From Pseudomonas resinovorans NBRC 106553 (GTDB lineage Bacteria; Pseudomonadota; Gammaproteobacteria; Pseudomonadales; Pseudomonadaceae), in the NCBI RefSeq assembly GCF_000412695.1, contig NC_021499.1, forward strand, positions 5,394,001 to 5,458,000: a DNA stretch of 64,000 nt, given 5' to 3'. Of the stretch, positions 1-64,000 are shown in pieces; the first letter of the stretch is position 1, and every line of letters begins with the position of its first letter. The position numbers and the translations under genes were made by a program. Below the pieces are notes generated by a model. That model searched no databases, had not been told where the DNA came from, and saw only the letters and a program-made list of their open reading frames with translations.

Positions 1-303
1 TCGCCTGCTGGCAGCGCCATCCGCGTGCGCAGCGAAGCCTCGGAGCACACCGTGGACCTGGTCGTCGAGGACGAAGGCAGCGGCATTCCGAAGGCGATCA
101 TGGACCGCCTGTTCGAACCATTCTTCACCACCAAGGACCCAGGGAAAGGGACCGGCCTTGGCCTTGCACTGGTCTATTCGATCGTGGAAGAGCATTATGG
201 ACAGATAACCATCGAAAGCCCGGCAGACTCCGAGCACCAGCGCGGCACCCGAATCAGGGTGACGCTGCCTCGTTTTGTCGAAGCGACATCCGCCGTGAGC
301 TGA
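1..303 (+). CDS. cbrA: Sensor histidine kinase CbrA, C-terminal end (partial)
   Basis: This is the 3' end of a gene that begins before the window; frame 1 is open from base 1 to the TGA at 301-303. The visible part is the end of a histidine-kinase ATPase domain: a G1-type box (DEGSGIP), then [21 protein letters not shown], which covers the F box and G2 box. The cbrB response regulator follows 22 bp downstream, and CrcZ follows that, which is the cbrA-cbrB-crcZ order of Pseudomonas. CbrA is the membrane kinase that senses carbon/nitrogen status and phosphorylates CbrB. The transporter-like N-terminal half lies outside the window, so the name rests on the ATPase domain plus neighbours. Confidence 0.93.
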
Positions 304-325
304 GACCGTCTAGAGAGCCGAATTA

Positions 326-1753
<1,428 letters not shown>

Positions 1754-1798
1754 GTGCTCGCGCCGGTGACATTCCGGGAACGAATTCGGTTCCCGGGC

Positions 1799-1825
1799 TG
1801 TTACCCCACCTAACATCGCGTAACA
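1799..1825 (+). promoter_or_regulatory. Probable CbrB upstream activating site for crcZ
   Basis: A palindrome TGTTAC-N15-GTAACA (arms 1799-1804 and 1820-1825) lies about 100 bp upstream of the crcZ sigma-54 promoter. This is a normal distance for an NtrC-type activator. The half-sites match the TGTTAC/GTAACA type reported for CbrB in Pseudomonas. Its role is inferred from position and symmetry. Confidence 0.75.
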
Positions 1826-1864
1826 AAGCCGGGTTCAAAGGTAACGAAAACCCGGCTTTTTTTT
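1825..1864 (+). terminator. Rho-independent terminator of cbrB
   Basis: AAGCCGGGTT pairs with AACCCGGCTT around a loop of about 13 nt and is followed by a run of eight T. It directly abuts the CbrB palindrome and separates cbrB transcription from crcZ. Confidence 0.85.
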
Positions 1865-1921
1865 GCCCCCCGCCCAACCCCGCACCACCGCAAACCCTTG
1901 ATTTACAAGGAATCGCAAAAG

Positions 1922-1938
1922 TTGGCACGGCATCTGCT
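1922..1938 (+). promoter_or_regulatory. Sigma-54 promoter of crcZ
   Basis: The sequence TTGGCACGGCATCTGCT matches the -24/-12 consensus (YTGGCACGRNNNTTGCW) at all but one of the fixed positions. It sits between the cbrB terminator and the A-rich sRNA, so transcription should start near base 1948. Confidence 0.9.
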
Positions 1939-1947
1939 TTATCTTTG

Positions 1948-2320
1948 GTACAACAACAATAACAAACGCTTAACCCCACAATAAAAACAAGACGTATCGA
2001 CTCCAGCACAATAAAAACAAGACAGCGGAGGCGCAGCTAACTGATTCTTTTGGAGAGGAGTTGCCCTTGGGGCCAGCCCCACAGCCAGGCAGAGAACAAC
2101 AAAAACTGCTTCCAAGCAGCGCCAGAACTGGTTGGGTCACGGAATGATCAAGGCACCATCAGCGTCCAAAGCAATCCGTTTGCTATTAACCCTCGATTGG
2201 AGGGCATGTCCAGAGGCGAAAGCCTGCTGGAGCGGGTCTAACAACAAAAACATCAAGCCCAACACAATAAAAACAAAGCACGCACCAATTTTGGGGGGGA
2301 GCTTCGGCTCCCCCAGTAGC
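1948..2320 (+). ncRNA. crcZ: Small RNA CrcZ (Hfq/Crc-sequestering regulator)
   Basis: CrcZ is a roughly 400-nt non-coding RNA that sequesters Hfq/Crc and so relieves carbon catabolite repression. Here about 370 nt lie between the sigma-54 promoter and a GC-rich hairpin at 2295-2314. The region has no credible coding frame but carries repeated A-rich CA motifs: ACAACAACAATAACAA near 1950-1965, the same 17-mer CACAATAAAAACAAGAC at 1977-1993 and again at 2007-2023, AACAACAAAAAC at 2095-2105, AACAACAAAAAC near 2240-2251, and CACAATAAAAACAAAG at 2263-2278. The position between cbrB and pcnB is that of crcZ in other pseudomonads. The 5' end is inferred from the promoter and the 3' end from the hairpin. 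Confidence 0.92.
2295..2314 (+). terminator. 3' hairpin of CrcZ
   Basis: GGGGGAGC-TTCG-GCTCCCCC forms an 8-bp stem with a stable UUCG tetraloop. The T-run after it is poor (AGTAGCTTTA), so this may act as terminator plus 3' stabiliser. Confidence 0.7.
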
Positions 2321-2448
2321 TTTACCTCCCTCAGCTTTGCCTCCTTTCAGACGTTTTCTTCAACATCCCCCCTCCCAGTGCTAGAATCCGCGGCCATCGT
2401 GCGTCCATATCCCTTTCTGGCCGACCATTCCGCAAAACAGTGCATCCC

Positions 2449-3852
2449 ATGCTGAAGAAGCTGTTCCAGTCTTTCCGTTCTCCCCTTCGCCGCGCGCAAC
2501 ATCCGCGCAGCACACCCGAAGTACTGGGCAACAATCAGCATTCGCTGCGTCGTGGCGAGATCAGCCGCAACGCCGTGGTGGTGGTCGAGCGCCTGCAACG
2601 CGCCGGTTACCAGGCCTACCTGGTCGGTGGTTGCGTCCGTGACCTGCTGCTGGACCTGCGCCCCAAGGATTTCGACGTGGCCACCAATGCCACCCCCGAG
2701 CAGGTGCGTGCCGAGTTCCGCAACGCCCGGGTGATCGGTCGCCGCTTCAAGCTGGCCCATGTGCAGTTCGGCCGCGAGATCATCGAGGTCGCCACCTTCC
2801 GCGCCAACCACCCCCAGGGTGACGAAGAGGAGAACAGCAACCAGTCCTCGCGCAACGAAAGCGGCCGCATCCTGCGCGACAACGTCTATGGCAGCCTGGA
2901 AGACGACGCCCAGCGCCGCGACTTCACCATCAATGCGCTGTACTACGATCCCAGCAGCGAGCGCATCCTCGATTACGCCCACGGCGTACACGACATCCGT
3001 AACCGCCTGGTGCGGCTGATCGGCATTCCCGAGCAGCGTTACCAGGAGGATCCGGTGCGCATGCTGCGGGCCGCGCGCTTCGCCGCCAAGCTCGGCTTCG
3101 AGATCGAGAAGCACAGCGCCGCGCCGATCCGCGAACTGGCCCCGATGCTGCGCGAGATCCCCTCGGCGCGCCTGTTCGACGAAGTGCTCAAGCTGTTCCT
3201 CGGCGGCAAGGCCGAGCGCACCTTCGAGCTGCTGGTCGAGTACGACCTCTACGCACCGCTGTTCCCGGCCAGCGCCGCTGCCCTCAAGCGCAATCCCCAG
3301 TACACCGGCCAACTGATCCGCCAGGCCCTGATCAACACCGACGAGCGCATCCGCCAAGGTAAACCGGTCACCCCGGCCTTCCTCTTCGCCGCCCTGCTCT
3401 GGCCGGCACTGCCCGCCCGCGCAGCGCAGCTGCAGGAGCGCGGCATGGCGCCGATCCCGGCCATGCAGGAAGCGGCCCATGTGCTGATCATGGAACAAGT
3501 CCAGCGCACCGCCATTCCCAAGCGTTTCAGCATTCCGATCCGCGAGATCTGGGACATGCAGGAACGCCTGCCACGGCGTAGCGGCAAGCGTGCCGACCTG
3601 CTGCTGGAAAACCCGCGCTTCCGCGCCGGCTACGACTTCCTGCTGCTGCGCGAAAGCGCCGGCGAGGAAACCGACGGCCTGGGCGAGTGGTGGACCGATT
3701 ACCAGGACGCCAGTGACAGCCAGCGTCGCAACATGATCCGCGAGCTGAGCAACAAGGACGACCAGCCCGCTGGCCAGCGCCGCCGTCGCGGTGGCAGTCG
3801 CCGCCGCCGTGGTCCGCGCACCGATGGCGCCCCCGACACCTCGGGCGAGTGA
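2449..3852 (+). CDS. pcnB: Poly(A) polymerase I
   Basis: PcnB adds poly(A) tails to RNA 3' ends, which promotes decay. The nucleotidyltransferase head is clear: YLVGGCVRDLLLD and KDFDVATNATPEQV hold the substrate GG motif and the metal-binding Asp pair, followed by RRDFTINALYY and the RNA-binding region EDPVRMLRAARFAAKLGF. The C-terminus is very rich in Arg (RRRRGGSRRRRG), as usual for this family. I chose ATG at 2449 (MLKKLFQSF). A GTG at 2440 is also open and would add three residues; neither has a good Shine-Dalgarno. TAGAAT at 2383-2388 may be the -10 of its own promoter. The stop overlaps the folK region, so the two genes are likely co-transcribed. Confidence 0.96.
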   Translation: MLKKLFQSFRSPLRRAQHPRSTPEVLGNNQHSLRRGEISRNAVVVVERLQRAGYQAYLVGGCVRDLLLDLRPKDFDVATNATPEQVRAEFRNARVIGRRFKLAHVQFGREIIEVATFRANHPQGDEEENSNQSSRNESGRILRDNVYGSLEDDAQRRDFTINALYYDPSSERILDYAHGVHDIRNRLVRLIGIPEQRYQEDPVRMLRAARFAAKLGFEIEKHSAAPIRELAPMLREIPSARLFDEVLKLFLGGKAERTFELLVEYDLYAPLFPASAAALKRNPQYTGQLIRQALINTDERIRQGKPVTPAFLFAALLWPALPARAAQLQERGMAPIPAMQEAAHVLIMEQVQRTAIPKRFSIPIREIWDMQERLPRRSGKRADLLLENPRFRAGYDFLLLRESAGEETDGLGEWWTDYQDASDSQRRNMIRELSNKDDQPAGQRRRRGGSRRRRGPRTDGAPDTSGE

Positions 3853-3854
3853 TC

Positions 3855-4355
3855 ATGGAACGCGTCTACATCGGCCTCGGCAGCAACCTTGCCGAGCCCG
3901 TCAGCCAATTGCGCGGCGCCCTCGCGGCGCTGGGTGAACTGCCCGGCACGCGACTCGCCGCCGTGTCCTCGCTCTACGCCAGCGACCCCCTGGGCCCGCC
4001 GGACCAGCCCCGTTACGTCAATGCCGTGGCAGCCCTGGAAACCGAGCTCGCCCCTCTGGAACTGCTGGATGCCCTGCAGGCCATCGAGCTGGCGCAAGGT
4101 CGCGTCCGCAAGGACGAACGCTGGGGGCCGCGCACCCTGGACCTGGACATCCTGCTGTTCGGCCAGCGCCGCATCGACGAGCCCCGGCTGCAGGTTCCGC
4201 ATTACCACATGCATGCCCGCGCGTTCGTGCTCTATCCCCTGGCGGAGATCGCCGGCGAGCTGCAACTGCCCGACGGCCGCCCGCTGCAGAGCCTGCTGGA
4301 CGCCTGCCCCTTCGAAGGCCTCGAACGCCTTTCCGACCTGTCGGTAACGCCGTAA
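3855..4355 (+). CDS. folK: 2-amino-4-hydroxy-6-hydroxymethyldihydropteridine pyrophosphokinase
   Basis: A cytosolic folate-pathway enzyme that transfers pyrophosphate from ATP to the pterin substrate, giving the substrate for FolP. The 166-residue protein begins MERVYIGLGSN. It contains the HPPK signature RWGPRTLDLDILLFG with its metal-binding Asp residues, and the LQVPHYHMHARAFVLYPL segment. ATG at 3855 lies 2 bp after the pcnB stop; a GTG at 3849 overlapping pcnB is a weaker alternative. The pcnB-folK-panB-panC order is conserved in Pseudomonas. Confidence 0.96.
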   Translation: MERVYIGLGSNLAEPVSQLRGALAALGELPGTRLAAVSSLYASDPLGPPDQPRYVNAVAALETELAPLELLDALQAIELAQGRVRKDERWGPRTLDLDILLFGQRRIDEPRLQVPHYHMHARAFVLYPLAEIAGELQLPDGRPLQSLLDACPFEGLERLSDLSVTP

Positions 4356-4457
4356 CAGCTCGGTAACACCTGCAATTGACACCATGCCCCCCCATCGGGA
4401 CTATAAGCGTCCCGTTGCCCCGCGCCGGTGCAATCCGGCGCCGATGAGGACGTTTTC

Positions 4458-5258
4458 ATGCCTGATGTGACCCTGACCACCCTGCAAGAGCTCAAGCTGA
4501 AAGGCGAGAAGATCGCCATGCTGACAGCCTACGATGCCACCTTCGCCCAGGCTGCCTGCCAGGCGGGCGTCGATGTGCTGCTGGTGGGCGATTCCCTTGG
4601 CATGGTTCTGCAAGGCCATGACAGCACCCTGCCGGTCAGCGTGGCCGACATGGCCTACCACACCGCCGCGGTCAAACGCGGCAACCAGGGTGCGCTGATC
4701 ATCACCGACCTGCCCTTCATGGCCTACGCCAGCCTCGAGCAGACCTTCGCCAACAGCGCCCTGCTGATGCAGGCCGGCGCCCACATGGTGAAGCTGGAAG
4801 GCGCCGCCTGGCTGGCCGACCCGATCCGCCTGCTGGCCGAACGCGGCGTTCCGGTCTGCGCCCACCTGGGCCTGACCCCGCAAGCCGTGAACATCCTCGG
4901 CGGCTACAAGGTCCAGGGTCGCCAGGAAGCCCAGGCACGCCAACTGCGCGCCGACGCCATGGCCCTGGAGCAAGCGGGCGCGGCCATGCTGCTGCTGGAG
5001 TGCGTGCCCAGCGAACTGGCCGCCGAAATCACCCAGTCGGTGAAGATCCCGGTAATCGGCATCGGCGCCGGCAGCGCCACCGATGGCCAGGTACTGGTCC
5101 TGCACGACATGCTCGGCCTGTCCCTCACCGGCCGCGCCCCCAAGTTCGTGAAGAACTTCATGGAAGGCCAGAGCAACATCCAGGGCGCCCTGTCGGCCTA
5201 CGTCCAGGCCGTCAAGGACCTGTCCTTCCCCGCCGCCGAACACGGATTCTCCGCATGA
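4458..5258 (+). CDS. panB: 3-methyl-2-oxobutanoate hydroxymethyltransferase (ketopantoate hydroxymethyltransferase)
   Basis: First committed enzyme of pantothenate (vitamin B5, CoA) synthesis; it makes ketopantoate from 2-oxoisovalerate using methylene-tetrahydrofolate. The 266-residue protein shows the Mg-binding VGDSLGMV (Asp45), DLPFMAY, KLEGA, GLTPQAV and [10 protein letters not shown] motifs. ATG at 4458 follows TGAGGA at 4444-4449. A possible promoter lies upstream (TTGACA at 4376, TATAAG at 4402), but the spacing is long. The stop codon overlaps the panC start in an ATGA, so translation of the two genes is probably coupled. Confidence 0.97.
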
Positions 5259-6115
5259 TCACCGTCAAGACCGTCCGCGAGTTGCGCGCCGCCGTCGCCC
5301 GTGCGCGCAGCGAAGGCAAGCGCATCGGCTTCGTGCCCACCATGGGTAACCTTCACGCCGGGCACGTCGCCCTGGTGGAGAAGGCCAGCCAGCGCGCCGA
5401 TTTCGTGGTCGCCAGTATCTTCGTCAATCCGCTGCAGTTCGGGCCCAGCGAAGACCTGGCCAAGTACCCGCGCACCCTGGTGGCCGACCAGGAGAAGCTG
5501 GTCGCCGCCGGCTGCCACTTGCTGTTCCATCCGGACGTGGAAGAGATGTACCCCGACGGCATGGGCGGCCAGACCATCGTGAATGTCCCGCAAGTCTCCG
5601 ATGGCCTCTGTGGCGGCAGCCGCCCGGGGCACTTCGAAGGCGTCGCCACCGTGGTCAGCAAACTGTTCAACATGGTCCAGCCCGACCTCGCGATTTTCGG
5701 CGAGAAGGACTTCCAGCAACTGGCGGTGATCCGCAAGCTGGTACGCGACATGAACATGCCGATCCAGATCATCGGCGAGCCCACGTCCCGCGCCAGCGAC
5801 GGCCTGGCGCTGTCCTCGCGCAATGGTTACCTGGACGACGCCCAGCGCGCCGCCGCCCCGGCCCTGTATCGCACCCTGCAACAGATGGCCTCGGCCATCC
5901 GCGCCGGCCGCCGCGACTTCGCCGCGCTGGTGGAGGAAGGCCTGGCCGAGCTGGCCAACGCCGGTTTCCGTCCCGACTACCTGGAAGTCCGCGAAGCACT
6001 GAGCCTGCGCCCCGCCACGGAGCAGGACCAGCACCTGGTAATCCTGGGCGCCGCCTTCATGGGTAACACCCGCCTGATCGACAACCTTGCCTTCAATCTG
6101 CAAGCGCAAGCCTGA
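5255..6115 (+). CDS. panC: Pantothenate synthetase (pantoate-beta-alanine ligase)
   Basis: Joins pantoate and beta-alanine with ATP through a pantoyl-adenylate. The 286-residue protein begins [10 protein letters not shown]. It contains the HIGH-like nucleotide-binding motif HAGH at residues 34-37, the [10 protein letters not shown] substrate loop, GEKDFQQL and the KMSKS-like SSRNGYL. ATG at 5255 overlaps the panB stop by 4 bp. Its beta-alanine substrate is made by PanD, encoded 79 bp downstream. Confidence 0.97.
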
Positions 6116-6194
6116 CCAATGCCGCCGCAGCCTTGAACCCCCCAGGGGGTTCGGGCAAACTCTGCCGCCGCCCGCATCCTGACGAGGAAACGCC

Positions 6195-6575
6195 ATGCAC
6201 GCCATCATGCTCAAGGCCAAACTGCACCGCGCAGAAGTGACCCACGCCGTGCTCGACTACGAAGGTTCCTGCGCCATCGATGGTGACTGGCTCGACCTGT
6301 CCGGGATCCGCGAGTACGAACAGATCCAGATCTACAACGTCGACAACGGCGAGCGTTTCACCACCTACGCCATCCGCGCCGAGAACGGCTCGCGGATGAT
6401 CTCGGTGAACGGCGCCGCGGCGCACAAGGCCAAGGTCGGTGATCGCGTGATCATCTGCGCCTACGCCCACTACAGCGAGGCGGAACTGGCCAATTTCAAA
6501 CCGCGTATGCTGTACATGGCTCCGGGCAATGAACTCAGCCATACCAGCAACGCGATTCCGGTCCAGGTAGCCTGA
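6195..6575 (+). CDS. panD: Aspartate 1-decarboxylase precursor
   Basis: Makes beta-alanine from L-aspartate. It is translated as an inactive proenzyme that cleaves itself at a Gly-Ser bond to create the pyruvoyl cofactor. The cleavage site is visible as YEGSCAID, so Ser25 becomes the pyruvoyl group. Length (126 residues) is normal. GAGGAAA precedes ATG 6195. A GC-rich inverted repeat lies in the panC-panD gap near 6135-6150, and a terminator follows the gene, closing the pan cluster. Confidence 0.97.
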
Positions 6576-6597
6576 CACCGGAACGCAGGATGACCCG

Positions 6598-6622
6598 AAG
6601 CCCGGATATTTCCGGGCTTTTT
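6598..6622 (+). terminator. Rho-independent terminator after panD
   Basis: AAGCCCGGA-TATT-TCCGGGCTT followed by a T-run, 23 bp after the panD stop and 24 bp before pgi. Confidence 0.88.
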
Positions 6623-6645
6623 CATAAGTCGCACACAGGTACGCC

Positions 6646-8310
6646 ATGGATCACCACCTGACGCCGCTCGATGTCACCCAACTGCCCAGCTGGAACGCGC
6701 TCCACCAGCATCGCCAGGACCTGGCCGGCTTCAACCTGCGCCAGGCGTTCAGCGACGACCCCGAGCGCTTCAGGCAATTCAGCCACAGCGCCTGTGGCCT
6801 GCTGCTGGATTTCTCGAAGAACCTGGTGCGCACCGACACCCTGGAGCTGCTGGTCAAGCTGGCCGAGGAAGCCCAGCTCGGCGACGCCATCAAGGCCATG
6901 TTCCGTGGCGATGTGATCAACGCCTCCGAGCGCCGCCCGGCGCTGCACACGGCCCTGCGTCGGCCCATCGGCGACAAGGTGCGGGTGGACGGCGTCGATG
7001 TGATGCCCGAGGTGCACCGCGTGCTGCACCAGATGACCGAGCTGGTGGGCTACGTGCACAACGGCCTGTGGCGCGGCTACACCGAGAAGCCCATCACCGA
7101 CGTGGTGAACATCGGCATCGGTGGCTCCTTCCTCGGCCCGCAGCTGGTCTCCGAAGCCCTGCTGCCCTTCGCCCAGAAAGGCGTGCGTTGCCACTACCTG
7201 GCGAACATCGACGGCAGCGAATTCCGCGAACTGGCGTGCCGCCTGAACGCCGAGACCACCCTGTTCATCGTCTCCAGCAAGTCCTTCGGCACCCTGGAAA
7301 CCCTGAAGAACGCCCAGGCCGCCCGCGCCTGGTACCTGGCCCAGGGTGGCAGCGAAGAGGAGCTCTACCGGCACTTCATCGCCGTTTCCAGCAACAAGGA
7401 AGCGGCGATCGCCTTCGGCATCCGCGAAGAGAACATCTTCCCGATGTGGGACTGGGTCGGCGGGCGCTACTCGCTGTGGTCCGCCATCGGCCTGCCGATC
7501 GCCATGTCCATCGGCATCTCCAACTTCAAGGAGCTGCTGTCCGGCGCCTACAGCATGGACCAGCACTTCCAGACCACGCCCTTCGAGCGCAACATCCCGG
7601 TGATCCTCGGCCTGCTGGGCGTCTGGTACGGCGACTTCTGGGGCGCCCATAGCCACGCGATCCTGCCGTACGATTACTACCTGCGTAACTTCACCGACCA
7701 CCTGCAGCAGCTGGACATGGAATCCAACGGCAAGAGCGTGCGCCAGGACGGCAGCCCCGTCAGCGCCGGCACCGGTCCGGTGATCTGGGGCGGCGTAGGC
7801 TGCAACGGCCAGCATGCCTACCACCAGTTGCTGCACCAGGGCACCCAGCTGATCCCGGCGGACTTCATCGTCCCGGTTTCCAGCTACAACCCGGTCGCCG
7901 ACCACCATCAGTGGCTGTTCGCCAACTGCCTGTCCCAGAGCCAGGCGCTGATGCTCGGCAAGTCCCACGAGGAAGCCGAGGCCGAGCTGCGCGCCAAGGG
8001 CCTGCCGGAAGACGAGGTGCAGCGCCTGGCGCCGCACAAGGTGGTCCCCGGCAACCGCCCGAGCAACACCCTGGTGATGGAACGCATCAGCCCACGCCGC
8101 CTGGGTGCGCTGATCGCCATGTACGAACACAAGGTCTACGTGCAAAGCGTGCTCTGGGGCATCAACGCCTTCGACCAGTGGGGAGTGGAACTAGGCAAGG
8201 AGTTGGGCAAGGGCGTCTACTCGCGCCTCACCGGCCAGGACGAAGCCCTGGCCGAGGACGGCTCGACCCAGGGCCTGATCGACTTCTTCCGCGCGCGCCA
8301 TCGCGGCTGA
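6646..8310 (+). CDS. pgi: Glucose-6-phosphate isomerase
   Basis: Interconverts glucose 6-phosphate and fructose 6-phosphate; in pseudomonads this mainly serves gluconeogenesis and sugar-nucleotide synthesis. The 554-residue protein carries the family signatures: [21 protein letters not shown] (phosphate-binding), [12 protein letters not shown] with the catalytic-region residues, and [11 protein letters not shown] near the C-terminus. It follows the panD terminator closely, so it probably has its own promoter in the short gap or is read through. A REP-like inverted repeat follows. Confidence 0.97.
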
Positions 8311-8329
8311 GCCAGCCCCGGCGAGTGAT

Positions 8330-8372
8330 TTCGCTCCTGCACCCGTAGGAGCGAATTCATTCGCGATTCGTT
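8330..8372 (+). repeat. Short REP-like inverted repeat
   Basis: TTCGCTCCT (8330-8338) pairs with AGGAGCGAA (8347-8355), followed by TTCATTCGCG. It lies between the convergent genes pgi and the AraC-family regulator, so it may double as a transcription stop. Related GCGAATTCATTCGC sequence recurs near 62.0 kb. Confidence 0.6.
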
Positions 8373-8376
8373 CCAC

Positions 8377-9351
8377 CTAGCGGCAGAACCGCTGCCGATA
8401 TTCACTCGGCGTCACCCCCAGGGCCTGGACGAAGGCCCGGCGCAGGTTGTACTCGCTGCCGAACCCGGTCTTCTGCGCCGTGCGCTTGAGCGATGTCGCG
8501 CCCGCCTCCAGCAGCCGACACGCTTCCTCCAGACGTAACTGCATCAGCAACCGGGCCGGTGTTACCCCCAGTTCCGCCTGGCAATGCCGATGCAGGCTGC
8601 GCGGTGACATCGCCGCCTGGAGCGCCAGCGTCTCGATATCCAGGGTTTCGTGCAGGCGGCCGCGCAACCAGTGGACCAGTTGCTCCAATACGCCACCGGC
8701 AGGTGCCTGCTGGGCCAGCAACTCGGCGCTGAATTGCCGCTGGCCACCTGGCCGGCGCAGGTACATCACCAGCCCCTTGGCCACCTGCAACGACACCGGC
8801 CTCCCATGGTCCTCCTCCACCAGGCTCAGGCACAGGTCCATGCCGGCGGTAACACCGGCCGAGCTGTAGAAGCGCCCGTCGCGCACGAACAACGCGTCTT
8901 CCTGCACCAGCAGCTTGGGGAACAGCCGCTGCAGCAACGGGGCGTACTTCCAGTGGGTGACCACGGGACGGCCATCCAGCAAGCCCGCCTGCGCCAGCAA
9001 AAAGGCCCCCGTGCACACCGAGCCGCAGCGCGCCACCCGGGGCACCGCCTCCTTGAGCCAGCGCGCCAGTCGACCCTGCCCCATCGCCCGCTGCACGCCG
9101 TAGCCACCGGCTACCAGCAAGGTGCTGCCGGCCAGGTCGGCCGGTTCCGGCAGGGCCTCGCTCATCAACTCGAGCCCGGTGCTGGAACGCACCAGCCCGC
9201 CCTCGGCGGAGATGCCCTGCAGCACATAGGCCGCCCCCGCTGCCCTTGGCAGGTGTTCGGTCACGGCGGCGAACACCTCCGCCGGACCGCTGGCATCCAG
9301 CAGTTGGAAATCGGGAAACACCAGCAGCAGCACGCGATGGGGTTGCGCCAT
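8377..9351 (-). CDS. GlxA-family AraC-type transcriptional regulator
   Basis: A 324-residue regulator with an N-terminal DJ-1/PfpI-like sensor domain (about 1-170; CTGAFLLAQAGLLDGRPVVT) and a C-terminal AraC DNA-binding domain (about 225-322; LALQAAMSPRSLHRHCQAELG and TGFGSEYNLRRAF). Relatives include regulators of arginine, carnitine and quaternary-amine catabolism, but no ligand can be assigned here. I chose ATG at 9351 (MAQPHRVLLL), since the residues upstream do not resemble the family. It is divergent from a secreted DJ-1/PfpI protein whose core resembles its own sensor domain, which suggests that gene as its target. Confidence 0.88.
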   Translation of the reverse strand: MAQPHRVLLLVFPDFQLLDASGPAEVFAAVTEHLPRAAGAAYVLQGISAEGGLVRSSTGLELMSEALPEPADLAGSTLLVAGGYGVQRAMGQGRLARWLKEAVPRVARCGSVCTGAFLLAQAGLLDGRPVVTHWKYAPLLQRLFPKLLVQEDALFVRDGRFYSSAGVTAGMDLCLSLVEEDHGRPVSLQVAKGLVMYLRRPGGQRQFSAELLAQQAPAGGVLEQLVHWLRGRLHETLDIETLALQAAMSPRSLHRHCQAELGVTPARLLMQLRLEEACRLLEAGATSLKRTAQKTGFGSEYNLRRAFVQALGVTPSEYRQRFCR

Positions 9352-9454
9352 GGGGAACACCCGTGAAGTGGATTGGCAGTTATTCACTGATAGCTGTCAT
9401 TCGTGACATTCGCTCGCACGCCAGACTGGCTTCCACTGCCCCTGGAGAATGCCC

Positions 9455-10504
9455 ATGCGCGCCTTCCTGCTGGTCCTCACGCTGCTGGCCCCCCTGCTCG
9501 CCTTCGGGGAGGATGCCGACCCCATCCAGCCCTACCAGCCGCGCTTCGGCCGCGAACAACCGCTGGTGGCCGTGGTGGGCGAGAACCGCATGACCGAACT
9601 GGTGGACTTCCTGGTGCCCTTCGGCCTGCTCAGCCGCGCCAACGTGGCCGAGGTGCTCGCCCTGTCCACCGGCGATGGCCCGGTGCAGCTGATGCCGGCA
9701 CTGAAGGTCCGCGCCCAGGCCACCACTGCCGAATTCGAGCGACGTTATCCACAGGGCGCCGACTACCTGATAGTCCCCGCCGTGCACCATAGCGACGATC
9801 CGCTCCTCACCGCCTTCGTCGCCCGCCAGGCCGCCAAGGGCGCCACCCTGGTGGGCATCTGCGATGGTGTATTGGTGCTGGGACACGCCGGCCTGCTCCA
9901 CGGTCGCCGGGCCACCGGGCACTGGTACTCGCAGGCCAGGCGCGAAGCGGACTTTCCCGACACCCGCTGGCAGGTCGACCGCCGCTATGTGGCGGATGGC
10001 AAGCTGGTGACCAGCTCCGGGGTAAGCGCCGCGCTGCCGGTGTCCCTGGCCCTGGTGGAAGCCATCGCCGGACCGGCCAAGGCCGCCAGCCTGGCGCGCG
10101 AGATCGGCCTCGGGGACTGGTCGCCACGGCACGACAGCCAGGCCTTCGCCTTCGGTGCTGACGGCTACCTCACCGCAGCCGGCAACTACCTTGCCTTCTG
10201 GCGCCACGAAAGCCTGGCCCTGCCACTGCAACCGGACCTGGACGAAGCCACCCTGGCCCTGCGCGCCGACGCCTGGGCACGCAGCTGGCGCACCAGCGTG
10301 CTGGCCACCGGGAGCGGCCCCGTGCGCAGCCTGCATGGCCTGACCCTGCTGCCCGACGCCGCGCCTGCAAGCCTCGCGCCCCTGCCCGGCGCAGAGGCGG
10401 CGGCCGGCCACGCGCTGGACGAGGCTCTGGACGGCATCGCCACGCGCTATGGCGCCGGCACCGCCGCCTTCGTCGCCACGCAGCTGGAATATCCCCGCAA
10501 CTGA
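9455..10504 (+). CDS. Secreted DJ-1/PfpI-family protein
   Basis: A 349-residue protein with an N-terminal signal peptide ([19 protein letters not shown]) and a DJ-1/PfpI glutamine-amidotransferase-like fold. The nucleophile-elbow cysteine is in [15 protein letters not shown], followed by HGRRATGHW, the pattern also found in GlxA-type sensor domains. About 120 C-terminal residues have no recognisable motif. ATG 9455 has a GGAG at 9444-9447 at normal spacing; the in-frame ATG at 9449 is too close to it. It lies divergent to the GlxA-type regulator. Export implies a periplasmic role, perhaps ligand binding or hydrolysis; the substrate is unknown. Confidence 0.8.
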
Positions 10505-10583
10505 GGGATCGGCTACGAAACTACATGGTCAACCCTTGTACGAGACGGCGGCTTGGGGGCACCCTTGTGGTTATCTCGGCCGC

Positions 10584-10595
10584 ACAACAACAAGG
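10584..10595 (+). promoter_or_regulatory. Candidate Hfq/Crc-binding CA motif at the acs ribosome binding site
   Basis: ACAACAACAAGG overlaps the AAGGA-type ribosome binding site just upstream of ATG 10603. A-rich AAnAAnAA tracts at this place are the known targets of Hfq/Crc translational repression in Pseudomonas. The role here is inferred from sequence and position. Confidence 0.6.
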
Positions 10596-10602
10596 ACCCG
10601 CC

Positions 10603-12540
<1,938 letters not shown>

Positions 12541-12549
12541 GGCCCGCCA

Positions 12550-12582
12550 AGGCGCCAGCCCCCACCGGGGGCTTGCGCCTTT
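12550..12582 (+). terminator. Terminator after the acetyl-CoA synthetase gene
   Basis: AGGCGC...GCCCCC-ACC-GGGGGC...GCGCCTTT forms a two-part GC-rich stem with a short T-run, between the acs stop and the DUF2236 gene. Confidence 0.7.
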
Positions 12583-12601
12583 CGCTTGGAAGCACCTCTC
12601 C

Positions 12602-13477
12602 ATGGAATTCATCCGCCAGCGCATCGAAAGCCAGATCATCGGCCTCACCGGTCTCGCCCTCGGTCAGCTCGATTTCGAAAACCCCAAGGGCGACCCCGGA
12701 CTCTTCGGCCCCGACTCGGTGACCTGGAAGGTCCACGGCGACTTCACCTCGATGATGATCGGCGGCATTGGCGCCCTGCTCCTGCAGATGCTCCATCCCC
12801 TGGCGCTGTCCGGCGTCTGGGACCACTCCAATTTCCGCGAGGACATGCTCGGCCGCCTGCGTCGCACCGGCCAGTTCATTTCCGGCACCACCTTCGGCAC
12901 CCGCAAGGACGCCGACTGGCTGATCGACAAGGTGCGCGAGATCCACCTGCAGGTCACCGGCACCGCCCCCGACGGCCGCCCCTACGCCGCCAGCGACCCG
13001 GACCTGCTGACCTGGGTGCACGTGGCCGAGGTCAGCTGCTTCCTCAAGGCCCACCTGCGTTACCTCAACCCGCAGCTCTCCGCTGACGACCAGGATCGCT
13101 ACTACGCGGAGATCGCCCTGGTGGCCGAGCGCCTGGGCGCCCGCAACGTGCCGAAGTCCCGCCAGGAAATCGCCGACTACCTGGAGGCCATGCGGCCGCA
13201 GCTGCTCTGCGACGAACGCAGCCTGGAGGTGGTGCGCCTGCTGCTCGGCGCCCCCGCCCCCAGCGCCCTGGCCAAGCCCTTCGGCGTGCTGATGATGCAG
13301 GCCGGCATCGACCTGCTGCCCGATTGGGCCAGCGCCATGCTCGGCCTGCACCAGCGCCCCTGGCAACGCCGCGTGGTGCGCGACCTGGTCTGGCGCATGG
13401 CGCCGCTGCTGCGCTGGGCCATGCGCAACGGCGCCGTCCACCGGGCGCGCCGGCGCATGGGCCTACCCACCCGATAA
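12602..13477 (+). CDS. DUF2236 (MpaB-like) protein
   Basis: A 291-residue protein of the DUF2236 family, which includes the latex-clearing oxygenases and fungal MpaB. Family features seen include VTWKVHGDFTSMMIGGIGALLLQMLHPLALSGVWDHS with the conserved His, RLRRTGQFI and TWVHVAEV with a second conserved His. Characterised relatives bind haem b and use O2, but most bacterial members of this length have no known substrate. There is no signal peptide. It sits 61 bp after the acs stop, beyond a hairpin, and 87 bp before a thiolase. A link to fatty-acid or acetyl-CoA metabolism is only suggested by neighbours. Confidence 0.8.
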   Translation: MEFIRQRIESQIIGLTGLALGQLDFENPKGDPGLFGPDSVTWKVHGDFTSMMIGGIGALLLQMLHPLALSGVWDHSNFREDMLGRLRRTGQFISGTTFGTRKDADWLIDKVREIHLQVTGTAPDGRPYAASDPDLLTWVHVAEVSCFLKAHLRYLNPQLSADDQDRYYAEIALVAERLGARNVPKSRQEIADYLEAMRPQLLCDERSLEVVRLLLGAPAPSALAKPFGVLMMQAGIDLLPDWASAMLGLHQRPWQRRVVRDLVWRMAPLLRWAMRNGAVHRARRRMGLPTR

Positions 13478-13564
13478 GAGGGTGGTCCGGCCAACGTCCC
13501 TGTGGGACCATGCGGACCAGTTTGGTCATTGCCTGACCCGATCCGCAGCCGTGAGGACAGATTC

Positions 13565-14743
<1,179 letters not shown>

Positions 14744-14829
14744 TTGGTAGGTTGGGTAGAGCGAAGCGAAACCCAACAAGGGGCCCGACCAGGAAGCGTT
14801 GGGCTTCGCTGCGCTCTGCACCAACCTAC
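14744..14829 (+). repeat. Dispersed intergenic inverted repeat
   Basis: The left arm (GTTGGTAGGTTGGGTAGAGC with GAAGCGAAACCCAAC) and right arm (GTTGGGCTTCGCTGCGCTCT with GCACCAACCTAC) are close reverse complements around a 20-bp centre. This GTAGGTTGGGTAGAGCGAAGCGAAACC-type element is common between genes in many GC-rich gammaproteobacteria. Here it fills the gap between the thiolase and methyltransferase genes. Confidence 0.7.
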
Positions 14830-14879
14830 GGCCGGGCCCCTTTGTTAAACTGCGCGCCCCTTTTTACGAGACGCCGCGC

Positions 14880-15899
14880 ATGTCCTCCGATCTCCTCCAG
14901 GCGCTGCGCGCCGCACTCGACGCCCGCAAGCCGCTGTTGGCCGAACTCCACACCCAGGGCACCGACTGCTACCGGCTGTTCCATGGCAGCCAGGAAGGCG
15001 CCCCCGGCCTGACGGTCGACCGCTATGGTCCGCAGCTGATGGTGCAGAGCTTCCACCAGGTCCTGGAGCGGGATTCGCTGCTGGCCCTGGCCAGCGCAGT
15101 GGAGGCGTTCCTCGGCGAGAAACTGCTGCTGGTCTACAACGACCGCTCCCAGGGCAACTCGCGGATCGACCGCAGCGACCCGGTCTACCAGGCCGATGCG
15201 GCCGCCCTGGAAGACCTCACAGGCCACGAATGGGGGCTGAACTACCGGGTGCGCGGCCGCCATCCCGGCCAGGACCCGCTGCTGTTCCTCGACCTGCGCA
15301 ACGCCCGTGGCTGGGTGAAGGACAACAGCGCCGGCAAGTCGGTGCTCAACCTCTTCGCCTACACCTGCGGCATCGGCCTCTGCGCGGCCGCCGGCGGCGC
15401 CAGCGAGGTGTGGAACCTGGACTTCGCCGAAGGCAACCTGGCGGTCGGCCGCGAGAATGGCGCGCTGAACCCGCAACTGGCGCCCATGCAGTTCATCCAG
15501 TCCGACTACTTCCCGGCCATCCGCCAACTCGCCGGGCTGCCCATCGCCCGCCGCCACGGCCAGAAGCTGCCCAGCTACCCGCGGCTGCAACAACGCCAGT
15601 TCGACCTGGTGTTCCTCGACCCGCCGGCCTGGGCCAAGAGCGCCTTCGGCACCGTGGACCTGCTGCGCGACTACCAGAGCCTGCTCAAGCCCGCCCTGCT
15701 GGCCACCGCCGACGGCGGCGTGCTGGTGTGCAACAACAACCTGGCCAAGGTGGACATCGAGGACTGGCGCGAGCAGGTGCTGCGCTGCGCCAGCAAACTG
15801 GGCCGACCGGTACGCGATTGCCTGCAATTGCCCCCTGCCGGCGACTTCCCGTCCAGCGATGGACGCCCACCGCTGAAAACCCTCGTCCTGCAGCTCTGA
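14880..15899 (+). CDS. Class I SAM-dependent methyltransferase (RlmI/RlmK-like)
   Basis: A 339-residue member of the family that includes the 23S rRNA methyltransferases RlmI and RlmKL. The SAM-binding motif is SVLNLFAYTCGIGLCAAAGGA. It is followed by the acidic NLDF strand end and by the catalytic-region FLDPPAWAKSAFG. The N-terminal part GLTVDRYGPQLMVQSFH resembles the domain that precedes the methyltransferase fold in this group; a PUA domain is not evident. ATG 14880 (MSSDLLQAL) was preferred over an upstream in-frame start inside the repeat. The target nucleotide cannot be assigned. Confidence 0.8.
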   Translation: MSSDLLQALRAALDARKPLLAELHTQGTDCYRLFHGSQEGAPGLTVDRYGPQLMVQSFHQVLERDSLLALASAVEAFLGEKLLLVYNDRSQGNSRIDRSDPVYQADAAALEDLTGHEWGLNYRVRGRHPGQDPLLFLDLRNARGWVKDNSAGKSVLNLFAYTCGIGLCAAAGGASEVWNLDFAEGNLAVGRENGALNPQLAPMQFIQSDYFPAIRQLAGLPIARRHGQKLPSYPRLQQRQFDLVFLDPPAWAKSAFGTVDLLRDYQSLLKPALLATADGGVLVCNNNLAKVDIEDWREQVLRCASKLGRPVRDCLQLPPAGDFPSSDGRPPLKTLVLQL

Positions 15900-15990
15900 A
15901 AGCCGCATCGCAACGGGAGCCATGCATCAGGCGGAACCTGGAGGCCGTGCCATAATCCAAGGCACTCTTCACCGGGATAGTTGACGCCTC

Positions 15991-18894
15991 ATGTACAAAG
16001 GATTGAAACGGGCCGCCTGCGCCCTGCTGATCGTCGTAGCCCTCTACAGCCTGCTCGGTTTCCTGATCATCCCCGGCATCGCCCTGCGGGTGGTCAACCA
16101 GCAACTGGCCCAGTTCGCCACGGTTCCGGCGCGGCTGGAGCGTATCCAGCTCAACCCGTTCAGCCTGGAGCTGACCCTCTGGGGCCTGCACATCGGCGAC
16201 GACAAGGCCGAACAGGTGGGCTTCGAGCGGCTCTATGCCAACCTGCAACTGGACAGCCTCTGGAGCGGCGCCCTGCACCTGGCCGACGTCGAACTGGACA
16301 AGTCGACCACCCAGGTCCTGTTCGCCAAGGACGGCACGCTCAACCTGACCCAGCTGTTCAAGCTGCCGCCCAGCGAGCCCAAGCCGGAAGAGCCGGCCGG
16401 CGAGCCCTTCCCCCTGCGCATCGACCGCATCAAGCTGAGCGAAGGCGGCCTGCACTTCCAGGACCTGCGCCCGAGCGAGCCCATCGAGTTCGTCTACGAC
16501 TCGCTCAACCTGGAACTGAAGAACCTCAGCACCCTGCCCGACGACGACACCAACATGAACCTGGTGGCCACCGGCCCCTACGGCGGGCGTATCGACTGGC
16601 AAGGCCAGATCACCCTGATCCCCTTCACCTCGAGCGGCCAGCTGAAACTCACCGAAGCCCGGATGAAGAGCTTCTGGCCCTATGTGCGCGATGCCGTGCC
16701 GCTGGTCCTGGAGAAGGGCGTGATGAGCCTGTCCACGGACTACAAGCTGAGCCTGGACAAAGGCACCCAGCTCAACCTGGACAAGATCTGGATCAAGGTG
16801 TCGCCCTTCGCCATCAAGGCCCCGGACAAGCGCCCGCTGGTCAACCTGGAACTGCTTGAGATCAGCGACACCTCCCTGGACCTGGTCAAGCAGGAAGTGC
16901 TGGTGGGCAAGATCCACAGCCAGAACCTGGAAACCTGGGCCGCCCGTGAGGCCGACGGCCAGCTGGACTGGCAGAAACTCTTCGCCAGCGAAGCCAAGCC
17001 GGCGGCGAAAGCCGAGCAGGCGCCCGCCAAGGAGCCGGCCGAGCCCGCCAAGCCGTGGCTGGTGAAGCTGCGGGAAACACAACTGCGCGGCTACAAGGTG
17101 CACCTGGCCGACCGGGTCCCCAAGGAGCCGGTGCAACTGGAGCTGGGCCCGCTGAACCTGGATCTGAAGGATTTCGACAGTCGCGGTGAATCGCCCTTCA
17201 ACCTCAGCCTCGACACGGGCCTGGGCAAGCAGGGCAAGGTCCAGGCGGTCGGCCAGGTCCAACTCAAGCCCACCACGGCCAAGCTGCAAGTGCAGACCCG
17301 CGACATCGACCTGCGCGTGGCCCAGGCCTACCTCAGCCCCTTCGTGCGCCTCGAACTGCGCAGCGGCCTGCTGGATAGCGACCTCAACGTCGACCTCAAG
17401 AGCACCGAGCCGTTGGCCCTGGCCGTTACCGGCCGTGCCCTGGTCAACCAGCTGCACACCCTGGACACCATCAAGGAACGCGACTTCGTCAAATGGCAAC
17501 AGCTGCTGGTGGAGGGCCTCAACTACCAGCACGGCAACAGCCTGAACATCGACAAGGTGAGCCTGAACCAGCCCTATGTGCGCTTCATCATCAACGAGGA
17601 CCTGACCACCAACGCCAGCGACCTGGTGATCAAGCAGCCCGCCGAGGCCGGCGCCAGCAGCGCCAACGCCAAGCCCGCTCCGGCCGGCAAGCCACTGGGC
17701 ATCCGTATCGGCGGTATCCTGATCAAGGACGGCTCGGCCAACTTCGCCGACTTCAGCCTGACGCCGAACTTCGCCACCGCCATCCAGCAGCTCAACGGCG
17801 AGATCGGCACCCTCGACAGTCGCAATCCGAAGCCGGCCACCGTGGCCATCAACGGCAAGGTGGATCGCTACGCACCGGTGACCATCAAGGGCAGCCTCAA
17901 CCCGTTCGACCCGCTGGACAGCCTCGATATCGCCACCAGCTTCAAGCGCGTCGAGCTGACCACCCTGACGCCCTACTCCGGCAAGTTCGCCGGCTACCGC
18001 ATCCGCAAGGGCCGACTCAACCTGGACCTGCACTACCAGATCGAGAAGGGCCAGCTGAAGGCCGAGAACCATCTGGTGCTGGAACAGCTGCAGCTGGGCG
18101 AGCAGGTGGACAGCCCCGACGCCGTCGACCTGCCGGTGCGCCTCGCGGTGGCCTTGCTGAAGGACACCGAAGGCAAGATCGACATCAAGCTGCCGGTGGC
18201 CGGCAACCTCAACGACCCGCAATTCAGCGTCGCGCCCATCGTCTGGCAAACCCTGCGCAATCTGGTGCTGCGCGCGGTGCAGGCCCCCTTCAACTTCGTT
18301 GCCGGCCTGGTCGGCGGCAGCAGCGAGGACCTGGGCCAGGTGCCCTTCCCCGCCGGCAGCAGCGAGCTGGACCCCGAGGCACAGAAGGCCCTGGACACCC
18401 TGGCCGAGGCACTGAAGAAGCGCCCCGCCCTGCGCCTGGAAGTGGAGGGCGCCAGCGCCAAGGCCGCCGACGGCCCGCTGTTGGCCGAGCAGCGCCTGGA
18501 GCGCGAGTATCAGAGTACCTACTACAAGATCGCCCAGCGTCGGGGCGACAAGGTGCCGGCCGAAGCCAGCCAGCTCGAAGTCCCGGACGACGAGAAACCA
18601 CCTATGCTGGAAGGTATCTACCGCACCCGCCTGAAGCAGCAGCCCCCGGCCGAGTGGAAGGAGCTGGATGGCGAGCAACGCACCACGAAACTGCGCGAAG
18701 CGGTCCTCACCTCCTGGGCCCAGAGCGACCTGCTGCTGCGCCAATTGGGGCAGGCCCGCGCCGCCAGCATCAAGGACTACCTGGTGGACCGTGGCGGCCT
18801 CGCCGACGACCGCATCTTCCTGCTCGACGTCAGCCTGGTGGAGCCGAACCAGGCCGGTGAAGTGATCACCCCGCTGCATCTGGACAGCGAATAG
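15991..18894 (+). CDS. DUF748 (AsmA-like) envelope protein with split OmpA-like C-terminus
   Basis: A 967-residue protein with one N-terminal membrane segment (about residues 8-30) and a long body of beta-rich AsmA/DUF748 repeats that should lie in the periplasm. Such proteins are linked to outer-membrane lipid or protein homeostasis. Near the C-terminus, FPAGSSELDPEAQKALDTLA...LRLEVEG resembles the first half of an OmpA/MotB peptidoglycan-binding domain. ARAASIKDYLVDRGGLADDRI close to the end resembles its second half, with about 100 residues between. A proline/alanine linker lies near residues 335-350. It is followed 8 bp later by the first DUF2845 gene. Confidence 0.82.
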   Translation: MYKGLKRAACALLIVVALYSLLGFLIIPGIALRVVNQQLAQFATVPARLERIQLNPFSLELTLWGLHIGDDKAEQVGFERLYANLQLDSLWSGALHLADVELDKSTTQVLFAKDGTLNLTQLFKLPPSEPKPEEPAGEPFPLRIDRIKLSEGGLHFQDLRPSEPIEFVYDSLNLELKNLSTLPDDDTNMNLVATGPYGGRIDWQGQITLIPFTSSGQLKLTEARMKSFWPYVRDAVPLVLEKGVMSLSTDYKLSLDKGTQLNLDKIWIKVSPFAIKAPDKRPLVNLELLEISDTSLDLVKQEVLVGKIHSQNLETWAAREADGQLDWQKLFASEAKPAAKAEQAPAKEPAEPAKPWLVKLRETQLRGYKVHLADRVPKEPVQLELGPLNLDLKDFDSRGESPFNLSLDTGLGKQGKVQAVGQVQLKPTTAKLQVQTRDIDLRVAQAYLSPFVRLELRSGLLDSDLNVDLKSTEPLALAVTGRALVNQLHTLDTIKERDFVKWQQLLVEGLNYQHGNSLNIDKVSLNQPYVRFIINEDLTTNASDLVIKQPAEAGASSANAKPAPAGKPLGIRIGGILIKDGSANFADFSLTPNFATAIQQLNGEIGTLDSRNPKPATVAINGKVDRYAPVTIKGSLNPFDPLDSLDIATSFKRVELTTLTPYSGKFAGYRIRKGRLNLDLHYQIEKGQLKAENHLVLEQLQLGEQVDSPDAVDLPVRLAVALLKDTEGKIDIKLPVAGNLNDPQFSVAPIVWQTLRNLVLRAVQAPFNFVAGLVGGSSEDLGQVPFPAGSSELDPEAQKALDTLAEALKKRPALRLEVEGASAKAADGPLLAEQRLEREYQSTYYKIAQRRGDKVPAEASQLEVPDDEKPPMLEGIYRTRLKQQPPAEWKELDGEQRTTKLREAVLTSWAQSDLLLRQLGQARAASIKDYLVDRGGLADDRIFLLDVSLVEPNQAGEVITPLHLDSE

Positions 18895-18902
18895 GAGACC
18901 CC

Positions 18903-19205
18903 ATGCGCGCGCTGCTGCCCGCCCTGCTGGCACTCGCCCTGGCCATCCCGGCCGGGGTCGAGGCGGGTGGCAGGACCATGCGCTGCGGCAGCCGGCTGAT
19001 CAGCCTCGGCGACCGTGCCTTCGAAGTCCTGGACCGGTGTGGCGAGCCGGTGCACCGCGACCGCGTCGGCTACACCCTGGGCTCCTACGACCGGCGCGAG
19101 TTCGACGTGGAGGAATGGGTCTACGGGCCCACCAACGGGATGCTCAGGATCCTCACCTTCGAAGGCAACCGCCTGGTCCGCATCGAATCCCGGCGCAGCC
19201 GCTGA
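18903..19205 (+). CDS. DUF2845 secreted protein, copy 1 of 3
   Basis: A 100-residue protein with a signal peptide (MRALLPALLALALAIPAGVEA) and a compact domain with two conserved cysteines: MRCGSRLISLGD...LDRCGEPVHRD, then EEWVYGPTNGML and FEGNRLVRIESR. The spacing of the Cys residues suggests a disulphide. Function is unknown. It starts 8 bp after the DUF748 gene, so it is probably in the same transcript, and it heads a run of three paralogues. Confidence 0.85.
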   Translation: MRALLPALLALALAIPAGVEAGGRTMRCGSRLISLGDRAFEVLDRCGEPVHRDRVGYTLGSYDRREFDVEEWVYGPTNGMLRILTFEGNRLVRIESRRSR

Positions 19206-19262
19206 CGCTCCGGGGCGCCAGGTGTAGGCTGTAGTCACTTGCCCCGAACTGCGGACCCTCCC

Positions 19263-19568
19263 GTGAACCTTCGCGCCCTCCTCTGCCTGCCCTTGCTCCT
19301 GGCCCTGGGCAACGCCCAGGCCTCCTCTACGCTGCGCTGCAACAGCAACCTGATCAGCCTCGACGACACCACCAACGAAGTGCTCGACAAGTGCGGCGAG
19401 CCGATCAGCCGCACCGACCTGGGCTTCAAGGAAGTAGTGGACGAGTACTATCGGCGCAATGAAGTGCGGGTCGAGGAGTGGGTCTACGGCCCGCGCAACG
19501 GCATGTACCAGTTCCTCCGTTTCGAGGGCAATCGCCTGCGCAATATCGACAGCAAGCGGGGCAACTGA
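19263..19568 (+). CDS. DUF2845 secreted protein, copy 2 of 3
   Basis: A 101-residue paralogue of the preceding gene. It has a signal peptide (NLRALLCLPLLLALGNAQA) and the same core: LRCNSNLISLDD, KCGEPISRTD, EEWVYGPRNGMYQFLRFEGNRL. I chose GTG at 19263 because it starts the signal peptide directly; an upstream in-frame ATG would place charged and proline residues before it. Function is unknown. Confidence 0.83.
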   Translation: MNLRALLCLPLLLALGNAQASSTLRCNSNLISLDDTTNEVLDKCGEPISRTDLGFKEVVDEYYRRNEVRVEEWVYGPRNGMYQFLRFEGNRLRNIDSKRGN

Positions 19569-19630
19569 CGGCGCCGGGGCGAGATGCTACGCTCTGCCGC
19601 TCATTCCCCCCGGACAGGATGCCCGCCCCG

Positions 19631-19921
19631 ATGAAAACCCTCCCCTGCCTCTTCGCAGCCACTCTGCTTCTGGCCTCCACGGCCAACGCCAACACCTTCC
19701 GCTGCGAGAGCAAGCTGGTGAGCGTGGGGGACCGCACCGTCGAGGTGCAGCGCAAGTGCGGCGAACCCGCATCGCGCAATTTCATCGGCTACTCGGAAAC
19801 CACCAGCGGGCGCCAGGAAATGCAGGTGGAAGAGTGGGTGTACGGCCCCAACAACGGCATGTACCACTACCTGAGGTTCGTCGGCGGCCGCCTCAGCGAA
19901 ATCGACAGCCAGCGCAACTGA
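19631..19921 (+). CDS. DUF2845 secreted protein, copy 3 of 3
   Basis: A 96-residue third paralogue: signal peptide MKTLPCLFAATLLLASTANA, then FRCESKLVSVGDR, KCGEPASRN, EEWVYGPNNGMYHYLRFVGGRLSEID. The start at ATG 19631 fits the signal peptide; longer in-frame extensions run into copy 2. Copies 2 and 3 share GMY-YLRF and are more alike than either is to copy 1. It lies 10 bp before the rhomboid protease gene. Confidence 0.83.
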   Translation: MKTLPCLFAATLLLASTANANTFRCESKLVSVGDRTVEVQRKCGEPASRNFIGYSETTSGRQEMQVEEWVYGPNNGMYHYLRFVGGRLSEIDSQRN

Positions 19922-19931
19922 GCCCCGCGCC

Positions 19932-21386
19932 ATGATCATCCTGCCCGCCGACCAGCCCCTGGACTGGCGGCGCCCGCCGGTCATCACCCTGCTGCTGATC
20001 CTGCTCAACGTCCTGATCTACGTCCTCTACCAGGGCTCGGACCAGGAGCGCACGGACGAGGCGCAACAGCTCTATCTCGACGGCGGCCTGCTCAACCGTG
20101 AGCGCGCCCTGTACATCGACCACCTGGTGGCGCGCGAGCAGTACGACGCCGACCAGCGCCGCAGCATCGACGGCCTGCGCCGCCAGCACCTGGCCGCCCT
20201 CATCCTGCGCGACCTGGAATTCGAAGACTGGCTGCACCACGCCCCCGCCTACCAGGCCGACCCCGCCTGGCAGCGGGCGCGGCAACCGGCCGAGGAGGCG
20301 CGGGACAGCATCAGTGCCCAGCGCTTCGGCTTCATCCCCAACAAGTTCAGCGTCCAGGGATTGTTCGGCGCCATGTTCCTGCACGGCAGCTTCGACCATC
20401 TACTGGGCAACATGATCTTCCTGTTCATCTGCGGCTTCGCCCTGGAGGCGGCGCTGGGACGCTGGATCTACCTCGGCCTCTACCTCGCCAGTGGCCTGGC
20501 ATCGCACCTGCTCTGGTGGGCCCTGGACCCGGTGTGGGTGGCCGGCATCGGTGCCTCCGGCGCCGTCTCGGGGCTGATGGGCATGACCATAGCCGTCTAC
20601 GGCTTGCGCAAGATCCGCTTCTTCTACTGGCTCGGCCCCCTGATCGGCTACTTCAAGGCCCCCGCCCTGTGGATCTTCCCGGCCTGGTTCGGCAAGGAGC
20701 TGTATGGCGTGCTCCTGGCCGATGACCACGTCAATTACTACGCCCACCTCGGCGGCCTGGGCTTCGGCTTCCTCGCAACCTGGCTATTGCGCCAGGCCAG
20801 GGTGCTCAAGGTGGACGAGGCCTACCTGAACAAGGAAGACCCGGATGCGCCGTTCAAGCGCGAGCTGGCGGCGCTGGACCAGTTGATCAGCCGCTTCGCC
20901 CTCGACCAGGCCGCACCGCGCGGGCTCGACCTGCTGCAGCGCTACCCCGGCCGGCTGCCCTTGCTGGAGCGCCTCTATCCGCTGGCCAAGAGCCGCCAGG
21001 ACAAGCCCCTGCTGACCGTCGTGCTGAAGCAGCTGTTCGGCCTGCCGGAACAGGCCGCCGCCCTGCCGCTGCTGCAGAAGATCGCGGAGGATGTCGCCGA
21101 TCCGCAGCAACGCCTGCTGCAGCATCCCGCCGTGCTCCTGCACCTGCTGCAGCGCCTGCTCAAGGCCGGCGACAGCGGTCGTGCCCTGGCGCCCTGGCGC
21201 CGCCTCTGCCAGGCCAATCCTGTGCCGCCACAGCTGCCGGGCCTGACCCTGCAGCTGGCCAAGCAATTGGGCCAGCGCCAGGACCTGCGCGGCGTGGGCG
21301 AACTCGGGCAGTTCCTGCGCCGGGCCTTCCCCGAGGCCGAGCAGACCCGCCAGTTGGCTCTCTACCAGCAGCATCTGGCGCGCTGA
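19932..21386 (+). CDS. Rhomboid-family intramembrane serine protease
   Basis: A 484-residue membrane protein. The rhomboid catalytic dyad is visible: Ser209 in GIGASGAVSGLMG and His272 in YYAHLGGLGFGF. The FDHLLGNMIFLFICG segment supplies the conserved Asn160. The first membrane helix (about 18-34) is followed by a charged loop of about 110 residues before the remaining core helices. After residue 290 comes a roughly 195-residue soluble, Leu- and Gln-rich helical tail that resembles TPR-like repeats. Rhomboids cleave transmembrane substrates; this one's substrate is unknown. It is probably co-transcribed with the secreted DUF2845 proteins just upstream. Confidence 0.88.
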   Translation: MIILPADQPLDWRRPPVITLLLILLNVLIYVLYQGSDQERTDEAQQLYLDGGLLNRERALYIDHLVAREQYDADQRRSIDGLRRQHLAALILRDLEFEDWLHHAPAYQADPAWQRARQPAEEARDSISAQRFGFIPNKFSVQGLFGAMFLHGSFDHLLGNMIFLFICGFALEAALGRWIYLGLYLASGLASHLLWWALDPVWVAGIGASGAVSGLMGMTIAVYGLRKIRFFYWLGPLIGYFKAPALWIFPAWFGKELYGVLLADDHVNYYAHLGGLGFGFLATWLLRQARVLKVDEAYLNKEDPDAPFKRELAALDQLISRFALDQAAPRGLDLLQRYPGRLPLLERLYPLAKSRQDKPLLTVVLKQLFGLPEQAAALPLLQKIAEDVADPQQRLLQHPAVLLHLLQRLLKAGDSGRALAPWRRLCQANPVPPQLPGLTLQLAKQLGQRQDLRGVGELGQFLRRAFPEAEQTRQLALYQQHLAR

Positions 21387-21885
21387 GCAGAAAAAGCTCG
21401 TCGGATTACCGAGGAGCGGGCTTCCGGCGGATTGGTAGTTTTGCGTAAGTGCCTACCTGGCTCCCTGCCAACGGATGCTTCCCTCTCCCCCGCCCCTCTC
21501 CCACAGGTAGAGGGGTGACTCGCGCCGGTAGGCGACAGACAGTCCTGATGCCCGCTCATGGCCTGCAAGGTTGCTGAAGAGGTGAGGCAAGGACTCCGCC
21601 CCTTCAGGAGGCCGACCGGAGTCGTTGTGGAGGAGGACGAGCGGCATGGATGCCGCGAGAGCCGCGCAGGGCCATGGATGGCCCTTCGCGGCGGGCCTCC
21701 GGAACGACGATGTAGGGAGGGAAGTTTGGCGAAGCCAAACCCGGATGCAGGGGCAAGCGTTCTTGGTTACTTCTTTGGCGTTTGAAAGAAGTGACTCGCC
21801 CGGGTGGGCGAAACAGAAGCCAACGACCCTCTCGACAATGAGCTGAGCGCAGAACGCCATACACACCGAGCTCCATGAAGAACCA
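21387..21885. repeat. Non-coding region made of dispersed Pseudomonas repeats
   Basis: No convincing gene is present. A CCCTCTCCC-type inverted repeat lies at about 21481-21515. A longer block at about 21590-21825 contains GGCCATGGATGGCCC and GGTTACTTCTTTGGCG...GAAAGAAGTGAC inverted repeats. It matches my memory of a widespread intergenic element of this genus. Short reading frames on both strands here have no start signals and look like shadows of the repeat. It separates the rhomboid gene from the csbD gene, which face each other. Confidence 0.55.
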
Positions 21886-21890
21886 TGAAA

Positions 21891-21914
21891 AAAGCCCCGC
21901 GATTGCGGGGCTTT
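21891..21914. terminator. Bidirectional terminator between rhomboid region and csbD
   Basis: AAAGCCCCGC-GATT-GCGGGGCTTT is a perfect 10-bp stem with A-run on one side and T-containing sequence on the other, 18 bp after the csbD stop on the minus strand. Confidence 0.85.
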
Positions 21915-21931
21915 GTGTGTGTGTAGCGGAC

Positions 21932-22129
21932 TCACAGCCCGCCGCTGAAGTCGCGGACTTCCTTCTCCGCCCGCTCCTTGCTCCAGCCGTAACGCTCCTG
22001 CAGCTTGCCGACCAGATATTCGCTATGACCCTCGGCCACATCGAGATCGTCATCGGTCAGGTCGCCCCACTTCTCCTGGATACGGCCCGTGAGCTGCTTC
22101 CACTTGCCTTTGATGATGTCGCTGTTCAT
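21932..22129 (-). CDS. CsbD-family stress protein
   Basis: A 65-residue hydrophilic protein that matches the CsbD/YjbJ family almost end to end ([22 protein letters not shown], then [25 protein letters not shown]). Family members are abundant general-stress proteins with unknown biochemical role. GAGGAGGT precedes the start. It lies 57 bp after a BON-domain gene, a pairing also found in P. aeruginosa upstream of pnp. Confidence 0.93.
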
Positions 22130-22186
22130 ACGTACCTCCTCTCACGGCAGCCGGACCACGCCCAAGGGAATGGTCCGGCCCCGGGA

Positions 22187-22546
22187 TTACTCGGCGGATT
22201 TCAGGCCATCGGCGGAAACCGCGGTGACACCCTTGATGTTCTTGGCGGTTTCGACAGCCAGGTCGCGCTCGGCATCGGTTTTCACCATGCCCGACAGCGC
22301 CACCACGCCCTTGTTGGTTTCTACCTTGATGTCCATGCCACTGAGGTTCTTGTCGGCCAGGAAGGTCGATTTGACCTTGCTGGTGATCCAGGTATCGGAG
22401 ACTGCCTCTTCGGCTTTATCCATGGTTTCGCTGGCTGCCAGCATGGTCTGGGAACTGCTGTCTGCGTAGACGCCGGTGGCGAACGGCAGGCTCAGGGCGG
22501 CGGCAGTAACAGCGGCAAAGGTCCACTTGGTGAAAGTCTGTTTCAT
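22187..22546 (-). CDS. Periplasmic BON-domain protein
   Basis: A 119-residue protein with a signal peptide (MKQTFTKWTFAAVTAAALSLPFATGVYA) and one BON domain from about residue 45 (SDTWITSKVKSTFLADKNLSGMDIKVETNKGVVALSG). BON domains bind membranes or phospholipids, and relatives such as OsmY respond to osmotic stress. ATG 22546 is preceded by GGAGA. An upstream in-frame GTG/ATG extension would bury the signal peptide and was rejected. Confidence 0.9.
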   Translation of the reverse strand: MKQTFTKWTFAAVTAAALSLPFATGVYADSSSQTMLAASETMDKAEEAVSDTWITSKVKSTFLADKNLSGMDIKVETNKGVVALSGMVKTDAERDLAVETAKNIKGVTAVSADGLKSAE

Positions 22547-22752
22547 GAGGTAGGTCTCCTCTCTTCTCCAGAACATCTGCAGCAGGTTCCTAGCTGCAGG
22601 GTCGCCAGGAATGTCGCAAGGCCTGTGCCAGCTTCCGGATAAACAAAAAAACCATCCCAATCAGACAGTTACAGAAATCGCTCGGACGCCTTTTACGTGC
22701 AGACTGCAAGTTGGCCGCAAAGCGGCCTTGCAGACTGCACGACGAAAGCGGG

Positions 22753-24171
22753 TCAACGGCTGTCGTTGGCCAGCTTGGCGAGCGTGACTTCCAGGGCGCC
22801 GACCTGGTCCAGCAACGGCGACGCGGGATAGCGCGCGCGGATATAGCCGAGCAGCTTCTGCGCCGGCTCCAGTTGGCCCAGCCCCTCGGCGAAACCTCGG
22901 GCCGCCAGCAGGTAGGCGCGGGGGATGTGCGGGTAGTCGGGGAAACGCTGGTGCAGGTTGCGCAGCAGGCTGAGGGCCTCGCGCACCTTGTGTCGATCCA
23001 GCAGGGCCCCGGCGACCTGCTCGCAGACCAGGGCATCGGCCGGCAAGTAATCGGCCCGCAGCTGGCGCGCATTGAGCAGCGCGGTAGCGGCCAGGGCCGG
23101 GTTCTGCCGGGCCGCCAAGGGCAGGTAGTGATCCAGGTGATGCAGGCAACGTTCACGGGCGCCGAGGCCGAACAGCAGCTGGTGGTAACGCTCGTTCAGG
23201 CGCAGGTCGTCGGGGGTGCGCTGCAATGCCCCCACAAGGGCCTCCAGCGCGCCGTCGCTCTGCCCTTCCTTGAGGCGTATCTCGGCTTCGGCCAGGGCCT
23301 TGCGGCGGTGCCACTCGTGCTCCGGCAGCCCTTGCTGGGCATCGTCCTCGGCGATGGCGAAGCCCAGGGCGCCCTGATACTGGAACACGGCGTAGCCCAT
23401 CATGCTGCACATGACCACGCCGAAATAACCGAACAGGAAGGTGGCGATGGGCATCAGCACCACCTTGGGCAGGCCACTGGAGAGCATCCAGGTCACGTAG
23501 CCGGGAGACTGCCAGAGGATGAACAGGAAGGCGCAGAGGATCAGGTAGCGCCAGCCCATGGCCTTGATCACCTCGCCGACCTGGTCGGGGCTGAGCGCCG
23601 CGCCCAGTTCCTTGCTCAGCGCCAGGCGGATGATGCTCGCGGGGAGCACCAGGACCACGACTATGTTCACCACCCAGAAGATCGTCTCGCTGTTGAAGTC
23701 CGCCGCCAGCCAGAGCGCCCCCAGGGCGATGAGGAACACGATCATCTGCTTGAAGAACAGCGAGACGCCTTCGCCGCCGAAGGCGCTCAGCAGGCTCGGC
23801 GCCTCGCGCTGGCCCTCGCTGTTGGCCTCGATAACGGAGTGGAAGTACTTGGTGGCCAGGCCCAGCAGGAGGATCCAGAGCACCAGCACGCGCGGCATGA
23901 ACAGCCCGGCCAGGGCCAGCAACGCGCTGAAGGCCAGGGGGCTGGCCTGCAGGCCGTAGGCGAAGAACAGCGGCAGGCGCTCCCAGAATGGCTGGGCGGT
24001 GTTGGCGGCGCCGAGGAAGGTCAGCGAGCTCCGGCACAGCGGGCAGGCAGGGCTGTCGTCAGGGGCGTCGGCGTTGAGGGGGATGCAGCAATCGCCATAG
24101 TGGCGCTGGCAGGGCAGGCAGTGCCAGGTAGCGGGTTGGGCGGGATGATACTGGCAGAGCGTCTTGTCCAT
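22753..24171 (-). CDS. Membrane protein with N-terminal zinc-finger-like motif and C-terminal TPR-like region
   Basis: A 472-residue protein not matched to a named family. The N-terminus has a B-box-like Cys/His set (CQYHPAQPATWHCLPCQRHYG, then DCC and CPLCRSSL) likely to bind one or two zinc ions. A middle part (about 75-300) has five or six hydrophobic segments, and the C-terminal 170 residues look like TPR helices (ALVGALQRTPDDLRLNERYH, EALSLLRNLHQRFPDYPHI). Start at ATG 24171 (MDKTLCQYH). It lies downstream of pnp on the same strand, beyond the pnp terminator. Function is unknown; membrane-anchored scaffold is a guess. Confidence 0.7.
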   Translation of the reverse strand: MDKTLCQYHPAQPATWHCLPCQRHYGDCCIPLNADAPDDSPACPLCRSSLTFLGAANTAQPFWERLPLFFAYGLQASPLAFSALLALAGLFMPRVLVLWILLLGLATKYFHSVIEANSEGQREAPSLLSAFGGEGVSLFFKQMIVFLIALGALWLAADFNSETIFWVVNIVVVLVLPASIIRLALSKELGAALSPDQVGEVIKAMGWRYLILCAFLFILWQSPGYVTWMLSSGLPKVVLMPIATFLFGYFGVVMCSMMGYAVFQYQGALGFAIAEDDAQQGLPEHEWHRRKALAEAEIRLKEGQSDGALEALVGALQRTPDDLRLNERYHQLLFGLGARERCLHHLDHYLPLAARQNPALAATALLNARQLRADYLPADALVCEQVAGALLDRHKVREALSLLRNLHQRFPDYPHIPRAYLLAARGFAEGLGQLEPAQKLLGYIRARYPASPLLDQVGALEVTLAKLANDSR

Positions 24172-24210
24172 GACTGTTCCAGTGACGATGGCGGTTGGCC
24201 ATTTTCCAGG

Positions 24211-24240
24211 CAAAAAAAGAGGGCCCGCAAGGGGCCCTCT
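24211..24240 (-). terminator. Rho-independent terminator of pnp
   Basis: On the minus strand AGAGGGCCC pairs with GGGCCCTCT and is followed by a run of seven T, 20 bp after the pnp stop. Confidence 0.9.
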
Positions 24241-24259
24241 CTTCATCGACCGGCGATTA

Positions 24260-26368
24260 TCAGACGCCCGAAGCCTCGGCGGCTTCCACGTCCTTCATCG
24301 ACAGCTTGATGCGACCGCGGTTGTCGACGTCCAGAACCAGGACTTTGACTTCCTGGCCTTCCTTCAGTACGTCGGTGACCTTGTCGATGCGCTTGTCGCT
24401 GATCTGCGAGATGTGCACCAGACCGTCCTTGCCCGGCAGGATGTTGACGAAGGCGCCGAAGTCGACGATGCGCTCGACCTTGCCCACGTACACCTTGCCC
24501 ACTTCGGCTTCAGCGGTGATACCCAGTACACGCTGACGCGCGGCCTCGGCAGCTTCCTTGGTCTCGCCGAAGATCTTCACGCTGCCATCGTCTTCGATGT
24601 CGATGGAAGCCTTGGTTTCTTCGCAGATCGAACGGATGGTGGCGCCGCCCTTGCCGATGACGTCGCGAATCTTGTCGGTGTCGATCTTCATCGCGATCAT
24701 GGTCGGAGCGTTGGCCGACAGCTCGCTGCGGGACTGGGCGATCACCTGGTTCATCTGGCCGAGGATGTTCAGGCGAGCTTCCAGAGCCTGCTCCAGAGCG
24801 ATCTCCATGATCTCTTCGGTGATGCCGTTGATCTTGATGTCCATCTGCAGCGCGGTCACGCCTTTGGCGGTACCGGCTACCTTGAAGTCCATGTCGCCCA
24901 GGTGGTCTTCGTCACCGAGGATGTCGGTCAGGACGGCGAACTTGTCACCTTCCTTCACCAGACCCATGGCGATACCGGCAACCGGAGCCTTCATCGGCAC
25001 ACCGGCGTCCATCAGGGCCAGGGAGGCGCCGCAAACGGAAGCCATGGAGCTGGAACCGTTGGATTCGGTGATCTCGGACACTACGCGGATGGTGTAGGGG
25101 AACTCGTCGCCCTTCGGCAGCATGGCGGAAACGCCACGACGGGCCAGGCGACCGTGGCCGATTTCGCGGCGACCGGCGCTGCCCATACGACCGCACTCAC
25201 CCACCGAGTAGGGCGGGAAGTTGTAGTGCAGCATGAAGGCATCCTTGCGCTCGCCTTCCAGGGTGTCCAGCAGCTGGGCGTCACGGGCGGTGCCGAGGGT
25301 GGCGACTACCAGGGCCTGGGTTTCACCACGGGTGAACAGCGCGGAACCGTGGGTCTTGTCGAGCACGCCGACTTCGACTTTCAGCGGACGTACGGTGCGG
25401 GTGTCGCGGCCGTCGATACGCGGTTTGCCGTTGACGATGTTTTCGCGAACGGTGCGGTATTCCAGCAGACCGAAGGCGTCCTTGACTTCACCAGCCGGGA
25501 ACTGACCTTCTTCTTCGCCAGCGAAGCGGGCGACGACCTGGTCACGCAGCTCGCCGAGGCGGTTGTAGCGGTCCTGCTTGATGGTGATGGTGTAGGCCTG
25601 GGAAATGGCCTCGCCAAACTCGGCCTTGATGGCGCCGAGCAGAGCGGTGTTTTCGGCCGGAGCGGTCCAGTTCCAGGTCGGCTTGCCGGCTTCGGCAGCG
25701 AATTCCTTGACCGCGTTGATCACGGCCTGGAATTCCTGGTGGGCGAACAGCACGCCACCCAGCATCTGGTCTTCGGTCAGTTCCTGAGCCTCGGACTCAA
25801 CCATCAGCACGGCGTCCTGGGTACCGGCGACGACCATGTCCAGGGCGGAGGCTTTCAGTTGCTCGTAGGTCGGGTTCAGCAGGTAGCCGGCGTCTTCGTG
25901 GTAGGCCACGCGAGCTGCACCGATCGGGCCGGCGAACGGGATGCCGGAGATGGCCAGGGCCGCGGAAGTACCGATCATGGCAGCGATGTCCGGATCGGTC
26001 TTCTTGTTGGTGGAAACCACGGTGCAGATGACCTGCACTTCGTTCAGGAAGCCTTCCGGGAACAGCGGGCGGATCGGACGGTCGATCAGGCGCGAGGTCA
26101 GGGTTTCCTTCTCGGAAGGACGGCCTTCACGCTTGAAGAAACCACCCGGGATACGGCCGGCGGCGTAGGTTTTTTCCTGGTAGTGGACGGACAGCGGGAA
26201 GAAACCCTTGCCCGGATCGGCCTGCTTGGCGCCAACCACGGTCACCAGCACGGTGACGTCTTCGTCCATGGTGACCAGAACGGCACCGGAAGCTTGACGG
26301 GCGATACGGCCAGTCTCGAGGGTTACGGTCGACTGACCGAACTGGAACTTCTTGATTACCGGATTCAC
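24260..26368 (-). CDS. pnp: Polyribonucleotide nucleotidyltransferase (PNPase)
   Basis: A 3'-5' phosphorolytic exoribonuclease and degradosome component. The 702-residue protein has two RNase PH domains, a KH domain with [11 protein letters not shown], and a C-terminal S1 domain ([34 protein letters not shown]; only part quoted: [14 protein letters not shown]). Length is normal. It follows rpsO, with a long hairpin in between, which in E. coli is where RNase III and PNPase control pnp expression. It ends at a strong terminator. Confidence 0.97.
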
Positions 26369-26440
26369 GGTGTTTTCCTTCTCTATGTTGCCTTGGGGAA
26401 ATCGTGGGATTGGCGGGAGTCGGACCCGAATCAGCCCCTT

Positions 26441-26500
26441 AAAAAACCAGAAGCTGGAAAGCCGAAAGCTGGCACTAAGTCCAGCTTCCGGTTTCCAGCT
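26441..26500 (-). terminator. Long stem-loop between rpsO and pnp
   Basis: On the minus strand AGCTGGAAACCGGAAGCTGG pairs with CCAGCTTTCGGCTTTCCAGC around an 8-nt loop, and a T-run follows after TCTGG. The 20-bp stem could act as the rpsO terminator and as an RNase III site in the pnp leader. It lies 20 bp after the rpsO stop. Confidence 0.7.
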
Positions 26501-26519
26501 TCCAGCTCATCTGTGTCGC

Positions 26520-26789
26520 TTAGCGACGCAGACCCAGACGACCGATCAGGGCGCTGTAACGAGAGGTGTCCTTACCCTTCAGGTAGTCCAGCAGCTTGCG
26601 GCGCTGGTTAACCATGCGGATCAGACCACGACGGGAGTGGTGGTCTTTGCCGTTGGCCTTGAAGTGATCCTGCAGCTTGTTGATGTTGGCGGTCAGCAGG
26701 GCAACCTGCACTTCCGGAGAACCGGTATCGCCTTCAGCTTGCTTGTACTCGTTAACGATCTGGGCTTTTTCAGTAACGCTCAGTGCCAT
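26520..26789 (-). CDS. rpsO: 30S ribosomal protein S15
   Basis: An 89-residue primary 16S rRNA-binding protein of the small subunit platform. The family pattern is clear: [43 protein letters not shown] and the C-terminal [19 protein letters not shown] precedes the ATG at 26789. It sits between truB and pnp as in most gammaproteobacteria. Confidence 0.98.
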
Positions 26790-26884
26790 GATGGGCTTCC
26801 TCTGAGAGTAATAGGCCGGAACCTCAAGTTCCGTGTTCTAAAGGGGGGAGTGACCGTGCCTATTAACAGCCACCCTCGGATCGG

Positions 26885-27802
26885 TCATTCCGACCGAATC
26901 AGTCGACGCGGCGCTATGCGCCCGTCATCGCTCACTTCACCGATACCGATGAAGCGACCGGTATGATCCTGTACCCGCATCATGCCGAACTTCGGCGCCT
27001 CTGGAGCCCGCACCGGCTGGCCGTGAAGCCAGTAGTAGGCGCTGTGCTCGGTCAGCTGGATCAGCGGCCAGTGTTCCAGCCCGCTGTCCACCGGCAGGAG
27101 GAACTGGTCCAGTGCCTCGTTGCCGCCTTCGGCGTGGGCCTTCTCCAGTGTCTCCAGGCTGATCGCCTGGGCCAGCACGAAGGGGCCTGCCTGGGTCCGT
27201 CGCAACTCCGCCACGTGGGCGCCGCATCCCAGGGCCTGGCCGAGATCCTCGACCAGGGTGCGAATGTAGGTGCCTTTGCTGCAAGCGACGGCCAATCTTG
27301 CCTGGCTGTTCTCACAGGCCAGCAAATCCAGGCGCGCAATAGTAACAGAACGCGCCTCGCGCTCCACTACTTCGCCGGCACGCGCCAGCTTGTAGAGGGG
27401 TTGGCCGTCCTTCTTCAGAGCCGAGTACATCGGGGGTATCTGCTTGATTTCACCGCGGAAACGCGGCAGCAGTGCCTCGATGTCCTCGCGACCGACGGTC
27501 GCCTCGCGACGCTCCAGAACCTCGCCCTCGGCATCACCGGTGGTGGTGGTGACACCCAGCTGAGCCAGGGTCTCGTAGCCTTTGTCGGCATCCAGCAGGT
27601 ACTGGGAGAACTTGGTGGCTTCGCCGAAGCACAGCGGCAGCACGCCGGTGGCCAGGGGATCGAGGCTGCCGGTGTGGCCGGCCTTCTCGGCATTGAGGAG
27701 CCAGCGCACTTTCTGCAGCGCGGCGTTGGAGCTCATACCACGCGGCTTGTCGAGGATCAGCAGGCCGCTGACATTGCGGCGGATACGTTTTACCTGGGCC
27801 AC
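26885..27802 (-). CDS. truB: tRNA pseudouridine-55 synthase
   Basis: Makes pseudouridine 55 in the T-loop of tRNAs. The 305-residue protein has the catalytic Asp in [15 protein letters not shown] and the [15 protein letters not shown] context. I chose GTG at 27802 (VAQVKRIRR): it lies 4 bp after the rbfA stop, has GAGGAG at the right distance, and starts at the same place as Pseudomonas homologues. The 17 upstream in-frame residues overlap rbfA and are not conserved. Confidence 0.95.
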
Positions 27803-27806
27803 GCCA

Positions 27807-28196
27807 TCACTCCTCGTCGTTGCCCTGGTGCTTGCGGTCTTCCGCAACGGCACGCTCGATCAGCGCCGACAGCTCGACGCCGCGACGGATACTGGCGTCG
27901 TAGTTGAAGTGCAGCTGGGGAACGGTACGCAGCTTCATCGCGCGGCCCAGCTGCATGCGCAGGAAACCGGCGGCATCGTTGAGGATGTCGGTGTTCTGCT
28001 TGATGACTTCGGCGTTGTCGTCCTGCCCCATCACGGTGATGAACACCTTGGCGTGGGACAGGTCACGGGCCACGTCACATCCGGTGATGGTCACCAGACC
28101 CAGACGCGGGTCCTTGATCTCACGCTGGATCAGCAGCGCCAGTTCGCGCTGCATCTGGTCGCCGATGCGTTGGGTACGGCTGTATTCTTTAGCCAT
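27807..28196 (-). CDS. rbfA: Ribosome-binding factor A
   Basis: A 129-residue KH-fold protein that helps 16S rRNA maturation and is needed at low temperature. Begins [20 protein letters not shown] and contains the conserved [20 protein letters not shown] and [12 protein letters not shown]. It lies between infB and truB in the nus/inf operon. An imperfect stem-loop lies in the 93-bp gap after infB. Confidence 0.97.
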
Positions 28197-28220
28197 TTCG
28201 ATTCACTCATGAACGCTAAA

Positions 28221-28274
28221 AGCCAAAAGCCAGGGATGGATAGCGATAGCTTCCAGCTCCTGGCTCCCGGCTTG
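28221..28274 (-). other. Stem-loop in the infB-rbfA gap
   Basis: AAGCC...AAGCCAGG on one side pairs with CCTGGCT...GGCTT on the other. There is no long T-run, so an RNA processing or stabilising hairpin is more likely than a terminator. The arms share the GCTTCCAGCT wording of the rpsO-pnp hairpin. Confidence 0.45.
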
Positions 28275-28289
28275 TGGCAAGCGCGACAC

Positions 28290-30836
28290 TTACAGGGTGC
28301 GCGCCACCTGGACCTTCTCGAAGACTTCGATCTTGTCGCCGACCTTGACGTCGTTGTAGCTCTTCACGCCGATACCGCACTCCATGCCGGCACGCACCTC
28401 GGACACGTCGTCCTTGAAGCGGCGCAGGGATTCCAGTTCGCCTTCGAAGATCACCACGTCGTCGCGCAGTACGCGGATCGGACGGTTACGGTGGACCATG
28501 CCCTCGAGCACCATGCAACCGGCGACCGCGCCGAACTTCGGCGAGCGGAACACGTCACGCACCTCGGCGATACCCAGGATGTTCTCCCGGACTTCGCTGC
28601 CCAGCATGCCGGACAGTGCTTTCTTAACGTCTTCGATGATGTCGTAGATGATGTTGTAGTAACGCAGGTCCAGACCTTCCTGCTCGACGATCTTGCGGGC
28701 GCCGGCATCGGCACGCACGTTGAAGCCGAACAGCACGGCGTTGGACGCCAGCGCCAGGTTGGCATCGCTCTCGGTGATACCACCGACACCGCCACCGACC
28801 ACACGCACCTGCACTTCGTCGTTGCCGAGATCCGACAGCGCGCCCTGCAGGGCCTCGAGAGAACCACGCACATCGGACTTGAGCACGATGTTGAGGGTTT
28901 TCTTCTCGTCCTGACCCATGTTCTCGAAGATGTTCTCCAGCTTCGCGGACTGCTGACGGGCCAGTTTGACTTCGCGGAACTTGCCTTGACGGAACAGGGC
29001 GACTTCGCGGGCTTTCTTCTCGTCGGAGACCACGGTCAGGTCGTCACCGGCATCCGGCGTGCCGTCCAGGCCGAGGATCTCGACCGGGATGGACGGACCG
29101 GCTTCTTTCACCGGCTTGCCGTTCTCGTCGAGCATGGCGCGGACGCGGCCATAGTTGACGCCGCACAGGACCATGTCGCCCTGACGCAGGGTACCGTCCT
29201 GGACCAGCACGGTGGCTACCGGGCCACGGCCCTTGTCCAGGCGGGACTCGACTACCACGCCACGGCCAGGGGCCGACGGGGTTGCAGTGAGTTCCAGTAC
29301 TTCGGCCTGCAGCAGCACGGCTTCCAGCAGCTCGTCGACGCCGGTACCGACTTTCGCCGACACAGGTACGAACTGGGTGTCGCCGCCCCACTCTTCCGGG
29401 ATCACGTCACGACCAGCGAGGTCGTTCTTGATGCGATCCAGATCGGCTTCGGGCTTGTCGATCTTGTTCACCGCGACCACGATCGGCACGCCAGCCGCTT
29501 TCGCGTGCTGTACGGCTTCTTCGGTCTGCGGCATCACGCCGTCGTCGGCCGCCACCACCAGGATGACGATGTCGGTGGCCTTGGCACCGCGAGCACGCAT
29601 GGCGGTGAACGCCGCGTGACCGGGGGTGTCCAGGAAGGTCACCATGCCGCGCTCGGTTTCCACGTGGTAGGCGCCGATGTGCTGGGTGATACCACCCGCT
29701 TCACCGCTGGCCACCTTGGTACGGCGGATGTAGTCGAGCAGCGAGGTCTTGCCGTGGTCGACGTGACCCATCACGGTCACTACCGGCGCGCGGGTCATGG
29801 CTTCGCCTTCGAACTTCAGGGACTCGGCCAGCTGATCTTCCAGGGCGTTCTCGTTGACCAGCTTGACCTTGTGGCCAAACTCTTCGGCCAGCAGCTGAGC
29901 AGTTTCCTGATCGAGCACCTGGTTGATGGTCGCCGGAGTGCCCATCTTGAACATGAACTTGACGACTTCGGCACCCTTGACGGCCATCTGGGCAGCCAGT
30001 TCGGCCACGGTGATGGTTTCGCCAATGCTGATTTCTCGCACAATGGGTCCTGTCGGGCTCTGGAACCCGTGCTGGTTACGCTTCTTCAGCTTGGACTTGC
30101 CGCCGCGGCCACCGCGACGACCAAAGGAATCGCTCTCTTCCTCGGTGGTGCGCGGAGCAACACGGGGAGCCGGAACCTTTTCCTTTTCCTTGACCGAAGG
30201 ACGGTGCTGCACGTGCTTGCGGTCGCGACGATCATCTTCGTCACGAGCGCGCTCGGGGCGGCGCACTTCTTCCTTCTTGCGATCGTCCACGGCACCGGCA
30301 GCAGCCGGAGCGGCGACGGCAGGCGCAGCAACTGCGGCAGCAACCGGAGCGGTAACAGCTTCGACCGCCGGCGCTACGCCGTCGACCTTGCCAGCTTCGG
30401 CAGTCGCCTTGCCCTGGGCTTCGGCTTCGCGGCGAGCGGCTTCTTCAGCGCGCTGGCGAGCTTCCGCCTCGGCCTTCAGGCGAGCGGCTTCTTCCGCTGC
30501 GCGCTGCTCCTCGAGCTCGCGCTGGCGTTCGGCCTCGATCTCGTCGGGGCTGCGTTTGACGTAAGTTTTCTTCTTACGTACTTCGACGCTGATGGACTTG
30601 CTACCAGCAACTTTCAGCGTGGTAGTGGTCTTGCGCTGCAGGGTAATCTTGCGCGGCTCTTCCAGGCGCTCGCCGTGGCTGCCCTTGAGATGCGCCAGCA
30701 GGGCCTGTTTCTCGTTGTCGGTTACAACCTGTTCGGCGCTGGTGTGCGGCAATCCCGCCTCGCGCATCTGCAGCAGCAGGCGCTCCACCGGTGTATCGAC
30801 CACTTGGGCCAGTTCTTTCACCGTGACTTGCGTCAT
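28290..30836 (-). CDS. infB: Translation initiation factor IF-2
   Basis: GTPase that places initiator fMet-tRNA on the 30S subunit and promotes subunit joining. The 848-residue protein has an N-terminal IF2-N domain, a highly charged Ala/Glu/Arg-rich linker (about 95-250), a second N domain, the GTPase domain (G1 GHVDHGKT at 357-364, [12 protein letters not shown]), and the domains that bind fMet-tRNA. The initiator tRNA gene lies upstream in the same cluster. It follows nusA by 26 bp. Confidence 0.98.
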
Positions 30837-30862
30837 GCACTTCTCTCCTCAGGCCGCGATAC

Positions 30863-32344
30863 TTACTCGAACCAATGGGCTCGGGCGGCCATGATCAGCT
30901 TGCCGGCACGCTCTTCGTCCATGCCGTCGATGTCGAGCAGGTCGTCGATCGACTGCTCGGCCAGATCTTCGCGGTTAATAACGCCACGTACGGCGAGTTC
31001 AACAGCCAGCCCCTTGTCCATGCCTTCCAGGGAAAGCAGGTCGTCGGCAGGCTGGGCATCCGCCAGCTTCTCTTCGGTTGCGATAGCCTTGGTCAGCAGG
31101 CGGTCCTTCGCACGGGCACGCAGCTCATTGACGATGTCCTCGTCGAAGCCGTCGATGCTGAGCATTTCTTCCATGGGTACGTAGGCAATTTCTTCCAGGC
31201 TGGTGAAGCCTTCTTCCACCAGTACCTGTGCCAGCTCTTCGTCCACTTCCAACTCGTCGACGAAGGCACGCAGGATGTCGCCGGTTTCGGCTTGCTGCTT
31301 GGCCTGGATGTCCGCTTCGGTCATCACGTTCAGGGTCCAGCCAGTGAGCTGGCTAGCCAGGCGAACGTTCTGACCACCACGACCGATGGCCTGAGCCAGA
31401 TTGTCCTCGCCAACGGCGATGTCCATGGCATGGGCATCTTCGTCGACGATGATCGCCACCACTTCGGCCGGAGCCATGGCGTTGATCACGAACTGCGCGG
31501 GGTTGTCATCCCACAGCACGATGTCGACACGCTCGCCGCCCAGTTCGCCGGATACGGCCTGGACGCGGGAGCCGCGCATGCCGATGCAGGCGCCCTGCGG
31601 GTCGATACGTTTGTCCTTGGAGCGGACGGCGATCTTGGCGCGGGAACCCGGATCACGGGAGGCAGCCATGACTTCAATCAGCTCTTCGGCGATTTCCGGC
31701 ACTTCGATGCGGAACAGCTCGATCAGCATCTGCGGCGCGGTGCGCGACAGGATCAGTTGCGGACCGCGGTTCTCGGTGCGGATTTCTTTCAGCAAGGCAC
31801 GTACACGAGCGCCGACGCGGAAAGTCTCGCGAGCGATGATGTCTTCGCGGGCCAACAGCGCTTCGGCGTTGTTGCCCAGGTCGACGATCACGTTGTCACG
31901 GGTGACCTTTTTCACGGTGCCGGAAATGATGTCGCCCAACTTCTCGCGATAGGCTTCAACTACCTGCGCGCGCTCGGCCTCGCGCACTTTCTGCACGATG
32001 ACCTGCTTGGCGGTCTGGGCAGCGATGCGGCCGAACTCGATGGACTCGATCTTTTCTTCGATGATGTCGCCGATCTTGGCTTTCTCATCACGCTCCTGGG
32101 CCTGGTCCAGGGTCAGCTGGATGGCCGGATCCTCGAAATCGGACTCCTCGACCACAGTCCAGCGACGGTAGGTGTCGTAGTTGCCGCTCTGGCGGTTGAT
32201 CGCCACGCGCAGGTCAACTTCGTCCTCATAACGCTTCTTGGTAGCAGTGGCCAGGGCCAGCTCCAGCGCCTCGAAAATCACGCTGGCCGGTACGCCCTTC
32301 TCATTGGATACCGACTCAACAACCAGCAGTACTTCTTTGCTCAT
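30863..32344 (-). CDS. nusA: Transcription termination/antitermination factor NusA
   Basis: RNA polymerase-binding factor that controls pausing, termination and antitermination. The 493-residue protein begins [17 protein letters not shown]. It has the N-terminal polymerase-binding domain, an S1 domain ([21 protein letters not shown]), two KH domains ([19 protein letters not shown]) and two C-terminal acidic repeats with helix-hairpin-helix character, as in E. coli. ATG 32344 was preferred over an in-frame start seven codons upstream. It follows rimP by 47 bp. Confidence 0.98.
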
Positions 32345-32391
32345 CGTACGCCTCGCCTTTCGCAATCCATTGGATCCGCGGGATCCGCGTC

Positions 32392-32850
32392 TCAGTCAAA
32401 ACGGGGAATAATGTTGGCCTTGTCGATCAGTTCGATCGGCAGGAGGAACTCGCGGTCTTCGATGAGCACCACGACATCCTGCTCCTCCACCCCGCGGAGA
32501 AGCCCCTGAAAATTGCGTCGGCCTTCGAAGGGCGAACGCAGTTTGATCTTGACCAGCTCGCCGGCATGGACCGCGAACTGCTCAAGGGTGAACAACGGAC
32601 GATCCATGCCAGGCGACGACACTTCGAGCGTGTACTCGTTGGCGATCGGGTCTTCGACGTCCAGCACACCGCTGATCTGCCGACTGACCTTCTCGCAGTC
32701 CTCGACCAGGATGCCGTTTTCGTGATCGATATAGATCCGCAGCAGGGAATGCCGCCCTTGAGACAGGAACTCGATGCCCCAGCACTGATAACCGAGCGCT
32801 TCGACTACCGGGGCCAACAAGGCCTGCAACTGTTCTAGCTTGCTCGACAC
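32392..32850 (-). CDS. rimP: Ribosome maturation factor RimP
   Basis: A 152-residue factor for 30S subunit assembly. Features include RISQG-like [39 protein letters not shown] and a C-terminal Sm-like domain ending KANIIPRFD. Translation starts at GTG 32850 ([11 protein letters not shown]). It heads the rimP-nusA-infB protein genes, about 130 bp downstream of the initiator tRNA gene. Confidence 0.96.
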
Positions 32851-32879
32851 CTGATTGCCTCTCGCATGCTGTGCAAATA

Positions 32880-32900
32880 AAAAATGGGCGAAACGCCCAT
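32880..32900 (-). terminator. Hairpin with T-run just upstream of rimP
   Basis: On the minus strand ATGGGCG-TTT-CGCCCAT is followed by TTTTATTT, ending about 30 bp before the rimP start. It could limit transcription from the tRNA genes into the nus operon. Confidence 0.7.
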
Positions 32901-32950
32901 CCCTTCAAAAACCGCCTGATCAGCGATCGGTGGTCAACTGTCCAGCTAGC

Positions 32951-32973
32951 AAAAAGCCCCTAAAAAGGGGCTT
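32951..32973 (-). terminator. Terminator-like hairpin after the tRNA-fMet gene
   Basis: On the minus strand AAGCCCC-TTTTTA-GGGGCTTTTT, starting 10 bp after the tRNA 3' end. It is the first of two hairpins between the tRNA and rimP. Confidence 0.75.
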
Positions 32974-32982
32974 CGCGACTAC

Positions 32983-33059
<77 letters not shown>

Positions 33060-33117
33060 TCAAAGCTGGTGCGAGAGTATACGGCCAGCACCTTGCATGG
33101 TCAACCGAACATCCCGC

Positions 33118-33149
33118 AAAAGAAGAGGCCCGCATCACTGCGGGCCTCT
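33118..33149 (-). terminator. Terminator between tRNA-Leu and tRNA-fMet
   Basis: AGAGGCCCGCA-TCAC-TGCGGGCCTCT is a perfect 11-bp stem. The minus strand continues with a T-rich stretch, suggesting the end of the secG/tRNA-Leu transcript. Confidence 0.75.
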
Positions 33150-33156
33150 CTTTGTA

Positions 33157-33242
33157 TGGTACCGAGGAGGGGACTCGAACCCCTACAGCCTATGGCCACT
33201 ACCACCTCAAGGTAGCGTGTCTACCAATTCCACCACCTCGGC
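33157..33242 (-). tRNA. tRNA-Leu (anticodon GAG)
   Basis: 86 nt with encoded CCA. It has a type II variable arm; the acceptor begins GCCGAGG. The anticodon stem-loop is CTACC-TTGAGGT-GGTAG, giving GAG, which reads CTC/CTT codons. It lies 10 bp after the secG stop and is probably processed from the same transcript. Confidence 0.96.
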
Positions 33243-33252
33243 AAAACTTGCC

Positions 33253-33636
33253 TTACTTCTGCTCTGGAGCCTGAGGCACATCACCCGATTGGGTAGCTGG
33301 CTTCTGCTCTTCGAGCACCGGCACATCGTCAGCTGCCGGCTTGGCGGGTTGAACTTCGAGAGCTGCCGGATCCGGCAGACCTACGTTGCTCAGCGCCTCA
33401 GCCTTTTCTTTAGCGAAGAACGCTAAACCCAGGCTGGTAATGAAAAAAACCGCGGCGAGTATACCAGTAACTCGACTCAGAAAGGTAGCAGAACCTTGGC
33501 TTCCGAAAACAGTTGCCGAAGCACCACCACCAAACGAGGCGCCAGTATCCGCACCCTTGCCCTGCTGAATCAGAACCAGGCCTACAACGCCCAGGGCCAC
33601 CAGCAAGTGCACAACAATAACGACAGTTTCCAGCAT
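33253..33636 (-). CDS. secG: Protein translocase subunit SecG
   Basis: Small inner-membrane subunit of the SecYEG export channel. The 127-residue protein has two membrane helices (about 3-23 and 52-72) joined by the conserved loop [25 protein letters not shown] (quoted in part: [15 protein letters not shown]). A Pro/Glu/Ala-rich tail follows. I chose ATG 33636 (MLETVVIVV), 4 bp after the tpiA stop; the longer frame overlaps tpiA. Sec channel, tRNA and nus genes follow in one direction. Confidence 0.96.
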
Positions 33637-33640
33637 TTTG

Positions 33641-34396
33641 TCAGCTTCCTGCGGCGCGACAGATCGCACCGAACTCATCCGCATTCAGAGAGGCGCCACC
33701 AATGAGCCCCCCATCGATATCCGGCATGCCGAACAAATCGGCCGCACTGGCCGCCTTCACACTGCCGCCGTACAGAATTCGTACGCCGCGAGCAACTTCG
33801 GCGTTTTCCGCCGCCAGCTGCGAACGAATCGCCGCATGAACCTCTTGCGCCTGTTGCGGCGAGGCCGTCAGCCCCGTACCTATCGCCCAAACCGGCTCAT
33901 AGGCAATTACCGCCTGCACAAGTGCGCCCACACCAAGCTCTTCGATCACGCTACCCAGCTGACGCTCGACTACCTCGAGCGTTTTGCCGGCTTCGCGCTG
34001 TTCCCGGGTCTCACCGACGCAGAGCACCGGAACCAGACCACAGGATTGAGCAGCAGCGAACTTGCGACTCACGACTTCGTCACTTTCGCCCAGAATCAGG
34101 CGACGCTCCGAATGACCGACCAGGACCAGCTTGCAACCTACGTCCGCCAACTGACTCGCCGCGACTTCTCCGGTGAGGGCTCCCTGCACCGGCTCTACCG
34201 CACAGTTCTGCGCACCAACGGCAATCGACTTGCCATCCAGACCTTGAATGACCTGATTGATGTACAGACAGGGCGGCATTACCGCGACTTCAACACCAGA
34301 AGGCAAGGCCAATTGGCGCAAGCCTTTGATCAGCTCTGCGACGCTGGCGCGGGTACCGTGCATTTTCCAGTTACCAGCTACCAAAGGTCGGCGCAT
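33641..34396 (-). CDS. tpiA: Triosephosphate isomerase
   Basis: Interconverts dihydroxyacetone phosphate and glyceraldehyde 3-phosphate. The 251-residue TIM barrel has Lys11 in GNWKMHG, catalytic His in VGHSERR, catalytic Glu in [11 protein letters not shown] and the phosphate-binding YGGSVK. Located between glmM and secG, the usual Pseudomonas order. Confidence 0.97.
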
Positions 34397-34461
34397 GCTT
34401 TATCTCGTCGATCAAAGTGGGCGCAGATGTTACCCAAGAGAAATCCAACTAGCAAGACAAA

Positions 34462-35802
34462 TCAAGCACATACCTCTGTCACGACTTTCGCCAGCTCTTC
34501 GGCATAGCTTCGAACCAGCTTTTCATCGTTGCCTTCGACCATCACCCGCACCAGCGGCTCGGTGCCGGACTTGCGCAGCAGGACTCGGCCACGCCCCGCC
34601 ATCTGCTCGGTGACGCGGCTGCAGGCATCCTTCACCGCTGGATGGTTGACCGGGTCCACATCGCCACCGGCGTAACGCACGTTGATCAGCACCTGCGGGC
34701 ACTTGTGCATACCCTGGCGCGCTTCCGCGAGGGACTGGCCGCTGCGCTGCAGGGCGAGCAATACCTGCAGGGCGGAAACGATGGCATCGCCCGTGGTGGT
34801 GAAGTGACTGCAGACGATGTGGCCGGAATTCTCGCCACCGAGGATCCAGCCATTGGCCTGCAGCTGGCTCATCACGTAGCGATCGCCGACCTTGGCGCGA
34901 ATGAAGGGGATATCCAGCTCCTTGAACGCCAGCTCCAGCCCGAGATTGCTCATCAGGGTGCCGACGACACCGCCATTGAGCCGGTCGCGGCTGTGCAGGT
35001 CGCGGGCGATCAGGTAGATCAGCTCGTCGCCATCCACGACCGCACCGGTGTGGTCCACCATCAGTACGCGGTCGCCATCGCCATCGAAGGCGATGCCGAT
35101 GTCGGCACTCTGCTCCACCACGGCCGCCTGCAGGCTGCCCATGTGCGTGGAGCCACAGTGCTCATTGATGTTCAGGCCGTTGGGTTGAGCCGCCAGCACG
35201 CTGACTTGGGCGCCCAACTCACGGAACACACTCGGCGCGACCTTGTAGGTGGCACCATGGGCACAGTCCACCACCACCTTGAGACCAGCGAAGTCGGTGC
35301 TGATCGGCGTGGTGCTCTTGCAGAACTCTATATAGCGGCCCGCCGCATCGTTGATGCGGGTGACCTTGCCCAGTTGCTCGGACTCCACCACGGTCATGGG
35401 CTGGTCCAGCAGTTCCTCGATCATCAGCTCGACTTCATCGGAGAGCTTGGTGCCCTTGCCGGAGAAGAACTTGATGCCGTTGTCGTGGTGCGGATTGTGC
35501 GACGCGCTGATGACGATACCGGCGTCCGCCAGGAAGGTACGGGTCAGGTAGGCGATGGCCGGAGTCGGCATCGGCCCCAGGAGCATCACGTCGGCGCCGG
35601 CGGCCAGCAGGCCGGCCTCGAGGGCGGATTCGAACATGTAGCCGGAAATCCGGGTGTCCTTGCCGATCAGGATGCGGCACTTGCCCTGTTTGCGGAACGC
35701 CATACCGGCGGCCCAGCCAAGCTTGAGCATGAAATCCGGAGTAATCGGGAATTGCCCGACGCGCCCGCGAATACCGTCGGTGCCAAAGTATTTTCTGCTC
35801 AT
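34462..35802 (-). CDS. glmM: Phosphoglucosamine mutase
   Basis: Converts glucosamine 6-phosphate to glucosamine 1-phosphate for peptidoglycan and LPS synthesis. The 446-residue protein contains the phosphoserine motif [11 protein letters not shown] (Ser101), a metal-binding DGDGDR and the sugar-binding GGENSGH, plus the C-terminal phosphate-binding [12 protein letters not shown]. It begins 18 bp after the folP stop. Confidence 0.97.
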
Positions 35803-35820
35803 GAGGTGCTCCGTCTTGTC

Positions 35821-36672
35821 TTATTCCGCCGCTTGTACCGCGGCGATCATGCGCACTGCGTCAACGGTTTCCGCGACATCGTGTACGCGCAGGATGCTGG
35901 CCCCCTTGGCCACCGCGAGAGCGGCCAGGGCGAGACCACCGGGCAGGCGCTGATGGACTTCCCGTCCCAGCGCCTGACCAATCATGCTTTTTCGCGAGAC
36001 GCCCACCAGCAGGGGACGCCCCAGCTCGTGAAGCATCTCCAGATGCTTGAACAGGCTGAGGTTGTGCGCGAGGGTCTTGGCAAAACCGAAGCCCGGATCG
36101 AGGACGATGCGCTCGGCCGGAATGCCCACGGCGAGGCAGGCCTGCATACGCTCGGAAAGAAAACCCGTGACCTCGCCGACCAGGTCGTCATAGCGTGGAT
36201 CCTGCTGCATGTTGCCCGGCTCGCCGAGCATGTGCATCAGGCACACCGCGAGCCCGCTATCGGCCGCCGCATCCAGCGCGCCGTCGCGGCGCAGGGCGCG
36301 CACATCGTTGATCATCCCCGCCCCCAAGCGCGCGCCTTCACGCATCACCGCCGGGGTGGAGGTATCCAGGGAAATCACCACATCCAGTTCACGGGCGATG
36401 GCTTCGACCACCGGCGCGACGCGCTCCAACTCTTCAGTCGGGGAAACCGGACGGGCGCCAGGTCGAGTCGACTCGCCACCGACGTCGATCAGGGTCGCGC
36501 CTGCGGCGACCATTTCCGCGGCATGGCGCAACGCCGCGTCGATCGCATTGAAGCGACCGCCATCGGAGAAGGAATCGGGGGTGACATTGAGGATGCCCAT
36601 CACATGTGGCTGGGCCAAATCAAGAACCCGGCTGCCGCAAGGCAACCGGGTCTGGTACTGCACTGACTTCAT
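35821..36672 (-). CDS. folP: Dihydropteroate synthase
   Basis: Joins the pterin pyrophosphate made by FolK to p-aminobenzoate; it is the sulfonamide target. The 283-residue TIM barrel shows both signatures: MGILNVTPDSFSDGGRF and IDVGGESTRPGA. It follows ftsH by 9 bp and precedes glmM, a widely conserved ftsH-folP-glmM order. FolK, the preceding enzyme of the pathway, is encoded near 4 kb. Confidence 0.97.
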   Translation of the reverse strand: MKSVQYQTRLPCGSRVLDLAQPHVMGILNVTPDSFSDGGRFNAIDAALRHAAEMVAAGATLIDVGGESTRPGARPVSPTEELERVAPVVEAIARELDVVISLDTSTPAVMREGARLGAGMINDVRALRRDGALDAAADSGLAVCLMHMLGEPGNMQQDPRYDDLVGEVTGFLSERMQACLAVGIPAERIVLDPGFGFAKTLAHNLSLFKHLEMLHELGRPLLVGVSRKSMIGQALGREVHQRLPGGLALAALAVAKGASILRVHDVAETVDAVRMIAAVQAAE

Positions 36673-36681
36673 CTACAGGCC

Positions 36682-38595
<1,914 letters not shown>

Positions 38596-38779
38596 ATCGT
38601 TCAATTAGCTACCCTCTGGAACGGGCCCCTTCCTGGAGCGCACCCCGCATGACTGCTGGTGATTAACCGGCCTAACTTACTACACAACCCCTGCCCCTGG
38701 CAGGCGCCGTCTGTAACCCTTTATGAGACCTCGCGGCCTCCTGCGCGAAGGAGACCGGCGAGTCAGGCTCCTGCCCAGT

Positions 38780-39108
38780 CTATTCCCCACGGAAGCCGCG
38801 TGCGAGCAGGTATTGCTCCCTGGAGCGGTCACGCGACGAAAGCGGCACACTTTGCCGAACGCCCGCCGGACCTGCCACGGTCGGCGTAGAACCCTTCGAC
38901 CGGATCTTTTCGATCAAAAAACAACCACATGGACGCAGCGCGCGGCTGGTCGGCGGCCCCACACGCCACTCATATTGGGGGCCATATCGAAAATCACAAG
39001 GTCCAGCCGCTAATTACCGAGTGCCTCGCCGTCCTTTTGCGCCGATTTGTCGCATGGATCATCGAAGTGTTCTTTCCGCCAACGCTGGCTAGTCTTGGAA
39101 CGAGCCAC
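38780..39108 (-). pseudogene. rlmE: Remnant of rlmE/ftsJ (23S rRNA 2'-O-methyltransferase)
   Basis: Between ftsH and yhbY, where Pseudomonas carries rlmE on this strand, only pieces remain. From 39108 the frame reads VARSKTSQRWRKEHFDDP, matching the RlmE N-terminus with GTG in place of ATG, then QKDG. An in-frame TAG follows at 39010-39012. From 39006 the same frame reads LDLVIFDMAPNMSGV, the core of motif IV. A frameshift then gives AADQPRA in another frame. From about 38925 a third part gives FLI and EGF pieces, ending PLSSRDRSREQYLLARGFRGE before the TAG at 38780. About 330 bp remain of an expected 620 bp. The SAM-binding motif I region is deleted, so it cannot be functional. Confidence 0.9.
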
Positions 39109-39184
39109 GGGATACCTCGTGTTCGGCTGTCCGCCCCGGAGTCACTCGGGTAAACTAGCCGCCTTTTTTAGCAGGGGTCTGATT

Positions 39185-39499
39185 ATGGCGCTCTCACCGG
39201 AGCACAAGAAGCAATACAAATCTATCGGTCATCACCTGAAACCGGTATTGACGGTAGCCGAGAATGGCCTGACCGAAGGCGTGCTGGCCGAGCTCGAGCG
39301 TGCGCTCAACGACCACGAACTGATCAAAGTGCAGTTCCGCATCATCGAGCGTGATGATCGTCGCGCCCTGATCGAGGAACTCTGCTCCGCCGGCAACTGC
39401 GAACTGGTACAGATCATCGGCAAGATGGCGCTGGTCTACCGCCGCAACCCCAAGCCGAACCGCAACCTGTCCAATATCAGCCGCTTCAGCGGTCTCTGA
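39185..39499 (+). CDS. yhbY: YhbY-family RNA-binding protein
   Basis: A 104-residue CRM-domain protein linked to 50S subunit assembly. Begins MALSPEHKKQYKSIGHHLKP and has the GxxG-type loop VAENGLTEGVL and the VYRRNPKPN end. ATG 39185 lies 10 bp after AGGGG; the 46 in-frame residues upstream overlap the rlmE remnant and are not family-like. It is normally divergent to rlmE, and that arrangement survives here although rlmE itself is broken. Confidence 0.94.
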   Translation: MALSPEHKKQYKSIGHHLKPVLTVAENGLTEGVLAELERALNDHELIKVQFRIIERDDRRALIEELCSAGNCELVQIIGKMALVYRRNPKPNRNLSNISRFSGL

Positions 39500-39501
39500 G
39501 T

Positions 39502-39680
39502 CACGATCTGCTGCGCGTCTGAAAAACTGCGTTGAAAATGGCTTCGGAAAGCCGCTTGCGACTAACGTGCTTCAGCACGGCCCGGAGGGCGAGCGAAGTG
39601 AGTACTGCTCATTTACAACTCGTAAACTCCGCGTCCTCAGCCATTTCCGCCTGGTTTTTCCATAGCTCGCAAGATCGTGA
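39502..39680 (+). repeat. Dispersed element, copy 1 (with internal insertion)
   Basis: Starts TCACGATCTGCTGCGCG and ends AAGATCGTGA, so the ends are inverted copies of TCACGATCT. Shared core: AACTGCGTTGAAAA, GCTCATTTACAACTCGTAAACTCCGCG and CAGCCATTTCCGCC (each quoted short of full length). It carries about 55 bp (near 39550-39605) that the other two copies lack. It sits between the convergent yhbY and DUF4149 genes. Confidence 0.75.
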
Positions 39681-39702
39681 GCAAGCTTCAGAGGGCGCGC
39701 AC

Positions 39703-40116
39703 TCAGCGCGCCCGGCTCTCTACGCTCGAAGCCGGCAAGGGCTGGATCACCAGCAGCAGGCCACAGAACGCCAGCAGCAAGTAGCTGAAGTTCAGCCAGT
39801 AGAGCGCCTCCGGCATCCGGAAACGCACCAGCAGGAACACCACCACAAGGGCCAGCACCGCGGTCAGCAGCTGCGCGCGCGTATCTCGCCAGAGCTGCGC
39901 AAGCCCTGCGTACTGGATCAGCAGCACGGCCTGCAGTAGCGCACAGAAGCCGGCGAACGCCACCAGTAGCGGCCGCAGACTGGCTGCCACCTCCTCCACC
40001 AGCATCGACGCCAGACCGATGCGATCCAGCGCCGGCAGCACGACGAAGTGCAGCAGCCAGAGGCCGCCGACCCAGAAGGTCTGGGCCAGCTGCCAGGCAA
40101 TGGCACCGGCCCGCAA
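39703..40116 (-). CDS. DUF4149 membrane protein
   Basis: A small integral membrane protein (137 residues from TTG 40116) with four predicted hydrophobic segments: around AWQLAQTFWVGGLWLLHFVV, the LLVAFAGFCALLQAVLL stretch, LLTAVLALVVVFLLV and YLLLAFCGLLLVI. It matches the DUF4149 family; function is unknown. The start is uncertain. The same frame is open upstream to a TTG at 40149, which would overlap the end of greA. P. aeruginosa has the equivalent gene next to greA. Confidence 0.8.
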   Translation of the reverse strand: MRAGAIAWQLAQTFWVGGLWLLHFVVLPALDRIGLASMLVEEVAASLRPLLVAFAGFCALLQAVLLIQYAGLAQLWRDTRAQLLTAVLALVVVFLLVRFRMPEALYWLNFSYLLLAFCGLLLVIQPLPASSVESRAR

Positions 40117-40126
40117 GGGCGAACGC

Positions 40127-40599
40127 TTAGACGTGACGGACTTCGACAATCTCGTACTCGACGATACCGCTCGGCGTCTTGACGGTCACCACGTCCCCTT
40201 CTTCCTTGCCCACCAGGGCGCGGGCGATGGGGGAACTGACCGACAGCTTGCCTTTCTTGATGTCAGCTTCGTCGTCGCCAACGATCTGGTAGGTAACGGC
40301 TTCGTCGGTTTCGACGTTGGCGATATCCACCGTGGTGCCGAAAATCACCTTGCCCGTATGGGCGATGCTGGTTACATCGATGACCACCGAATTCTGCAGG
40401 CGGCCTTCGATATCACGGATACGCGCCTCGACCATGCCCTGCTGCTCGCGCGCCGCATGGTACTCAGCGTTTTCCTTGAGATCACCCAGCTCACGCGCTT
40501 CACCGATGGCCTGACTCAGTTGCGGGCGCATCACTTTGGTCAGATGAGCCAGCTCCTCTTCCAGGGCGCGAGCGCCCTGGACGGTCATGGGATACTTAT

Positions 40600-40603
<4 letters not shown>
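40127..40603 (-). CDS. greA: Transcription elongation factor GreA
   Basis: Rescues backtracked RNA polymerase by stimulating transcript cleavage. The 158-residue protein has an N-terminal coiled coil ([20 protein letters not shown]) with the conserved [16 protein letters not shown] tip region and a C-terminal FKBP-like domain with VGDDEAD and GKEEGD. Its ATG overlaps the carB stop by 4 bp, so it is likely translated together with carB. Confidence 0.97.
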
Positions 40604-43821
<3,218 letters not shown>

Positions 43822-43840
43822 GGGACTCTCGTTGCAATAA

Positions 43841-44494
43841 TCAGGACAGGGTTGCGGTGGCCAGCTTCACGCCAAAGCCGACGAACAGGGCGCCGACGCC
43901 GCTGGAAGCGCCGGCAGCCAACCGTTGCCGCCGGCGGAACCAGGCCGCCAGGCGCACACCGGAAAAAATCAGGAAACTCAGGTAGAGGAAGCTGATGACT
44001 TCGAGAATCGTGCCCAGTACCAGGAACGACACCCCGGGGTAGGCGTATCCCGGGTCGACGAACTGGATGAAGAAGGACACGAAGAAGAGGATCGCCTTGG
44101 GGTTGGACAGGCTCAGCAGCAGCGCCCTGCGGAACGGCTGATTGACGTCCAGGTCCCTGGTCGGGACGGCTTGCTCGACCGGCTGACGCAACTTCTGCCA
44201 ACCACCCCGAAGCATGCCTACACCCAGGTAGAACAGGTAGGCGGCGCCGACGTACTTCAAACCGAGGAACAGCATCGGTTCGGCCTTGAGCAAGGACGCG
44301 ATCCCCAGCGCCGACAGCAGCATCAGGACCGCGTCGCCAAGGAACACCGCGCTGGCCGCCCGGTAGCCGGCGCCCACGCCGCGCTGGGCGGCGGTGGCGA
44401 GCACGAACAAGGAGTTCGGCCCCGGCAGCAGGACGATGAACAGCGTACCCAGGACGTAGGTCCAGAGGTCGGTGATCCCAAGGGTCGGCATCAT
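43841..44494 (-). CDS. LysE/RhtB-family amino acid exporter
   Basis: A 217-residue membrane protein with about six hydrophobic segments and the family N-terminus [27 protein letters not shown] (quoted in part: [18 protein letters not shown]). It resembles LysE/RhtB proteins that export amino acids or related small molecules. ATG 44494 lies 11 bp after the carA stop; further ATG and TTG starts lie within three codons. Because it is embedded in the carAB operon it should be expressed under pyrimidine/arginine control. Its substrate is unknown. Confidence 0.88.
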
Positions 44495-44505
44495 CAGCAA
44501 GGCGC

Positions 44506-45642
44506 TCAGCGACGCTCGGCCATCGCCGCGATGAAGCGGTCGAACAGCGGCGCGACGTCATGCGGGCCAGGGCTGGCTTCCGGGTGACCCTGGAAGCTGA
44601 AGGCCACCTTGTCGGTGCGCTCGATGCCCTGCAGGGTGCCGTCGAACAGCGACTTGTGGGTGGCACGCAGGTTGGCCGGCAGGTTGGTCTCTTCCACAGC
44701 GAAACCGTGGTTCTGGCTGGTGATCATCACCACGCCGGAATCCAGGTCCTGCACCGGGTGGTTCGCACCATGGTGGCCGTGGCCCATCTTCACGGTCTTG
44801 GCGCCGGAGGCCAGGGCCAGAAGCTGGTGACCCAGGCAGATGCCGAACACCGGGATCTCGGTGTCGAGGAACTCGCGAATGGCCTGGATGGCGTAGTCGC
44901 AAGGCTCGGGGTCACCGGGGCCGTTGGAGAGGAAGATACCGTCCGGATTCAGCGCCAGTACGTCCTTGGCAGGGGTCTGGGCCGGCACCACGGTCAGGCG
45001 GCAGCCACGGGCGACCAGCATGCGCAGGATGTTCAGCTTGACGCCGAAGTCATAGGCAACCACGTGGTACGGCAGATCGCTGGCGGCGATTTCCGGGTGG
45101 CTGTCGGTTTCCAGGTTCCACACGCTGGAGCGCCACTCGTAGCGCTCCTCGCAGGACACGACCTTGGCCAGGTCCATGCCCTTCAGGCCCGGGAAGCTGC
45201 GAGCCAGCTCCAGTGCCTTCTCTTCGGTGGCGTCGTCACCGGCGAGGATGCAGCCGTTCTGCGAACCCTTTTCACGCAGGATGCGGGTCAGGCGGCGGGT
45301 GTCGATGCCGGCGATGGCGACGGTGCCGTTCTCTTTCAGGTAGTCCGGCAGTGGCTGCTTGTCGCGCCAGTTGCTGGAGAGCAGCGGCAGATCACGAATG
45401 ATCAGGCCGGCGGCCCACACGCGGTTGGACTCGGCATCTTCCGGCGTGGTGCCGGTGTTGCCGATGTGCGGGTAGGTCAGGGTAACGATTTGCTGGGCAT
45501 AGGAAGGATCGGTAAGGATTTCCTGATAGCCGGTCATGGCAGTGTTGAACACTACCTCGCCGATGGTATGGCCATCGGCCCCAATGGCTTCGCCGCGAAA
45601 AATGCTGCCGTCGGCAAGCGCGAGTATGGCTGGCTTAGTCAA
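44506..45642 (-). CDS. carA: Carbamoyl-phosphate synthase small subunit
   Basis: Glutaminase subunit that delivers ammonia to CarB. The 378-residue protein has the class I glutamine amidotransferase triad: Cys in [13 protein letters not shown], and the C-terminal His-x-Glu in [11 protein letters not shown]. Translation should start at TTG 45642 ([12 protein letters not shown]), which has a strong GGGAGG 6 bp upstream. A rare TTG start is also known for carA of P. aeruginosa. The leader upstream holds a terminator-like hairpin inside a short reading frame. Confidence 0.96.
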
Positions 45643-45658
45643 GAAGACCTCCCGTAGA

Positions 45659-45736
45659 TCAAGGCTGAAGCAAACGCAGGTTGTAAAAAAGCGGGATGAC
45701 GTTGATACCGTCACCCCGCTTTTTTATCTGAGCCAT
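45659..45736 (-). CDS. Candidate carA leader peptide (25 codons)
   Basis: An ATG at 45736 opens a 25-codon frame (begins [10 protein letters not shown], ends LRLLQP) that stops 16 bp before the carA start. It spans the whole terminator-like hairpin, including its T-run, which is read as Pro-Leu-Phe-Tyr. That arrangement resembles UTP-sensing attenuators such as E. coli pyrBI. The ribosome binding site is weak (GTTACGCAG), so translation is a proposal. Confidence 0.45.
45685..45725 (-). terminator. Attenuator-like terminator hairpin in the carA leader
   Basis: On the minus strand AAAAAAGCGGGGTGACG pairs with CGTCATCCCGCTTTTTT around a 7-nt loop, with one G-T wobble. It ends 43 bp before the carA TTG. 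A possible -10 (TATAAA, 45774-45779) lies upstream, with a poor -35. Confidence 0.8.
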
Positions 45737-45836
45737 TTCTGCGTAACTTTTAGTGGACACACTAAAGCTGCATTTTATAGGAATGCGTCATTTCGGTCCA
45801 CCCGAAAGACATCCTGATTCGGAGCCGAGGGCTTGA

Positions 45837-45961
45837 TCACGATCCCGCGAGCTAGAGAAGAACAAGGCGGGCATGGCTGAGGGCGCGGAGTTTACGCGCT
45901 GTAAATGAGCAAGCCCGAAGCCATTCCCAACGCAGTTATTCCGACGCGCAGCGGATCGTGG
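45837..45961 (-). repeat. Dispersed element, copy 2
   Basis: Inverted relative to copy 1. It starts TCACGATCCCGCGAGCTAGAG and ends GACGCGCAGCGGATCGTG. Its core GCGGAGTTTACGCGCTGTAAATGAGC (quoted here in full as a split motif: GCGGAGTTTACG, then CGCTGTAAATGAGC) corresponds to the other copies. It lies between the dapB 3' end and the carA upstream region. No other gene is seen in the 326 bp between carA and dapB. Confidence 0.75.
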
Positions 45962-45968
45962 CATGCCC

Positions 45969-46778
<810 letters not shown>

Positions 46779-46855
46779 TCAGCTCCTAGCTGGAAGCCCT
46801 GAGCGGGAGTCGGCGGCGGAGCAAATCAGCACCCGCGCCGACTTCCGACTCGTCG

Positions 46856-47983
46856 TTAGAGATCGCCGAAGAAGCGCTTCATACCCTCGAACCAGCTGCT
46901 GGCCTTGGGCGAATGGGAGCCGTCGATCTGCAGGCTCTTGCGGAACTCCTCCAGCAGCTCGCGCTGGCGCTTGTCCAGGTTGACCGGCGTTTCCACCGCC
47001 ACCCGGCACATCAGATCGCCAGCACCACCACCGCGCACCGGGGCCACGCCCTTGCCGCGCAGGCGGAACAGCTTGCCGGTCTGGGTCGCCTCCGGAATCT
47101 TCAGCTTGACCCGGCCATCCAGGGTCGGCACTTCCAGCTCGCCGCCAAGGGCGGCATCGGCGAAGCTGATCGGCACTTCGCAGTACAGATGCTTGCCGTC
47201 GCGCTGGAAGATCGGGTGCTCACGCACGTTGACCACCACATAGAGGTCGCCGGACGGGCCACCCAGCGCACCCGCCTCGCCCTCTCCGGAGAGACGGATA
47301 CGGTCGCCGGTATCGACGCCAGCCGGTACTTTCACCGACAGGGTCTTGTGCTCTTCCACGCGGCCCTGCCCATGGCAGCTGCCACAGGGGTCGCTGATCA
47401 TCTTGCCGCTGCCATGGCAGCGCGGGCAGGTCTGCTGCACCGAGAAGAAGCCCTGCTGCATGCGCACCTGACCGATACCACCGCAGGTGGTGCAGGTGAC
47501 GGGAGCCGTGCCCTTCTTCGCGCCGGAACCTTCGCAGGTCTTGCAGTTGACCAGGGTCGGCACGCGGATGGTGACCGTGGTGCCACGCACCGCTTCTTCC
47601 AGGTCCAGCTCCAGGGTGTAGCGCAGGTCGCTGCCGCGCTGCGGGCCGCCGCGCTGGCCGCCACGCTGGCCACCGAAGAAGTCGCTGAACACGTCACCGA
47701 AGATATCGGAGAAGCTGGCGCCGCCGAATCCGGCACCACCACCGGCACCCATCTGGGGATCGACACCGGCATGGCCGTACTGGTCGTAGGCCGCGCGCTT
47801 GCTGGCATCGGAGAGGATCTCGTAGGCCTCGTTGGCCTCCTTGAACTGTTCTTCCGCTGCCTTGTCGCCCGGATTGCGGTCCGGGTGGTATTTCATCGCG
47901 AGGCGGCGATAGGCCTTCTTCAGCTCGGCCTCACTGGCGCCGCGCTCGACACCGAGAATTTCGTAAAAGTCACGTTTAGCCAT
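46856..47983 (-). CDS. dnaJ: Chaperone DnaJ
   Basis: Hsp40 co-chaperone that delivers substrates to DnaK and stimulates its ATPase. The 375-residue type I protein has the J domain with HPD in [11 protein letters not shown] and a Gly-rich linker ([14 protein letters not shown]). The zinc domain has four CxxCxGxG repeats ([32 protein letters not shown]), and substrate-binding C-terminal domains follow. It lies 123 bp after dnaK. Confidence 0.98.
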
Positions 47984-48106
47984 GGGTTTCCTGCACTCTC
48001 AAATTCACCAGCCCAGACACGCCAACGCGGGAGCAAGCTCCCGCGCGGCGGATCAAGCGATTGGGGCGACTAGCCCCGCACGCTGGGACGGAAGCAAGCG
48101 TGACAC

Positions 48107-50020
<1,914 letters not shown>

Positions 50021-50120
50021 ATTCTCTCTCCCGAAACTTTGGATTCTCCGCGGCCTCATTTCACGGACCGCGGCAGCAAATAAACGCTTGATCTAACAGA
50101 TGGGGGCCCGAGCCCGGATT

Positions 50121-50690
50121 TCAAGCCTGCTCGTCGATCGACGGCGGCGTAACGCTGGGAGCCTTGCTGACCACCACCATGGCGGGACGGAGCAGGCGGC
50201 CATTGAGCAGGTAGCCCTTCTGGAACACTTTCAGCACGCTGCCCGGCTCGACATGGGTGCTTTCCTCCATGGCCATGGCCTGATGGTGCTCCGGATTGAA
50301 CGGCGCACCGTGCGGGTCCACGGCTTCCAGCTGGTAGCGCTTGAGGGTGTCGTGGAACAGCTTGAGCGTCAGCTCCATACCCTCACGCACCGGCTTGATG
50401 CTGTCGTCGGTGGCGCTGGTCAGCTCAAGGCCGCGCTCCAGGCTGTCGACTACCGGCAGCAGGTCATTGGCGAACTTCTCCAGCGCGAACTTGTGCGCCT
50501 TCTCCACATCCTGCTCCGCACGACGGCGGATGTTCTGCAGCTCGGCGGCAACACGCAGCGACTGATCCTGGGCCGCGGCCAACTGCTCTTCCAGCACTTG
50601 CACGCGAGTGGCAAGGTCTTCGCCGGATACGGCTTCGGCGGCGGAATTCGCTTCGGGGGTCTGGGTGTCCAGGGTCTGTTCGTCGGCCAT
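50121..50690 (-). CDS. grpE: Nucleotide exchange factor GrpE
   Basis: Releases ADP from DnaK. The 189-residue protein has an acidic N-terminus, a long coiled coil ([40 protein letters not shown]) and the C-terminal beta domain with [16 protein letters not shown] and [20 protein letters not shown] 50690 follows GAGGAGGAAG. The longer frame runs into the regulatory region. A heat-shock-type promoter lies about 55 bp upstream. Confidence 0.97.
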
Positions 50691-50743
50691 GTCTTCCTCC
50701 TCATGAAAATCTATTGCGGGCAAGAGCCGCTGATATGTCCGCC

Positions 50744-50773
50744 TATATGGGGCCGCAATTTGTCGGTTCAAGG
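50744..50773 (-). promoter_or_regulatory. Sigma-32 (heat-shock) promoter of grpE
   Basis: On the minus strand CTTGAAC, then 13 bp, then CCCCATATA, close to the sigma-32 consensus CTTGAAA-N11-16-CCCCATNT. It faces grpE-dnaK-dnaJ. Confidence 0.85.
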
Positions 50774-50784
50774 GGGAGGGGCGA

Positions 50785-50821
50785 TTGTCAGCCAGAAAAC
50801 AAACACTGTATAAATAGACAG
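50785..50821 (+). promoter_or_regulatory. recN promoter with LexA (SOS) box
   Basis: TTGTCA at 50785-50790 and TATAAA at 50809-50814 (18-bp spacing) form a good promoter. A perfect SOS box CTGTATAAATAGACAG (CTGT-N8-ACAG) at 50806-50821 covers the -10, so LexA would block it. Confidence 0.9.
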
Positions 50822-50845
50822 CCATCTCAGCGCGGGAGTCGCACC

Positions 50846-52519
50846 ATGCTGGTACACCTGTCTATCCATAACTACGCCATCGTCGAGCACCTGGACCTCG
50901 AGCTCGAGGCCGGCATGTCGGTCATCACCGGCGAAACCGGTGCGGGCAAGTCGATCATGCTCGACGCCCTCGGGCTGACCCTGGGCGATCGCGCCGACAG
51001 TGGCGTGGTGCGCCCCGGCGCCGACAAGACAGACATCCTCGCCAGCTTCGACGTCAGCGCCATCGCCGAAGCCCGCGACTGGCTGGCCGAGCGCGACCTC
51101 GAACAGGACGGCCCCTGCATCCTGCGCCGGGTGATCACCGCCGAAGGCCGCTCGCGCGCCTACATCAATGGCTCGCCCTGCCCTCTTGGCGACCTCAAGA
51201 GCTTGGGCGAGCTGCTGATCGACATTCACGGCCAGCACGAACACCAGTCACTGCTAAAGACCGACACCCATCGCCGCCTGCTGGATGAATACGCTGGCGC
51301 CAGCGACCTCGCCCGCCAGGTACAACTGGCCGCCCAACGCTGGCGGCAGACCCGCCAGGAGCTCGAACGCCTGTCCAGAGCCGGCGACGAGCAACGCGCC
51401 CGCCACCAGTTGCTGAGCTACCAGCTGGACGAGCTGGAGAACCTCGCCCTGGGCGAGAACGAACTGGAGCAACTGGAGCAGGAACACAAAAACCTGACCA
51501 ACGCCGAAAGCCTCCTCGCCACCTGCCGCCAGGTCATCGACATGTGCAGCGAAAGCGACGCCGGCAACGTGCTCAGCGCCCTGACCGCCAGCCTGAATCG
51601 GCTCACCGCCTACTCCACCCAGCCTGGAGCCATGGGCGAAGCGGTGAACCTGCTGTCCAGCGCGCAGATCCAGGTGGAGGAAGCCATGGGCGAACTCAAC
51701 CGCTTCCTCGACCACTTCGACGCCGATCCGCAGCGCCAGCAGGCCCTCGAAGAACGCCTCGACAATATCTACACCCTGGCGCGCAAGCATCGGGTACAAC
51801 CGAGCGAACTCGCCGAACTGCAACAGCGCCTGCTGGATGAGCTGGAAGCGCTGAATGCCGACGACGAAGCCGCCGAGCGCCTGGCCGACGAACTGGCCGC
51901 GTACGAACGCCACTACCAGGAAAAAGCCACAGAGCTGAGCAACCTTCGCCGCGACGCGGCGGGCTGCCTGGCGGGCGCCGTGGAAACCGAGATGCAGCGC
52001 CTCGGCATGCCCGGCGGCCGCTTCAATATCCAACTGCACGCCAACCCGGTGGCCGAACCTCAGCAGCAGGGCCTGGAGCAGGTGGAGTTCCTGGTCAGCG
52101 CCAACCCCGGCCAGCCTTTGAAGGCTCTGGCCAAGGTCGCCTCCGGTGGCGAACTCTCACGCATCAGCCTGGCGATCCAGGTGATCACCGCGCAGACCTC
52201 GCGCGTGCCGACCCTGGTCTTCGACGAAGTGGACGTCGGCATCGGCGGCCCAACCGCGGAAGTGGTGGGTCAACTACTGCGCCGCCTCGGCGAGCGCGGC
52301 CAGGTGCTCACCGTCACCCACCTGCCGCAGGTGGCAGCCCAGGGCCATCACCACCTCTTCGTGCACAAGCAGCGCGGCAGCGACGAAACCCGCACCGCCG
52401 TGGCCAAACTGCAGGAAGCGCCGCGCATCGAGGAGATCGCGCGGATGCTGGGTGGCGTCGACCTCACCGAGGAATCCCTGGCCCACGCCAGGAAGATGGT
52501 AACCAGCGCGCAAAGCTGA
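50846..52519 (+). CDS. recN: DNA repair protein RecN
   Basis: SMC-like ATPase that acts early in double-strand break repair. The 557-residue protein begins [20 protein letters not shown]. It has Walker A GETGAGKS at 29-36, a long coiled-coil middle, and the C-terminal signature and Walker B regions [14 protein letters not shown] and [16 protein letters not shown] 50846 has CGGGAG upstream. The SOS box in its promoter fits its known strong induction by DNA damage. Confidence 0.97.
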
Positions 52520-52557
52520 TACCCGCTGCGCGCGACGTTCACCACGCGACACAAATG

Positions 52558-52585
52558 AAAAAGGCGACCCGAGGGTCGCCTTTTT
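52558..52585. terminator. Bidirectional terminator between recN and fur
   Basis: AAAAAGGCGACCC-GAG-GGTCGCCTTTTT has a perfect stem with A- and T-runs on its two sides. It serves two convergent genes. Confidence 0.92.
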
Positions 52586-52600
52586 CCTTGCGCGCAGCGC

Positions 52601-53005
52601 TTACTTCTTCTTGCGGATATAGAGCACAAGATTGTGGTCTACCAGCTCGTAGCCACGCTCCTTGACGATTTCCTTCTGGCGCTTCTCGATCTCCGGATCG
52701 AAGAACTCGATCACCTCACCGGTATCGACGCACACCATGTGGTCGTGGTGGCCGCTGTCGGCCAGCTCGAACACGGCATGGCCACCGTCGAAGTTGTGGC
52801 GTACCACCAGCCCCGCCGCTTCGAACTGGGTCAGGACACGGTAGACAGTGGCCAGACCGACATCTTCGCCGGCTTCCATCAGAGCCTTGTAAACGTCCTC
52901 CGCGCTCATGTGGCGTTGCTCGGTGGAATCGAGCATCTGGAGGATCTTGACCCGAGGCAAGGTCACCTTCAGGCCGGCTTTACGCAGTTCGTTGTTTTCT
53001 ACCAT
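52601..53005 (-). CDS. fur: Ferric uptake regulator Fur
   Basis: Fe2+-dependent repressor of siderophore and iron-uptake genes. The 134-residue protein has a winged helix (about 1-80; TVYRVLTQFEAAGLVVRHNF) and a metal-binding dimerisation domain with HHDHMVCVDTG. It has only one cysteine and lacks the CxxC pairs of E. coli Fur, as in P. aeruginosa Fur. It is divergent from bamE, and the 99-bp gap must hold both promoters. Confidence 0.98.
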   Translation of the reverse strand: MVENNELRKAGLKVTLPRVKILQMLDSTEQRHMSAEDVYKALMEAGEDVGLATVYRVLTQFEAAGLVVRHNFDGGHAVFELADSGHHDHMVCVDTGEVIEFFDPEIEKRQKEIVKERGYELVDHNLVLYIRKKK

Positions 53006-53104
53006 GGTCAGCTTTCTCGAGGAATGCGGCTTTCGCAGCTTCCCTTAATGCAGGTATGATCGGGACTTTTCATGCCCAGCCAAGATAGTGGAAGTCGCCC
53101 ACCG

Positions 53105-53638
53105 ATGCAAAACACCAAGCTCCTGCTGACCAGCCTCTCACTCGCAGGCTTGCTCGCACTCGCCGGTTGCTCGTTTCCCGGGGTCTACAAAATCGACATC
53201 CAGCAGGGCAACGTTGTAACGCAGGATATGATAGACCAGTTGAAGCCCGGAATGACCCGACGTCAAGTGCGGTTTATCCTCGGCAACCCGCTGATCAACG
53301 ATACCTTCTACGCCAACCGCTGGGATTACCTCTACAGCATCCAACCGGGTGGCGGTCAGCGTCTTCAGGAACGCGTCAGCCTGACGTTCGACGATAACGA
53401 TCAACTGGTCGGCCTGGCCGGCGACTTCATGCCCGGCGTGAGCCGTGACGAGGCGATCCTCGGCGGCCAAGGCACCTCCACCACCACCCAGGCCAAGCCT
53501 GAACAGCCCACCGAACAGCCCAAGGCGGAACAGCCTGCGGCACCGGGCTCCCTGCTGGAGAAGATCCAGAAGGAAGTGGACAGCGCCGAACCGGTACCGG
53601 TCCCGATTCCGGAACCCCTGGATACCTCGCCGCAGTAA
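53105..53638 (+). CDS. bamE: Outer membrane lipoprotein BamE (OmlA/SmpA)
   Basis: Lipoprotein of the BAM complex that inserts outer-membrane proteins. The 177-residue precursor has a lipobox LALAGC (Cys22), and the BamE fold with [29 protein letters not shown] (quoted in part: [14 protein letters not shown]). A Pro/Gln/Glu-rich C-terminal extension is longer than in E. coli, as in other pseudomonads. I chose ATG 53105 so that the signal peptide starts the protein; ATG 53072 would add 11 residues. Confidence 0.96.
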
Positions 53639-53649
53639 TCTGCGGCAAC

Positions 53650-53678
53650 AAAAAGCCCGGGCATGTCCCGGGCTTTTT
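53650..53678. terminator. Bidirectional terminator between bamE and rnfH
   Basis: AAAAAGCCCGGG-CATG-TCCCGGGCTTTTT, a strong stem with runs on both sides, between convergent genes. Confidence 0.92.
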
Positions 53679-53690
53679 CATGGGCGCGAA

Positions 53691-54011
53691 TCAGGCGTCG
53701 CGCTCGCCGCTCCTGGCCTGGGCGGCCTTGGCAGCGCGCAGCTTGCGAACTTCCTTGGGATCGACAAGCAGCGGCCGGTAGATCTCCACGCGATCCCCCT
53801 CTTCCAGCAGCCGTTGCTCGGGACTGGGCAACGCCTTGCCGAAGATGCCCAGCGGACACCCGGCCAGGTCCAGCTCGGGAAAATACGCCTGCATGCCCGA
53901 GCGCAGCACCGCATCACGCGCACTGGCCCCCTTGGGCAGGCTCAGGCGCAGCAACTGCTGACGATCAGCCAGGGCGTAGACCACCTCGACCGCGATCAAT
54001 GTGTCAGCCAT
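53691..54011 (-). CDS. rnfH: RnfH-family protein (ubiquitin-like fold)
   Basis: A 106-residue protein of the RnfH/UPF0125 family ([55 protein letters not shown]). The family has a beta-grasp fold; a partner of RatA in many genomes. Some authors name the pair PasI/PasT, but a toxin-antitoxin function is disputed. ATG 54011 overlaps the end of ratA by 8 bp, so the genes form an operon. Confidence 0.93.
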
Positions 54012-54438
54012 AGAGCTGCTTGGCCCGCTGGCAGAAGGCATCCACCATGGTGTTGGCGGCCTGGTTGAACAACGGACCCAGGGTGGCCTTGATGATCGGG
54101 CCCGCATAGTCGAAGCGCAGGTCCAGGCTGATCTTGCAGGCCTTGTCGCCCAGCGCCTTGAAATGCCACACGCCGTGCAACTGGCTGAACGGGCCTTCCT
54201 CGAGGCTCATCTCGATGGTGCTGCTGCCATCGAGCTTGTTGCGCGTCACGAAGCGCTGGCTGAGGCTGCCCTTGGCGACTTCGAGACTGGCCAGCATGTG
54301 GTTTTCGCTCTCCTCCATCACCTTGGCGGCCGAGCACCAGGGCAGGAATTCCGGGTAGCGCGCCACGTCGTTGACCAGGTCGTAGAGCGCCTGCGCAGGA
54401 AACGGCAACAGGGCGGAGCGCTGGATATGGGTGGTCAT
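54004..54438 (-). CDS. ratA: RatA/PasT-family START-domain protein
   Basis: A 144-residue protein ([20 protein letters not shown]) with the polyketide-cyclase/START fold: [20 protein letters not shown] near the N-terminus, and [20 protein letters not shown] near the C-terminus. The family is related to Coq10 ubiquinone-binding proteins, and E. coli RatA was reported to block 70S assembly. I chose ATG 54438; the much longer frame upstream is antisense to smpB. It is divergent from smpB, the usual arrangement. Confidence 0.93.
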
Positions 54439-54591
54439 CTTGGCCTCGAACAGGGTTCCGAGCCGCATGGCACGGGCAGTTGCCGTACCGGGCTGGTCAA
54501 AAAAGTGCCGCATTGTCAGGGATTCACCGGCATCGCTCAAGCCTACGCCGCCGTAGCCGCGCCGTCTGCGACTCCCTATAATGCGCCGCCT

Positions 54592-55071
54592 ATGGCCAAG
54601 CAAAAAAAACACCCCGAAGGCACCATCGCCCTTAACAAGAAGGCGCTGCACGACTATTCCATCGAACAGAAGTTCGAGGCCGGGCTGGCTCTCGCCGGCT
54701 GGGAAGTGAAGAGTCTGCGCGCTGGCAAGGCACAGCTGGTGGACAGCTACGTGCTGCTCAAGGACGGCGAAGCCTGGCTGCTGGGCAGCCACATCACCCC
54801 CCTGAAGACCGCCAGCACCCACGTCATCGCCGACCCGGTGCGCAGTCGCAAGCTGCTGCTGCACAAGCGCGAGCTGGGCAAACTGTTCGGCGCGGTGCAA
54901 CAGAAGGGCTACGCCTGCGTGGCGCTGTCGATCTACTGGAAGAAGCACCTGATCAAGTGCGAGATCGCCCTGGCCAAGGGCAAGAAGGAATTCGACAAGC
55001 GCGCCACGGAGAAGGAACGCGATTCCGACCGCGAGATCGCGCGAGCGATGCGCACCAAGGGCAAGGAATAA
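54592..55071 (+). CDS. smpB: SsrA-binding protein SmpB
   Basis: Partner of tmRNA in rescuing stalled ribosomes. The 159-residue protein contains [33 protein letters not shown] and the basic C-terminal tail ([22 protein letters not shown]), which reads the empty mRNA channel. ATG 54592 begins [10 protein letters not shown]; upstream in-frame residues are antisense to ratA. tmRNA itself is not in this window. Confidence 0.97.
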
Positions 55072-55085
55072 GCCCACCCCAAAAG

Positions 55086-55110
55086 AAGCCGGGCATTGCC
55101 CGGCTTTTTT
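55086..55110. terminator. Terminator between smpB and lldR
   Basis: AAGCCGGGCA-T-TGCCCGGCTTTTTT, 14 bp after the smpB stop and at the very end of the convergent lldR gene. Confidence 0.88.
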
Positions 55111-55113
55111 GTC

Positions 55114-55881
55114 TCAGAGCCCTTGGCGCCTCTGCGCCCGCGCCAACCGCTGCGCCTCCAGCTGCCCTTCTTCCAGGACCTCCTGCACGTACTGGATGTG
55201 CTGGTGGGAAATCTCCCGGGCCTCTTCGGCACGCCCCTCGATGATCGCCTCGAAAAGGGCCCGGTGCTGCCGGGTCAGCATTTCGCGGGTCTCGCCCCGC
55301 TGCAGGTACATGCCGCCGATGTTGGTCACCACGTTGTGCTTGAGCAGGTCGAAGAGCCCGCGGATGGTGTGCAGCAGCACGGCATTGTGGCTGGCCTCGG
55401 CAATCGCCAGGTGGAAACTCGCGTCCGCCGCGCCCTCATCCGCCCTACTGGCCTTGCTGCCCGGCGCGTAGCAGGCCTGCAACGTCTCGTAGGCCTCGGT
55501 AAGCCGCTGGTGGTCCACCGGCGTCGCCCGCTGCGCGGCGTAGTAGGCACAAGAGCCTTCCAGGGTATGGCGGAACTCCAGCAGGTCGCGCTGGGCCTCG
55601 GGATTGCTCTCGAGCAATTGCAACAAGGGATCGCTGAAGGTGGTGCCCAGTTCGGCCGCCACATAGTTGCCGCCACCCTGGCGACTGACCAGCAACCCCT
55701 TGGCCACCAGCTTCTGGATCGCTTCGCGCAGTGAAGGGCGCGATACGCCGAACTGCTCGGCCAGGGCACGCTCGGCGGGCAAGCGCTCGCCCGCCTTCAA
55801 GGTGCCCTCGAGAATCATCCCTTCGAGCTGACTGACGATATCGTCCGACAAACGGCGCTGACGCACCTGACCGAATCCCAT
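55114..55881 (-). CDS. lldR: GntR/FadR-family regulator of lactate use, LldR
   Basis: A 255-residue regulator with an N-terminal winged helix (LPAERALAEQFGVSRPSLREAI) and an FCD-type all-helical ligand domain with the metal-binding Asp/His pattern (FHLAIAEASHN, HRALFEAIIEG). LldR proteins repress lactate genes and release DNA when lactate binds. ATG 55881 (MGFGQVRQRR) matches homologues; a GTG four codons upstream is possible. A perfect GntR-type palindrome lies in the gap to lldP, its divergent target. Confidence 0.93.
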   Translation of the reverse strand: MGFGQVRQRRLSDDIVSQLEGMILEGTLKAGERLPAERALAEQFGVSRPSLREAIQKLVAKGLLVSRQGGGNYVAAELGTTFSDPLLQLLESNPEAQRDLLEFRHTLEGSCAYYAAQRATPVDHQRLTEAYETLQACYAPGSKASRADEGAADASFHLAIAEASHNAVLLHTIRGLFDLLKHNVVTNIGGMYLQRGETREMLTRQHRALFEAIIEGRAEEAREISHQHIQYVQEVLEEGQLEAQRLARAQRRQGL

Positions 55882-56027
55882 TGCTCTACCCACCCTTTCT
55901 CGCCACCACGGGCGGCCATCTGGAACGGCGCCTGCGGCGCGCGACGCGGCAGCCTAACCACCGCGCTCACCCCGCACAAGCAGCCCACCATTCATCCCAC
56001 GCTCGACCAAAGTCGCAACGCGGCAAA

Positions 56028-56092
56028 TTGACACAAGGATAGTCCGGCTTTTACTCTGAGCCGTCGAGATTGTAAATTGGTCTTACCAATTT
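56028..56092 (+). promoter_or_regulatory. lldP promoter and LldR operator
   Basis: TTGACA at 56028-56033 with a weaker TTTACT-type -10 near 56050 forms a likely promoter. A perfect palindrome AAATTGGT-CTT-ACCAATTT spans 56074-56092, at about +10 to +30. TTGGT-N3-ACCAA is the FadR/LldR type of operator, so binding would block transcription. The rest of the 324-bp gap holds nothing else I can support. Confidence 0.8.
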
Positions 56093-56179
56093 ATCCGACA
56101 AGCAGCGCCGACTCGGTCTTCGCCTGCCGCAGCGCCACGAGCGCAACGGTTTTCGCCCGATCCGGCTAACAGGCACTCC

Positions 56180-56187
56180 AAAAACAA
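56180..56187 (+). promoter_or_regulatory. Candidate Hfq/Crc motif at the lldP ribosome binding site
   Basis: AAAAACAA fits AAnAAnAA and lies directly before the TTAGGGAG ribosome binding site of lldP. It would link lactate uptake to catabolite repression through Hfq/Crc and CrcZ. Inferred from sequence only. Confidence 0.5.
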
Positions 56188-56205
56188 TTAGGGAGCCACC
56201 CCACG

Positions 56206-57891
56206 ATGCAAACCTGGCAGCAGCTCTATACCCCCCTTGGCAGCCTCTGGCTGTCGGCGCTCGTCGCTCTGATCCCGATCATCTTCTTCTTCCTGGCCCT
56301 GGCGGTGTTCCGCATGAAGGGCTACATCGCCGGTACCATCACCCTGGCGCTGTCGCTCGCGGTCGCCATCTTCGCCTTCCAGATGCCCGTGGACATGGCC
56401 TTCGCCGCTGCCGGCTATGGCTTCGCCTATGGTCTCTGGCCGATTGCCTGGATCATCGTCGCGGCGGTGTTCCTCTACAAACTCACGGTCAAGAGCGGCC
56501 AGTTCGAGGTGATCCGCAGCTCGGTGCTGTCCATCACCGACGACCAGCGCCTGCAGGTGCTGCTGATCGGCTTCTCCTTCGGCGCCTTCCTCGAGGGTGC
56601 GGCGGGCTTCGGCGCACCGGTGGCCATCACCGCGGCCCTGCTCGTGGGCCTGGGCTTCAACCCGCTGTACGCCGCGGGCCTGTGCCTGATCGCCAACACC
56701 GCGCCGGTAGCCTTCGGCGCCCTGGGCATCCCGATCATCGTCGCGGGTCAGGTGACCGGCATCGACGCCTTCAAGATCGGCGCCATGACCGGCCGCCAAC
56801 TGCCCTTCCTGTCGATCATCGTGCCCTTCTGGCTGGTGGCCATGATGGACGGCTGGCGCGGCATCAAGGAAACCTGGCCGGCAGCTCTCGTGGCCGGCGC
56901 CACCTTCGCCGTCACCCAGTACTTCACCTCCAACTTCATCGGCCCGGAACTGCCGGACATCACCTCCGCCCTGGTGAGCCTGGTGTCCCTGACCCTGTTC
57001 CTCAAGGTCTGGCAGCCCAAGCGTGCCGAGGACGCCCAGGTAGTTGGCGTATCCGGCGGTGCGGCGGTGATGGGCGGCTTCGGCGGTGCGCGCAGCACTA
57101 CGCCTTCGCCCTATAGCTTCGGCGAGATCCTCAAGGCCTGGTCGCCCTTCCTGGTACTCACCGTGCTGGTGACCATCTGGACCCTGAAGCCCTTCAAGGC
57201 CCTGTTCGCCCCGGGCGGTGTGCTGGAGCAGTTCGTCTTCATGTTCGCCATCCCGCACCTGGACCAGCTGGTGATGAAAGGCGCGCCCATTGTCGCCACC
57301 GCCACCGCCATCCCGGCCGTCTACAAGCTGGACCCGGTATCGGCCACCGGCACCGCGATCTTCTTCTCGGCACTGATCTCCATGTTCGTCCTGAAGATCG
57401 ATGTAAAAAATGGTCTGACCACTCTGAAGGAGACCTTCATCGAGCTGAAGTGGCCGATCCTGTCCATCGGCATGGTGCTGGCCTTCGCCTTCGTCACCAA
57501 CTTCTCCGGCATGTCCACCACCCTGGCACTGGTCCTGGCCGGCACCGGCGCGGCCTTCCCGTTCTTCTCGCCGTTCCTCGGCTGGCTGGGCGTGTTCCTG
57601 ACCGGTTCGGATACCTCGTCCAACGCCCTGTTCGGCTCGCTGCAAGCCACCACCGCGCACCAGATCGGCGTCAACGACACCCTGCTGGTAGCGGCCAACA
57701 CCAGTGGCGGCGTGACCGGCAAGATGATCTCGCCGCAATCCATCGCCGTGGCCTGCGCCGCCACCGGCATGGTCGGCAAGGAATCCGACCTGTTCCGCTT
57801 CACCCTGAAGCACAGCCTGATCTTCGCCGCCATGGTCGGCCTGATCACCCTGGCCCAGGCCTATGTCTTCACCGGCATGCTGGTCCATTGA
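56206..57891 (+). CDS. lldP: L-lactate permease
   Basis: A 561-residue inner-membrane lactate/H+ symporter of the LctP family with about 12-14 membrane segments. Family features include the [20 protein letters not shown] loop, [15 protein letters not shown] and [16 protein letters not shown]. It begins [16 protein letters not shown]. It heads the lldP-lldD-dld gene set for uptake and oxidation of both lactate isomers, under LldR. Confidence 0.97.
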
Positions 57892-57966
57892 TAGCGCTTA
57901 CGGGCCGCGCGTAGACGCGGCCCGGTTCCTTTTCACTGCCCTGAAGCCCCGAATCGGATCGAATTC

Positions 57967-59112
57967 ATGATCATCTCCGCCTCCACCGACTACCGCGCCG
58001 CCGCCCAGCGCAAGCTGCCGCCCTTCCTGTTCCACTACATCGACGGCGGCGCCTATGCCGAGTACACCCTGCGTCGCAACGTAGAGGACCTGGCCAGCAT
58101 CGCCTTGCGCCAGCGCGTACTGCGGAACATGTCCGAGCTGAGCCTTGAGACCCAACTGTTCGGCGAGACCCTGTCCATGCCGGTGGCGCTCGCCCCGGTG
58201 GGCCTGACCGGCATGTACGCCCGCCGTGGCGAGGTGCAGGCGGCCAAGGCGGCGGCGGCCAAGGGCATCCCCTTCACCCTGTCCACCGTCTCGGTCTGCC
58301 CGATCGAGGAAGTGGCGCCAGCCATCGACCGCCCCATGTGGTTCCAGCTCTACGTGCTGAAGGACCGCGGCTTCATGAAGAACGCCCTGGAGCGGGCCAA
58401 GGCCGCCGGGGTGACCACCCTGGTATTCACCGTCGACATGCCGGTGCCCGGCGCCCGCTATCGCGACGCCCACTCCGGCATGAGCGGTCCCAACGCCGCC
58501 ATGCGCCGCATGCTGCAGGCCATGACGCACCCGAGCTGGGCCTGGGACGTGGGCCTGCTGGGCAAGCCCCACGACCTGGGCAACATCTCCACCTACCGTG
58601 GCAACCCTACTGGCCTTGCCGACTACATCGGCTGGCTGGGCGCCAACTTCGACCCATCGATTTCCTGGAAGGACCTGGAGTGGATCCGCGACTTCTGGGA
58701 CGGCCCCATGGTCATCAAGGGCATCCTCGACCCGGAAGACGCCAGGGACGCGGTGAAATTCGGCGCCGATGGCATCGTCGTCTCCAACCATGGTGGCCGC
58801 CAGCTCGACGGCGTGCTCTCCAGCGCCCGCGCCCTGCCGGCCATCGCCGACGCGGTGAAGGGTGAGCTGAAGATTCTCGCCGACTCCGGCATCCGCACCG
58901 GCCTGGACGTGGTGCGCATGCTCGCCCTCGGCGCCGACACCGTGATGCTCGGCCGCGCCTTCGTCTACGCTCTGGCCGCAGCAGGCGGTGCCGGTGTGAG
59001 CAATCTGCTGGACCTGATCGAGAAGGAAATGCGCGTGGCCATGGTGCTCACCGGCGCCAAGAACATCGGCGAGATCTCCGCCGACTCGCTGGTACGCGAA
59101 CTCGGCCGCTGA
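57967..59112 (+). CDS. lldD: L-lactate dehydrogenase (FMN, quinone-linked)
   Basis: Oxidises L-lactate to pyruvate and passes electrons to the respiratory chain. The 381-residue alpha-hydroxyacid oxidase-type TIM barrel begins [18 protein letters not shown]. It has the FMN-binding [19 protein letters not shown] region and the active-site His in [11 protein letters not shown]. It lies 75 bp after lldP; membrane association is peripheral. Confidence 0.97.
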
Positions 59113-59172
59113 GCGGCCACCAGAACCCCAAGCGGGCCGCCCGCGGCCCGCGACAAATAGACGGGACACCGC

Positions 59173-61980
<2,808 letters not shown>

Positions 61981-61987
61981 AGCATGT

Positions 61988-62080
61988 GGAGGCGGATTCA
62001 TTCGCCAACCGAACCGCAGGTTCGGCCGGGAAGTTCGATTGGGGCGCCATGCGCCCCTTGGCGAATGAATTCGCCCCTAC
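61988..62080 (+). repeat. REP-like inverted repeat pair after the lactate operon
   Basis: GGCGGATTCATTCGCC (61991-62006) and GGCGAATGAATTCGCC (62060-62075) are inverted copies differing at one base. Between them lie two small hairpins, CGAACCGCAGGTTCGG and GGGGCGCCATGCGCCCC. GCGAATTCATTCGC-type sequence also occurs after pgi near 8355. It may help end lld transcription. Confidence 0.7.
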
Positions 62081-62219
62081 AAGAGACCCGTCTACGCAAT
62101 TGACCTGAACCCCCTCGTCGGCCGTGCAGTCCACTCCTGTAAGCCTCGGCGAATGCCCTTGGCTTGTCCGTCTCGTACGCAAAGGCCCTCGCGCCGCAAA
62201 AACCGAGAGGAAACATCCC

Positions 62220-62501
62220 ATGAAACGTACTGCCCTGTTCATCACCGCCGCCCTGCTGGCTTCATCGCCGGTCTTCGCCAACGAAGACCTGTGCACCGTC
62301 AACCTGCAGAAAATCGACGACGCCCTGGCCGCCAACAACAACATTGGCGATCCGCTGCGCGATCAGGTCAAGGAACTGCACATGAAGGCCCAACAGGCCC
62401 AGCAGAACGGTGATACCGAAGGCTGCATCAACGCCAGCAGCATGGCGCTGCAACGCCTGGAGCAACCCAGCACCAACGGTAGCGGCGGTGAATCGAGCTG
62501 A
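62220..62501 (+). CDS. Small secreted protein of unknown function, paralogue A
   Basis: A 93-residue protein with a clear signal peptide (MKRTALFITAALLASSPVFA) and a helical mature part: LCTVNLQKIDDALAANNNIG, then DQVKELHMKAQQAQQNGDTE and CINASSMALQRLEQ. Two cysteines may pair. ATG 62220 follows GAGAGGAAAC. It shares the pattern of first Cys, K-IDD/Q, the spacing to a second helix with GD-E, and the LxxL end with the next gene. No family is recognised. Confidence 0.75.
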   Translation: MKRTALFITAALLASSPVFANEDLCTVNLQKIDDALAANNNIGDPLRDQVKELHMKAQQAQQNGDTEGCINASSMALQRLEQPSTNGSGGESS

Positions 62502-62629
62502 CACGGCGCCCTGCCCATGACGGCCCCGGGCCGTCATGGCGGCCGTTTCAAACAGCTGCAGCCCGCGTCCGGCGGAGCCCGGAAGCTTACCTATACTGCT
62601 CAGCAGTCAACCCGAAAAGGAGGTCCGAC

Positions 62630-62875
62630 ATGCGCCGTTTTGCCTTACTGCTTGCCGCCGCACTGCTCAGCGCCCCGGTTCTCGCCTCACACTGCCCCGC
62701 AGACATGGCGAAGATCGATCAGATCCTGAAGTCCGACCCACCGGCCGACCCCGCCGTACTCGAGCAAGTGCAAAAACTCCGCGCCGAAGGCGAGGAGCTG
62801 CACAACTCCGGGGATCACGCCGAGTCCGAGAAGGTGCTGGCTGAAGCCTTGAACCTGCTTCAGTCCAGCGAGTAA
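62630..62875 (+). CDS. Small secreted protein of unknown function, paralogue B
   Basis: An 81-residue protein with a signal peptide (MRRFALLLAAALLSAPVLA) and a short helical mature region: HCPADMAKIDQILKSDPPAD, then LEQVQKLRAEGEELHNSGDH and LAEALNLLQ. Its layout parallels the preceding gene, but the second cysteine is absent. AAAGGAGGT precedes ATG 62630. Function is unknown. The 128-bp gap between the two genes shows no hairpin of note. Confidence 0.75.
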   Translation: MRRFALLLAAALLSAPVLASHCPADMAKIDQILKSDPPADPAVLEQVQKLRAEGEELHNSGDHAESEKVLAEALNLLQSSE

Positions 62876-62880
62876 CCCTA

Positions 62881-63022
62881 AGAACCTGTTTACGATATCG
62901 CGAGCTAGAGCCATGCAAGGCAAAAACAGGCGAGGAAGCGGAGTTTACGAGCTGTAAATGAGCATTCCGAGCCTGTTTTTAACGCAGCAGGGCCGACGCG
63001 CAGCAGATCGTAAGCAGGTTCT
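62881..63022 (-). repeat. Dispersed element, copy 3, with 16-bp inverted ends
   Basis: AGAACCTGTTTACGAT (62881-62896) and ATCGTAAGCAGGTTCT (63007-63022) are inverted repeats with one mismatch. Between them lies the same core as the other copies (TATCGCGAGCTAGAGCC, GCGGAGTTTACGAG, CTGTAAATGAGC, GACGCGCAGCAGATCGTAA). It lies between convergent genes and its last base overlaps the stop codon of the histidine kinase gene. Confidence 0.8.
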
Positions 63023-64000
63023 CAGGCCTCCTGGCCAAGTAGCGAGAGCGCCATCCGACGGACCTGCTTCAGGTCCACCGGTTTGCTCAGGCAAGCATCC
63101 GCGCCGCGCCGACGCGCTTCGGCCAGGAGCTTTTCATCCACCGCCGCACTCACCACCAGCACCGGCGTCATGGCCAGGCGCGGGCTGGAGCGCACGAAGT
63201 CGAGCACATCCAGGCCATCGCCGTCGGGCAGGTCGAGGTCCAGCAGCAGCAGGGCCGGGGTGATGTCCGCCAGCAGGCTCAGCGCCTTGCCAACCGAACC
63301 CGCGCCACGCACCTCGGCCATGTCCCGCAGGCCCTCCTGCAGCACCTTCAGGCAGGCGGCGTGGTCTTCCACGCAGAGCACCTTCGGCAGCACCGCCGGC
63401 GCCTCCGCTTCGTCCGTGATCGGTACGGGCGGCTCGAAGTCATCCGGCGTCGAGACGCTGGGCAGGTCGATCCAGAAACGGCTACCGATATCCGGCGCGC
63501 TGCTGAAGCCCATCTCGCCGCCCATCAACTCCGCCAGTTCGCGGCACAACACCAGGCCGATGCCAGTGCCGGGAATGGTCGAATTCTCCCGTCCAAGGCG
63601 CTGGAACGGCTGGAACAGCATGGTCTGCTGCTCGCGGTTGAGGCCCGGACCACTGTCTGCAACCCACAGGCGCACAGCCGCCGGGCGCACCTCGTAGCCC
63701 ATGCTCACCATGCCCTGCGGGCTGTTGTACTTCACCGCGTTGGACAGCAGGTTCAGCATCACCTGGCGCAGGCGCCGGGCGTCGGCCATCACATGCAGCG
63801 GCGGCACCGGCGGCACCATCAGTTGCAATTGCAGGTGGCGCGCCTGCAGTTCGGGCTGGATCAGCTCGGAACAGCTGGCCAGCAGCGGGCCGATATCCAC
63901 GGGCTTGAGCTGCAGCTTCTGGCGGCGGTTCTCGATGCTCGACAGGTCGAGGATGTCGTCCACCAGCGAGGTGAGGTGGCGGCTCGCGTTGACGATCTCC
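63022..64000 (-). CDS. Hybrid sensor histidine kinase/response regulator, C-terminal part (partial)
   Basis: The frame stays open to the window edge at 64000, so the N-terminal sensor part is missing. From the edge it reads a dimerisation/phosphoacceptor helix (SRHLTSLVDDILDLSSIE), then the HATPase domain (NLLSNAVKYNS, VADSGPGLN, LGRENSTIPGTGIGLVLC). After a linker comes a receiver domain (VLCVEDHAACLKVL, phosphoacceptor Asp in LLDLDLPDGDG, Lys in LSKPVD). Such hybrids often pass phosphate to an Hpt protein. The signal and target are not visible. Confidence 0.9.
   Translation of the reverse strand, partial: EIVNASRHLTSLVDDILDLSSIENRRQKLQLKPVDIGPLLASCSELIQPELQARHLQLQLMVPPVPPLHVMADARRLRQVMLNLLSNAVKYNSPQGMVSMGYEVRPAAVRLWVADSGPGLNREQQTMLFQPFQRLGRENSTIPGTGIGLVLCRELAELMGGEMGFSSAPDIGSRFWIDLPSVSTPDDFEPPVPITDEAEAPAVLPKVLCVEDHAACLKVLQEGLRDMAEVRGAGSVGKALSLLADITPALLLLDLDLPDGDGLDVLDFVRSSPRLAMTPVLVVSAAVDEKLLAEARRRGADACLSKPVDLKQVRRMALSLLGQEA

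Follow-up and report, generated by a model that had tools for sequence, protein, structure and literature searches.

The window, by which we mean the whole stretch of 64,000 nucleotides analyzed here, carries a decayed copy of the native rlmE gene between ftsH and the divergently oriented yhbY gene (Table 1). The remnant measures 329 nt, compared with 618 nt (stop counted) in intact relatives, and with the missing 47% or so of the gene the SAM motif and the first catalytic Lys have gone. Its landmarks are a GTG at 39108-39106, an in-frame TAG at 39012-39010, a piece, LDLVIFDMAPNMSG, that begins at 39006, and a piece, SSRDRSREQYLLARGFRGE, that runs to the stop at 38782-38780. In all of this the initial annotation, which had recognized a pseudogene lacking about half of its length from these pieces and their order, strand, and coordinates, was accurate. 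The remnant lies at the orthologous place, is homologous in sequence, and has a broken frame; since it aligns with the ten intact and also with the seven other broken rlmE copies found in the yhbY-ftsH interval across all 18 genus members compared, it is not a chance likeness. One further point was not borne out. The GTG start, described as a change, was ruled out as a lesion because all ten intact relatives in the genus also start with GTG. The deletions, for which sharing among sister strains had been proposed as a check, mostly differ among the broken copies, an exception being the near-identical G007 and G008.

Table 1. Features of the yhbY-rlmE-ftsH region and comparison sites (window coordinates)
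Feature	Position	Strand	Remark
ftsH	36682..38595	-	intact, 637 aa
ftsH leader	38596..38779	-	largely conserved; variable stretch directly after the rlmE stop
Decayed native rlmE	38780..39108	-	longest stop-to-stop frame of the yhbY-ftsH interval, 77 aa
3' island of dead rlmE	38780..38846	-	well kept in the genus
Putative sigma-32-like promoter facing ftsH, CTTGTG-N14-CCCCAATA	38973..39000	-	in former catalytic-Asp codons of rlmE
yhbY/rlmE divergent region with first rlmE codons	39080..39184	.	retained in dead copies
yhbY	39185..39499	+	intact, 104 aa, divergent
Full-consensus sigma-32 site just upstream of dnaK	50098..50125	-	comparison
Full-consensus sigma-32 site upstream of grpE	50745..50772	-	comparison

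Decay has not been even along the gene. When broken copies were scored against the consensus of the intact genes, the windows over the motif DLVISDMAPNM retained identities of 0.79 to 0.88 in the four worst-preserved copies of the genus, against 0 to 0.35 over most of the gene body. The same holds in two other groups of the family, with motif windows of 0.67 to 0.79 against 0 to 0.5 over most of the body in g15 (five broken copies) and of 0.74 to 0.82 against 0 to 0.35 in g14 (three broken copies), where values near the 3' end rise to 0.60. Preservation within the genus extends to further parts, namely, the divergent region toward yhbY together with the opening codons of rlmE, the 3' island, and a large share of the ftsH leader. 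Retention of the divergent region presumably serves yhbY expression. The 3' island (identity of 0.76 to 0.92 in the four worst-preserved copies) is kept to a lower degree in g14 and g15, and we ruled it out as a general element. In the conserved leader we also noticed a hairpin-like sequence, CCTGCCAGGGGCAGG, at positions 38690 to 38704, and an adjoining block, TAAAGGGTTACAGACGGCG, that is nearly invariant across the genus. On the other side of the locus, 3' of yhbY, positions 39532 to 39665 contain ggcccggagggcgagcgaagtgagtactg, which resembles a repeat-type intergenic element.

A search of the whole genome with the Pfam FtsJ model identified an intact but divergent RlmE gene encoding 206 aa on the same chromosome (C1:1457185-1457805), here termed X, and the earlier suggestion that RlmE had been lost is thus not upheld; the initial annotation had itself named a complete copy at another site as the finding that would speak against loss. 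X shares 60 to 62% identity with native-type RlmE. It scores above the cut-off of the NCBIfam equivalog NF008390 (296 versus 269 bits) and below that of the equivalog TIGR00438 (rrmJ; 262.3 versus 300.15 bits), and we therefore file it as RlmE-type with a reservation over the missed TIGR00438 cut-off. K-D-K-E catalytic motifs, at what we take to be their positions in RlmE, are present in all 13 X proteins of the genus, and the X genes are under purifying selection (dN/dS of 0.02 to 0.14 in seven pairs). We infer that X makes Um2552. Within the X genes (loci L009 to L021 and L035 to L092), synonymous constraint is highest over the first 10 or so codons.

The distribution of the two genes indicates that the situation in the window is a common one. 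X occurs in 13 of the 18 genomes of the genus, eight of which have a broken native rlmE (G000, G001, G005, G007, G008, G009, G013, and G017) and five of which have both copies intact (G006, G010, G011, G014, and G016); the other five are native only (G002, G003, G004, G012, and G015). Hence, each genome of the genus with a broken native copy also holds X. In G001 the native gene is freshly broken, with a 201-aa frame that keeps the SAM and APN motifs while RlmE homology stops at residue 158. A species tree built on 8,109 nt, several nodes of which are weak (support of 25 to 79), interleaves genomes with broken copies and genomes that keep the native gene, which we read as about six separate decays within the genus. 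The family search covered 148 genomes, 130 of them outside the genus. X, at 84 to 95% identity, was found in 27 of these 130, with a second match in G026, G031, and G107. One match each (E values of 1e-80 to 1e-91) was obtained in 101 others, those among the matches listed being of native type (60 to 65%), and two incomplete genomes gave a weak match only (G105, 85% complete) or none (G098, 82% complete). All 27 X-bearing genomes lack an intact native copy at the ftsH locus; the longest frame at these loci is 157 aa, compared with 218 aa in ten intact controls, and the SAM motif is absent from all of them. Absence of an intact native gene from this locus, a natural loss that had been called unusual, is therefore frequent: it applies to 8 of 18 genomes in the genus and to all 27 X-bearing genomes sampled elsewhere in the family.

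Both copies were seen intact only in the five genomes named above, all of one genus. There, relaxed selection on the native gene beside an intact X was not seen (dN/dS of 0.038 to 0.098, versus 0.035 to 0.088 in native-only genomes; four pairs each), and in the pairs tested both copies are apparently under purifying selection. In P. oleovorans and Kushneria pakistanensis (L195 and L201), X occurs with a native rlmE whose homology jumps between frames and which is apparently freshly broken. No match to ftsH or yhbY was found near X in 80 X loci (flanks of up to 5 kb per side, some shorter).

X belongs to a block in which it follows genes for a SpoU methyltransferase and an FAD protein (L008:6568-9806; G000 C1, about 1454567-1457805). 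The block is sharply delimited by the stop codons of its two outer genes, has species-dependent neighbors, and contains no recombinase gene. The FAD-protein gene adjoins X in all 13 X-bearing members of the genus, and most Pseudomonadaceae examined have the genes arranged as SpoU-FAD-X, the FAD gene being missing there in the oleovorans/mendocina group. Among the native-only genomes of the genus, the FAD gene was found without X in G003, G012, and G015, which gave no convincing match to a trace of X, and was not found in G002 and G004. The SpoU protein has an MRM3-like substrate-binding domain (PF22435) and a SpoU domain (PF00588), both above cut-off, reaches none of the NCBIfam cut-offs, and has 7qiu as its best PDB match.

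The piece LDLVIFDMAPNMSG of the remnant, an internal fragment that has survived well, contains CTTGTGATTTTCGATATGGCCCCCAATA (39000-38973), which is directed at ftsH and resembles a sigma-32 promoter. The available part of PMC4263515 gives the sigma-32 consensus as CTTGAA-N13-17-CCCCATNT (citing Yura 2000) and places two-thirds of E. coli sigma-32 promoters at most 100 bases from the start; the first base of the motif here lies 405 nt from the ftsH ATG, which is far for such a promoter. In dead loci the -35 element is CTTGTG or, mostly, CTTGTT, a match of 4/6 to CTTGAA in which CTTG is retained; the spacer is 14, and the -10 embedded in the gene matches CCCCATNT at 5/7 positions. The pattern CTTG-N14..17-CCCC was found in 8/8 broken loci and 10/10 intact loci of the genus and in 23/27 X-bearing loci from outside it. 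The opposite strand gave corresponding counts of 0/8, 2/10, and 1/27, and 40 rounds of dinucleotide shuffling gave means of 0.35, 0.70, and 1.00 for the 8, 10, and 27 loci. With a stricter pattern the forward counts were unchanged, the opposite strand gave zero, and the shuffle means were at most 0.03. When the broken loci are pooled, the motif is present in 31 of 35, against a shuffle mean of 1.35, counts that are not independent because G041 and G074 are near-identical and G007/G008 and G038/G125 share the motif stretch. The four loci that lack it, G054, G041, and G074 truly and G031 by one base, indicate that it is not indispensable. In the broken loci the CTTG-to-CCCC spacing is fixed while the letters of the spacer vary.

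The same nucleotides are constrained while rlmE is alive. Among 40 intact native genes (10 from the genus and 30 from outside it), the five most constrained 9-codon windows at synonymous sites all span the motif, with a constraint of 0.38 to 0.45 compared with a mean of 0.125 (standard deviation, 0.084). The Leu codon of the motif is CTT in 39/40 genes, although CTT accounts for only 6.7% of their Leu codons elsewhere, and the remaining motif codons are similarly uniform (Ile ATT, 39/40; Pro CCC, 39/40; Asn AAT, 40/40). Of the 30 native-only genes from outside the genus, 27 contain the strict motif; a single C-to-A change accounts for two of the exceptions, and the third (g12) is without the -35 element. 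X genes encode the same protein motif but are not followed by ftsH, and in 66 distinct X genes its Leu codon is CTG in 60. Some of their motif codons are above expectation, yet none of their eight most constrained windows covers the motif, most of them being near the 5' end.

Once the gene is dead, the -10 element often changes. In the 31 broken loci that have the motif, a tally that includes the duplicates G007/G008 and G038/G125, it reads CCCCCATAT in 10, CCCCCCATAT in 2, CCCCAATAT in 10, TCCCCAATAT in 1, the unchanged CCCCCAATAT in 5, and another sequence in 3. The consensus -10, CCCCATAT, is thus a full match in 12/31, and 20 loci have forms that are one base shorter, a change that would put a coding gene out of frame. 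Slippage in the run of C residues may lie behind part of these changes, which consequently support the promoter reading rather than decide it.

The full-consensus sigma-32 pattern has three matches in the genome and none for a reversed control; two precede dnaK and grpE in the window, and the third sigma-32-like site lies at G000 C1:2377822-2377849. When a looser pattern was applied to 16 X-bearing genomes, several of which coincide with genomes already counted in the family survey, the motif was found in 10/10 Pseudomonadaceae, similar sites occurred in Cellvibrio and Simiduia, a doubtful one lay at -95 in Kushneria, and no site was found in Oceanospirillum or two Aliiglaciecola genomes. For P. 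aeruginosa, we take the locus tag PA4752 to denote ftsJ. A legend in PMC6629908 applies this tag to the divergent gene. According to excerpts of PMC9866376, an increase in RpoH in P. aeruginosa induces ftsH 3.0-fold, together with folP and glmM, the three being named the ftsH operon (PA4749-PA4751), and neither "ftsJ" nor "PA4752" occurs in the main text of that paper. These data fit a transcription start inside or after rlmE, which we regard as a hint only.

Taken together, the comparisons favor, with a probability of about 0.83, displacement of the native rlmE by X combined with retention of an rlmE-embedded sigma-32 promoter of ftsH. A complete, divergent RlmE at another chromosomal site would have made the native gene redundant, and it is the presence of this other copy that would account for the death of the native one, many times independently. 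Across the family, the part of rlmE that encodes the catalytic Asp and its surroundings (DLVISDMAPNM) probably doubles as the sigma-32 (RpoH) heat-shock promoter of the essential downstream ftsH; a dead rlmE would then rot while the promoter stays, which is probably why a short, recognizable RlmE fragment survives, and the retained promoter would often shift toward consensus because the reading frame is no longer limiting. On sequence grounds, what happened here is gene displacement and not loss of RlmE. Pseudogenization itself would be the ordinary consequence of a second RlmE, and what was unexpected is that its catalytic codons very probably overlap a promoter. A true loss, leaving an organism without RlmE and without Um2552, would explain the dead copy at the conserved locus, but an intact X with catalytic motifs, an NF008390 score above cut-off, and evidence of purifying selection makes it highly improbable. 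More improbable still is that the stop and the deletions are assembly or sequencing errors, given that about 290 nt are absent, substitutions are many, seven other genomes of the genus have parallel broken copies whose lesions are mostly different, and the chromosome carries a second, intact RlmE.

Of greater weight is the origin of X, which in our displacement scenario would have arrived by transfer. X could instead be a second rlmE that the order has had since ancient times, the native gene and X having been lost alternately, a reading that we consider possible but clearly the weaker one. X-like genes in Cellvibrio, Simiduia, Pseudohongiella, and Oceanospirillum would fit it, as would the widely shared SpoU-FAD-X order and the three native-only genomes that retain the FAD gene, but several observations speak against it: neighbors outside the block are seldom shared (22 and 26 singletons among 44 of the 58 loci L035 to L092), in the 15 loci compared homology to the block of this genome extends no more than 15 nt from the stop codons of SpoU and X before it is lost, and coexistence of two intact copies was seen in one genus only. 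Moreover, Kushneria has an X of 84 to 86% identity and an FAD protein of 87%, against 73% for FtsH, and its X is nested among those of Pseudomonas in a tree whose backbone support is not strong. It is also conceivable that the surviving island reflects chance slow decay or another constraint, such as an RNA structure or the site of another regulator. The further islands retained within the genus are in line with this; we nevertheless consider it unlikely, as the motif island alone is prominent in g14 and g15 too, its CTTG/CCCC spacing is fixed while the spacer letters are free, its -10 attains the sigma-32 consensus after gene death, and the ftsH leader/rlmE region gave no Rfam match at E values up to 1.

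If rlmE displacement has indeed left the ftsH promoter behind, it is a repeated natural experiment in which nucleotides that serve both as a catalytic motif and as a neighbor's promoter have had these two roles separated. The regulation of an essential gene can then limit the codon choice of an upstream gene and outlive that gene, and DNA annotated as a fragment of a pseudogene may still have a function. It would follow that, in Pseudomonas, a deletion or recoding of rlmE may upset the heat-shock response of ftsH and of the genes that follow it. In addition, the series from native only through both copies, both with one broken, and X only makes the replacement of a housekeeping gene traceable step by step. 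A search of the open-licence literature found no prior description of rlmE catalytic codons serving as an ftsH heat-shock promoter.

With regard to known systems, the site resembles sigma-32 (RpoH) promoters in its CTTG core, its spacer, and its C-rich -10, and ftsH is RpoH-induced in P. aeruginosa (excerpts of PMC9866376); it differs from them in being embedded in the upstream gene, where it overlaps catalytic codons, in its 4/6 match at -35, and in its 405-nt distance from the start. E. coli rlmE (RlmE/FtsJ/RrmJ, b3179, the Um2552 enzyme) has the same place and order between ftsH and yhbY as the native copy that is dead here, and the promoter letters CTTG...CCCC are absent from its motif; X shares the motifs of E. 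coli RlmE and passes NF008390, but it sits in another block. The SpoU protein of that block shares the MRM3-like domain, and its nearest structure, 7qiu, is listed in the accessible part of PMC12123411 as B. subtilis RlmP, which makes Gm2553, adjacent to Um2552; related enzymes of the RlmP/MRM3 type target Um2552, Gm2251, Am1067, and Um2479, and that part of the paper makes no mention of an RlmP-RlmE pairing in a roving block. As RlmP modifies the neighboring nucleotide, we tentatively speculate that a roving block of an RlmP-like SpoU protein, an FAD protein, and RlmE-X might place 2'-O-methyl groups on two neighboring A-loop nucleotides, as Um2552 and Gm2553, with an advantage great enough to displace the native rlmE time and again, in Pseudomonadaceae and outside the family, on each occasion leaving the ftsH heat-shock promoter hidden in the catalytic codons. 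The overall course matches xenologous gene displacement, a known concept, in that a divergent copy sits elsewhere and the native gene is dying, with several stages visible within one genus; what sets this case apart is that the dead gene would leave its neighbor's promoter behind.
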